A DNA stretch of 64,000 nt. Source: Polytrichum commune. Taxonomy: Eukaryota; Streptophyta; Polytrichopsida; Polytrichales; Polytrichaceae. Position 1 is the stretch's first letter; each line of letters begins with the position of its first letter. Shown here in pieces: positions 1 to 64,000 of the stretch. The position numbers and the translations under genes were made by a program. The notes under the pieces were generated by a model that was not told the DNA's origin, did not search any database, and worked only from the letters and a program-made list of their open reading frames with translations. Location: NCBI GenBank assembly GCA_950295325.1, contig OX485804.1, positions 21,824,001 to 21,888,000 of the forward strand. The letters run 5' to 3'.

Positions 1-1994
1 TCAGGGATGATTCTTATTGTCAGTTGCCTACTTAAGGAATATAAGTAAAACTGAATCTGAAGTCATGTTGGGTGTTTTAACAGACTAGCAAAAAACATTT
101 ATACAGAAATTGCTCTAGATGTTAACAAATGTTCACATGTGGCAGCTGCATGGACACCATTCTAGAATGTATGAACACGCAAACTCTGTAAATTTTGTTT
201 GCAAATTTTGTTTGCATGGCTTGCACTACACCTGTTAAGAGAACATGATCGAGTTGCTATATTATTGTCCAGTACTCTCTTCTTCCAAGAGTGCTGTGAG
301 AATGCAGCAACTGGATATTTTCTTGTCAGGTGTGGTGAACTAATGTGCATCAGGAATTCTGCCTTATCTTACACTTTTGAACAAAATAATAATTTTGGTT
401 TGCAGATACTGGGTTGTTTGCTACAATTGTGTTTGCTCTGAGTCAACAGCAAACGTTCACAAATCTTAATTGCCATACCATCTAATAAGAATCATCCCCA
501 ATGATCATCAGGACAACAAAAAACTTGTGAGATATTCGGTCCAGGATGAAAATACGTTATCGTCACAAAACAACTCTCTTTCTCTCTCTCTCTCTAAGTT
601 TATTGATTAAGTCAAGAGACGGAGTAGTTTTCAAGGTCTTCAGCGAGCTACGTACAATCGACGCATTTCGTACTGACAGCATTATTGCTGAGGTTGTCCA
701 AAAAGCTTCTACAAGGTGATTGTAGAGAAATTGCTGAAGATACAGGAGCCAATTCAGAGCAGAGGAGCGAAATGTACAATCCCGGCCCACTTGTGGAACT
801 TCAATTCATCAATTTCAGTGGTTCAGTTCAAGCTTGTTCCCTCACAATTTTCCCCATTTTAGTCAAGGTATGCTTAAATATCAGATCGCCAAGCTTTCCC
901 CCAGAATTCTACTTCAATCACGCTCAGCTCACATGCAGTTACACACTTCTGCCTGGCACCAATGCTTATACAGTGATCACAACCCTTCAATAAAACATCC
1001 ACCTTCAATTCTGTGGGGATCTTCCCCCGTTTTCTAACAAGCTCCATTGGAATCTGAAGCCTGTTTGAAATTTTTATCAAGTGCGTTTGCTGTCTTTTTG
1101 TTGTCATTTCCCCTCAGGTCGACAGCCACGCGTAAAGAGTAGTCCGAGTGCATCAATTCCGCATGATCTTGCACTTCCTCCTTTTGGATTGTTCAGTTGA
1201 TTTTAACAGGAAAAGGAAAGACTCCATTTGATCATCCTCAAATATCCGTTTAGACTTATGCCATATATTAAGATGCTTAAAATTATGATCATATGTACAT
1301 AATGTCAATCATGTTTGTTATTGAAATTAAAATCATTCATTTTTTTTATTGAAATGAATGTTTTGTATGTACTGGTTTTTTGTATATTGCAAACATAAAC
1401 AGCTTGATGCTCAACATCGTTTCTTTTGTAATTCTTTTTAAATCTAATTTTTATGAAATAGTGTGAAGAGGAATATTAGAAGTCTCTCAACTGCTCTTCT
1501 TTGGAGAGAATTAAGAACATCGTTTGAGGACTAATAATCAATCTAATGATTCCCATGGGAAAATGGTTCACTGATTGCAAAGTTGACTATGACTTAACGG
1601 GGGAGACAAAACAACATAATAACCTCATATATACACTGATATGCTCAAACAGGTTGCCCCACTCTAATTCATCAACATTCACCACTATTTAAAATATTTC
1701 CTACCACAGAGACAAAGTACAGTAATTTTTTCTTTTTTTGAATCAGTTGCAAGTTAGATGAATAAACAAAGTTAAGAGGTTTTGACTCAAGGTAATTTGC
1801 ATGGGAAAAGAGGCAACCCATTCATAAAGGCCACCTGATTGCACATATCAGTGTGGTTTTCAAAACACCAATTTTAAACTCATGAGTCTGCTACTCAACA
1901 AATACTTTGTTTACAAAAAGAATCTTAAAATCTGATTTTTTTTTGAAGGTGCAATCATAAGCTGCGTGTAGTTTTGACATTCGACACACGAAAA
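1..1994. other. No gene assigned; AT-rich intergenic DNA
   Basis: Short open frames occur on both strands but none has a recognisable domain or a convincing exon chain. The stretch near 200-450 has somewhat coding-like composition and could be a decayed exon, but I cannot support that. A short CT-rich simple repeat lies near 575-596. Confidence 0.5.
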
Positions 1995-2255
1995 CTTGCA
2001 CCCAAAAAAATGCACATCAACGGACACGTAGTTTGACTTGTGAAAAATAAAATAATCACACGTCAATGGACACGTTAGAAATTGAAATAACACATACTAC
2101 TAGGCAACTTAAAAGTTGAGATGACAATTTAGAATAAAAATGTAGATGTCCATTGACATTCGTTTTGTTTTTGCATGCATGTTTGTGATGAAAACATCAA
2201 GTGACACTTTAGATGTGAAGTTGAACGTCAGATGAAATTCAGCAAACATACACAC
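1995..2255 (+). repeat. Dispersed repeat A, copy 1
   Basis: This segment is diverged but clearly alignable to 17865-18130 in the same orientation. Shared landmarks, in order, are an AAAAAAATGCAC start, CACACGTCAA, GACACGT, GAAATGACAC-like blocks, and AAACATACACAC at the end. It has no coding potential. The parent element is unknown; it may be part of an old retrotransposon. Confidence 0.6.
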
Positions 2256-2560
2256 TGCTCCTAAGTTGGGTGCATTGCAACTTGATTCTGCAGACCATCA
2301 CATGGAAAAAAATCCGCAGACTGTGAAGGTAGGCATGCATGAACTGACAATGTCTTGGATCGGATTACCTATTAATTAGCAATTGCAAACAAAGCCCATA
2401 CTGATTCGTAATCTGGCTCCCTGGAGCGGGCCGTTGAGTCTGTTTTTTGTGTGTTTCGATGTTTCTAAATCTTTGCAGAATAACTTCCTCAATTTAGTCC
2501 GCAATGTGCTAATTGGCTGCTGGCTTCATAAATCTATTACAGTATTAACCATAATCGGGT

Positions 2561-2781
2561 TACACTGATTATCCTGATTAGTGCATGTTACTATTTGGAG
2601 TTACGCAGTGCGATAACGTCTTGCTCACGAATTCAATTTTTACTAACGAAAGTTCAATAGGTTGTTCCAATATTATGGAACATAAATGACCTTGCTTGGT
2701 AAAATATCACATTCTCTTTAAAGAGTTATAGCACTGCATAACTCCGAATAATAACACGCACTAATTGGGATGATTAGTGTA
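2561..2781. mobile_element. MITE family B, copy 1
   Basis: A fold-back element with terminal inverted repeats of about 50 bp. The left end (2561-2612) and the reverse complement of the right end (about 2732-2781) share TACACT, ATTAGTGC, GTTACTATTTGGAGTTA and GCAGTGC with few mismatches. Related copies lie at 23213-23535, 30544-30740 and 30929-31205. There is no open frame, so it is non-autonomous. The superfamily is not determined because the exact target duplication is unclear. Confidence 0.7.
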
Positions 2782-5330
2782 GTTTTCGTGAGAAGTCTTC
2801 CTGTTCACCAAGGTTTTCCATATATGGCTTCATTCATGGATGCAAGGCTTCCCATGTTGCTCTTTTGGCAAATGTTGGAGAAATTTGATCTCAAAATTAA
2901 TCTTGCATAATTTTCACCTCTACTTTCAAGTACAAACACCCTTTCAAAATATTCCATAAATATTTAGACAAAGAAATTTTTGTACAAACATCACATTGTT
3001 GGAAAGTTGACTCCAAATAGTCTAATAAAAACAAGCATAATCTACCTTCCATCCCTCCCTTTTCTCCTCTCCTCTTCTTCTTCTTCCTCCTCCCTTTTAA
3101 TGATCTCTTGTCTCTCTTCCTTCTTACCTACCTTATACATTAGCTTAAGTTATCTTTGGGAAAAATCAAAGTGAGCTTAAAAAACCAGAGAGAGGAAAAC
3201 CACCCCTTCATCTCGTTTTTTGCAAGAAGGATGAAGGGGAGGCCACACACATTTGAGTATGCCGGTTCGGAAATAGAGTTTAGCAAGGCAAGGGAAAGAA
3301 TTTTGGCCTCGACATGTACCTAATTTTGAGGAGCTTAGTTTCAAGGTTGCTCCTTCTTTTTGGGTTAAAACTGTCTATTTGCAACTCCGATTGAAAACGG
3401 AGGTTTTAAGTCTTGTAAAACCGCCGTCTTTGTAACAAGGTTGGAAACGATGTTTATACTCAATACAAGAAAGATCACCCTTGAAACCAAACTCCTCAAA
3501 GTTAGGCACATGTGGAGGCTGAAATTCTTTTACCTTGGCTTACCAAAATCCTTTTTGAGACCGGGTGTTTTGGAATGAATATGTGTGGCCTCCACATGAG
3601 CAACTGCAGCCGCATGTGGACTTTTTTCCAAATAAATCTTCTAATTTAGGCACCTAGAAATTGTACTACTTGTTAAGTCAATGTAGCTCAAGCTCAATGT
3701 CTTATAGGATTTAGGGTTTTGAGACTAGCATTTAGCCATGAACCGGAGTAATGTGGGTCCAGACAAAAACCAGCTTATACCTGGATCGATTCGAGAATAT
3801 GTACCAAGTAAACCAAATTCAATGTTGAATATGCATACTCTTGAGCTTTTTAAAACGATAGCTGCTACACTAAATATACCAATTAGTGAGTGCCAATGGT
3901 AAGTTGAAATTGTCTTTTTGTAATTATTCATAGAAGTTGAATTAAGCAATAAGGATAAGGGTTAGTAGTAGAGAAGGGACGAGATAAGGATAAGGTAGAA
4001 GATATTAGTGAAGAAGAACCAATCTTAAAAAGTGTGGTTAGAATTAGAAGTAGGAAGTTTAGAAAGTATTTAAGTGTGGGTGGAACAATGTCAAGTGTGA
4101 CCAATTTGTGTGGAAGTTTTGTGCATGAATAAAGGAGTGAGGATGTTTATTGGAAATCCTTACTGTGAGTATGTGTATCTTGAGTTAAGGATGATTTGGT
4201 CGTTGGGGGTGTTTTGATAATTTGTATGATGTTAACCATATCAAAGATCTTAAGCTAGTTGTAAGGTCAATAATGCTAACGAGGTGTTGTGTCCATAAGT
4301 ATATGGGGTTAGAATACGATTAGAGGTAGAGAGTATTAATTTTATATGTTTATTGATAGGCGGTAGCACCAAATCCTAGACAAGTGTTGAGATATTCAAA
4401 GAGTTGGGGTTCCTAGGTGATAGGTGGTCAATGGGGAAATTGGCATTTAGAAATAAGGACAGTAGTAGTAGCGGTAGGAATGGGGCTAACTGGTACTTGG
4501 AGTTGGAATAGCCGCTTAAGGTATTCCCAGTGGTTATGGGTAAATATAAAACTTAACATGCAAGGAAGGGGCTACAAAGTATAAAAGATGATGTCAGCTA
4601 CCGGAATTGAGTGTACCAGATAGAGAGAGTGAACCGGCCGGTAGTCGTAATGAAGCACATGATCAAATTGATAGTATAATTAGATTGGTAGTGAGCCGGT
4701 GTAGGTATTCTAACGGGTAATCTTCTAGAGATAGATATTGGTTAGTTACAACATGGATGGGTCTACGAGTTGCGTGATTAGTGGAACATAGTAATCTAAC
4801 CGTCGTACAATAAACCGGTAGCTTAACCGGTAGAGGAAGCACTAGGAGGTAGGGAGCCAGTAAGGTTACTTTGGTTACTGTGGGTAAGAGAGTGATTCTT
4901 TGTTAGTGAGGGTGGGAATTTAGTGACGGTGATACTAAATTCCTTTACGCTATGACTTAGTGCCACCAAAAGATCTAGGAAGCATTGTTCATTGCAACAT
5001 TTGGCGTGAAAGTATTGACAATTGGCACTAATCACCAAAAGTATTGGCACTTGACACTATTCATTAGCAAGCATGTAGCACTCATTAATTTTCTTCAAAT
5101 CTATAGTAAATGAGCGTAGAATTTGCCGTAGTCACAAATTTAGTGTCACTTGGTAGCAACTTCAACCCTCGATAACTTTGAGATTTGGCTAGATTGTGTG
5201 TCTAACTTGAATTAGTGCTACCCTCACCAATTGGTACTTTTTAGCATAGTATGCATTGCCAACAACCATTGCCCCTCCTCGGTGGTGATACCTAACTTAC
5301 CAAGGGACCAATGAACAGGGAGAACTAACT
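2782..5330. other. Gene-free interval
   Basis: Nothing supportable was found. It includes a short CTT/CCT-rich stretch near 3060-3095 and scattered CCGGTT motifs around 4630-4840 that may be fragments of dispersed repeat C. The short open frames have no recognisable domain. Confidence 0.5.
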
Positions 5331-5530
5331 GCTAGTTATAGATGAACCCGCTGAGTTTGAAAAATAACCACTTGAAGTTCAAGACTTCTGAAAAATTACC
5401 CATCATTTAAAAGGAATCTAGAGAATATATCTCAACTCATTCAAAAACAACGGAAAGATCACGACATGTAACCGGTTGGACTTAGAAACACTAGGATTTT
5501 GACCAATTATGCCCAAAAACCTCCCCAAAC
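5331..5530 (-). repeat. Dispersed CCGGTT repeat C, copy 1
   Basis: It matches 62780-62961 almost end to end, with both beginning GCTAGTTATAGATGAACC. Relative to the copies at 17122-17296 and 28529-28721 it is in reverse orientation. Shared blocks include AACCGGTTGGACTT, AACACTAGGATTTTGACC and ATTATGCCCAAAA. It is non-coding and may come from an LTR or untranslated part of a retrotransposon, but no LTR boundaries were identified. Confidence 0.7.
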
Positions 5531-6496
5531 ACTGCATGGGATCCCTAAGAAAAGATCGGGCATCTAGAATCGTTTCGCTAGTCTAGGCACTCCAAACCTG
5601 GAGATATTTCTGCATATACCCCCCAATATAAAACCAGTCACCTCTGCCAAACAATGTCAACCGCAACCGGCTGCAACATGCATCCAAAATATATATATAT
5701 ATAACTCTGGGGCTCATCACAGAGGGCCACCCCAAGTCAGTTACATGGTGGACTTTTGATTTATGAAACTGACAAATCTTTGCTTTGTTGTTGCTGATGG
5801 AAAGTGAATGTTAGGGCCACTTCACACATGAGCCAAGAGCCGTGACCATGAAATTGTGAGAGCCCAAAAAAAAATGGTCCAAAGGCCGTCCCAACACACC
5901 TTCACAATCATGTAGTGTGGTCACAGACCCTCAAGTGCACTGTGAAGTCACATGTGACGGGGTCCTCAACCAAATGCTATTCCAATGAATTTTGGTTCAT
6001 GCGGGTCCTCATGCATGATAAAATAGAATATACCAATTGTTGTGAGCGTTTAGGGTGCCATGGTCTCCCGGTTTTGTGTTAGGCCTACCTTCAAGAGGCA
6101 GTTTTTCACAATAATCCAAGTGACCATGAAACATGATCCATTCAATGCCACGTAGGAGTCCATGTAAACTTTACATCCATCTTGCATTCACATATATATA
6201 CTCCGTTGGTTCCTCAAGCGTAGTGTGAAGTAGCGAACTTGGAGCGGCTCCGCCTTTTCCACCAATAAGAGTGCTTGAAGTGTAATGGTCACGGGCTCTC
6301 AGTCTCGTGTGGGCCACTTCACACACAAGGCCGAAGGCCCCTAACCATGGCAATGTAAGAGCTCTCATTGGTCGAAAAGGCGGAGACCGTCCAAGTTCAC
6401 TTCACACTAGAAGGTGAAGGCCTAAAGGTCCAAAGAAAGTTCATGAATGAAAAGTCTACATGGAGTCCTACATGGCAAGTTGTAGATAAGGGTGCA

Positions 6497-6562
6497 TGGT
6501 CTACCGGAATTTGCATCAAGCCCACCTCCAAGAGGTGGGCTGGACGCAATTCCGGTAGACCA
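6497..6562. repeat. Short near-perfect hairpin
   Basis: TGGTCTACCGGAATT is followed by AGCCCACCTC, a two-base turn, then GAGGTGGGCT and AATTCCGGTAGACCA. The arms pair over about 30 bases with small interruptions. It lies within the composite inverted-repeat element, at the centre of its internal third unit, so it is best read as the apex of a fold-back unit rather than as a terminator. Confidence 0.7.
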
Positions 6563-6908
6563 CGATTTTTTTAATATTTTTTCCAATAGGATAGATTTCA
6601 AGACATGTTGCAGAGTAGATTCTAGAAGACATTCCAGCACAGACAAAACCACCAAATAATTCTCTTCAATTGATAGAGTTTGAAACACATTATAGTAAAC
6701 CAAATCCTCCCCTCTTTCCTGCCAACACAATATGCAATGGTCCCGCAACATGGTCTGTTCTCACTTCACACTATGCTTGAGGGCCCGTGACTACATAAAA
6801 CGGCTTTCCCAACACCCATGGTATGGCCTTTGAATGAGAGTCAAGAGTCCTCACCATTACAAGGTCACAGCTCTTGACTCATATATGAAGTGACCCTTTA
6901 TACTTGCA

Positions 6909-6930
6909 CATCTCTCTCTCTCTCTCTCTT
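6909..6930. repeat. (TC)n microsatellite
   Basis: A simple dinucleotide run at the edge of the internal unit of the composite element. No function is implied. Confidence 0.8.
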
Positions 6931-7516
6931 CGTTATCAATGTTGATTCATGTGGAGGCGATTCCCATTGAAAGTAATAACACACGCACCCAGGTACATGC
7001 AAATCCGTAGCCTCTTTAAAATGGCGAGCCAGGTGGCTACTCTAATCCTTGCCTGAGGCCCAAACCACACGGGAGGAACGGCAGTGAGTTGGATGAATAG
7101 CATTGGTTCAAATGAGCAAGTGGTTGCCACATGAGAGGAAGTATGGGGAGTGGCAACAATGACTTTTTAGCTTCGGATTTTGCTTTGGATCTTGCTTCGG
7201 GATCTACTTGGCAATAAAGTAGAGTGACATGGCACAATAAATGTAGTTCGCAACTACCGGGCACTAGTGCCCGGAAGTCCACAATATAAGGAGAAAAACG
7301 AGGAAAAGGAGACTTTTCTTGGGCAAGGTGCCATGTTGGAGGAAGTTGTGAAACTTCCTTTGCCTCTCGTGTGGCAAGGGCCTGAGTTGCAACAAACATA
7401 ACACTAGTCAGCCATATGGGCTCAGTTTGATTTCTGTATTTAGCATCTGACAAGAATCTCCACTGCCTTACCTTTGTGGGAAGAAAGAAACTTAGATAAT
7501 CAGAATAAACTAACCT

Positions 7517-8127
7517 TCCTAGGAAGTCTTTCCCCAAAGAATGCTTGTTTCCAATTGAAACAATCATGATTAAAATTTGGCACCTCCTTAGGGGCATCAC
7601 TCTTTGGACTATTTGGATTGAGCGCAATGATAAGGTCTTTAACCATGAGCAATGGCATGAACCTCGGGTCAAGCACCGCATGTGGGATGAACTTATCATG
7701 TACGCCAAGACAGCGTGGGAGCGTGTTCTCAAGCAAATTAAGATTTGCGAATTTTCGAAGGTAGGCATGCTCCAAGGTTTTGATAGAACGTGGGGAGCTC
7801 GGAATGTGCTTTGTAGAAGACACAACCTCCACATTGAGTGGAATTGGAAGAACATGAATAGGTAGGGGGTTTTGGTAGGTAGGTTAGTGGTTCCGTGGGG
7901 GCCTTTGGTGGTTTGGGGCTGTCCTTGGCCGGTGGGGTGGGGGTGGTCCTTGGCTTGGTGGTTTGGTGGGTTGTCCTTGGTGGGTTTTTGGTGCGGGTAG
8001 TCGTCTCAATCGTGGCGGTGTTCTTACGCCCGAGGGGCCCCGCCTCCCCTCGGTGTGGGCGTGGGGTGTTTCTCTTTGGTTTTATTCATTTTTGGCGTTG
8101 GCGGTTGGCCTTCTGTCTAAAAAAAAA
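7517..8127 (+). mobile_element. 5'-truncated LINE with poly(A) and 16-bp target duplication
   Basis: The 16-base sequence CAGAATAAACTAACCT occurs at 7501-7516 and again at 8128-8143, directly after a short A-run at 8119-8127. This is the hallmark of target-primed LINE insertion. The element carries only the 3' end of its second open frame, then a G-rich 3' untranslated stretch (about 7900-8110). It was inserted inside the composite inverted-repeat element, so it is the younger of the two. The 3' terminus resembles 19728-19846, which marks another family member. Confidence 0.85.
7545..7865 (+). pseudogene. LINE ORF2 C-terminal fragment
   Basis: The frame encodes a stretch containing LLRGITLWTIWIERNDKVFN, which matches the conserved segment that follows the reverse transcriptase in plant LINE polyproteins. 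The reading frame is open back to about 7518 with no methionine needed, since it is the tail of a truncated protein. The polymerase catalytic motifs lie upstream in an intact element and are missing here, so the product is inactive. The overlapping antisense frame at 7037-7855 is a shadow of it. Confidence 0.8.
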
Positions 8128-8735
8128 CAGAATAAACTAACCTCAATAAGGATAGTCACTAGTGTTGTTGTGTATATTGTTTTCTATGAATAGTGTTGGG
8201 AATATAACTCCACCCGAATTTGCAAGTGTCGGCCTATGGGCCACTTCACGCATGAGACTGAGAGCCTAAGACCATTACACTTCAGCACTCTCATTGGTGG
8301 AAAAGGCGGAGCCGGTCCAAGTTCACTTCACACTACTCTTGAGGGACCAACAGAGTATGTGAATGCAAGATGGATGTAAAGTCTACATGATTCCCATGTG
8401 GCATCAAACGGATCATGTTTCATGGTCACTTGGATTATTTTCAAAGACCACCTCTTGCAGGTAGGCCTACACAAAACCGGGAGACCATGGCACTCCGAAC
8501 GCTCCCAACCGTTGATTTATTCTATTTTATCACGTGTGAGGACCCGCACGAACATAAATGCATTGAAATAGCATTTGGTTGAGGGCATGGTCACATATGA
8601 CTTCACACTACACTTGAAGGTCCATGACCGCACTACATGATTTTGGAGGTGTGTTGGGACGGCCTTTGGACACTTTCTGTTGGGCTCTCACAAATTCATG
8701 GTCACGGCTCTTGGCTTATGTGTGAAGTGGCCCTA

Positions 8736-10912
8736 TATGTATGAATGTGAACTACATCTTTACCACTTGGTTTGTGGGGTCCTCAACAAAAAATTATTTT
8801 AGTGAACGGACCCAAATGGATGAATAATTTCATGAAGTAAAGCACTCACACTAAATGTTTTGTTCTATAATATCAAACATGCATTGTAAATCCCTCAATT
8901 GTGGTCACATGTCAAAACATTTTTTAGCTCATCCAGACTGCTCAATGAGCCCCAAGAGCAACATAGTCCTATCTGCAAAACAAAAAGCTTCGAGATGCTT
9001 GGTGAAGTTGGTTTCATAGTGAAATTGAGTGGGTGAAGCTAATAAGACCATGATTAATATTGAACATGCATGTGCCATTGAATAATGTTATGATAGGTTC
9101 AAACTAAACACACGTAATTAACTTATCTGTGACAAAAAGACATGTGGTAAGTTAGAAATGCATCAAAATCGTTCCCATCAGTCCCGTGTTCAGGCTTGGT
9201 CTCATAAACACCTACTAATAAGGATATAATAATCAAAACTTGCCCATGGCTTCTATAGATTGGTTGCAAATTCATCCCAATGTAAACTCACTAAACTATT
9301 TATGAGGATGAACTTGGGGAGGGGGAGGATGATGAAGCTCATTGCTATTGTAGAGTCCAAGCGTCTTTATTCTAAGCCAAATTAACCCCTCTTGCTCCTA
9401 CAACTTGGTTGACAACTAGAATCTGCTTACTACCGTTACATAATACGTTAGTATAATTATTGTGTTAGATCATCCCTGATTAGTGTTTGAGGATTAACCT
9501 AGTATGATGATCATGACCTAGTCATAGGTTGTACTCGACCACATGTGCAATCGAAAGTCATTTTTCTTATAATTTGGATTGAATATAAAGTGGAGATTTG
9601 GAACCACAAATGCAAAGATGTTCAAGAAAGAACATCATGTGCCTAATTATCATGGTGGTCAATACATTGGAAGCACGTTTATGGTGCATAAGAAGCTCTA
9701 AACATTACACAACATTGTTGCAATCCAAATCTACATACATGTTGCACAAAGAGGTACCGTGGGAACCAAATTATGTACAACGTTGCATGAGATATTTGCC
9801 AAAAATATAAGTGTTGTTTGTGCTAAAAGGATTATATAAGTTGGCCCTACAATCGAATATGATTTGCAACCGTTCACAATTCTTAGTCCATTGGATGTTG
9901 GCGAGAGGGAGTTGTTGCATACAATTGTACCTCTCTTCCATCCACGTTGAAAACTCGACTATTAATATGTGGCATATTCATCTCTAATGTGTTTGACTGT
10001 GCTAAATTAGGATCTTGTACTTTGAAGCTAACTCCGTCGTCGTATTAACACAAAAGGTACTATCCGGACTACAAACTTTTTTAAGGACTTTGTTGGATGA
10101 ATGAGTGATACACATGTACGCTCTCGTTGTGTATGTTCACATTTTTATTTTTATTTTTTGAAAGCAAAGGATTGTTCATCGCATAAAGAAATACAATTAT
10201 AACAAGGACACCTTGAAAGATATGATAAAAAAATTGTCTTCATCTCTCATACAACTTAAGAAGATATGTCATCTTTATTATAATATTGATAAAATAATGA
10301 CAACACACGTCCTTTACAAGAAGGGTCCCATTAATCTCATTAATGGTCTTCATAATCTCTTCTTCACATCATTATTCTTATAAGAAAAAGCATTCTTATA
10401 ATAGAGTGATCTTCATACTTGATATCTACATATGAACTCTTCATAAATAGTATAGGTTGTACTCTTCACAATCCATCATATATTAAGTCATCCATTTAGT
10501 GTGTTAGTACAGGAAATGTAAAAAGACTTCATCAATTGTCACCTATCGTCGTCCTGATGTTTACAAATTTATGAACCCACATTATATAGTGATGCTCATT
10601 TATACATGCATCAAACTTTTCATTCCAAAAGCTTAAAGTGTCTTTCAGAAGGCGAAAATAACTAATGTGGTGAGTGTTCATTGTTTGAAGAAACAATTGA
10701 ACGCAAGTAGAGAGTGAAAGTCCAATTATGAAGGGTTGTTTGGAGTCATCCGAAACTACATTTGTAGCTTTCAACTTTAATGAGAAAAACAGCTTGTCAA
10801 GCTTCCCCAGTCAAACCTTTAGTTAGGTTGTTTGAATAGGTTAACGGGTTCATAATCACGTTGGTATTTGGATACGGGCGTTACTTTTTCTTTTTCTTAG
10901 GTTGTTTGAACG
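8736..10912. other. Gene-free interval
   Basis: AT-rich DNA with only short unrecognised frames on either strand. No repeat copy was recognised except scattered low-complexity tracts, for example a T/A-rich run near 10141-10160. Confidence 0.5.
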
Positions 10913-10914
10913 TA

Positions 10915-11908
10915 CAGTCCTACCTCTTTAATACGACACTCGATAATACGACAACCTCGATATTATGACACAAATTTCGTAAACCAAACTTCCTAGTTCA
11001 AATCTACCTCTATACTACGACTATGACAATGTTAATACGACACTCCTAGACCCCCCAAATGTCATATTATAGAGGTAATAAATGCATTTATATGGTGGGT
11101 CCCACACACTTATATATACATTAATACATAATTTATTTTAAATTCATAAATCTTATACATATGAAGTTTGGATTAAGGAAGTTTAAATGTAAAATGATGA
11201 AATAAACATGAGAACCATGGGAACTAGGTTCTCTTTCTAAAACCCTACTCATGAGGACCAAAGAGAAAAATCGAGATTGATCAAGGAGTCCGAAGACCTG
11301 GCCCTTCTTATATCAAAACTGCAGCTTGGATCAGATGAGATGCCATTTGAAGAGTATGTGGTAATGGAAGGTGAAGACATCATTGAGGCTGAATATTGCA
11401 TGTCAGAGCTGGTTGATATGACCTTAGGACAGAGAATAGAGCCAGTTAGTTTGGACCTTACTGCTAAGACCATAAACCCTTTAGATGTTGATGAGAGACC
11501 TCCACCTATTGTGAAACTGGCAGATGCTCAACAACATGCTTAGCTATTAGCTACATTTTTTTTATGGACAATTCATTAGACTTCACTCCCGCAAATCTGA
11601 TGAAATTGCAGGGCATAATAGAGAAGCTCAATAAGATATATGTTGCTAACTTGAAGTGGCAACATCAGCGGACTATTGATTCCTTCTTCAAGTCCACATA
11701 GGTTTAGTGAGGAGAATTTGCATATTTGTAATGCATTTGAAAGAATACTCATTTTTACATATGGAAAAATATCTCAAGTATGTTTTTATGAAGTACCTCG
11801 TTATTGTGACAACCAGGTCCAATTTGTCATATTATTGAATATGTGACACCTCGATAATACGACCTTTTTCTCGTTTCCCAAACGTGTCATATTAAAGAGG
11901 TAGGACTG
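10915..11908 (+). mobile_element. pogo/Tigger-type DNA transposon, internally deleted
   Basis: The left terminus begins CAGTCCTACCTCTTTAATA. The reverse complement of the right terminus is the same for 19 bases, with one mismatch over the first 25 (C versus T at position 20). TA dinucleotides at 10913-10914 and 11909-11910 are the expected target duplication of Tc1/mariner-pogo elements. Degenerate copies of a TCGATAATACGAC-like motif recur just inside both ends and could be subterminal transposase sites. Only the C-terminal part of a transposase remains (11277-11701), with a stop and a frameshift, so this copy is dead. Confidence 0.85.
11277..11701 (+). pseudogene. pogo-like transposase C-terminus, broken
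   Basis: The open part (11277-11543, preceded in frame by codons from about 11249) encodes an acidic stretch with EMPFEEYVVMEGEDI. It then meets a TAG at 11541-11543, and a length change in the T-run near 11562 shifts the frame. The reading resumes from about 11570 to a TAG at 11699-11701 and ends QRTIDSFFKST. The helix-turn-helix and DDE catalytic domains are absent. The terminal QxxIxxFF (codons at 11666-11689) is an exact PCNA-interacting-motif consensus; a PCNA interaction at this position has been reported for Drosophila pogo transposase. Family assignment rests on this tail plus the TA-flanked inverted repeats. Confidence 0.75.
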
Positions 11909-12112
11909 TATTCATCATCCTTAACCATATCACAAACAAAGTGTAGAATAATATGTTATCAGTAGGGGATCAATAACAACCTTTGTTAGGGAATTATTGT
12001 GAACACATAAACGGCCATCACACAACATCATTTCCCATAGAATTTCTTGTGGGGTCGTAACAAACGTAAAAGGTTCTTCAGAAGGCACATAGAACTCGTA
12101 GAAGAGGGACTT

Positions 12113-12194
12113 GGACGAACCAACTCATACACTCATTCCTTGTTGGATGCCTAAACCCTTGCCTCCAAGGAACCAATGTACGAGTTGGTTCACC
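12113..12194 (+). mobile_element. Miniature fold-back element D, copy 1 (about 82 bp)
   Basis: It matches 23337-23421 closely. Both consist of two roughly 30-base arms (GACGAACCAAC... and ...GTTGGTTCACC here) around a loop TTGGATGCCTAAACCCTTGC. At about 82-85 bp it is among the shortest mobile-looking units. Mobility is inferred from the second copy, which interrupts a family B MITE. Confidence 0.7.
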
Positions 12195-12546
12195 CCAACC
12201 TAGAAGAAGTCTTCATGTGTGCCCTCACATAGGTCCAATGCATGCTTCCCAAGATTAACACTAGTATGTTTTTAGAGTTGTACATCATGTGTCAACAAAC
12301 CGCTTACTTGTTGATGTCAACAAGGAAAAAACATTTCTTTAATAGTCATCCATCAAGAAAATAAATAATCTAGAGTACCAACAACTAGCATAATGTGTGT
12401 GGTCATATGTTGATACCAAGGAATCACAAAATGTAGAAAGCCTGTAACTAAATTAGGTCGAACTTGGACTCGGACCTTGCTATCTGATCCATATCCAGTG
12501 ACCTCTTCAACTTGCCTGCTACAATATCATGTGCATAAAAACACTA

Positions 12547-12876
12547 CACTAAATATGATATTTAGTGTTTGATTATATTTAGTGTTGTTACCACCTTATC
12601 CTGCTCAACACTAATCTTTAATTCTTTGATAATTAGTGTTAGACAAAAATGCGCCACCACCTTCCCTACCGCCACCTCCCGTCTCCTTTTATCATTGTTA
12701 AATCTTTTTTTATATCCTTACTAACATTAAATCCGCGCATGTAACTTCCACATATTACCATAGTTGATATTTAGTGTTTGAGTTTACATTTAATGTTACT
12801 TACTTTCATAGGGTTAGTGATATTTAGTGTATGCGTTCGTATTTAGTGTATCAAACACTAAATATCATATTTAGTG
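12547..12876. mobile_element. TA-flanked MITE E, palindromic ends
   Basis: The left end begins CACTAAATATGATATTTAGT and the right end is its reverse complement; the match continues through GTTTGAT. Each terminal block is itself a palindrome, so the element has four half-sites. TA lies on both sides (12545-12546 and 12877-12878). There is no coding capacity. A TA target duplication points to the mariner/Stowaway group. The CACTA start suggested that superfamily, but the 3-bp flanks do not match. Confidence 0.7.
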
Positions 12877-13525
12877 TACCTTGTGTTCATCCTCGACATT
12901 GTCAATGTTTCCCATCCTCATTCACTTCATGGAGTTCCACAAACAAATGTAGTTGTAAAATGCGAAGCTAGCCATGCACTACCAGTTTCAAGATTTGGGA
13001 GCCTCACAATCTTCACATTAGAGAAACAAAGTGCACCTATGGTGTGGTATTGTCCAAATCATCGACACCTCCTCAACACCAAACCCCAATTCATACACAA
13101 ACATAATATTCAACACCACAAAAACTACCAACTTAGAAAGCCTCCACTCACCAACGGTACGATTCTCACCCACCCCAAAGACATAGCCCACTCAAAATTT
13201 CATGTTCTCTATTATGAAAATGTGTATTGTATTTGGCTAGATAAATTTAGACATGACATCTTTTACTAGGGAAAAAACCTAGAAGTGTTTTACACTAGCC
13301 ATCTATATGAGGAAATATTTGATTTGAATGGAGGCAGTCTTGGACTCATATAATGCGTCACTTCATGCTTAGGGAAGGCTTAGTGGTGGCAACCGTTACC
13401 TAACCGCTTAGGGTTCTTTGATGGCCTAAACCTATTGGTTCCTTATTTGCCAAAGGGGGCAAGGGGGAAGAGAATTTAAGAGGTGGCAGTGTTTCCCAAA
13501 AGTACTTGCACGCAAGACAAGAGGA

Positions 13526-14890
13526 GTGGTTGAGAAAATTGTCACAAGCTTGGTTTTATTGGAAACCGCTTTTGAGGTGTTCCTTAACTACTTGAGGAAA
13601 AAGCTACCAAAATTTATTGAGAACAATTTTGGTACAAAGTGGCAGGACATTCGCTTCAAGGAGTGTTTGTTAGAGTTCCCTACAAATGTGGTCATCCTCT
13701 TTGTCATTGATTTTGTAGAGATTCACTCTTTTCAATTTCAAAATGAAATCTAAGAGCAACACTAGCACAATGATCAAACGACCATTCTTGTCCATATTAC
13801 CTATCAATACAACCTTCTTTACAACCCTAGTGATGTAAGCAGTCACCGAATAACCAAGGAATATGATTATCACCTCTCTAATGACATGAATCGTGATACC
13901 TTGTTTGTTCAACATGCATTTGAACATCATTGGCAACAATGCAGTCTCTATGTGTATACCCTTATGAATAGTGGGTGTTCTCACATGGTTGTGTAGCCCA
14001 CTCTAAAGGGGCAAAGTGTTCATACTATGTGGCAAAATATCCTCAAAATAGTTTGTTGGCCCTCATCTCCCCTCAAGATGCCGCATGGTATGGAGTTTCC
14101 TTGGGTTAGGACATGGAAAAAGAGAGCATGATTGAGTGAGAGCTATTTGTTAAGAGAGGGTTGCGGAAGGAGCAATTGAAGCTAGAAGGTTCGCCTTCAC
14201 AAAATGCAAGTCATGCAACTCAGTTCCTCATGCTAGCATTTCCTTGAGAACATGCAGGTCATGTGAATGCTTGCCATGGTGTGCAACAAATGATATGGGA
14301 AGTGAAGGAGAATGAAGTTGATAGATCACAAGCTTTTTGGTGTGCTACTATTGAAGGATCCAGGAGGGTTCATTCAATTTCATCATGGAGTCATGTCTAT
14401 TGTCAATTACTCATGATGCATGACTTGTCTTGTTTTGTTTTGCCCTACATGTGTCGATGATGGCGAGGAAGAAGAAATGTAACATAACAACTTCAACCAT
14501 GTTCACCTTTTGAGGAATGTTCGATTGGTGTCCACTAAAAGGAGCTTGGCTTGGGTGCTAGGTGAAACATTTGGATTCCAAACACTAACTAGTTTAGATG
14601 AACTTTCATGGGCTAACGATGTGGAACATGGTGATAATTTTGCAGTTGTTGCTATGGACGACTTCGGGGTGGAGTCTTTTTACTTGATCATGTGCGACAA
14701 ACCACTTTTTGTGCGCAAAAGAATTTCAGTGACAGATGGGACAACGATTGGGATGTTAAAGACCACATGTTGCGAGGATATTGGTACCATAGGCAACAAG
14801 AAGAAGAAAAAAATCAAGAATCTATGTCTTTTTGGACAAACAACCCTCATGCTTCCTACAACTCTCATTTAGTTTGTGTGCCAAATTCAC
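13526..14890 (+). pseudogene. Decayed transposon-like protein gene, non-seed-plant type
   Basis: Conceptual reading across several frames gives a continuous similarity to a repeated protein family that I recall as unnamed hypothetical proteins in non-seed plant genomes. Landmarks are KLPKFIENNFGTKWQD, FQNEI, TILVHITYQYN and DTLFVQHAFEHHW in the first part (13526-14000), AFWCATIEGSRRVHS and LSCFVLPYMC around 14320-14460, and DDFGVESFYLIMCDKPLF at about 14655-14710. The first 450 bases stay in one frame and are broken by TAA and TAG codons where Gln and Trp would be expected; frameshifts follow. This points to C-to-T decay after silencing. Its transposon class is not known to me. Confidence 0.55.
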
Positions 14891-14899
14891 GATGGCCAT

Positions 14900-17121
14900 G
14901 ACAACTCACAAGTGTAGAGGATTTGTATCCACTAACTCCTTAGTCAGGATACAAAGGCTACCACTTTACAAGCCTTGATAGATAGGTAACTCCTTGAATT
15001 AAGTTAGAGATAGAGACTTTTAAAGGGTAGATGCCAACTACGGTTAATTTTAAATGATAGTCTAACATTTAGTGTACAACATTTCTTATGTAGATGTTTC
15101 TTTTTAGAGCTCTTGACTATGCCTTCTATGATCAAAGCTCCTTCAATAAGGTAGAGGGTGCTAAAACCAACACCCCACCCAAAACCAACACATGTAAACG
15201 TCTCCCAATCACCAACACTCTACTACCTTGAAGCGTTCCCCATGGTGTAGGAGTGTATGGGTTCATGGAGTGATGCTTTTAGGTGCCATTAGTGGCGCCG
15301 CCTCATAGCGACCTCCACTACCTCCATGTAGGGTAGGTAATGGGCTCCACCCTATCTCAGGTTGGTTCAAGGTGGGTTTAGGGTGGCTTGTCAATGCCTA
15401 TTCTAGTCATTTTATACACTGCAGAGAAGAGGCCATTCTAGGGGTTATTGCCATTCTATTCACAAAGTCACGGAGGTAGGCCCACAAAGCACAAATAGGG
15501 TTGGTACCCAAGATGAAAGGTGATGGTTTTGCGAGCAAACTAGGTGGGATCACGGAGGTGGCCATGTAGCTTTGCGCACCGTTACTAGTTGGTCTTTGAT
15601 CTAGTTTGGGTCTAGTACCTAACTATGTTGTGTTGGTTCTAGGCAATGAAGGTGGGGGGTCCTCATCATATCCAAGGTCGTCATACATGGGGCCTATATA
15701 TTGGTTTAAGGAAGCTAGTGGTTTTGACTTTGATTATTCATCAAATATCTAATTGAGGCTAATAAATGTTTTTTCTTTCTTTATACTCATGTTTAGAACA
15801 AAGGCTATATGAATACTTTTTTTTTTTCTATCAACCATGTAGCCATATGTATGTGCAATAGCTTAAAGTGTTGGCTTAAGCACCCTTTACCTTACATGCA
15901 ATTGGTTGTGCAATCTACTTTCCCAACACAATGGCTTGCTACAAGTGTACCTCGATTTTCTTCAACTATTGAGTAATAACATTTGGCAGCTAGGGTTTGG
16001 GGTGGTAATGTTGGGGTGGTGATGTTTCAATTATGTTCTTGTTAGTTGGGGTTTAGGAGGTGGTTTGTCTATTGAGCTTATATTGTTGTCACATTCTAGG
16101 TAGTTTTCTTGATTATTGGCTGAGCAATTTTTGCCCATGATTTGAGAATTTTGGAACTCAATAAGTGATTAAAGTGGTTGTTCAAGTGAACACCTATTCA
16201 ATATAGACTTGGACTTTGTTACTAGATTTTCCTAGATTTTCTAGTGATATTATATATACTCTTGAACTTAGTTTCATATTGCTTGTGATATGTGTAGGGC
16301 AATATTATATATGTACATCTAAACCTCTAAATTCAGTTTCATATTGCGTGTGATATGTATAGGGCTAAAATTAATAGTCACCTAAACCAAAAGTGAGTTG
16401 GGGATTGATTAGTGGTAGCCATGTTCAAGATTGAACATAACATAGAGCTTAGGACAGTGTTCAAACCTTCACTCATAAGCAAGCACTATGCTCTTTCACA
16501 AATCTTTGTTCATAAGCCATCACTAGAAAAAAGGCAAGATGCAAGAATGCAAGGATGCAAAGCAAAGTGCACTATGCGAGATGAAGCCAAGATATAAGCC
16601 AAATCCACAACTTGCATCAAGAGAGGTAAGTGTACATATATAACCCCAAACTTTGTTTTCATAGTGGCTAAATGTTCCCAAATTCCAAACTTCCCCAAGG
16701 CTCGACAATATGTCATTTGTACAAAGATCTAGATTACTAAAAGAACCCATTTTACAATGCACATGTAGAATCCACTTGGATATTAAGAAGTGTTAGAATG
16801 TAATGTACACAATTTAGGATAGCATCAATTTCAGCACATGCATTCTTGACAATGAAACCATTCGGGAGCGACTTTGGATCCAAATCTCTCACTTTTTCTT
16901 CACTCAAGTTATTAAGCCGAATCGCAGTACCCCGAGCTTCTGTAAGTTATTGCTGCTTATAATCAACACCACCGGAGTTTGATTAACTTGAAAAAAGTGG
17001 AGCTTAATTATAAAGTCTGTAACTCACAGGTCAGTCGTTGGAGCAATTAATGAAGCACTTCTTCCCACGCAACCTCCCCGAGTGTAACAGTGTCTTGTCT
17101 CCAATGTCCGGGCAGATTTTA
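14900..17121. other. Gene-free interval
   Basis: No supportable gene. Contains a T-run near 15819-15829, and a short duplicated motif (TTTCATATTGC followed by GTGATATGT) at about 16271 and 16337. Confidence 0.5.
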
Positions 17122-17296
17122 GGGCATAATAGGTCATAACCCTAGTGTTTCCGAGTCCAATTGGTTACATGATGTGATCTTTTGGTTTGAACTTGAAGTA
17201 TATTTTGTTGATTCTTCTAAAATGGTCGGTGGTTCTCTTGAAGTCTTGAACTTGAACCGGTTATTTGTCAAACTCAATCGGTTCATCTGTCGCTAT
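17122..17296 (+). repeat. Dispersed CCGGTT repeat C, copy 2
   Basis: Contains, in order, GGGCATAAT, CCTAGTGTTTCC, AAGTCTTGAACTTGAACCGG and GGTTCATCTGT, collinear with 28529-28721. It is non-coding. Confidence 0.7.
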
Positions 17297-17864
17297 AGTA
17301 GAGGTGGCTATTCCTGAACAAGACTCTGTCGGCAACCTATAGGGTACCGGAATTTCGATCATATTGAGACTTAGTTTCAATTAGGCCAGAACCGATAATG
17401 TCATGACACATGTCTTGGTTTTGAGTGCTAAAGTGAGAAGGAATGAGCAATTAAAATGAGCGGTTATGATAGACTCTAGACATTGGGTCAACTTTTGGCT
17501 TCAAAAACTCATAGTAATTTCAATTGACATAATAAAATTATCAAAAGAATCTGCAATCCTCCTAATTTCCATCTTCCCACACATGAAACTAATTGCATTG
17601 CCTTATACCTCTCCAAATCTTGCGTAGAATCTCTTAAGTGATTGGTTATGGGTGCCTCTACTCTAGTGGTCGTTTCTCCCTGTTCATCGCTTGTCTCCCA
17701 AAATTTGAAAAAGGGTGTGTGGGTTTAGGGTTCTCCAAGGGCAACAGACCCAAAACATTTCATGATTGGGCAACCAAAGCAAGTTGAGCCTGTTAGGGAC
17801 AAGCAAGCCCTATCACAAAGAACGTGGGAGCCAACGTGCATTCTTCACACAAAAAAATATGCAA

Positions 17865-18130
17865 ACCAAAAAAAAATGCACGTCGATTGACATGCACAAT
17901 GTAGAATTTGACATGTAGTGCAACTTGTGAAAAAGAAAAAGAAAACCACACGTCAATTGACACGTCAGAGATTGAAATGACACGCACTTACTAGGCATGC
18001 GACATTGAAGTGACATTTTCGAAGAAAATGTAGATTTCAGTTGACATTCACTTTCGATCTTGAAAACGTCATGTGACACCTTGGATTTGAAGTCGAACGC
18101 CAAAACGAAATTCGTGAAACATACACACAT
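17865..18130 (+). repeat. Dispersed repeat A, copy 2
   Basis: Same orientation as 1995-2255, with shared CACACGTCAATTGACACGT, GAAATGACACGCA and GAAACATACACACA. It is non-coding; the antisense open frame at 17813-18292 is accidental. Confidence 0.6.
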
Positions 18131-18341
18131 CGGCACGGGAGCCCCAGGCCACCTCTGAAAGGCAACTAACTCTATACATGCGAGGGTGCATGTGCACAAA
18201 TGAGCAGTTGAGCAGATGACAGAGCTAAAAAAACAAAGTTGCGGGGACTGGGGAACATCGATCGTAGCATATAGTTGGCGCCGGAAAAGCACGGAATATT
18301 TGGTTCCAGCAGTAGAGTGTATATCGTAGACATGCTACTAA

Positions 18342-18735
18342 GAGCATCCTCAGTCGGTCTAGGTAAAGCTCACTGCAAACCAAAACCTATCTTTTGACTG
18401 ACCTAAAATTAGAAACTGAAATTACCATCATTAGAAGCACACCTAAATAAACGTGAGATATTTCTCAAGAAAAAAGAATTGTAAAAATTTGACATAGGTG
18501 AAATCCCTCATTGAAAACACCACATTTTCAAAATTTAGAGGGAGTGCACCAAATCTTGCTTAAAAATGGAAAGATCCTCCCACACTCCCTCCAAATTTTT
18601 GACATTTAGAGGGAGTGTGGGAGGATCTGTCCATTTTAAGCAAGATTTGGTGCACTCCCTCTAAATTTTGAGCAATTTTAAGCAAGATAGGTCTTGGTTT
18701 GCAGTGAGCTTTACCTAGACCGACTGAGGATGCTC
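18342..18735. mobile_element. PIF/Harbinger-like fold-back MITE F
   Basis: The ends begin GAGCATCCTCAGTCGGTCTA and are exact inverted copies for more than 40 bases, flanked by TAA at 18339-18341 and 18736-18738. An inner inverted repeat (TTTAGAGGGAGTGCACCAAA and its complement) continues almost to the centre near 18600, so most of the element folds into one hairpin. The left arm is about 125 bp longer, with a block (about 18389-18530) that has no partner, implying deletion from the right arm. The TAA target duplication fits PIF/Harbinger (Tourist-like) elements. Confidence 0.85.
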
Positions 18736-18738
18736 TAA

Positions 18739-21700
18739 CCGTGCATATTTGGGTTTCAAATGGTTTTCCACAAGGTGGGTTAAACCTTATTTATTTATTT
18801 TTTAAAATTTATAATTAGTAAATGAGATGAGAGTATTGTGGTAAAATGAAATGACAATTGTATTTGAAAAGTTGTAACCTTTCTACAATCAAGTTCACAA
18901 CTATATGCATCAATGTGTGATCAATGTGCCATTCACTAACCGTGCATGTTAGGTTTCACTAAAGGAGCTACAAATGTTGCCCTCTTCTTTGTAGGCATAG
19001 GAAATTGATGAGGTTTTGATATTGTCCTTTTGACTTGTGTAGCCATTTTCTTCTCAAGTTGTTGTTGAAATTTTTGCTTCTTTTTTGGCCCTGGCAAGGT
19101 CTGCTCTTTTCATCTTCATCAAATTGCTACATCTACACCTTGCTATGTGATTCAACTGAAGGAAACTCCATGATGAGTGTGAGTTGACAGTGATGTTTTA
19201 GGTCATTGGCGCGGTCATGATTGAGTTTGAGAGACATCGGACGGTTGAGATTGCATGTGATATAATTTGACGGCCGAGATTATAAGTACACGGTAAGTGG
19301 CATGGTGGAGTATCGTGACATGCACGGTAAGTGGTGTTGCACGGTTAGTAGCATGTCTACAATATATGCAGCATCACAGATATATTCTTTGAAACTTTCA
19401 AGATTCTAAGGGAATGGGAATATTTGTGAGGTAATAAAGCCCGCGTTATACATTGAACGTCCTTCTAAGTAAGTAAGTATCACTTGGATGCTTGAACATC
19501 TTTGGCGGGAATAAGGTGGTTGTGTTTTTTTATCCAGCACTACTTACTTACCACCGCTACAGTCATGGCAAAGTTTAGTATGCAAGATTGGCTCGCTCAG
19601 TCAATGTGTATATCATGACACGATTCTTCAGAAAGTAGGAATCTATGATGCTCTCTCACTATAAACAGAAGAAAAGCTCGTTAAATTACTTCCCGATGTT
19701 GTTACTCTTCTCTTTACTTACAATGGTGGGTGTGGCACACCCGAGGGGCTTCGATCGACTCCCTTCAAAGAAAGCAGGCACATCTTCCTCGGTTTTCCTT
19801 TTTGCATTCGGCATCGGCTTCCTGGCCTTCTGCCTCTAAAAAATACACAAATCTATTAAAAGAAGATTCAAAAATTCCTCGCTCGGTTAGGAGATGCCGA
19901 CTGCAACTCTAAATCTGGAATGCAAGTTCGATGTTCCAGGAGACTTCCACTAACTGCGCTTGACATGACATGACATGGAGTGGTAATTTCCGTTGGCATT
20001 CATGAGTGACAGTGAGCTGGTTAAAGCATAGCCAGCTTTTAAAGCTCCCATCAGCCGGATTTCAAGCAGCTCGCTCAAACCCAAGACTCACAATATGGTT
20101 CTATGCTCTTTCTTTCCAAAAAGAAACAAGGTTAATGTCTAACATGATGAAGCAGTTGGTGTTTGTTCATGTGAACTTTGAGAATACAACTGTGGGATGT
20201 CCCAACCTACTGTAGATTCAAACTTAATTTGAGTCTTCTTGCACTCGGTTGAGGTATCCTATGGCTATGTTTTGAGGGCCTACATGAACAAACAAACGCT
20301 GCTTAATAATGTTATGAGGTCCATCATAAGTTATGTCTTCTTCTTTTTGGGTCTGCTTTTTCCTGTTTTGATCACGTACTTAGTACAAGCTTATATGAAT
20401 ATTAGCCCAATCTAGTCGTAGCACCACAACAATTGGCAAGTGCAATTGGATGTCAAACCCTTAAGTTATATATTCATTGTGCTTCATATATTACTCAACG
20501 ATGGTGGGTCCTCATAATATAATAGGGGGATGTTGGGAGCTTAGTTAAAATATGAGTCTCCATGCTCAGCTTTCTGAGCATCTAACTATTCTATCACACT
20601 AAACAAGCACTAAGTGCTAAATAATGTTATGAACTTACAATGAATACATAAAATTGTTGTAGTGCCCAAAACTTCTATGTTTTGTTCACTAAAACAATAT
20701 TACAAAAAACTCGTGTTCTAGATTTACACGTGCAAAACAAACCATGTCAAATGTGTCCCTATTTCCTTCTCATGTGAAATTCTCACCGATACGAAAACTG
20801 GGAGATAAGTGACTTTGCAAGAAAGTTGGATTGGGTTTGACATCAAGCTGCATTTCAACAGTAGCCATTACATCGAGTCCTTTACAAAAATCCTCATATG
20901 CACCACATCAATGTGAAAGTCAAGAACAACGTGTAAGAATGTTTGTTTCAAGAGCCTATTATTCTCAAATATCTAGGGAAAAAATCGGTGCCCTTAAGAA
21001 CTTGTTGGAGAAGTAACATAAAGCCCTCAATTACTTCTATCGAATAGGAATCGGTTGCATTCAAGTGGCTAGGCAAAACCATTCTATCGGTTACTAATTA
21101 AGGGCGACCACAACATTGTACCAATGATGTGCGCATTTTAAAACGTATACACGGACTACATCCACTCCGAGACGTGTATGTAATCATCAGGTACTAGTTG
21201 ATTAAAAATATATATATAGAGTGTTGAAAACTGTAGCAAGAGATTTTAGTATTTCAAACCGTACAAAATGGGGCACAAATACAAGTGAGGTACCGTTTCC
21301 AATCGTCATTCATGCACAATTGGTTCATAGATAATGTTCCTTACTCACACTTTGACCAATGTGTAACTTGGATGTCACAAACCCCATATAGACCATCACG
21401 GAAGAAGGAAGCACCACTTAACACTTCAAAATTTGGACCACATTCTTTAGTAGCATGATATTGTACTTGCTTTTAAGGCATGTTCACTGTTTGGCCACTT
21501 TGCACACTTGAATCTAATAGTGTGGGATAATGATATTATGCTAACCCTAGTGATGGTTGATGTTGTTTGTATATATATAAACATACCGTAGTACCTTTAC
21601 CATTTATACTATTCGTAGTAAACAAAGTCATTGTAAACTTTATTTTAGGTTCAACAATCCTGGATTTAAAACCCTTTTTGTCCAAATTTATTTTAATATT

Positions 21701-23212
21701 TTGAATATATAAGCTTCTAAAATAAATTTTATATAGATAACTTTTAAATTTTATATAGCTTTTAATAAGTGCCGAAGTAGTAAACGCACTATGGTGTATA
21801 TAGATAGATAGAGAATCTTAGTTCTTAATGAGGGGGACTTACTTTTATATTGAGTTGATTTGGATCTTCTAAGGTCCTAGCTAGTCAACTATCATGTCAT
21901 GCATCACTTGTTGTATGGGAAGGCTATAAACATGTGCAAGAACTATAAGGTGGGGGGTGTTCTTCCTATAAGTTGTGTACACATGTACATGCCAATCATG
22001 TCTTTATTATGGAGGTATTCATGTTGGATTCTAGGAGTTTGAGAGATTCCCTTGAATCATCTTTGCCTCGTTTGTTTTATTACCCTTGGATTGCTTGTAA
22101 ATTTCAAGGCCGTAGGTTTTCCAACGTGCTACATTGTTCATAAATACTATAAGAAAACCAATACCTATAACCCCAACTACAAATTTATGTAATCCAATGC
22201 ACAAATGAATGGTGAAATAATAAAGAAAATGTATTCCCATGCCAACACAACAACACATAATAGGCACGACAACCATATTAACAAATATTCTAACATGAAA
22301 TGCAAATTTCTCCATTGAACCTTCTTACACTTTATCATGTGAACAAAAGAGAGCTAGAAATAATCACTAAGCCCCAATGCTCTCTCTCTCTCTCTCTCCC
22401 ACATAACCCAAAAGTAAACCCAATGAAGGGCATGACACTTCATGATCTACAACAACAATATGAATGAGGTTCATTCACGTCACATTCACGTAACTCCTTG
22501 ATGTTTATTTTCTTGCAAAGCATGACAGTGTTTGAAAAAGTTTCAAAACTAGATGGCTCCGAACATGTCCTATATATTCACTTATATAAATTAAGATACA
22601 CATAGTAAGATTGGCGGAATGTTTGTATGAGTACATTTAATCAAATTAATTTCATAGAGTTCATCTTGAAGTCTCTCAAACACTCATTGTTATGGTAGGG
22701 AGTTTTGCCCCACTTTTGATATTTCATAATGTTTCAAGGAGTATGTATATATTCACACGGTGTTGGCAACCCTGATTTTGGTGAAACTAAGGGGGGGAGG
22801 TGTTTGACTTTGGGCAAGACTTGACGTTTATATTAAAGAACGAGGTCCTTGTCAAACTTTGGACTCGAGCACCATTTTAGGTGCCTTCATAAGTTTGTCA
22901 TGAAACCATCCTTAAACAACCATCTCTTGGGGGGTTCCAACACCACTTGAATACTCCTTGAACATACTCAAATGTCAAAAGTGCCCAGGACCAAACCCCC
23001 TACCAAGACACGAGCTTTCAAGAGAGGCTTTAATTAAGGATAACTCCCATGTCACCGTCCAATCTAGTATTACCAAGTATTTTGCAACCAATATTGTGTG
23101 CAAACGATGGGCATTTGGAAAAAAATTAAAAATTAAAATAAAATAGATGTCACAATTCCCCCAATGTAGATCGTAAACGCCAAAGTCAACTTACTTAATA
23201 GTCCAACAAAAC
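18739..23212. other. Gene-free interval with a LINE tail
   Basis: No protein gene is supported. Besides the LINE 3' remnant at 19728-19846 it holds AT-rich DNA, a CT microsatellite (about 22380-22398) and short chance frames. Confidence 0.5.
19728..19846 (+). mobile_element. LINE 3'-end remnant
   Basis: Shares CCGAGGGGC, CTCGG, TTTTTGCATT/TTTTTGGCGTT and TTGGCCTTCTG(C/T)CT followed by an A-run with the 3' end of the LINE at 7517-8127. The target duplication could not be identified. Confidence 0.5.
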
Positions 23213-23535
23213 CACACCGATCATCCCAATTAGTGTGTGTTACTATTCAGAGTTACACACAACTATTTTAATGAGAATGTAATAGTTTACCTTGAAGCGA
23301 AGTCATGTATGTTCTACAGTGTCCAAACAACGATTTGGGCGAACCAGCCCATACACTCGTTCCCTTGTTGGATGCCTAAACCCTTGCCTCCAAGGGAACC
23401 AATGTACGGGTTGGTTCGCCCCAGCCCCAAACAACCCTATTAAACTTTTGTTAGCAAAAACTGGACTCCCGAGTAGGACGTTATTGCATTGCGTGAGTCC
23501 AAATAATAACACACTCTAAATAGGGTAATCGGTGT
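23213..23535. mobile_element. MITE family B, copy 2 (interrupted)
   Basis: The left end CACACCGATCATCCC and right end ATAGGGTAATCGGTGTAG are inverted partners, and both carry the GTTACTATT / AATAATAACAC core of family B. The element is longer than copy 1 because miniature element D is inserted inside it. Confidence 0.65.
23337..23421 (+). mobile_element. Miniature fold-back element D, copy 2, nested
   Basis: An 85-bp unit starting GGGCGAACCAGCCCATACAC and ending with its diverged complement GTACGGGTTGGTTCGCCC; the inner arms GTTCCCTTG/CAAGGGAAC are exact complements. It sits inside a family B MITE, indicating later insertion. A second copy is at 12113-12194. Confidence 0.75.
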
Positions 23536-23539
23536 AGCG

Positions 23540-25750
23540 TTCGAGGGAGGAATTACAATGGGGGGGGGGGTAAAACGTGGGGTTGAGTCTAATGTATTTT
23601 ATTAGGTGCAAGTTCGAACCTAGGGACGAAAATGTTGGTGCCAAAATGCGGGAGAACATGGAGGGGCCAGGCCCACATATTCTGCCCAAAAGCTAATTCC
23701 CATCTTAATTAGGCCCTCAAGGGAGGGCTGAAATGAGGGCACCATTTGGACCCCCATGGACGGCCCAGATACTCCTAAACTTAGGTTTGCATGGAACATG
23801 GGGGGAGATCTGCATCCGACGGTCTACATCAAATCTGGCCGAAAAGCCCCATGCAAGGGCCACAGGCTGGGACTCCGGACACCATGCTTACCCCAAAGGG
23901 GATTACACTAATTAAGGGGCTGTTTTAATACGGTTGTTATTTACACTTAATTACATTCAATCACACTGTACTAGTTTGAATGGGTATAACTCCTCGTGGA
24001 AATAGAAGGCATTCACTTGAATGTCATGAAAATAAACATATTAATAATAAAACAGTAATTTTTGGGTTCCATTTTAGAATTACAAAGACCCATTCAATGG
24101 TGAGTTGACCTCAGTGCTAATGAGGGGTTAGTAATATTTTTGACTTCCAAGTTAATTGCATGTTTTATTGGCAGTTTCACTTCGAAAATGAAATCCTAAT
24201 CAGTTGCTTATTTACTTAATAGACGTGAACATGTATATTGGATTTTGGACCTTGAAGGTGAAGTGCACTCAATATGAGTTATATGAACAAGCAACCTTCA
24301 AGAATGCAAGGTTTTTTTTTGAAGTTGGGCAGAGCAGGCGGTAGTCTTCAGCGGGATTTGAAATTTTAGATTTGTTTTGTGGGGGTTGCCTGGAGGTGCT
24401 GGATCGTGGGCCCTGGCCCCTATCCACCTCCCCCCTGAAAGTTAGTAGGGGGAGGTTTAACGTCTACCCTGTTTACACCATGGATCATGAAGTTGTCCCA
24501 AGGCCCTATAAAAACTATGATTGGTTGTTGAACTCGTCATGGGACAACTTCGGTTTACGCCAAGGGAGAATTGTTAGAGTGACCATGAAGTTTGAGGTCC
24601 CCAAAAGATATGTGCAAAGGCCTACATTTTCCACTGACATGGTCCAACGAGTTTTGCGGTGGGAGTGGCAAAAGAGGTGCTCTAGTAGAAAAAGGTAGGG
24701 GGCCATGGCCTAAAAATGTTGTCATGCTAAATTTATACTAAAATTTTATTTGGTGGAGAGAAGATGAAGACAAGACAAGACAATGGTCAAACTTTAATTG
24801 TTTTCAAAACTGCCCTTTTTGGGCATATGTTAAAAAAAATCATCACATTCAATTTTTGGTCATTCCTCTTGGTCCACATGGTTTGACTTCATGGTCCATG
24901 GTGTAAACCGGCCCTAAGTCTCATGTTCCGATCACACCAATGTTGATGTTCGGTTTCAACCGTGAAATTATTGGGGATTATGTTGGGAAATAGATGTTGG
25001 CCCATCATTTTTCACATCATTACAGTTGGAGATGATGACAAATGGTGCTAGAAGTGGCTGGTGTGATTAGTTCCATAGCTTCTTCATCTTGCGGCTGCAT
25101 GAAACTTACCCACCAACTTGTCAATTGATAATGGAATTTTTTTTTAAATGGCTTTCGGTGTATAGGAAACAAAACATATTTACATCAATGTTTAGATTGG
25201 TGTGAAGTTGCCAAGCCCTTTCACCCAAGTTATTAATGCCCAAGATGAGCCATTGGTACAAGCCATGGCTGAACCCCCACAAGGCCAAAGTCCAAATCTC
25301 CCTTAAGGGGTGCACTAAACTAAACACATACGACCATATGTGAGTGCACAAAATGGGTGTTGTTTTGAACCTTTCCATACTACATTTACATATGCTACAC
25401 AAATGATAACTCGTACTTATGTACATGTATGGAGTAATTTTAAAGAATATATAACATTTTGTCCTTGTATGGTAGTGTCCATCAAACATGGAGATTGGCT
25501 TATGTTGGTATCACAAAGGAACCAATAACAAGTGGACATACAATCATATTGGTCATTGATGATAGACGTAGAAACAACAATTGCATTAGCTTTTGTGACA
25601 TGTATTGCAAACTTAGATGTTTATGAGTTACATCCAGGTGATTGAGAAGTCTTCAACGACTTTATTGATAAATGCTAGGGTTTTCATTATGCATATGCCA
25701 TAGGGGTTGATGGTTTTTCAAAAGTATATTTGTATACTTATGTTTATGAC

Positions 25751-25789
<39 letters not shown>

Positions 25790-28528
25790 TGTCACTTGTA
25801 TTTTATCATTGAAATTGTATATGTATTGTTTAATTTTACAAAAATAAACTTGTATATAGAGGCTTTTTACATTATGTTGCAAACACACATGATTCTTGGT
25901 TACAATGAAAGGTGCACCCCAAGGAAAATTTCCCGAAGTTATTTTAGAACGTTATTTTAATTGATAAATTATTGAAGAAATTTGTGTCTTTAGTGGTGGA
26001 AACATGCATATGTCATGTTTATAATGCTATGAATGTTCACATGTCCCAAGGCAAAAGATTATACCCTAAAGTTGTACACTAGTATGGGTGAACACAACAT
26101 CAGGCAAGTGGCTACCTGAACAAAACGTAAACCTTATGTGACTTCCTTCTCAAACCTCCTCATCTATCTCAATCCTCTTGTCAATCTTGACTTCTAACAA
26201 TCGAGGGATTAATGCCTACCTTTTGGTAGGTGAACTCTGGAGGGTTCATTTATCTATAAGGTAGAGCCGCCCATAAATGATCGTTTAAGAGATTATGCGT
26301 CAAATATGGAGAAGTTTGAGTCAATGCAAAAGTTGTTCCATGCATGAAGATATCAAGAGGATTGCAAAATTTTCATAACTTTATTCCTTAAATTGAAATT
26401 ATTAAGAATTTATGAAGCCACAAGTTGTCTAGGGTATGCCATAACCGCTCATGTTGAGATGAATTCCTCCTCACTTTAGCACTTAAAACCATGGACATGT
26501 GTCATGACACTATCGATTCCATGATGATACCATAACCAAAGTTGGAGACTTGGAAACCAAGAACCGTGGGTGTACAAAGTTGGCATGAAGGGTAAACTGT
26601 AACCACGTTTGTGTGAATATAATTCCAATCATCTAGTTCGCCATCACCGCCCCCAAATCTAGTGGACACTTGGAGTTGGAGTTTGGAGGAGGATGCAATT
26701 CCTTGTCTTTCTTGCTAGAAGGGTGTGTATTGTTGCCGATCATTATCAAAAAAAACAAAAACAAAAACCTTTTATTGTCAACTGAGTGTGAGCTTTCTTC
26801 TTCAACCCTATAAATCGCATGCAATCATTCTTCCTCTATGTAGTGCATGCAACTTCTTAGAATTTTGGAGTTGAGCCTAAAAGAGTTTTAAGTTCTAGAC
26901 ACTCTATTGAAGTTGCTTTTGGATTGTAAGCATATGTTAAACACTTTCATAGAAGTGAAATAAAATACCTTCATGGGGTCTACATTATGACCTACATATC
27001 CTTACTTTTTGGAAAATATTTGCCAATGATTAGTTATGAGAACTTTGGTATTTGAAAGTGCACAACTTTCCCAATTCACATACAAATGGTATCAACGGAT
27101 TCCTCTCAATAACCTCCCTCTTTCCAAACATGTTGCCTCTCTAGTTTGTGAAATAACAGTTGATCAATCCATTAGAAGCATTAAAAATGATTGATTGCCA
27201 CCACGGGTCATTCCTTCTCTTGTGATGCATTATGTTGTAGTTTTTTGGTTTGAACTTAATGCACCTTTGCAACCATCCATGTGCACACATCAATCAAAAA
27301 TTACATCTAAATCAATTTGCTGAAGTTGGTAAATTGGTCTATAATTCATTCAATTACTAATAATACATGCTGCCATTCTCACTAACTCATGCTTTGACTA
27401 ACGTGACAACTAGCATTCATGTCATGATATGCACAAAAGCCCTAGCCGTGAAATGTGGAGCCTTATTTTAAACACCCATAAGAAGAAATTACCGAAACCA
27501 ATCCTAACTTGATTAAAATTCCGGTACCCTATAAATTCTTGATGGATCGTGATCGGGAACATGCGGTTTGACTCTAGATTAAGCCCATTCTCTTTGAGGA
27601 GTCTTGTCTCTTGGTTTTGGTTTTCTCAAGCTCAACTTGGGTTCAATGAGGTGTATCATGCTTCTCTCAACGAAAACATCATTTGATCCCAAATAGCATG
27701 GCAATGTGAAAGCATATAGAAACATAGCTTACACACTATATATATGTATAATTTGAAGGTATGAAACTACACGTGTGTAATTAGTGTGGGTGGGAAATTC
27801 TTCATGTGGGTTGAATAATCAAGAGGCGTGGCTGAATAATTTGTTGCTCTCAAAAGACTTGACCTAACTAACTTATTTATTGAGAGTGATGAGCCCACGA
27901 GGAGTTGAGTAGAGTGATGAGCCTGATGGGAGTTGATCTGCATGTGGATCCAACGGTGGAGAGGGCGAGACACAAGAATCCTAGAGTCCAGACAAAACAG
28001 CCTCTATTATATTTACCGCAGGTGGGGGGCAGGGGGCCCATTCATTGGCCGAAATGAAAATAGTGGAAAGGGAGGAAGTGGTTTAAAGTTACCCAAGAAA
28101 TCGGCGACACTGCAACAGAACATGCCCATATAGCTAGGTCTGAGCAGCTGAGCTTTTTACCATTAATACACACAAACTAAAACTCACTCCCATTTTATGC
28201 TAAAATGAATGGGCGGCCCACAATACACACACACACACACACCAGGCCCAGCCCAGCCCCAGAGGGAGTAATTAATGAGGTTAATTAATTAGCATCCTTA
28301 GCTTGTACTTCCTATTCAAGGAAATAAATGGGGAACAAAAATTGGGCTTGGGAGGAGAAAACTGAGCAGATTCCAAAGCCAAACTCCAAATCAACGGCCT
28401 ACACTCGTGGTCCCTTGGGACCACGATGAGGTTTTAGTTCCCATTCATGTTGTAGTACATTGTTTTGTAGTACATACATACAATTCAAGCAATGGCGTAG
28501 TAGTAGTACTACTAGGGTTCAGTGATCT
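23540..28528. other. Gene-free interval
   Basis: No supportable gene. A frame at 24372-24698 encodes 108 residues with normal-looking composition but no recognised domain, and is not called. A run of G (about 23561-23570) and AT-rich tracts are present. Confidence 0.5.
25750..25789. repeat. (CA)n(TA)n compound microsatellite
   Basis: Alternating CA units (to about 25772) pass directly into TA units. Confidence 0.9.
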
Positions 28529-28721
28529 TGGGCATACTGATCAGTTGACATCCTAGTGTTTGCAAGTCCAACCGGTCACATGTTGTTGACATCATGTTGG
28601 GTTTTTTCTATATTGAGTTGAGGTATGTTCTATAGATTCTTCTAAAACGATCGGTAGTTCTCCTGAAGTTTTGAACTTCAACCGGTTGTTTCGTCAATTG
28701 AACCAGTTCATCTGTAACAAA
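28529..28721 (+). repeat. Dispersed CCGGTT repeat C, copy 3
   Basis: Contains CCTAGTGTTTGCAAGTCCAA, TTGATTCTTCT-like and CGATCGGTAGTTCTCCTGAA blocks, then GAACTTCAACCGGTTGTTTC and AACCAGTTCATCTGTAAC. It is collinear with copy 2 and is the best-preserved plus-strand copy. Confidence 0.7.
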
Positions 28722-28753
28722 CTGTTGGTTCTCTCCGATCACTGCTAGGGTTA

Positions 28754-28852
28754 GTTTCCATGTAGGCCGCCTGCCCACCAAATTTTAGTGGAAGTGTAGA
28801 GTCCACCAGAATCCACTAGAATTTGGTGGGCGAGAGCGGCTTATATGGAAAC
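28754..28852. mobile_element. 99-bp TA-flanked mini inverted-repeat element
   Basis: The arms GTTTCCATGTAGGCCGC / GCGGCTTATATGGAAAC and CCCACCAAATTTTAGTGGA / TCCACTAGAATTTGGTGGG pair with few mismatches. TA is present at 28752-28753 and 28853-28854. It lies just beyond a copy of repeat C. A MITE of the TA-target group is the simplest reading. Confidence 0.65.
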
Positions 28853-28859
28853 TATCCCC

Positions 28860-30543
28860 TTCGTCGTACATGTCAATATATACAATTTTAGAGTAATGTG
28901 TAGTCTTGCTCGCCCGGGCCTTGTTTTCTTCAGATTGAAACCTTGGCCCTCCTGTCCAACTTTGGGACTGCAACTCGAACAATTTCAGAGCTCATAGGTA
29001 CATTTATTTCTTCCAACCATGGGATGCTCTGACCTAGTGCAAGGAGACTTAGATTAAGTGTGAATCTGCACTGGGTTGGGATGTCCCATGGTTACATTCC
29101 CAATGCCCGCATGAACGAACACACATTGCTTGATAATGTTATGAACTTGTGAGGGTGGATTACCATTTGGAACAACGTAGTGCATGATAGCTTCTTACGA
29201 AGGATGCAACTTTTAAACCATCAAAGTTTTCTTATCTTCTATATAGTGCATACTTTATCTATACATGTCACACTTGTAAAAAAATTGCATCCTCTGTGTA
29301 TCTTTCAGAAAATTGGTTTATGAAGAGTTCCACTATGTAATAATGTGAATGGCAAATGCTTGCACCAAAATTTTGAATTGAGGAAAGCGGTGCGTCCAAT
29401 CTATGATACAAATACGACATGATGAGATAAATGTCCAAGATAAGAGAATGCACCTCCAAACACCAAACCATTGCTCTCATTCATATATATATATATAATG
29501 TGTTGGGACATAAGATGTTTTCTAGTAAAGATGGTTGTGCTTCAATGTGTGTTCACATTAAGAAACTTGGAGTGGAGGCCATACGTTATCTCTTCCCCAT
29601 GGAAAATAAGTTGGTGCATCGGACAAAAAGTGGACGGTAAGCATGGATACCCCCTAACCAACACGCAACCACTATTTTACATTTGGGATTTCAAATGTAC
29701 CACCGTGGTACATATTAGGTTACATGTCGGTTTTGGGTATCACAACCTTACAATGAAGATGCCACTGACCGTCCAACCGGGGATTTGTGGCACTCAAGTA
29801 TATTCCTAACTAGAGTGTTCTTCATTCGCTTTCAATGATATTGCTAGTTTTTTTATAGGCAATTTAAGCAATAAGATATAAGATGGTGCCTTGTCTACTG
29901 CGAGATAATAATACATTCGTGTTGGCAAACCTTACAATTGTCTAAGCTAGCACACTACCTTATTACATCAAGAGGAGAGAGGAAATTATCACATATGAAT
30001 GTAGCTCTCATTCATCCAACATAAAAACTTGACCCCCTATAAGTTTGTGGCCAACTCATTTCAAATAACCTAAACTTGATTAGTCCAAGGTCTTTATATT
30101 AGAATCCAATGTCAAATCAGTAAAAAATAATATCCTCCAACCGACATACTACTTTAGGGCTTTTATGTTGGATGAACAAAAGGTATGGTCATATGTGGAA
30201 ATAATTTCCCTCACTCCATAGTAAGACGCCACCAACCATCCTAAGAATTGCTAAGTTGAGGGTGGTGTGCACTATGTCAAAGTCTAGGGAGAATTTTGAG
30301 CATAATCAGTTGAGATCATGGTGTTTCCAAGTCCAATTGGTTGTTTGTTGACATCTTTCGGTTGTTGTTTATTGGCTCGGTCCCATGTCATGGGATAGAG
30401 GCATTGTGGAGGTTACCTTTGAGTAGCAATAGGGCCCGAGTAATGCATGTCATAACAAAACGGACAAGGTTTAGTGAAGCTCAACGAAAGCTTAGTGGAA
30501 GCTCAATGAAAATTCCAATTTAATATGAAAAGATCTACACCGT
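28860..30543. other. Gene-free interval
   Basis: No gene. A fragment of repeat C occurs at about 30298-30362 (CATAATCAGTTGAGATCATG, then GTGTTTCCAAGTCCAATTGG). Confidence 0.5.
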
Positions 30544-30740
30544 TCATGGTAATTAGTGTCACTTACTATTTGGAATTACTTCTTGCTAACAAGTTCAATT
30601 TTTTTACTAGCAAGAGTTGAATAGGTTGTTGGACATTATAAAACATAAATGACTTTGCTTGGTAAAATATTGCATTCTCACTAAATAAATATAGCATTGC
30701 GTAACTCCAAATGCTATGCGATACTAAATACCATAAATGT
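30544..30740. mobile_element. MITE family B, copy 3
   Basis: TTACTATTTGGAATTACTT at the left and GCATTGCGTAACTCCAAATG at the right are inverted partners. The centre (GTTGAATAGGTTGTTGGACA, AAATGACTTTGCTTGGTAAA) closely matches the centre of copy 1, which confirms family membership. Confidence 0.65.
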
Positions 30741-30849
30741 TGTAGTAATTAAAAAAAACTACTTTTTAAATGTTATTTTAGGACATAACCTCTTGTGGTA
30801 AAGCCACATTCCTTTGTTGATTCAAAGAATATTCAATAAGTTCTTTAAA

Positions 30850-30922
30850 TGATGGATAATTTTCATGAAGTCTTGAACTTCAACCGGTTGTTTCTCAAAC
30901 TTAACCGGTTCATTTGCAACTA
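30850..30922 (+). repeat. Dispersed CCGGTT repeat C, 3' fragment
   Basis: Corresponds to the last third of repeat C: GAAGTCTTGAACTTCAACCG, then CAAACTTAACCGGTTCATTT. It abuts the 90-bp tandem duplication. Confidence 0.65.
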
Positions 30923-31070
30923 CACTAAATTGTCCTATTAGTGTGGGTTACCATTTGGAGTAACGTGTTGCTATAATATGTTTCTCAAACTTAACCGGTT
31001 CATTTGCAACTACACTAAATTGTCCTATTAGCGTGGGTTACTATTTGGAGTAACATGTTGCTATAATATT
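30891..31070 (+). repeat. 90-bp tandem duplication
   Basis: Positions 30891-30980 and 30981-31070 are copies differing at only a few bases, both starting TTTCTCAAACTTAACCGGTT. The unit straddles the junction between repeat C and the left end of a family B MITE, so the duplication happened after that MITE inserted. Confidence 0.85.
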
Positions 31071-31205
31071 TTACTACCATTATACCCACTCAAGTATATC
31101 ATATTCTTCGGTGTGCATACTAACTACTGATGTTATTTGGGTACAAAATGATATTCTTAGTCAAATGCTATAGCAATGCATAACTCTAAATGGTAATCCA
31201 CACTA
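30929..31205. mobile_element. MITE family B, copy 4
   Basis: The left end ATTAGTGTGGGTTACCATTT and right end AAATGGTAATCCACACTAAT are exact inverted partners over 20 bases. It is enlarged by the 90-bp tandem duplication. Confidence 0.7.
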
Positions 31206-31209
31206 ATTA

Positions 31210-32967
31210 GACAAAAAGAGTGCAGCGGTCAATTCTCTCCTTTCATTGCATTGTCCACTATGCAAGTTGACTTAAGCTCAAGGCCCATCCCCACTTGGCT
31301 TTACCAAATAACCAAAGCGTTTCTTAAAAATCGGGTAAAGCTCTCTTGGTTATGGTAGAGGCACTCCGACTACCCTGCTGCACCTACAAGACTTGATTGG
31401 AAGATTTTCAAGTAGGTTTTAGTTAAGTAGCTTTCACACATGTTCATTGTAAGTTATCTACCAAGCAATGACATGTTTTTGAAGCAAGGTCAAATGCCTT
31501 ACCACTCGTCTACTTTACCATTGCTTTTTGTTCATGACGCTCCTTGCGGCCTCATAGCTAAAACCTAAGAGCAACCAACCAAAGATCCAGAGGCCACACT
31601 TTTCAAGGTCCTATATTCTTGCCTCCTCGCTAGCTAGGTACCGATGGGAGGGTCGGTGCTTGAGGTTTAAAACCTCCACTTTCAAGCCCTGTCGTGTCCG
31701 TTGTCAACTAGGCTCATGACTTAGATAACGTCGATAGTGCGGACATAACATTATTCAACTGCTATCAGCCGTTCCATTATAATAATATCAGCACACCGCT
31801 TCACCCAAGTTTTCTCAGCTTTAATCTACCAATGCAATGCTCTGTTGTGAGAAGAAACATAATCTAATCCCAAATAGAATCGTGCTTAGCCCCGCCCAAC
31901 GTGTAGGCCCAGCTGAATAATGTTATGGAGGGCATAGTTTCAAAAACTAACTTTTAGGCTAAGTATGGCTCTAGTAAAGCCAGGTGGGAAGAGGGGGGGG
32001 GGGGAAATTAGTGTGAACCGGTACTTGCCGGATTTGCAAAATTCCTGAGCAGGTGGGCCCCACCAGGGGCACAGGAGTCAGCGGCAGTTCCAAGCCACTC
32101 AGATGCCCCAAAATATGAAAATAAATAAACAAAGGAGGAGCTCCGAAGCCCATCCATTTCAGATTCAACATTCCCAACCCCTCCTCACGCACTCACAATC
32201 GTAGCTTCCGTTGCAATCCCGCATTATCTACTTAGCCACCCTTTGCGATCAAACAATCTTTTTGTGTGCGCATCAGGTTCATTGCTGAGCACTTTTTTGT
32301 GTGGTCACCAGTGCAGAGTCTCTGAATCGCTGGTGGTGCAAGGAGGGAGTGATTCTGGAAGCAGGTGGTCGTCGTCGTCGTCGTCATTGTTGTTTCAGAT
32401 CCAGCTACGGTGTCCGGTGGACCCAAATTTCGGCAGATTCAACTTGGTCTGTGTTTGGTGACAGACTTTGAAAAAGCATGGTAGTGTTGTTGCAGTGGAT
32501 CGGATTAGCGCCTGCAACACAGTTGTTGCAGCTTTAACCTGTTCTTCGAGGAAACAACCTTGAAGCAGCAGGTATTACTTTGGTAGATGTCCGTTACAGA
32601 TCCACATTCCTCTCTACCGGAGACCTATTAATCTTGCAATTAGGGACCGAGTTTCTAGTGGACTTTTTGTCACTTTTTCCATCTGTTTCGGCGACTTTCA
32701 GTCTCCAGAACGTTTTGGACCAAGCTTCGAGGTTTGGCTGGATTGTTGTGAGGACACACCTACTGATCTACACTATCTCTACTGCTGGTGCTGGTGCTGC
32801 TACATGGTGAACCAAAGAAATTCCAAGCACACACCATGATAACTCCAGTGACCCGGAATTTTGCCTTTACTTGGTGAGGCTTGCATTCGCCGCATACAGA
32901 TCAAGAGATCATTACGCATACACTTCCTTACCCCAGCGAAGCAATTTGAGACCAAGAGGTTGCGAGG
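31210..32967. other. Intergenic DNA and probable 5' leader of the LURP-one gene
   Basis: A run of 13 G lies near 31991. From about 32230 the base composition rises and lacks recognised repeats, which fits a long 5' untranslated leader, possibly with introns, for the gene that starts at 32968. The transcription start is not determined. Confidence 0.4.
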
Positions 32968-34139
32968 ATGACAGCCATGGAGCTCCGACCAGTTGAGGGC
33001 GCAGAGAAGGAGGAAGGCGCAGAGTGGATCGATACCTCGGACCCCATGCCGGAGGCCATCGTTCCTGGGACACCTGGAGCACCCAAGGAGCTTGGACCTG
33101 TGGTAGCGGAAGAGTTTTGTGCTGAGAAGCCAATGCAGTTCTTCGCCCGAAGGAAGTCCTTCTCGTGGGGCGAGGCGGACTGGACCTTCAGCGACAATGC
33201 TGGCAACTTGGAGTTTGAAGTCACCGGTGGAAAGTTTGGATATGTCAGTGTGAAAAGATTTCTCACCGACGCCTATGGCAACCAAGTACTCCAGATGCAA
33301 AACAAGGTGATCACACTCTTCTCTTCAATAGCAATGAATCTTGCAATTTACCTATTTCTGTTGCTGTTTCTGTGTCGACTTGGTGATCAACTCGAGGGTG
33401 GATGGCATTATTATTTTGGCGATCAATCTTCTAACACTCATTGCAATTCCATCTTGGAAATATGCAGCCTTGGACGTTGAAGTCGAAATGGATGGCGTAC
33501 GCCACCGGAAATGAGCAACCGCTATGGACAATGTACAAGACGGGAGTGTTGAAGCTCTTCAGACCTTCGATCGACGTGTTTCTTGGTTCCAATGCCGAGC
33601 GCAAGGTACCAGATTACCACATCCAAGGGAACCTCTTCGGTCGGCGAGGAAGCATCAGCCATGGCACCGAAACCGTTGCAGAGGTATGCAATCGTCTCAT
33701 ACCCCATCCATCAAAACCCTCGACATTTAAAAGTACGCATCACCATTCAATATAGATTCCAAATCAATTTCCTTCTTCAAATTGCACGTTAAACAACATT
33801 TTCATTGCATAGAGTGTCTTGCTCCACCAGATTCCTCCCTTGCCATGTAAAACAAGTGTAAAATCTACTTCTCTTGGTGATCTACATACATACACATTCC
33901 ATTCAAGCTCACATGCAGGCCCGTTGGTGTTGATGATGTGGGTACAGGTGGAGCAGACAATGTGTGCCGAGGGTGATGAGGAGGACGACACATTTGTGAT
34001 CACAGTCTGTCAAGGAGTGGACTATGCCTTCATTCTGTCTCTCCTGGTCATCACGGACATGGTGTACATCAGCAGCAGCAGCAAGAAGAAAAACAGCCCT
34101 CTGGTGTCCGATTCTCCACAACTCTACACCATGAATTGA
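32968..34139 (+). CDS. LURP-one-related protein
   Basis: Three exons, 32968-33306, 33468-33683 and 33948-34139, joined in phase 0 with GT-AG introns, give 248 residues. The product belongs to the LURP-one-related (LOR/DUF567) family, whose fold resembles the Tubby C-terminal and scramblase domains. Visible family features are the N-terminal FARRKSFSWGEADWTFSD and NLEFEV (about residues 58-84), LTDAYGNQVLQM (about 98-109), a W-rich strand after the first junction (PWTLKSKWMAY), DVFLGS, and the hydrophobic C-terminal GVDYAFILSLLVITDMVY helix. Arabidopsis LURP1 takes part in basal defence, but most members have no known biochemical role. The long acidic N-terminus before residue 55 is less conserved. 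The start is the first Met in a long frame with no upstream in-frame alternative nearby. Confidence 0.88.
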
Positions 34140-34673
34140 TCATAGCAGCTTGGATCCATTATCAGCCTGGATCAACTTTGTATTATGAGATGGATGGACC
34201 GGACCGTCTGATCCACTCTGGCTTTTTGGTGTTCTCTGCCAGGACTACATTTGTAGACAGTACAATAGAAGGTGTTTCTATACACCAGCTAGGTCATACT
34301 CTTTATACTTACAACGGCGGGATACTTTGATGTCAAGCAGCACTTGACAATCTTACTATGTGAGACCCGCATGCCCAACTAGATTAATTAGCATACAAGG
34401 CTGCTGATTTCTTCTTAGACTTCAACTAAAGTGATGACACATCGATCATGATAACCAGAACTTAGCTAGTGATGACTGTAAGTTTTAGGGAAAACAATAT
34501 CTTCATCATGTCTATGGCAGAGTGGCCAGGTTGAGTCACAACCTGACTTTGTATAGTTTGAGCTTCAAAGAAAGACTCTTAAGGTTTCACAGATTTTTAG
34601 AACAATGGATCGATATATCAAGCTGGTCTGCAGAGAAGAATTTTTCTGTGTTTGAATGACCGCGGATGAAGAA

Positions 34674-34679
34674 AATAAA
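34674..34679 (+). promoter_or_regulatory. Possible poly(A) signal of the LURP-one gene
   Basis: AATAAA lies about 535 bases after the stop codon and is followed within 45 bases by AT-rich DNA. Plant signals are loose, so this is only a candidate. Confidence 0.4.
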
Positions 34680-35184
34680 GCTGTAAAGGTATGCCATGCA
34701 TCAAGACAGTTTCCACACAAATAATTTAAAAAAAAAAACTCACATTACACTTATCCTGTAGCTCAATAGGAGTTTTGGTTGGGAGTTGATTGTTTTGCAT
34801 ACTACACCTTTTATGTTCGGGAAGTTTCTCGGTGCCTTTGAGGTTTCAACTCTGAACGTTACTTATAATGGGTCATTGTGGCCACACTCATTTGGGCATG
34901 CCAAGAGGTGCTAAAATGAGTTTGGCCCTCAATGGACCGAAATAGGTTGCTCTTCTCACTTGTGATGAGTGGTGTTCCTGTGTAAAGGGTATCCTGTTTC
35001 TGTGATTTCTGTGCTAAAGAGCATCAGAATGGGTGAGCATGTGGAAAGGGGGATACCTGTTGCAAGTTCATGAATTTTGGCCGCTGGTGATCTCCAGCAG
35101 ATTTGCTAGGCTTGTCCAGAATGCATTTCGTAAAGTTGTCAAACCTGGCTCACATACAATACATTACATCATCATGTGTGTGAG

Positions 35185-37575
35185 TCATGGGGCTTCAATT
35201 TGCTGTTTTCCAAGATTTGTTATCATGTTGGGGCTTTCGCTCAGGATATCGTCAACAATTTTGTGCAGCACTATCGCCCTCCCCACTGACCCTGCAATGC
35301 TTGGGATCAGTCCGTCAACAGTTATGATCGGAGTCTTATCCTCACATTGTTGGGTGAAGTAGACGATCCTCGCCAGCATGGTGGCCTGCTCCTTCTTCAG
35401 TTCTCTGTTCTCTGTCTCGAGCTCCTGCACCCTCTTGCCTAGATCCATCTCGCCACTATTCCTCTCCCTCTCTAACTGTGCATTTCTGAAATTCCCCCAA
35501 GGCAAAACATGGTGATCAATGAACTCTGCTTCGGATCAGAATAGAATCATTACAAACCTAATATACATACACTTTGTTATGATGTATAAAAATAATATGC
35601 TTCAGCATACATACCTTTGAGCAAGATGATTCAGAAGGATAAAAGTCTTCTTTATCTCCTCACCAATTTCGTCAAACTGTTCCTTCACGCTGTCTGAATT
35701 GAGCTCATCCAAACACATCTGCAATCTGGTACACATCGCCATAATTTTTCAGAACTCGTTACCTTTCAGAACATCACGAGGCATGAAGAACCACCACATG
35801 ATTCTACTGAAGCGTCAATGTAAGGTATACGGGTGTTATTAGATTACTTTCTTAATGGGACATTAGATTGGTATGTGGTTAGGTGAGATCATCGAACGAA
35901 TATCATAAAGAAACATGTTTAAAAGAGATTGGGCTACGTCTTCAAATTTTACTAACTACTCCACACTAGTGAACACAATTGGGAGGACCTAAGTATTCAT
36001 TTAAAGAATCAACAAAATTGCAGTTTCGATAAAGTTACCTCTTATACCTAAATCATAGGAGGTCCGATTTTTCATCCCTTTTTTTAAGGATGCTTCATCA
36101 TAGATTTGCTAAAGCAACACAAGTTTCAATAGCAAGTTTCATACACAGCTTATGTAAATCTAATCGGTAGAAGTTGGAGAACATGAAAAACGAACCGAAT
36201 GACACCCACATACCTTAGGTAGAATTAACGATTGAACAAAGCAGGATTTTCCTTGATGCGGTGAGCATGTCAGGAGTTATGTCTTGAAGTTCTTTCATCA
36301 TTAAGTTTGACCACTTAATTAAATACAGTTCTTAAATTGAAAAGTTCTCTTCTGCACAATTGTTTTAGGCAGAGATAATTTAACCTCCTCCGGAGATTTA
36401 TGTTGACGCTGAGTAACCGGCGCTCATTTGCTAGGTGCTCTCTGAACATGCTCTGCAGGGCTCGCACTTGGCGTCGCAAATTCGCCGCAGATGAGGTTGC
36501 AGGAGGTGCCAGGAGCCTTTCCACCCGAAGGTTCGGATCTAGAGGTGATGCTGTAGGATGTGTCAATAATGCATGTAGGCCACCGGTTTTGAGACAGGAG
36601 GCTAATATGGGAGCTGCAACAGCCGCCTCGCTCAAACCGCCATGATCGATAACCCTAGCCGTTGTATGAGAATTTTGAAGGTCGTATGGGAAGTGATGAT
36701 CAAGGGAGGACTGGGTGTCTGAGAGGTCGAGCTCCGTGAGTATAGATTCAATTTCAAGCTGATCTGAATTCAGGTGATGTTTCGTGTCAGTGTTCTCACT
36801 CGATTCGGAGCCACATGTGGACCAGCTGCAGGCAAAGTCATTAGAGAAGCACACACGCATCGCAGCTGCCAACAAGCGTCACGGAACTCGCATTAGTGTA
36901 TTGCATTTGGTTGCTGATCAAACTCGAAACAACTTCTTCAAAACTTTGGTTCTTGCAGCAATCCTTATCTGAATTCAAACAGCAGAATTTATATTTTGTG
37001 ATAATTACGGATTTGTAGTACTCCATGGTTGCTGAAACTCAACAATTTCTTCAGACTCTTGCAAATTCTTGCAGCGATCTCTATTTAAATTCAAACAACA
37101 TGATGTTGTGTGAATCACGGAATTCGCATTATTTGCCCATGGTTGCTGAAACTCAAAACGATTTCTTTGACCTCTCGTTCTTGCGCCAATCTTTAGGTAT
37201 ATGAATTCAAGCAACATCATTAATCTGTGATATCACGTTACATGATCATGTAATAATTTTATCACTGACTAATTGACCTACAGAAGTGCTCATTATACTC
37301 ATACTCTGCCGAGCTGAGCGAATACAGTCCTCTGTGCAGCCTGAGTAGGAGGGTTCTCCTTCGTCAGGAACAGTATGTGTGGAGCGATCGTTCGAATCTG
37401 TGGTGACGATGTCACCATCTGCAACAGATTTCTTTTCTTCAGGTTTGTTGGCTTGGCAGGCTGCATTCATGGTAGGCGTTTTGGGTCTTTCTGCTACTTC
37501 TCGTAAAACGCAATCTCCGTGATCTGACTTCTCTGTGCCTGCTGCCGTGCCCATGGTCGTGAAGATCTTACACAT
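35185..37575 (-). CDS. Unrecognised coiled-coil protein, four exons
   Basis: Minus-strand exons 37575-37305, 36865-36385, 35725-35615 and 35485-35185 join with consistent phases (1, 2, 2) and GT-AG borders to give 387 residues. The N-terminal 200 residues are polar and probably disordered, with Ser/Thr/Asp-rich stretches such as SGCTEDCIRSARQ. From about residue 205 to 330 a heptad-like pattern runs across three junctions (LRRQVRALQSMF, LNHLAQRNAQLE, VQELETENRELKKEQ). A short, possibly folded tail follows (LIPSIAGSVGRAIVLHKIVDDIL). There is no basic DNA-binding region, so it is not a bZIP factor. I recognise no family. Splice continuity of the coiled coil is the main support. The first intron contains a tandem repeat. 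Confidence 0.7.
36883..37240 (-). repeat. Three diverged tandem copies of about 115 bp in intron 1
   Basis: Read on the plus strand, each unit contains CATGGTTGCTGAAACTCAA (or the variant TTTGGTTGCTGATCAAACTC), then TTCTTGC and GAATTCAAACA (or variants), then a TGTGA(A)TCACGG-like end. It lies in the first intron of the coiled-coil gene, so cryptic splice sites may be repeated with it. Confidence 0.7.
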
Positions 37576-37579
37576 GAAG

Positions 37580-40500
37580 AATTCACAAAACTTCTTCGAT
37601 CTGGCTTCTACGTGCCAGGGCTTTCAAGCATGATTTTAAAGTGCCAGCGGTTCTCCACGGTGCACAATCTTTGTTCGCCTAATCCTAAGAAGATGCACAA
37701 ATTTACAAACCACTCAAATGAGGAAGCTGGAGGAGAAGAAGTGGTCGAAGAGTTGCTGAGGGAGACAGACAGGCTGAAGTGGTCGGTTGAAAGTAAGTTC
37801 CGAATTTTCGGAGAAACGGTTCAGCGCCGTAAACACCTTTTCCTGCCCCTTCGCAAGCTCACCATAAAATTTCGAAGGAACGGCAGCAGATGTTGGAATT
37901 TCAGTGCCGTTGCATGATTGCAACAGCTGTGGTTGCAGCTCACAAGAACAACTACACTAGCGTTCGACCACGAGACTGAATACTTCACCGACATGTTAAA
38001 AGATGGTACGTCAGGGAAGTGAAGATTTTTTTTTCAAGGGCGGTTCATATCAAAGCATGCGAACCACAAACCGTCTGATAATTCTGTCATTTGTTGCGAG
38101 TAAGGATCAAGGATTGTATCAGATCAGCTCCAAAACTCTACAGGACTTATAATTTTGAACCTGATTTGCTTCCCATACTAGTTGGTGCTCGTCTGGAACA
38201 GACAGACATGAAAAAAGACAATGTGGAGACATAACAGACGTTGTCGTGGAATTCAACAAAATAAGTTTCTATCTAGTGCTTAGAAATTGACCTGTGTTTG
38301 TTACTCCCAGTCCCCTTCTAAAGGCAAGTTCTGGAGTGGGACATGCATCAACACATCAGATAATAGGTAACAAACATCAATCGAAATACTATAATTTCCT
38401 CAAATATATATAAGATATTCACTTGTCACACTATTGAGCATGCTATGCCCTGATGGGAGGTAGGCTGCATTGCAGTGGCAATAGAGAAACAGTTTGAAGT
38501 AATAAGGGTGATGCAATATGCTAAGCCACCATGCCCCAAAACAACACAGATCTTGTCATCCCATCACCAATACTTCAACTCAAGACAATCCACTGTCCAG
38601 GATACAAATACACAAGCATTTTATACTCACCACAATGTACCCTCCAATCCACAATGCACAACAAACCATGAATTTGAGATAGGAAGATTTGACCCTTGAA
38701 ACATACTAAAACTACCTATGGAAACTCGATCATTCTGTACACAAAATTGTTATCCAAGAGAACATGTTTTGAGATAAAGTTGTGCCATTCCACATTACAA
38801 GCTTCAGCAAGCTCAAGTAAACAATAACTAGACTTTCGATAAATCACATTCTGTACCACTAGGAGTATACAAAAGTGTTCTCAGAGCATTTTCGTTGCAT
38901 TTGGGTTCCTGCATAAACAACAGCTTTCTGTCACCATCCACACCTCACCCTTGACAGCTTCATCTGCTATGAAGTCACTTTGATGCATGTTTGGTCTACA
39001 GAACCTGCTGTTAGTATTTCACAAACAAGACAGGAGGTCCGGTTTTTTCAACCTTTCATCCAACAGATGATATTTTGACCAAGAACAGCAAATAAGGGAC
39101 AAAAGCCCATGTCAGTGGCCTTTGTATCCAGTGTATGGACCTTCGCTGACAAACCTGTACCAAAGCAGCTGTCCACATGCCGTGAGACTGGAGCAACAGC
39201 ACAACGAATACCTGTAGTTTAAAGATGTACAAGTTTACCACTGGTACAGAAATACCTTACAAATGACCTCACACATCAGAGATGATGGCTTCAGGTTGAC
39301 AACCGCCAGAAAATTGGAGGCAGCAGCTCTTCTCGAGTGAAAAGAAGAATGCACAAGTCAGTCAGACAGGTATGTGCAAGCAGTGCAGTTGATACCTTCC
39401 ATGAGCAAGTTGTACAGCACACCCACCATGATATCTGCTTAGACTGCTAGCACCTGCGCCCTAGTTGAGAAAGAAAGAGTGGTATATTGAGCTGCCAGCA
39501 CACATGCCACAACAAGAAGGATGGCAGCAGCAACGAGGATCAACTGAAACTGCAAATTCTGCGCCCCGACAAATTTCGACAAACAACCAGCAGCAGGCAG
39601 CTCAGCCGGCCCCAAAGTCAGCAGCCAGCAACCACCACAGCTCAGCTACCACACCGAGGACATGGTGTATTCCCACGACCCCACTCAACACTACCACAAT
39701 ACCCAGAGTTTGAACAATCCGTACCCCGTCAGACCATGTACCAAAATCTGCTTATACTGCTTTTAAAGTACTCTTGTCATACACGTTGATGTGATCTTCA
39801 AAATCTTGTCTCCTACAATTTGTAAAAGCAGTGAAGGGAGAACAGCATAAGCTGGTACTAATGTTGGATGCGGTTTTAAAGCTCCTCTAAGATGAAAAGG
39901 TGTCTCAAGTCCCCATACTATGGACAGCAGTGTCTTAGTAACCCCACTCCACTCCACTCCACTCCGCTCCGCTCATCATAGTACTATCATAACACCATAT
40001 CCACTACAATATTACTGCCGCATGCCACAAGAAAAAGTCAACCAGGTCAACAAACTAACCAGCCAAACACATCCACAACGGCGTAACTTAAAGTTGCTAT
40101 TTCCCCTCACAGTTCAGCACTTTCCAAAACCTCCACTGTCCACCCATCACCATTTCCGGCCACTCCTTCAGTAACCCAAATGCTTGACCTTCACTGTATG
40201 CCAGGTGGGTCTGCAATGACACATGCTAACATATGTCATGACAGTGGACAAGTTCTTGCAATCAACTTGACAAACTAATCCCTGACAGTAACATACTGTT
40301 TCCATAACTGTGTCACAAAGATGAAAAGCACATCCATGCCCTCTAATAGTACTCTTCAGAACATGTTAGCCATATATTATCAAATTAGCCCCACCGCAGT
40401 TGCCTTGATATTACAAGGTTAAACTACTTGAGGTTAAATTTTTAAAATCAACTGTAAAAATAAAACAGAATAATTCCTCAAACTGCTAATACACCTAACA
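37580..40500. other. Intergenic interval between coiled-coil gene and SC35
   Basis: No gene supported. Part is promoter of the coiled-coil gene and part is the 3' flank of SC35. A (CACTC)n run lies at about 39943-39970. Gln/Pro-rich frames around 39465-39790 look like low-complexity chance frames. Confidence 0.5.
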
Positions 40501-40553
40501 AATACGAAATACCATAATCATGGAGCCATTGTGAATGCCCACCCACCTCTAGC

Positions 40554-43500
40554 TCAAGGTCCATCAGAATGGACTGGAGAAGGACTGCGGGCCTGGTCAG
40601 GAGTTGAACTACGTCGAGGATGCTCTGGAGAAATGCTACGCTGAGGTGGTGAATGGCTCCTGGCTCCAGGTGAACTTGAAATTTGGCGCCGAGGAGGCGA
40701 TGATTTTTCTTCTGGAGATTCACTATCCCTGATTACACAAACACCTCTTTGAGAACAAATCCATAAAAGATACCTTTTTTATTTAAAATTCACTAGATCC
40801 AGACATGCAAGGACTTGAGTTGGCCTTTAAAAGTCAGTCCATTTGAGGGGGATGATCTCTCCTGAATGCAAAGAGCATATTTACAAAAAACAATAACCTT
40901 CTCAGGAAATTAGTTATACGCTACGTCTACACCTTTGATCAGAATACTTTGGCTACCTGACTGGATCCAAAGGAGATGAATCTCCATTTCTTGCAACCAC
41001 TTCCTTCATTGGCTCTTCAGAGTCTAACCGCTTTGTTGGACTGCGACTCATGCTTCGGCTGGGGCTGTGACTCACGCTACGTTTTCTTGGAGGGCTGGCA
41101 CTTTGCTTCCTTCGAGGGCTGTGTCCTCTACTTGGACTGCAAGATATAAACACAAGTTCGTTCAGGAAGAATGAATATGTACTAATTACTAAAATTCTAT
41201 GGTAAAATATCTATCATAAATGCAAATATCTTCTCTTTGTGTGCAAACCAAAAGTGTCTGAAATTTCTTATACTGACCTCACAATGACTACCAGAGCTAC
41301 ATGCTAGACCTTGATAGAAATGCAAAAAAACTGCATCATGGCACATCCTGTGCCTTAAGGTATTGTGCCAGTACCTGCGGCTTGTGTGAGGGGAAGTTTT
41401 AGGTCTATCAGATACACTGCGAGATGAGCGCTTTACATCTCCACTTGTACGGCCACGACTTCTGCTTCGACTGCGACTGACACTGCGAGAGGGACTCCGG
41501 CGTCTTGAACTACGACCCCGTTCTCTCTCCCGATCTCCTCCACCTCGGCCTCTCTCGTCACGGTACCTTTCACGCTCATAACGGTCACGACTTCGACTGC
41601 GCCGACGTGTGTCACGTGGATAACGTTCATCCTCCCTGGTGTGCCTTCTATCTCGGCTGCAAAACAGACAAAGCAAAATTTCTTTGTTGAAAATCTGAAC
41701 AGACAAAAAAATACAGAGCAGTGATGATGCAAGATGAATAGAACAGACATCAAAAGCTTGTATAGGTTGTTGCTTCATGAAGTGCAAGTAATTTCAAGCA
41801 TCCATAAAACTCAGAGGAATGATATAGAAGAAGGTATGAGCTTCATCAACACTGCTAGAGAAAAGCCAGAAGTGAAGCTAGCAATACCTTGGGCGCCTTG
41901 GGCTTCGACTTCTGGACCTGCTGACTTTCTTCACAGTGGTTTCTGTGATTCTTCCTCTTTGACTGCAGCACATCAGGAAAGAAGGAATTGCCAGGTGTCA
42001 AGAAATATTTGTCAGAAAATGTTAGCTGCCTACCTTCCAGAATGTTATGTAGTAAATTAAACTGTTTATCATACCATTTGACATATCCATAAAACCAACA
42101 GATCCTGGAGGAAAAAACATCTCAAACACGCACAGAACATTAACAGCTTCTAAGAAGCCCAAATCCACTGCTCAACCAGGCATCCTGACTTTAAACATGT
42201 TTGTGCACCTATGATTAAACCCTCCAAGATCTGTGCAGCAGCATGCCAAGCATCCGACAGCTAGTCTGATATCCTTGGAGGGAATCAGGAACCATATAGC
42301 GTGCAGTTGGGTACTATGTAGAAGCTAGCAGGTTCTAAAACAAAAACTAGATGATTTGAGAAATCTCCTGCAAATAAATTGTGTATAGAGACAAAAACTA
42401 CTGATTCTAAAGAACCTAGCATGTACATCCTACAGCAGAACCACATGTGCACAACTGTAGCCAAGTTAGAGCCAAGAACTAATCAAGTAGTCTTCTAGAA
42501 TATAAATGCTGTAGAATGACATTGCCCTGCCCCCATGGACATCCCCTAGACATGACAATCTCCTTCTCATGCAAAGGTTGCATGAGATTTGGGAGCTTGA
42601 GATTGAAGACCCTACAGAAGGGTATCATCACAGCTGCCCAAAATAACACAGCTAATAAGTAGCTGAAGACTCACATTGGCTCATCATTGCGACCATACTT
42701 CGCACTCTGCACGACGATGTGTCTTCCATCAACTGCCCTGCCTGCATCAAAGCGACATGAATGACGGAGGAATTAGGTGACCGCTATTAACTTACATGGT
42801 TTCCATCTCCCGACCATACTTCGCATACTGAACCACCATGTCTCGCCCATCAACATTCCTGCCTGCATCGCGGCAAATCAGATGTAACAATACTTAGCAG
42901 TGGCTTATATATTGTAGATCTAATTAAAGTATGGGAAACCCACGTCATCGACTTAGACTCAGATTACAAGCTTACACCCAAGCTGAAAGAGCCACTAGTC
43001 ACCAAAATCGGTTTCCAACTAAGACAGACACAATAAACAGTGGCCAAGATTCAAAAGGACAGATGGTCCACCATCCAAGCGCTCTATGGCCTTCTGTGCC
43101 TCGTCAGCATACTTGTATCGAACAAATGCAAATCCTCGAGATTCTCCGGTCCTGGAAAGATGACCCACCATTGAAAAGCAAGCAAGTCATCAGCAGACCA
43201 CTTCGAAAGCCCAAAAATTCCATTGTTAGTCTGTAGCTTCTGAAGAATCCAGAATTTATAATGTCCATCTGTTTGCATAATGGAGGGACCTCACAGGTAA
43301 TAAAATGCAAGATAAATGAAGCTAGCAATACCTTCGATCTCTTGGAATAAATATGTCCACCACCTTCCCATATCGATCAAACAAAGGGTAAAGATCATCT
43401 GCACTTGTACCTGTTCAAGAAACAAAGGAAGCACATTACAAATAGACCACTTTTCATGGGCATGAAGGCACCAATCTCATTAACCTCACGAAACCCATAA

Positions 43501-44843
43501 AACAGGAACAAATAAGATGTTTTGCCCTGAACTGTGTGTTCAAGACCAGGGTGTCAATGCCTTAAAAGTGATCCCTTTCAGAATTTCCTATTTGAATGTG
43601 AATGTGCAGATCAGTAAAATGTGGCCAAGAGAACAAAACTTGCTGGAGTTGTTTCACATCCTCCTTAGCATGTTCAGTAACTTATTCCTGATGGTGGTTT
43701 ACATTTTAGCTTTCGCATATCAGCTAAAGCATGCACTTCATAGTCAAGGAAGACATTTATTTGGCAGCCTTCTTCAAACACAGGATGGAGGCATATTGAA
43801 CCATTAGAAACATAGGCTTTAGTGACTGATGTACAGGACCCACAGTATATCAAACTAGTGGCATCAAAAACTCGAACCAATCCTTACAGTCCTAAAAGGG
43901 TGAAATCACTTCTTCACTTCATTTCCTGACAATTCTAGGGGTAGAACATTGTTCCTTGCCGCATCAAGAATAATACAAAGATGCCATGTTGAACACAGAT
44001 GATTCCAACATTATATCAATTTCTCCATCATTTATGGATAAAACAGATACCCATGATTCATGTTAAATGAACAAGGTGCTCACAATATATTCCCAACACC
44101 ATCTTCTGATGCACTTCACTTTGCACGCATATCCTAAAGACATACTGGAACAAATAATTAAGTGAAGGCCCAATAATGATACATTAGAGCACCATAGCAG
44201 ATTGCTAGAATTATCCCCAAAAGATGGAGACAAATGAGCACACTGTACCATTTAGCCAGTGCACAGACTAAGTCATACCATTGACTACAAACAGACGAGC
44301 TACAACCTTGCAGGTTCTTGGAACAAGTATCGCGCAGGCCATCAACCACACTTTCCCGTCTAGAGCCTGTTCTCGATGCCCTCCCTTATACCCACTCACT
44401 GAAGATAATTAAATTCATCAAAAGAACAAAACAACAAACCCCACACATCCACATTCCTCATGCAACCGTGCCAACAAAACTAGGACGGGAGGAAAAACCG
44501 GTGAAACGAACCCTACCACCAATCTACACAACACCAGGAACTTCCCTGAATGGCTCCTACATGAAACCCGACAACGCCAACGCCCAAAACTACATTTGTC
44601 CCAAACCACAACTAAGAATGACCTCCAAACCATCGACCTCCACACACTTGTCAAGAATAGGGCACCAAGCCACACAAACCCCAGCAAGCCAGCAAACCCC
44701 AGACACAAAGCAACAGTAAAACACATGCATTATAGCAAGCGGCAGGAGAAGGGAACAGGAGACATACGGAAAGTAATGTTGAGCACAAGCAGGGAGTATG
44801 TGTCCCTGATGTCTGGAGGTCCGGCTCTGCCGAAGTGCGACAT
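40554..44843 (-). CDS. SC35: Serine/arginine-rich splicing factor SC35
   Basis: Eight coding exons on the minus strand: 44843-44768, 43410-43332, 43151-43072, one of 42862-42796 or 42741-42675, 41962-41888, 41656-41375, 41136-40957 and 40728-40554. All phases agree, giving 337 residues. The protein starts MSHFGRAGPPDI, as plant SC35 proteins do. It has one RNA-recognition motif (about 15-96) with RNP2 LLVLNI (18-23) and RNP1 RGFAFVRY (57-64), then a long RS domain (SRSRSRSRGR, SPSRSMSRSP). SC35 acts in the nucleus, binding exonic enhancers and recruiting spliceosome components. The C-terminus (from about 230) is longer and more Pro-rich than I recall for Arabidopsis SC35. Exon 4 exists in two versions that replace each other. 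The first coding intron is about 1.36 kb, by far the longest. Confidence 0.93.
42675..42741 (-). other. SC35 alternative exon 4B
   Basis: A 67-nt exon with acceptor GATGCAG and donor GTGAGT. It encodes RAVDGRHIVVQSAKYGRNDEP, the last beta strand of the RRM. It has the same length and phases as 4A, from which it is separated by 54 nt, and about 70% of bases match. It replaces 4A's VVQYAKYGREMET ending with VVQSAKYGRNDEP. The N-D-E-P end is closer to the NAEK of Arabidopsis SC35. Confidence 0.8.
42796..42862 (-). other. SC35 alternative exon 4A
   Basis: A 67-nt exon with acceptor GATGCAG and donor GTAAGT, upstream of 4B in transcript order. It encodes RNVDGRDMVVQYAKYGREMET. Joining 4A to 4B would read ATG CAG GGC AGT TGA and stop, while skipping both also yields a stop in exon 5. 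Only one of the pair can therefore be used productively. Confidence 0.8.
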
Positions 44844-45200
44844 GGCTGCTGCGTCGCTTAGGGTTTCACGGCGCGGTGCACAAACGGCAGCAAAAACGGC
44901 AGCGCCAGGGCCGAGTGCAAAAGGAGCGTAAGAGCCAGAGGCGGGTCACGTTGGCGGCGAGCGTGGGCAGGCGGGGAGGGAAGGGCTACAATAGGAATTG
45001 GGGTTTGAGGCGTGACGCCATAGCCAGGGGAAAAAGGGCGACGAAGGACTAAGATTTTCCGAGGAAGGCTCCCCCCTCGTCCCCCAGGTCCCCTAACTAC
45101 CCGCCTCCTCTTGGGATCTCGTTCCAGGTCCCTCTCCACGTCTCAATTCCTTTGGGACCTCGATCCAGGTCCTTGCCCACGTCTCAAAGCCTTGAGGGTT
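44844..45200 (-). promoter_or_regulatory. SC35 5' leader and promoter region
   Basis: The stretch upstream of the SC35 start is markedly GC-richer than flanking DNA and has no recognised repeat. It is the expected position of the 5' leader and core promoter. A tandem-like duplication (CGTCTCAA..CC TTTGGGACCT / CGTCTCAAAGCCTTGAGGG) occurs near 45137-45190. The exact start of transcription is not visible. Confidence 0.4.
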
Positions 45201-48200
45201 TGGTTTAATGTTTAACACTCATGGACTTGAGGTGGAAAAGCTCAAAACCAGGAGGAAGAGATGAATAACACCATCGTTTTTGTGGGAAGAGAGAGAGAGA
45301 GAGAGAGCGAGAGAGCATATTCACCAATGCATGGCCATGCTTTTAGGCAAGAAGACATGTAAGGTGGGTGGGATAAAAATAGACATGTTTACCTCTTCAT
45401 CCAATATAGTTCTACAATATTTTTAGAGCACTAAATACATAACCAGTACGAGATGGTTAGAACACAACATTACTCAACATTTCACTTTATCTTGGAATAA
45501 AGTAATATTGTTTTGTGGATCCCTCGAACAAAGTAGTCATATTCAGTTATTATTCATACACACATGCTAACAGTTGAAGATTTGGGAGGAATTGTATTCC
45601 CATCACTATTCCTAGGATGCACTACACATCAACACTATTCATTTGACATGTTATTTATAGTGTTGTTATTCACTGGCAATATTCGCAATATTCATACTAT
45701 CGTTATTCACCATTCATATTTGTGTCAATCTCTTCATGTTATCTAAGTTTCTTCCCATGAAGGTAAAATGGTGGAGGCCCATGTTGTATGTTAAATATAG
45801 ATTCAATTGAACTCAACCATATGCACGAGTAATATTATGAAGTTGAGGATATAGTCATTTTTCTTGTAAATTTTAGAGCTCACAGTAATGTCTTATTCAA
45901 TTTGTAAAGTCAAAACACTTCTTCTTCTTAAACCATCATATAATTCCCTTTGTATCCTATTCCAATCATGTTTATTCCCAATATATTATGTTGAGTACTG
46001 AACCTAGAATAATCAACAAATTTTGAGCATGTAGCCCAATCAATTACAAGCACATGTGTTTTTTTTGGTGTTTGTTCAACCTAGCCATGCATCACTTAAA
46101 TAAAGATCTATTGAGTGAAATCACCGAATTAGGTTCACTGATGTTAAGAGGCTTAGTGCTATATAACCATGAACATGGACTAAAGGGTGATGCCTACTAT
46201 GACACAAAAATAAATATAAAGTGGAATAAACTTCAACCATGTAATATTCAAATTGGTCAAGACTCTATTGAATCTTGCGTAGAAATTAACAACTTCGCAC
46301 TCAAGTGTTGACCCAAGCAACACTCTATTGTATCACTACACACAATACCACACACAAAGCATGACTTTCCACCCATTAAACCTATTGTAGTCCATATGCC
46401 CCCCCCCCTCCTACATTAACCTAGGATTAATGTTGAGAGTTCATATGTTAATTGTTAACTGTTATTATAAGACCTATATAATTCTAATACTCCCACTACC
46501 ATGATATTGGCCAAAAAATAACTTAAAAGCAAGAACTTTCAAGACCACAATATTGGCACTGTTCATGGACATATATCAACCTATGCTACATTAGAAGAAT
46601 GAGAATATAACTTGAAGTGTTTTATGAAACACTTCCTTACATATAATTGGAAGCATGCAATTTTTTGAAGCTTTATGAATTTAAACTTTAAGTGTAACAT
46701 TACCTCTCCATAACAAAGTAGACCCTTCATTTTAACTCTCGTTGTTTATAATTTTTCGTGAGTGACTCTTCCTTTGAGTTATGATATGTGGTTGGAGTTC
46801 ATAGGTGGTCATCAAGCTTGAGGGTGGAGGCAAGTTGGTTGGCTTGCTTGCTTGGTGGTCGTTGATGCTATAAGACTAATCTATATTTGACAAGTTGAAC
46901 CATACATGCCCCAAATATGCCGTGCTTGTGTTCTCTTGAACTAACATTGAAAATATCCACATATATAATCTAGTGACTTGACACTTGAAATGACACGACT
47001 TCAATCACACATTGACACACCTCACTTACCAATAAAAGGGTACTAAGTAATGAAAGTTTTTTTTATCATGATTTTAATTAAGTGATTTTTCACAAAGGAT
47101 TTCACACGTCCTTAATAGCTTGCCAATGAGATATTCATCCCAACGCTTCTTCTTGACAAGATCATTCCCATTCATAACATCCATGAACACTTTCCCATCC
47201 ATTGTATGTAGTTCTCAAAATAATGTGATCCTATGACACATGTCATTGAAGGAACATGTACATGTCTACACCCACTAATGTGTTGACATTTGAAAGTATT
47301 GAATTCAACTTTCAAATTAATAACTCATCGAGTTGTGCTACAATAAACAATTCCACCTCAATACAAAAGCACCGACTTAAGTTGGATTTTTTTTTTTCAT
47401 GAATCTCATGAAATGCCAATGAACTTTTCAAAGATTAAAATCTCAAAGACCGAGGTCACACTTTATTGAATCATCATGGCAGCAATAGTTTCTGGATAAG
47501 ATGTGGGAAAGGTGGATTGCTGCATTCAAATACATTGTAAACATTCGAGAGGCAAAGACATCTTGAGGATCACATTCACATCAACATTATAAGTTACAAT
47601 GGAGAACAATGCATACTTAATTATACCTCAATTTGCCAGTTTTAGTGCAACTACAATAGTTTCATTTGTAGCATTGACAACACATATGCACTTGAGAAAA
47701 GTAGCCACTGTAGACACCTTCACTGATCATACAATCTGCTTTGTTACAAAATTGGATGTTGAAACTCAAGCTCAACTCCGAACATTGGCTCATTTGCATC
47801 CAAAAATGTACACATCTTGCCCTAGTTGGGAAGTAGTTGAATTCAAGGTCATTCGTATCATAAACTCTCACGCCTACTGAAACTTTACAAAGCAAAAGTT
47901 TACAACTAGACTATGTACACATTTGATGATGATGACCAGGAAAAGAACACAAGCTGGCTCAAAAGTTGAATTTCAGCTAGGTCAGTTTTGCAGATAACTA
48001 AGCAAAAATGACATTTCGTTTTGTCCGAATTCTTCCAAATTTCTTCCAAAATGTCGACATGGAAGTGTTGATGACATCAGTGACCCAGAAATACAATATC
48101 TTCGAGAACCCTCAAACCCTTGGTCAGGGAGTACGAATGCATTCAAGACATTTTACAAAAAGCAGTAGTACTCAACTGCGGCAGTGTCATTATAGTTTGT

Positions 48201-48395
48201 GATTTATGTGGGCGTGGCCGCCGCCCATCAAGGGGATCCCGGTTGTGTGTGCAAAACCTGCAATAATTTGTCTTCCTGTCATTCGAGATCCTGAGACCCA
48301 AATCTTTGAAAAATCACCCATGTCTGCGAAACATCACGGCGGTCTTCATAATTCACATTGGTCGTTTTATGCGTGGTCACATTTCCATTGAAAGT
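45201..48395. other. Gene-free interval
   Basis: AT-rich DNA with a (GA)n run at about 45288-45315 and a C-run near 46400. The part from about 47880 probably includes the 3' untranslated region of the BTB gene. A 93-residue frame at 47599-47880 has no recognised domain. Confidence 0.5.
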
Positions 48396-49969
48396 CTACT
48401 GTCGGTTCACATGACATTGTGAGGTCTGTGGTAATCCGACTCCAAAGGGTCCGTGGTATTCGGTATAAGCGGGATCTCCAGCTCGAAAGGCTCTCTGATC
48501 TTCTTCACCGCTACTTTTACCATTTGGTGACCTAAACAACGACTGATGACCTGCATTATTGTTATTATTGTTACTCAAAAAAGCAGACGCAGGGCTTAAC
48601 TTGAAAGGTTTAGGGGAGGGTTTAGGAGACTGGAAAGGTGCAGCTTTCCACAGATTGAAATCAAAACCACCTGCAGTTGATTTCTTCTCTGCGGAGAATG
48701 TCGGTGTTGTGCTTATGTGAGGAGTAAACTGAAATGGAGTTGCAGTACTTGGCCAGGTGGATGCTGAGAACGGTGGATAGCTGGATTTTATAGCTCCATC
48801 TAGAGGAACTGGTGAGTCGGGCTGGACGACACGGGTGTTGAAGGTATTGGATGTGGAGGTAGGAGAAGGTGCGGAAGGAGAAGGGTAAATTGGGGCAAGA
48901 ACTGGAGGTTGTGTTGTAGATGGATGCGAGGGGAATGGAGGAATTACAGTGGGGGAGGTACTGTTGGTGGTTGCTGCAGGTGTGGAGGAAGGGCGTGAAC
49001 GGATTTGAGAAGTTACTGCGGATCCTAAACTAATATCCTCTTGAGAAGAGATTGCTAGAGCCTCCAAAGCTTCTGCTAGTGCAGTTGGGTTACTTCCCTT
49101 CAAGGTTTGGTAGTCCTCACGGTTCACGAAACTTTTGAAATCTTTCTTAATTTGTTGCATGGCCGCTAGCTTTATGGCGTCGGAGTTGCAGCTCGCGGCG
49201 AGCTGCAAGAAAGAGATGGCGGTGTCTTGCGTGATGCTCTTTTTGATGTACTCCTCGCATACGGACTTTAGGGCATCGACCTCGCACTTATGGGCTGTGG
49301 CCATCAAATGCCCGGAGTACTTCTCCAGATCCTCCTCGCTCACTTCCGCGGTGTACAAAAAGTGCAGGAATGATTTGAGAATCTTCACTTGCATGTCTGT
49401 TTGCAAGTTTTTCGTCCCCCCCTCTGCTAACATAGCCTTGAACACCGGGGACTTGGACACCTACATTGTTGCATTTACCAACATGTTAGAATTTGTCACC
49501 AACCAATTTGTTACATAATTCCTTATAACATTCTCAAAGTGATAAAAAAGCTTCGAAACTTATAAGCACTGAGATGAGGGTAACTTACCAGAACTGTGCG
49601 GTGCGCATGGAGGATCTGTCCATCTTTCGTGGTTATTGTAACCGCTTCACCCTCCGGTCTGTCGGACAAAAGACTCTCATCCCACAACCTTAGAAATTGG
49701 AGTTGGCGCTTCAATGATCGCACCTCCTCAGCTAGTCCCTTGTCTTGCTCCAGAACGTCCCCCCATGATCCTTCCCTCTTGACCTTCCCAAGAAGGGTGG
49801 TGAGATTTTTGTTGCAATTCTGACACATGTGGACCATACAAGTCGAGTAGACTGGCACGCATGAGTTCGAAACGATATTGCTCGCCGAGAGTTGGACTAA
49901 TTTCTCTTTCCCCGTGTTCAGAACTCTTTTACAATATTCACATTCAGCGGAGAAAGGAGTGAACGTCAT
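48396..49969 (-). CDS. BTB/POZ domain protein with Cys-rich N-terminus
   Basis: Two exons, 49969-49589 and 49460-48396, phase 0, 481 residues. The BTB/POZ domain (about 108-215) is recognised from ITTKDGQILHAHRTVLVSKS, SPVFKAML, FLHFLYTAEV and HKCEVDALKSVCEEYI. Such proteins usually dimerise and often act as substrate adaptors for Cullin-3 ubiquitin ligases. N-terminal cysteines (CEYC at 10-13, Cys44, Cys49, Cys52, with C37 nearby) could bind zinc. A predicted coiled coil (EEVRSLKRQLQFLRL) precedes the BTB domain, the arrangement of Arabidopsis proteins like At4g08455, as I recall it. The C-terminal 200 residues are Ser/Pro/Thr-rich and disordered, with an Asn run. That tail is unusually long. 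The 5' leader probably has an intron. Confidence 0.85.
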
Positions 49970-50289
49970 GGTTAAGTGCTGCAGTCGTACGCAACTCTGA
50001 TGTTAATCCAAGTACCTGCAGAAATGCAATCAGAACAAGAATTAGGGAACATTAGTACTCGAATTATGTAAAAAATTGCTGAAAACATCACATACCTGCG
50101 TGCCAAGGAATAGAGTACTGTAAACTGATGGAGGCTGTGGAGATTATGATCCAAATGTCCTCCAGAAATCTACATGTCCTAGAACGAAATACTCGACAAA
50201 AACAGGGAACGATTTGCAAAGACTCATTGCGCGCGCACACAATTCTCGAAGAAAAACGCCCCAACCTGAAAGCCAAGAAACTCACTCCA

Positions 50290-52337
50290 TCAACTTAAAC
50301 GTAGACCCCTACACATCAAAATTTAAGAATTACTGGCATATCGTCCTATTGGTGCATGGAATAACTCGTTTGCTCCACACCTCTCCTCTATAGCCCCCTC
50401 CACGACTTATCTTAAATTAGAATTAACTTAGATTCTCATAGCTCAATCGTGTAGTTTCTTACGTAGATTTCTTCCCGATTTCTTAGTCCCGTACACATGA
50501 AACCCACAGAAAACCTCACATGCTGTATATAGATTGGATTATTAAAACCATCATCTCTACTTTTGTTTTTGATTCAACTAGAACCAAAACTCCGCACGGT
50601 GCGCGACCACGCACACACACCAACCCACGGAAAAATTTCACATAAGCCAGAGAGCCACGCAACAACAACTCACAAAAATATGAACCAAAATCCCACCACC
50701 ACTCAACATCCGAAACTCAAAGATCACGCCCGCCCACCAGCCAACATTCGGCCCACCCCAAAACCAGAATCCCACAGTTCACAATTGACAAGAGAAGTTT
50801 CTAGTACCTCAATCAGTCGCTTGAACACCAACACGCACCCAGACAAAACCCAACAACAAGAAAACGAATTTCCTCACTAAGTAGAATTGGTGACTTGGTG
50901 TCGAGAATAGGTGGACTGGGTGACGAGGAGGTTTAATGATTTGGAGGTATGTGTCAGGATGGTACTTATAGGCAATGGAGTCGGTGGCGTAGCTGCCACG
51001 CAGAGGCGTCACCCGTGGCTTGGGAAGTGGATGACAATCATCCAGACCTAGTCCCCTTCGCGAGGCTCGACGAACGTGGAGAAATGACTGAACGAATGAA
51101 CTATTACGTTCGTCTACCGACTTCGGAGCTCGTCCGGTGCTTTCCCGCCCTCTTATTGCTGGCGAGCCTCGGCTATGGCGGAATTTCGCGCGATTTTCCT
51201 GAATTCGAATTCGCGCCAACGTGGACTCGCTCTCTCTTATGAAGCGTCGCTCATAAGACATGGCCATCTTACCTTTCAGAATGTGCCCCGGTTTTGAAGC
51301 CATCTCTTGCTCACTTTGTTGTCGGAAACACTTTTCGGTGACAGTCTGCTTCGCCTTGTTTATTATCCGAGGAGCAATTCGAAACCCTAATGGTTGTAGT
51401 CCACATCGCAATTGCGGTGTGGTGGGTTCTATCCGGTGCCATTGTTTTGTGAGTAGGTTTGTTTCGGTATGGAGTGTTTGTGTACTCCGATCATTGCCAG
51501 ACATCGAAGATGAAGATGCTTGGTTTGGCTGAAATGAGTAGGTTTCGGAGGTGTATAGTTTTGCTGGAATGAATCGTATTTAGTTTCCATTTTTGCTATC
51601 ACCTCGTGAAAGCCGAGCTAGGCCGACGTGGTGATTAAATTCTCCTTTCCTTTGGTCGTGTCTGCTCGGAAATCTCTTTACTTCTTCTTTGTTGAATGTT
51701 CTTGTGAAATTTGGACTCAGGGTAGGTTACGAATATGTTACAATTGCGAACAGAATGACAATCCAATGCTGTTCTTGTTATTGACCTATGGCTGGAAATC
51801 TCTTAATGTGCTAAGAGCGTCTCGATCAAGACGCGAGTCCTGTTCTATACATGACTCAGATTATAATCAATTTCGTCATCTGAGGGCTCTATCCGCTGCC
51901 ATCGTTTTGTGGATAGGTTGGTTTCCGTACGGAGCCAGTAGGTATGGCGCGTTTGTGTACTTCAGTCATTGTCAGTCATTTTTTTAATATGGTTGGTTTA
52001 GCTGGAGTGAAGTGTGTTTATTTGCCATTTTACTACGAATGCTGAGGAACACCAAATTTTTCATTTAGGTGAATGTGGCGATGAAATTTGCCTTTCCTAT
52101 GGTCGTTTTTGCTAAGAAATTTCTCTAGTTCTTTTTTGCCAAATGCTCTCGTGATGTGTTGACATCAGTGCAGGTTACAAATTTGTTGCAATTGTATAGG
52201 AATGACAATTTGTTCTCGTTGACCCATTACTGGACTTCTCTAATTTCGCTATGATCGTCTCAAAGTGCGAGTCCCGTGCCACAGATGACTGAGATTATGA
52301 TCAATTTCGTCATCTGAGGGGTCCGGCGTCCTCCGCC
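50290..52337. promoter_or_regulatory. Divergent intergenic region between BTB and EXO5 genes
   Basis: The BTB gene is transcribed leftward and EXO5 rightward, so this holds both promoters. The 51421-52320 part is a tandem duplication. The antisense frame 50809-51504 (231 codons) has no recognised domain and overlaps the duplicated DNA, so it is not called. Start sites are not resolved. Confidence 0.45.
51421..52320 (+). repeat. Diverged tandem duplication (about 450-bp unit) upstream of EXO5
   Basis: Unit 1 starts near 51421 (GGGTTCTATCCGGTGCCATT) and unit 2 near 51883 (GGGCTCTATCCGCTGCCATC). Within both are ATTTTGC/AAATT blocks, TTCCTTTGGTCGTGTCTGCT versus TTCCTATGGTCGTTTTTGCT, GAATGACAAT, and ATCAATTTCGTCATCTGAGG at the end. 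A third junction falls at about 52316, immediately before the EXO5 start codon. Confidence 0.7.
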
Positions 52338-55300
52338 ATGACATTGATGGAGACCATAGTTGAGAGGCAAACGTCAGTAACCAAAAGCCAAATTCCTTTT
52401 GAGGTTGTAGACGATGATGAATATGAAGCTATTGAGGCGGCATTGCAGCGCGCTTCCTCTGTTCCACGTATTTTGCCACACGCGAATTCATATCCTCCGT
52501 CACTCCGCCATCAAGTGAGCCAGCCTCAACAACCGAAGCGATCCATAGCTGAGTCCTGTAACTCGTGGCTGGCTCAATGTTCAAATCATCGGCAAGCTCG
52601 CAGTTCTGATGATAAACAGATTGGATCCGTGCTCCTCCTTAAATCCGGTCAATCTGCATCTTGTGCAACTATTTCATGTGCAAGCATGTCGAAAAGCTCC
52701 GATTCTCTTGTTTTTAAGTACACTGCGGTTCAAGGCGAGACCACCCAGAGCTGCGGCTGTGACAAGGAAAATAAGTCGCATGATGGTCTTTCATTAAAAA
52801 AGTGTTCATGTGTACCATACTCGCATAATGCCTGCAAGAATATCAGGAGCACAGAGGATGGGGCAACGCCAAGGGCAGATGATGTGCAAGTAATTCAGGG
52901 AGCTACAGTACCAGCAGTCATGGACATCGAAGATGTGCCGGGTAATAAGAAAGATGGTGCGAAGAGGCAGACGGGAGATGGAGATGGCAGTGCACCGCCT
53001 CCTGAGCCGAAGCCAAGGTGCTTGTCCGTTACCGATTTCACAGCATTGGTAAGCAATTTCCTTCGGAAAGATGCAGGGTGAGATGCAGTTTAAGTAGTAC
53101 CTCAACTCTGACGCTGGACTAATATGCGGTTCCAGTGTCTAGGTGGTTCTAAATAACAGTCCAATTGCTTATTACTGTCCTGAAGCTCAAGGGTGGCTGA
53201 AATGGTGTGATTCAGACCCACTCTTTCTTTCGATGTTGCCAATGTTGCTTCATCTTCGAGTGGGTTTATGTGATCTTTCTTTCTCCTGAAGCTCAAGAGG
53301 ATTATGGAAAGTAAACAAGTCCTGTATTTTGTACATAGGAATGGTGTGAGAAGCAAGTGGAATTCACCAAGACATTGGGAAAGCCAAAGCAAACAGAGGC
53401 AATGAAAGCTGGCAGTGCTCGGCATGCTGAGCTCGAAGTAGAGGTGGGTCTCCTCGATGCAAGGACATCATGGCCTCCTATTATCTTGATAACACACCTA
53501 TTTGAAGAGAGTCTGTAGTGATATGTCATGCCAATTTATTTTCTCTGCTTTTGTTAAAGACATCAAACACAGTGGTTGCTTGTCATTCCCTTCCATGATG
53601 CACTTCAGGGTGTACAGAAAATAGAATTTCCTTAGGGTTCTACAAATTAGTCTATTGAGTTGTATGTTGCAACTTTGGGTGGAAGAGTGTTCATTTGTGG
53701 AGGTTTTTGCTGCTTTTGATGGCCTCCCTCATGGATGATGGATTCTCATTCTTGTCATATCCATTATAGGTCCTCAAAAAGGTTGAGGTGGAGATAACGT
53801 CTAAAGAAGATTCATGGGCAATGCGGCTGATAAATTTTATAACTGGAGCACGACAAATGCTAAGTGAAGGGATGACAAGGGAGTTGCCTGTGTAAGCATT
53901 CCTGACAGATTTGTTCCATGTTAGTTGCTGTCTGGGTGGTTTTCTATCAAGGACTTTCTGGATTTCAAATGATATCCTAATTCTAGCTGTCTTTGATCTC
54001 TATGCCTTGCCCTCCTTTCCAGTTTGAGTGGTAGCATTGACGATGTGATAGAGACTTATGTGGTGGAGTGCATTGTGAAAAATCTGCTGTCCTCCCATTT
54101 TAAGGTTGAGGGGTAATGGCTGTGACTAGGTTTTCCATGTTTAGCTCTGTAGTTCTCTGTGGTGCAGGGTGGGGTTGATTGAAGGAGCATGGGTGATTGG
54201 CATCATTGATGAACTCAAAATGTGTCAACTGGAAGGAGTGCATCGACCTCAGCTTATAGATACTAAAACCCGCAATAGGCCCACGCCCCCTTCAGCACCC
54301 CAGAAGCAAAATGGAAGGTACTACCTCTAATATGAAGGCAGATGATTTCTGGACTGGCTTTTGTGAATGGCAATGATTAGGTCAGTTTTTGTAATACTTG
54401 CATGTTTGCTAATGCATCTGATATGGACTTCTCAGGATGCAACTTATGGTTTATAAGTGTCTCTGGGATAATCTGGTAACAATGGGGGTTCCGTTTGATT
54501 ACTTCTTTGAGCACTTTAGGCTGCGTCCTGAGCATCTTCTCTCAAGTGATATCAGGGTCCATGCAGCAGAAGTTTTCCCTGATGCTGAGGTGAGTGGCAT
54601 ATCATTCATACTATGTTGACACTGGATTTTGAGGTTTCAGGAATAGTTTTTCTTTACCATCACTGTTTGCATTTATGAGGTTATGTGGTGTTTTAAATAA
54701 TGTCTTTCTGCAGGTGGAGAATCTGCGTGATGTATCTCGGATGTATTCTCAAGAGTGTATCTTGTTTCCGGAATCTCATGAATTGCTGCTCCTAAGGTAT
54801 CAGACATGCAGACCCTTACATGATGAACTGTTAAGAAAGTGCTAATGAAATTGTGAGGGGAAAAAGTGTGAGACAGTAGAGGCTGAGTTGGATCTGTTAT
54901 CTGACCAATGGTGAGGCAGTTTAAACTCCTATCTCTATCCTTCCTATGTATTTTCCATGTGAGGAAGCTGGAACATTGCTAGTTTTGAGTTGATTCTGGT
55001 GTTGGTGATTGGCAGATATGAGTGGCAAGCAGATCGATCATTGTTGGGTCAAGATGAGTTTTACATTGAACGAGAATGGTTGGATTTGAGGATAGGTTGG
55101 CACCTTGAGTTTTGGCACGGCTTAAGGGAACCAGCTTATGTTCCAGAGGATGAAACCTGGAAATGTCGATATTGTGCATTTGCTGAGCTATGCCCAGCTG
55201 TTCAAGCTCTAAGTCTAGGAACTGAACCAAAGAAAGTAGACCAAAACTCATCAGTACAGAAAAATCAAGGGTCGAAGGAGGTAGAGCAGAGCCCTCAGAT

Positions 55301-55694
55301 ACAGACATGTTTGGAGTCAAAGCAGGTAGAAGAGAGTCCTGTAATCCAGAGGAATCTGGAACCAAGACAGGTAGCCCCTCTAGTGCAATCATTTCCAGAA
55401 ATAAAGCAGGTAGATCAAGTTCCTCCAATACAAATATCTGAGGAGCCAAGGCAGGTTGATTGGACCCCTCCATTACAGATGCCTCAGAAGCCAAAGCAAG
55501 TAGATTGGAGCACTTCCAAACGAAGTGCTGAGAAGCCACAGCAGGTATTTTCGAGCTCTCGGGAGATCATTGATTTAACGATGGAGCCTGAGGAGCCAGA
55601 ACAAGTACACCGCAGGCCTTCGAAGCAAAACCCTTTGAAACCCATTGTTTCTAGTGGAATATTGAAATATTTCAAAAAGGAAACACTAAAGTAA
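52338..55694 (+). CDS. EXO5: Exonuclease V (EXO5) with extended tail
   Basis: Seven exons: 52338-53048, 53339-53443, 53770-53891, 54168-54317, 54436-54589, 54714-54796 and 55016-55694. All phases agree and give 667 residues. The family is a RecB-type single-stranded DNA exonuclease with an iron-sulphur cluster, acting in genome maintenance and, in some lineages, in organelles. Conserved parts visible: EWCEKQ (Cys240), AGSARHAELE (His266), GIIDELK (Asp327), LIDTKTR (Asp344, Lys346), QLMVYK (365-370) and the C-x2-C-x5-C cluster KCRYCAFAELCP (492, 495, 501). The core spans about 230-510. The N-terminal 230 residues are disordered. The C-terminal 155 residues hold about seven 13-16-residue repeats (KQVDxxPPIQ-like), a SUMO-interacting-type motif EIIDLTMEPEE (625-635) and GILKYFKK (656-663) at the end. 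Confidence 0.92.
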
Positions 55695-56540
55695 TTGGCA
55701 AGCTTACAGTGATTTATGTAATTTAGTAGATTTGAAGCAGCAGAAACCTGTTGACCTGCATCCCATTAGGAGGATTGGACTAGTTAATCCGACAATCATT
55801 ACATTGATAAGAGTTAGTTGAACTCACTCTGGATAACCAGGGACCGCCAGCTATGAATGGCCTAATGGCTGTGACCAAGATGTTGGAATTTGGAAGGGCA
55901 CTGATGAGTAGCAGCGTATGGAGTTAGTCAGCAAGAAGATAGCTTTGTGCTTATTCATGTGAGCTCATTTATTGAGATGGCCGCCCTTATCATATCAAGT
56001 TCATGACCTGGTAAACTGCCATTTTTCAGTCCTTTATGAACGTAGCTATACACTTATCCCATTGTCTTTCCCAAATTCTTCTGTTTGCGCAAATTTCAAA
56101 AAATGTGCATGTGTTTTTGTGTTGTTAACTTATCTTCTCTGTTCTTGTATGAGACAATGGGAGACTGCATTCAAATTATTTTATGTCAAGCCCTTCCAGC
56201 CTCCAGGCAGTACTGAGTAGCATCATGTGGAGTTTTGTCCTGTTACTGCAACATGCACATTGTCTGCTACAGTCTTGCAGGCATTTGTCAATATTATTTA
56301 GTGGTTGCATGTGCAAATCCTTGGAAGCTTTTAGGTGACTGGGCGCACTTTGTTGTCGATGGGATAATGAATGTGGTCAAGTTCTCTGACATTTCTCTCT
56401 GCACAGACAGTGCAGCATCCATCATCCAGAAGACTGTCACTAACTACTGTAGGTACCGCTGGACACTTTGTTTTGTCCTACTTTCTACCCAGTCTTGCGC
56501 GAGATTGAATCCTCCTTGAGATGTCTGGTCCAAGGAATAA
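55695..56540 (+). other. Probable EXO5 3' untranslated and flanking DNA
   Basis: This stretch lies between the EXO5 stop and the tRNA gene. It shows no open frame with a domain and no recognised repeat. A transcript end is not identified; no canonical AATAAA was noted close to the stop. Confidence 0.4.
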
Positions 56541-56542
56541 AC

Positions 56543-56554
56543 TATATATATAAA
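56543..56554 (+). promoter_or_regulatory. TATA-like element upstream of tRNA-Ala
   Basis: TATATATATAAA lies about 54 bases before the tRNA 5' end. Plant tRNA genes often have a TATA-like element upstream in addition to the internal A and B boxes, so this is a likely aid to Pol III transcription. Confidence 0.55.
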
Positions 56555-56607
56555 CCCTTCCCAGCATCTCGCGCACGTCTATCACAGGTCGGCCACCTTG
56601 GCCCAAT

Positions 56608-56680
56608 GGGGGTGTAGCTCAAATGGAAGAGCGCTCGCTTTGCATGCGAGAGGTACCGGGATCGATACCCGGCGTCTCCA
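56608..56680 (+). tRNA. tRNA-Ala (anticodon UGC)
   Basis: A complete 73-base cloverleaf: acceptor GGGGGTG pairs with CGTCTCC (with G-U pairs), D arm GCTC/GAGC, anticodon stem CTCGC/GCGAG around loop TTTGCAT (anticodon TGC), T arm CCGGG/CCCGG, discriminator A. There is no intron and no encoded CCA. The variable loop is short, as in class I tRNAs. Nothing suggests organelle origin, although a nuclear plastid insertion cannot be formally excluded without comparing plastid sequence. Confidence 0.95.
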
Positions 56681-56691
56681 ATCACCATCGC

Positions 56692-56697
56692 TTTTTT
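56692..56697 (+). terminator. Pol III T-run terminator
   Basis: Six T residues start 12 bases after the tRNA 3' end, the usual place and form of an RNA polymerase III stop. Confidence 0.85.
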
Positions 56698-56924
56698 CGT
56701 TCTTGGAGCCGAAGTTTGTATCAAGATGTAGAGGCAAGAATGTCCACTTATCTTTCTGCATAGCAGGTGGCTGTTTAAAAGAAATTAAAAGAATTTAATG
56801 AGAATCGAACATTTGTCTAGAGTGTGAACAAATTTTTATTTATTAAATTTGATTTTAAAAAATAAATCAATTCATGATGATGAGTTATGTTTTGAACAAC
56901 CCTTTTTTGGAGAGATTTAAGGAT

Positions 56925-57020
56925 TGAATATCAACCGCCTGGTTATTGGTTTTCCCATTCCCAACTGGTCAAACTCAATTGGTTCCTTGTCACACTCAAC
57001 TGGTTCATTTGAAACTAGCA
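56925..57020 (+). repeat. Dispersed CCGGTT repeat C, fragment
   Basis: Contains GGTTATTGGTTTTCCCATTC, AACTCAATTGGTTCCTTGTC and CTCAACTGGTTCATTTGAAA, collinear with the 3' part of repeat C at 17122-17296 but more diverged. Confidence 0.5.
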
Positions 57021-58172
57021 GCCGGTTCTCCCCATCCATTGTGCCAAGGGGGTTGGAGAAATGGTGTGGCAACCACAATGTGGTCTCGAAAAACAATAAG
57101 GGTTAAAACGGAGGACTAAGTTTCGGGTTTAGCCCAGGATTGTGCATTTCCTCAATGCCATGTTTTTTGGTTTCCACAAAAGTGGCCATCATTTCAGGTG
57201 GTAAACTGCTCGGAGATGAGAGAAAATGAAACAATTGCAAATTGCAATGCATGAGGCAGCAGCATAGTACTTCTTCAGTTTTAGCCGGGCATTTCCTTGG
57301 CTTTCTAAAGTAGTGATCATCAGTGAGTACATCTCAAGTGCAGATTGTACTCGTACTGAAAGTAAGGTCTTCTGCTTACAATTGTGCAATTGATCAAACT
57401 TTTAAGAGTGAATTTAACTGGAGTCCACCATACTCAACAAAAGCAGTTGTTGAGGACAGGGCAAGAGACAAGGTACCTACCATTCCTTATCTCCTGAAAT
57501 CATTTGTGTGGTGACAATGTCAATCTTGAGAGTCACACAACTTGGAAAGGGATCGTCAATCTATTCCAAATATATCAACTTTCAACAAAGTACAAAAACA
57601 CTGCATGTTCACCGTGGAGAAGTATAGTTCTACGTCCTGGCGCTTCTAAAGCGTTTACGCATTGAATTCCTATTGCTTCATTTTGATGCTGTATACCTTT
57701 CCAGCAAGTTTGGGTGTCTAGAATCGAGAGAGAAGGTTCGATTCTCACATTTTGATGAATTCGGTCGAATTCTATCTAGACCACATTGGGTGCCAACTTG
57801 GAACCTGTAATTAAAACATCAACTCACTTCAAGATCATACGCGGCAAGAGACTATTGGGGACAACAAAGGCGAGTAGCAAATACAACAGCCCTAATATCC
57901 TTGAAGCTGTGAATAATGATCTTGACCGACAAATAGAGAGTGGAGTGCTCAATCTGTTTCCAATTTCAATCTTCACCCAGTACACTTAAATGTTCACCGC
58001 TCAGCATTCTACTTTACAGAAGGGATTCTCTTGGAGAAAGCCCAGGAGTTCTCGACCAACTCTGAATCTACCTCAGCATACTCCTAACGCAGATTTGACC
58101 ACCGCTGTGCTACCTCGACAGAAATTCGTGCTCTAATAGAAAAAGGTCGGGCGGCAGAAGATGACTCATTCA
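57021..58172. other. Interval 3' of the fucosyltransferase
   Basis: No gene recognised. The part nearest 58172 is expected to be the 3' untranslated region of the leftward fucosyltransferase gene. Confidence 0.5.
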
Positions 58173-59984
58173 TTACCCTGTCGAGTTTCGTGAAGTGATC
58201 AACTGAATCCCATATGGGACATCTATAGGTAGACAATCTTTCAAGTACGGTACTTTTGCAAGTATCCACTGATTGTTCAAGTCAGCATCATATGGACATT
58301 GGAACTTGAACACCGGAAGCTGGTAGCATGTGTCCACAGTTTGAGCACGGCTGCAAACTTCTTTGCTTTCGGGTCGGATGTCAATGAACCAAGGGGTGAT
58401 GGCACCATAGCCTTGTGCCACTCCACCGAAGGTCGACAAAGGAGTGACGAATAGAACGTCTGAGAAACTAAGTGTGATCATCTCCGTGAGAGCTTGCCTG
58501 TCTTCCTCGATGTCGTTGAAATGCTGAAGGCTGCCATGGGTCACCTGGATGATGCTCACATCCTCCTTGGCTGGGGGGTTGCGCGTGTACCGCTCCGAGA
58601 GAAACCCATGGAGGCTGGGGAAGAGGGAGGTGATGAAAACCACGGTGTGTGACCTGCGCGTATTGTCTTCTTCAGCAGCAGCAGCTCGCTCTGGAGATTC
58701 GGCAGGTGGAAGGTTAATAATTCTGTTGGAAATGTTTTTTCGAAATGTCTGAGGGTGAGATTCAGCTATGGCGGTGGCGGTGGCTCCAGGCTCAGGCAGA
58801 ATGCCATTGTCAAGAGCGCACTTCATAACCCTCTCAATGACCATGGCATGTGACCTGTTGTACTCCTTTTCACCATCTCGGTAGCGCACTTGAAATCCCA
58901 CACGGCGGTCAGGATGCCGCAAGTAGACGTTGTAAATCTGTTCAATCCTTCGCCACACTTCGTCCGAAGGCAGCATCGAGGTTCGAAGGAGGTGAGTGAG
59001 GGCCATTCTATCGGGGAAGAGTTCTTCTAAGACAGGGTTGAAGGAAGGAATAATGAATAGCTTGGGGAGATAGTAAATACAGCCATCGACGTAAAGCCAT
59101 GGAATGCGACGTAGATAAAATTGCTCCGTGTCACAAAAGAATCTTGCACCCGGCTGGCAGGTGTGATCGTTAGGGCTAAGTGCGTAAATTGATGTTGAGG
59201 TTCCTGATGTTTTCCCTGACCGAGCATCGCCAACTTCCATGTAGAACAGTGCGCTGTTGGACCAATACTTTTGATAATCAGACACATACTGCGGAGTAAA
59301 TTTCTTCTCTGGGTCAAACAGCCACGAGGAGCCTTCGAAGGGCTCACACATAATCCCTGGAACTAGGGTTTCTGCTGGCACCAAAAAAACTCGCTGCGTC
59401 AAAATGGCGTACAGGAGCCCCGAGATCATGGACAACACCTTGTTCCCTAACCCTGCCTTGGGTGAAATTCCCCCAACCAAGAATTTGCAGGCGCTGTCGT
59501 TCCTCTGTGACAAAAAGTACTCCGACATGTTGGCCGCGGTCCCTATTTTCTGTGTACATTCTCGGTGAAGCTTGGAATACTCCTTGAATACCTTCTCCCA
59601 TTTCCTGTTCTGCAATGTGTCCTTCCACAGCGGGGGGAGCTGCTCGCGGCTCTTACATGGGTTCTTTTGGTACCAAAGATCTCTGGCAGTTCCGGTGAAT
59701 TCAGGGGCATCCACCCCTCCCGTGACACGCCTAGTTGCGTTCCGGATAGCTTCGACAAGAGTAGATACGTCTACTATGGATGGGTGGAGAACTTCGTAGG
59801 GAAGCTCTACCGTGGGTTGCACACTGGGTGAGGTTAGAGGAAATATACAGCTGGCGACAAGGATGAGTCCTACCCCTAGAATGGCCACTACACAGATAGT
59901 TCGCACCGAAATGTACTTCGAATGCACCCGGGGCGGCAGCAATTTCTTCATCCGCTGGAGGAACCCAGCGGGTTGGGCTATCAT
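58173..59984 (-). CDS. GT37 xyloglucan-type fucosyltransferase, intronless
   Basis: A single open frame of 603 residues. It is a family GT37 protein: these Golgi type II membrane enzymes add fucose from GDP-fucose to cell-wall polysaccharides or arabinogalactan proteins. A single N-terminal signal-anchor (about 29-50, hydrophobic VVAILGVGLILVA) follows a short basic cytosolic tail. Family motifs present are GLGNKVLSMISGLLYAILTQ with RVFLV, CEPFEGSSWLF, the donor-site-type segment VGFQVRYRDG, and SDVLFVTPLSTFGGVAQGYG near the C-terminus. Many NxS/T sites suit a Golgi lumen location. The acceptor cannot be told from sequence. It starts at the first Met; the Met at 12 is an alternative. The 603 residues are a little longer than Arabidopsis FUT1 as I recall it, largely through the stem region and an insertion around 400-450. 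Confidence 0.9.
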   Translation of the reverse strand: MIAQPAGFLQRMKKLLPPRVHSKYISVRTICVVAILGVGLILVASCIFPLTSPSVQPTVELPYEVLHPSIVDVSTLVEAIRNATRRVTGGVDAPEFTGTARDLWYQKNPCKSREQLPPLWKDTLQNRKWEKVFKEYSKLHRECTQKIGTAANMSEYFLSQRNDSACKFLVGGISPKAGLGNKVLSMISGLLYAILTQRVFLVPAETLVPGIMCEPFEGSSWLFDPEKKFTPQYVSDYQKYWSNSALFYMEVGDARSGKTSGTSTSIYALSPNDHTCQPGARFFCDTEQFYLRRIPWLYVDGCIYYLPKLFIIPSFNPVLEELFPDRMALTHLLRTSMLPSDEVWRRIEQIYNVYLRHPDRRVGFQVRYRDGEKEYNRSHAMVIERVMKCALDNGILPEPGATATAIAESHPQTFRKNISNRIINLPPAESPERAAAAEEDNTRRSHTVVFITSLFPSLHGFLSERYTRNPPAKEDVSIIQVTHGSLQHFNDIEEDRQALTEMITLSFSDVLFVTPLSTFGGVAQGYGAITPWFIDIRPESKEVCSRAQTVDTCYQLPVFKFQCPYDADLNNQWILAKVPYLKDCLPIDVPYGIQLITSRNSTG

Positions 59985-62440
59985 GGTTTTGGCGGAAGCA
60001 TCACATCACTGCTGCCACAGCAAGATGTAAAGTAGCAAGCTGCAGCTGCTGGGTGGCAATAGTGCGAGTTCAAAGTGCTCACCACAAGAAGAAGAAGAGG
60101 AAGGCAAGGATCACGTCATTGTTGATGGCGCTGCTGTGGCGATGCCTCAAAAAGCTCCCTAGGATGCTCATCCGTGATCTCTCTCTCTCTCTCAACCCCC
60201 TTGAATCTAGAAATCCTCTTTATCCTCCATTCTACCCAGATTCCAATCTACCCTGTTGTAATTGGCCAATGCTGAGTTAGTACATGCATACTTCATCTGA
60301 AGCCACAAGTGATCCAAGGCCAGGATCTACACGCAAAACCCTGGCTCACTGTGCAAAATATTGCATCCAATCATGCGCACCTTGAGAACTTCGAGTTAAA
60401 CCTCCACATGGGTCGAAAAACCGCCTCTTGCAATCCCCCAGCATGACCAAAAAACTTCCAAATCTCCTGAATATATATGTCTAAGAAGCAGTCACTGTGC
60501 TCAATGTTGAGACATTCAAGACGAAGTTACCCTTGTATGAACACCCCTGAATGAATCCTGATCCCAGCGCCTCCCGCAGCGAATGGAGAGAACCTCATCA
60601 ACTGCGCAGGAAAGAGGGTAGCTCCACGGGCTCCACAGACAGCTACTGCTCAATTTTTTATTTTTTTGTTAAAAACACCCTCAATGTTCTGAGTCTCGAT
60701 TGCCAAGATAAACCTCTCCAAACTTGGGAAAAACTTGGGGTAGAATGATCCCAAAACGGCGATTTAAGAACCACAAAACTCTTCACCATGCACCCAAAAC
60801 CTCACCGGAGAGACTGAACGGCGCTCAGTGCTCAAACATCCAGGTGCACTCTCAACATCTTGGTTCGGAATCTCCACACACCTGCTCAAAAGGTCCGCAA
60901 TAATGATACCCAAATGTACAACCCCGCCCCGTCCAAAGCCAAAACCTTCATCGCCCCAAAACCTCCTGAACAGTGACCGAATCTCACCGAAAGCCAAGAC
61001 TCTCCTCAGTGTTCCAACATCCACGGCACTAAAGCTAACTTGGCTGCCTGCCAATGAAGAGCTCACCTCAGATTCCCAACACCATCAACACCTCAGAAAA
61101 AGGACAACATCCATCCATCTCCGAATCCGCACACTGCAAGGCGAGCTCGCTCCCCAGATTCTAGATTCCAATCTAAATGACCTTGGAAGCTCGAAATAAG
61201 CTCACAACTCGGCTAGATTGCACAAACTCCGAAATCCGGCACCTACTCCTCACCCCGGCACCAAGACTCTGGACCCACCCAAGAACACCACCACCACTAC
61301 CCTGAAGGGCCTGAACGGACGGGTGCTGCTCGGTACTACTCAAAAAAAGGCAACCTCTCGCCTGGAGATCCAGTTCAAGCTCATCTCATCCCAGAGCAGG
61401 GTGCTAACTTAGGTAAGTAGCGCCTGACAGCAACACGGGCTCCCATCGACGGACGGAGATGGCAGAAAGCACCTCTGCAGCAGAAGTAAGAAAGTATGTT
61501 GTGAGTTTTGGCAGTTACTCCCTTTGCAACCCAGACGGCCAGACAGACAGACAGCCAGCCAGCCAGCCAGGCCAGGCCAGCTAGTTAAGCCCAGTACCCT
61601 CACACATGAGCAGGAGGGGAGGATTCAGCGGATGACGGATTACCAAGTGGAGTGAGGTGCATGGGGCCCCTTGAAGCTCGGCACGATCCACGGATCATGA
61701 CAGTGGCAACCGTCCTGAGTCCTCCAACTGCTCCTCTTCTATGTCTACTTAAGCTAGTTCGGGATGGTGCCGCCCAACGCTTCTCTTCAACTTTGCAGTC
61801 GGCTGGGCTCGCGCTCGGGCTCACGACAACGATAAAATGAGTACTACTTTCTACGCTCAAGTAAGCTTAAGTCAATGCTCTCGTCGTCGATGGTTTTCAG
61901 AGCTGAATATGGTGGTGCGTGCCGGGAACAAGCCCATGACCCGGCGCCCAAGCAAGCGAGTAACCTCACCGAATACATGGAAGAGGTTGAAATTGGCGAA
62001 CAATCGAAAGAGGGAGGGAGGGAGGAAGGGAGAGGGAGGGAGGGAGAGGAAAGATGGGAGTGGATGGGCCCGATCGGTAGCCGGCGGAGGCGCCGGCGTC
62101 GCTGTGGGTGGACTGGCGACCCGCCAGGTGAGTACTATCATGTACGTGGTGGGTACATTTGGGGCTCCTTCCTCCTCCCACCTCCTGGCCCTTGCTTTCT
62201 TTGGCCCTTTCCAGCACCCCATTTCTGGACACATGGCAGCTACCAAGATGCCTCACTTAAACCCTAGGAGCCTACCCCCTCACAGTGCCTGACGACGCAG
62301 GTTCAACTCCCCCCGGCGCCCCCTCACCCTCCCTCCCTTTGCCTACTGCACACTTACTTTCTTTCTTTTATTTAAATAAATAAATACAAATATATTAGTT
62401 GTTCTTTCTGCCCTTACTACTATACACCCCTGCTGAGCTG
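59985..62440. other. Upstream flank of the fucosyltransferase; low-complexity DNA
   Basis: A CT-rich run at about 60178-60193 reads as GA repeat on the gene strand, common in plant leaders. A GACA/GCCA-type tandem lies at about 61536-61582 and a G/A-rich tract at about 62010-62053. Frames within 61600-62300 overlap on both strands and show no domain; a good donor-like GTGAGT at 62126 could be part of an unrecognised transcript. No gene is called. Confidence 0.4.
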
Positions 62441-62444
62441 GCAG

Positions 62445-62625
62445 AGGGTTTTCCATTTCTTTCAAATTTAACTTGAAGGGAGCCCACTCTTGGAGGAGTG
62501 GTGATGAGGCCAATTGCCACCGATGTGTTGCTCTCGGAATGATGGAGATAGAAGCCGATCGAGCTTGCTTACATCCGTAGTTCCTTTCAATGCACTGGAA
62601 CACGTTCCATGAGTCTGCGTCATGT
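62445..62625 (+). repeat. Tandem-family G, separated copy
   Basis: Shares TTTTCCATTTCTTTCAAATT, GATGAGGCCAA, CTTACATCC and CACGTTCCATG with the tandem units at 63223-63640, at greater distance. Confidence 0.55.
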
Positions 62626-62779
62626 GTTAAACGTACGTAGCCCTTTTCAGTTGCTTTTTCTTACTAGGGCACCTCTGTTTGAGTAAGGGTATGTGGTTTG
62701 GTGTGGCTCCAAGAATGGGTACCAAAAACACATGTGATAGAGGAATCGTAACCATTCCAATGAACGAGGAGGACCGACT

Positions 62780-62961
62780 GCTAGTTATAGATGAACCGGT
62801 TGAAGTTCAATACTTCAAGATGATTTAACAAGGATCACTTTAGAGGAGTATGTGGAATGTACTATGAATTAGTAACGAAAAACCAAAAGATCACAATATG
62901 TGACCGGTTGGACTTGGAAACATTAGGATTTTGACCGATTATGCCCAAAATTCTCCCCAGC
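62780..62961 (-). repeat. Dispersed CCGGTT repeat C, copy 4
   Basis: It has the same orientation and boundaries as 5331-5530; both open with GCTAGTTATAGATGAACC and share AAAAGATCAC, GACCGGTTGGACTT and ATTAGGATTTTGACCGATTA. This makes it the most recent-looking partner of copy 1. Confidence 0.7.
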
Positions 62962-63222
62962 TAGTGAACCATTCTAGAAACAAGTAATCAACATAATGTA
63001 AGGGGACGCGGTAAGATGATCGTTTGATGAGCACTAGAATCTTCATTTTGATAATGAATAAGATATCCATATGAGCTCCATAAATTATGATGAAAATGGG
63101 TACGACCTCTGTTTGGATGTTTGTTGACATATCTAGTACTAATTGCGTGTTTCGTATCTTAAGAAAATCGGGCTAGTTGGAGAGAATAACCATTTAAGAC
63201 CCATTTACTCTAGTCCATGTGA

Positions 63223-63640
63223 GCCTTCAACTTGAAGTATGCGAATCTCACCATCTTTGCTCCAAATGTGGAATACATGGTTCTCCCCTAGGGCCTACCA
63301 TGAGTGACCTTTCTTCTACTTTTTCAAATCTAAAAGGGAGGTTAACTTACTCTTAGTATGACGAGGCCAACTAACTTACATCCTTAACCCCTTCAAGGCA
63401 CCGGGTACATGTTCCATGGCTTATGTCACGATTAGTGTATGTGAGCCTCCAATGAGTTGGTATCGATTCAACCACGCCGTTTTTCCAAACATGGAATATA
63501 CAGTTTTCCCCTAGAGCGAGTGATGCTTTTCCATTTTTTTCAAATTTTAAATGGGAGACTGATGACTTACATTCTTGACTCCTTTGAGGCATCGATATAT
63601 TTCCATTGCCTGCATTTATCATAGTCCATGCAGAATTTGG
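63223..63640 (+). repeat. Two tandem units of about 215 bp (family G)
   Basis: Unit 1 is about 63223-63437 and unit 2 about 63438-63640. Both contain GTGAGCCT(C/T)CAA, CAAA(C/T)(A/G)TGGAATA, TTCTCCCCTAG or TTTTCCCCTAG, TTTTTTCAAAT..., AAAAGGGAGGTTAA / AAATGGGAGACTGA and a final TTCAAGGCACCGGG / TTTGAGGCATCGA. The tandem arrangement is clear but only two adjacent copies are visible. Confidence 0.65.
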
Positions 63641-64000
63641 CTAAACACGTACATTGTGTGGTATGGCTTGTGCACTTGAGGATCCATGAGGGGATGGCAT
63701 TGTCTTAAGGTGCATTGTCTTTTAGTGTCAATGTTAGTGAGGATGAGATGTCTTGCATGTATGCTTGATTTGAGTAGGTCGGTTACTTGGTGAACTGCAG
63801 CGCATGTGTTGTGTTATTCCAAGACTTTTAAGGGATTTATGTTCACATAGTGATAGTAGGTGTGGTTTCATCATTTTATGATCAACCAGTAACATTTTAT
63901 ATTTTTGGGTGATGGGTTGAGCATAGACCTCGAACTTTTGTTCACATTTGATAATGGCATTCTGTCAATCCCTCGGTTGTACTCTTATTGTTATTCCTCC
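63641..64000. other. Gene-free end of window
   Basis: AT-rich sequence with no open frame of note and no recognised repeat copy. Confidence 0.5.

Follow-up and report, generated by a model that had tools for sequence, protein, structure and literature searches.

Can a plant SR protein gene offer two interchangeable exons for the end of its RNA recognition motif (RRM), and what would keep both of them from entering the same message? The question is raised by an SC35 gene lying in the 64-kb stretch of Polytrichum commune DNA analysed here (the window), in which an earlier note had picked out two similar exons, 4A and 4B, and read them as mutually exclusive. The answer bears on whether plants tune the RNA specificity of SR proteins by splicing, and on how short an intron has to be before it becomes a lock.

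Structure of the SC35 gene

The exons of the gene and the other features seen in the window are listed in Table 1. Counting the alternative pair once, the gene model has eight coding exons and encodes an RRM followed by an RS tail. Exon 3 breaks off one base into a codon, and another codon is completed by a single base from exon 5, so that either 4A or 4B alone gives a protein of 337 aa.

Table 1. Features of the 64-kb window (positions are those of the window; a slash in a splice site marks the exon end).
Feature	Position	Strand	Remarks
SC35 gene, coding part (SC subfamily SR protein)	40554..44843	-	Exons 1, 2, 3, 4A or 4B, 5, 6, 7, 8; from exon joins, Pfam and PDB matches
SC35 exon 1, start codon and beginning of RRM	44768..44843	-	
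SC35 exon 2	43332..43410	-	
SC35 exon 3, weak donor ATG/GTGGAC	43072..43151	-	Paralog donor ATG/GTTTCC
SC35 exon 4A, RRM end, GRNVDGRDMVVQYAKYGREMETI with split codons	42796..42862	-	Paralog copy 64/67 bases identical
SC35 4A-4B spacer, 54 nt	42742..42795	-	Paralog: same length, 41/54 identical, CTAAT at same position
SC35 exon 4B, alternative RRM end, GRAVDGRHIVVQSAKYGRNDEPI with split codons	42675..42741	-	Paralog copy 59/67 bases identical
SC35 exon 5, correct frame from 4A or 4B	41888..41962	-	Carries the stop read on double skipping
SC35 exon 6, RS region	41375..41656	-	
SC35 exon 7, RS region	40957..41136	-	
SC35 exon 8, last coding exon and stop	40554..40728	-	
BTB-domain open frame	48396..49460	-	
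Open frame with exonuclease V fragment	54990..55694	+	
tRNA-Ala (TGC)	56607..56681	+	
603-aa open frame, xyloglucan fucosyltransferase domain	58173..59984	-	PF03254, E 2.2e-56; in keeping with a plant genome

When the first 125 residues were compared with Pfam, a single N-terminal RRM_1 domain was found in both isoforms (70.2 bits with 4A and 69.2 bits with 4B, for a cut-off of 20.7). The RS region of plant SR proteins has been defined by its C-terminal location, a minimum length of 50 aa and an RS or SR dipeptide content of 20% or more (PMC7105729). By this definition the tail of the window protein is an RS region: its best 50-aa stretch, which starts at residue 174, holds 18 overlapping RS/SR dipeptides covering 27 of the 50 residues, and the 232 residues of the tail contain 38 such dipeptides altogether. 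The plan described for the SC subfamily in plants, including moss, is a single RRM with an RS region after it, and four SC members have been reported for P. patens (PMC7105729, PMC5457400, PMC3173450). Among PDB sequences, the RRM of human SRSF2 (2lea) was the best single-RRM match (E 1.3e-25, residues 4-98); it ranked second overall, below a four-RRM poly(A)-binding protein that came first by summed score and whose best single stretch gave 31 bits. This closeness to SRSF2 is a closeness among the sequences of solved structures. Both isoforms match human SRSF2 equally well (93.1 and 93.5 bits).

Two homologous exons with matching frames

We then compared the two exons with each other. They are identical at 47 of 67 bases, in agreement with the figure of about 70% given in the earlier note, and when the 64-kb window was scanned without gaps on both strands, no other 67-mer reached 38/67 against 4A, which means that the resemblance of 4A and 4B is not due to chance. 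The other anatomical claims of that note also held. Exon joins gave the same entry and exit phases for both exons, the spacing of only 54 nt was found again, and the splice sites are good, with AG and GT flanks and donors (CAT/GTAAGT for 4A, AAT/GTGAGT for 4B) that each agree with the consensus at 8/9 positions. Translation returned the predicted peptides, QYAKYGREMET from 4A and QSAKYGRNDEP from 4B.

A length of 67 nt is not divisible by three, so that the frame is shifted whether both exons are included or both are skipped. As had been foreseen, a message with both exons meets a TGA early in 4B, four codons past the one split across the 4A-4B junction, and a message with neither exon is stopped by a TGA within exon 5.

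The donors of 4A and 4B are the closest to the consensus among the eight donors scored in this gene and six scored in its paralog (see below). The exon 3 donor is poor in both intact genes, with 5/9 matching positions in the window (43063-43075) and 4/9 in the paralog. A weak exon 3 donor beside two near-consensus donors may be relevant to the regulation of the pair.

The exon pair is conserved in a paralogous gene

A search with the exon-pair region, confined to the genome from which the window comes, led to three places, one of which was the window itself. The second is an intact SC35 gene (C1:18.448-18.451 Mb) encoding 355 aa with either 4A or 4B. This paralog keeps both 67-nt exons, their frames, all four splice sites of the pair with the same 4A and 4B donors, and a 54-nt spacer. 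Early stops are again read on double inclusion and on double skipping, at codons different from those of the window gene. Preservation of the exons, frames, splice sites, spacer length and stops, together with that of a CTAAT motif within the spacer (see below), strengthens the mutually exclusive reading proposed in the earlier note. The paralog's exon 7 seems to end in a GC donor (CAG/GCAAGT) where the window gene has GT, and the frame is open to its end after joining.

With blastn (E up to 1e-4), the one match between the two genes that reaches well into introns is contiguous from 42667 to 42906 (85.6%) and covers the exon pair and its spacer, together with 44 nt of the intron before 4A and 8 nt of the intron after 4B. 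At the same threshold no other intron alignment was found between the two genes, the matches at exons 1, 2, 3, 5, 6, 7 and 8 overrunning the exons by at most 13 nt.

The third place (C2:61.909-61.913 Mb), a decayed partial copy, gives two matches of about 86%, to window positions 43619-41345 and 41276-40400, and still carries the pair. It was rejected as a third functional copy: no match to exon 1 was listed, frame-breaking changes are present in exons 2 and 4A, and exon 5 contains a stop. It was left out of the selection counts given below. All three places found by the DNA search with the pair region show the genomic arrangement, which is an indirect look for retrocopies or spliced SC35 copies in this genome, and in protein searches of the same genome no exon-joined SC35 copy was present among the 33 and 6 matches listed.

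A 14-base stretch, GCGAAGTATGGTCG, shows no difference among the six exon copies, silent sites included and the decayed copies among them, and is absent from the rest of the window. It may represent a splicing element common to the exons, or else the trace of conversion between them.

Divergence and constraint

Between the two intact genes, exons 1-3 encode the same 78 residues and differ by 29 silent changes and no amino-acid change (dS 0.905). Exon 4A has undergone two silent changes and one replacement (dS 0.143, dN 0.019) and exon 4B four silent changes and four replacements (dS 0.308, dN 0.079), in both cases without indels. Silent change is lower in 4A and 4B taken together (6 changes at about 31 sites) than in exons 1-3 (29 at about 55 sites), with a Fisher p of 0.003. 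When each exon was compared singly with exons 1-3, p was 0.008 for 4A, and the value for 4B fell short of significance (p 0.086). Such low silent change is what would be anticipated for exons harbouring splicing signals as well as codons; an old conversion between the paralogs could be partly behind it. The spacer, once six bases are removed at each end, is identical at 29/42 positions, and a less conserved core between better conserved exons argues against one recent conversion tract, leaving room for older events.

Copies occupying the same position in the two genes are closer (Table 1) than any of the four comparisons between a 4A and a 4B (46-51 of 67). The exons thus group by position and not by gene, which places the exon duplication before the gene duplication and means that both copies survived in both genes. 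As far as the sequences go, the existence of the pair, its origin before the gene duplication and its conservation are shown, the last in one paralog of the same genome.

Could one member of the pair nevertheless be dispensable? One possibility is that 4B (or 4A) is a non-functional relic of the duplication, spliced rarely or never; the decayed pseudogene at C2:61.91 Mb does still carry the pair. However, the duplication is older than a split from the paralog that lies at a dS of 0.905, both intact genes retain the splice sites, the frame and the spacer, and neutral exons would be expected to have become unalignable, like nearly all other intron sequence. We consider it very unlikely that either exon is such a relic.

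Alternatively, only one exon, probably 4A, might be productive, the other being a regulated decoy or poison exon whose use, alone or together with the first, would yield stop-containing messages that lower the level of SC35, a kind of self-regulation known for SR genes. The stops read on double inclusion and on double skipping in both genes agree with such a role, and the protein sequence has changed faster in 4B than in 4A, as if more amino-acid change were tolerated there. Yet in both genes a message with 4B alone is in frame and encodes a complete RRM. Moreover, its 23 codons contain neither a stop nor an indel and show four replacements at about 53 sites, to be compared with about 0.9 silent change per site in exons 1-3, whereas a poison exon would need no protein-coding constraint. 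The short spacer also disfavours double inclusion. We hold the poison exon to be improbable, and consider the use of both exons to be very likely.

The spacer and a possible steric lock

The spacer starts with GTAAGT and ends with GATGCAG. Its 41 identical positions between the two genes are to be compared with 27-31 for the best ungapped 54-nt matches inside introns 1-4. Both spacers contain the branch-point-like motif CTAAT, with its second A at spacer position 23, which leaves 31 nt to the spacer end. This is the only position-conserved match to yTnAy at an ordinary distance from the AG; a conserved TTGAT adjoins the AG and is too near. By motif match, CTAAT is the likely branch point of 4B, and it would lie about 22 nt from the 4A donor.

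The earlier note had held that 54 nt is below the usual minimum for plant introns, and this is consistent with what was found in this genome, where the shortest of 80 introns estimated from gaps between exon matches in kinesin and chaperonin genes is about 108 nt, twice the spacer length. These 80 introns came from all 197 matches (77 from a subset of 139) and represent two protein families, with lengths that are approximate, the match ends being inexact. Short introns read through inside one match escape such a count and would appear as extra bases within matches. Extra bases numbered at least 30 in 20 of the 197 rows; seven rows had 30-36 and none had 37-71. Three matches carried 72, 96 and 102 extra nucleotides, which are either short introns or coding loops.

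In human OGDH, exclusivity has been ascribed to branch points lying 25-41 nt from the upstream donor, with a proposed threshold of about 50 nt, in animal work (PMC7969005). Following the same logic, we propose that CTAAT is too near the 4A donor for both sites to be engaged simultaneously, so that 4A could not be joined to 4B. By this analogy a steric lock through the short spacer is likely.

Exclusivity could in principle be brought about in another way, by competing RNA structures with docking and selector sites of the kind found in insect Dscam. The conservation of silent sites within the module might reflect such structures. The module, though, which measures 261 nt in the window gene and 263 nt in its paralog, is predicted to fold less stably than its dinucleotide shuffles (z +0.95 and +2.37, respectively), the predicted folds look different in the two genes, and away from the pair the introns are almost entirely unalignable. 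From the module and its surrounding introns, we hold a Dscam-type mechanism to be extremely unlikely here.

Altogether, we think it highly probable, judging from the sequences of the two genes, that 4A and 4B arose long ago by tandem duplication of the exon for the RRM end and that they are spliced in a mutually exclusive manner, with 3-4A-5 and 3-4B-5 as the productive messages. Two locks would then operate. The first would be the crowding of the 4A donor and the 4B branch point just described. The second would act on messages escaping the first, as well as on those lacking both exons: the frameshift and early stop would be expected to expose them to nonsense-mediated decay. The two proteins would be identical in the remainder of the RRM and in the RS domain, and the 4A:4B ratio would probably adjust SC35 activity, perhaps by self-regulation.

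Consequences for the protein

We looked at what the exchange of 4A for 4B would change in the protein. The segment encoded by exon 4 presumably runs from the loop that follows helix 2 through strand beta 4 into the C-terminal tail of the RRM. Seven of its 23 codons specify different amino acids in 4A and 4B, and they are the same seven in both genes. Four of the differences (D/H, M/I, M/D and T/P, 4A residue first) are fixed in both genes; the three others have undergone further change (N vs A or T, Y vs S or F, and E or A vs N or K). At one of the latter, both 4A copies specify Tyr, the paralog 4B Phe and the window 4B Ser, which could indicate relaxed constraint on 4B in the window gene.

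Residue 97, which is E in 4A and N in 4B of the window gene and A and K, respectively, in the paralog, aligns with the first Pro of the YGRPP motif of human SRSF2, which we take to be Pro95. Mutation of SRSF2 Pro95 has been reported to increase binding to C-rich enhancers and to decrease binding to G-rich ones, a shift between CCNG and GGNG; according to NMR, the RRM termini of the mutant seemed to adopt another conformation (PMC4863743). Since 4A and 4B differ at the residue aligned with Pro95 and mutation of Pro95 alters preference, it is plausible that the two SC35 isoforms differ in RNA preference. The differences are located at the edge of the RRM, and their functional effect may therefore be small. 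The plant would probably make two RNA-binding forms of SC35.

Comparison with known systems

In animals, mutually exclusive pairs of homologous exons are a familiar phenomenon, and the kind of arrangement proposed here is thus not in itself new. The phrase "mutually exclusive" has no occurrence in the main texts, the part covered, of three articles on plant SR proteins (PMC7105729, PMC5457400 and PMC3173450). A literature search, with some subscription papers on plant SR splicing outside its reach, found no earlier description of the SC35 exon pair. As far as that search reaches, the exon pair is new for a plant SR protein.

The sole plant pair found in the literature examined is that of Arabidopsis FLM (MAF1), for which translatome reads of both forms are reported and a short protein segment is swapped, as would be the case for SC35 (PMC3266260). 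FLM differs in that it is a MADS transcription factor, whereas the SC35 pair sits in a core splicing regulator; its exons encode 19 and 15 aa, and sequences resembling the 3' exon are found only in MAF2 and MAF3. An equal-length homologous pair or a short-spacer lock is not among the features that the consulted parts of this article (PMC3266260) describe.

With respect to mechanism, the closest likeness is to exons 4a and 4b of vertebrate OGDH, which are duplicated and mutually exclusive, with branch points close to the upstream donor and an intervening intron whose length has been restricted over long evolution (PMC7969005). OGDH is an animal metabolic enzyme, and its branch points are unusually far from the 3' splice site. 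In SC35, in contrast, the whole intron would measure 54 nt and the likely branch point is at an ordinary 31 nt from its end.

With respect to anatomy, the pair recalls exons Ab and 3 of human U2AF1, tandem 67-nt duplicates for which messages containing both or neither have stops and are lowered by nonsense-mediated decay (PMC5224494). The likeness extends to the gene product, since U2AF1 is a splicing factor in which the pair encodes part of an RRM-like domain (UHM), with seven amino-acid differences and an RS domain following. It is nonetheless another protein in another kingdom: the U2AF1 UHM binds a protein partner, whereas the SC35 exchange concerns the end of a canonical RRM. The choice in U2AF1 is reportedly made through the branch point of exon Ab, its polypyrimidine tract and an upstream stem-loop (PMC5224494), whereas the likely block in SC35 is the 54-nt spacer. 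U2AF1 and SC35 being different genes, the likeness is presumably convergent, and it would be a notable convergence between splicing-factor genes. One could go further and imagine that a land plant has independently evolved a hard-wired switch like that of U2AF1, in which the swap at the equivalent of Pro95 provides two physiological RNA specificities and SC35 operates the switch on itself; we put this forward tentatively, as a possibility that we doubt more than we believe. If it were true, the alternation of the two isoforms would resemble the contrast between wild-type and mutant SRSF2 in human blood cancer.
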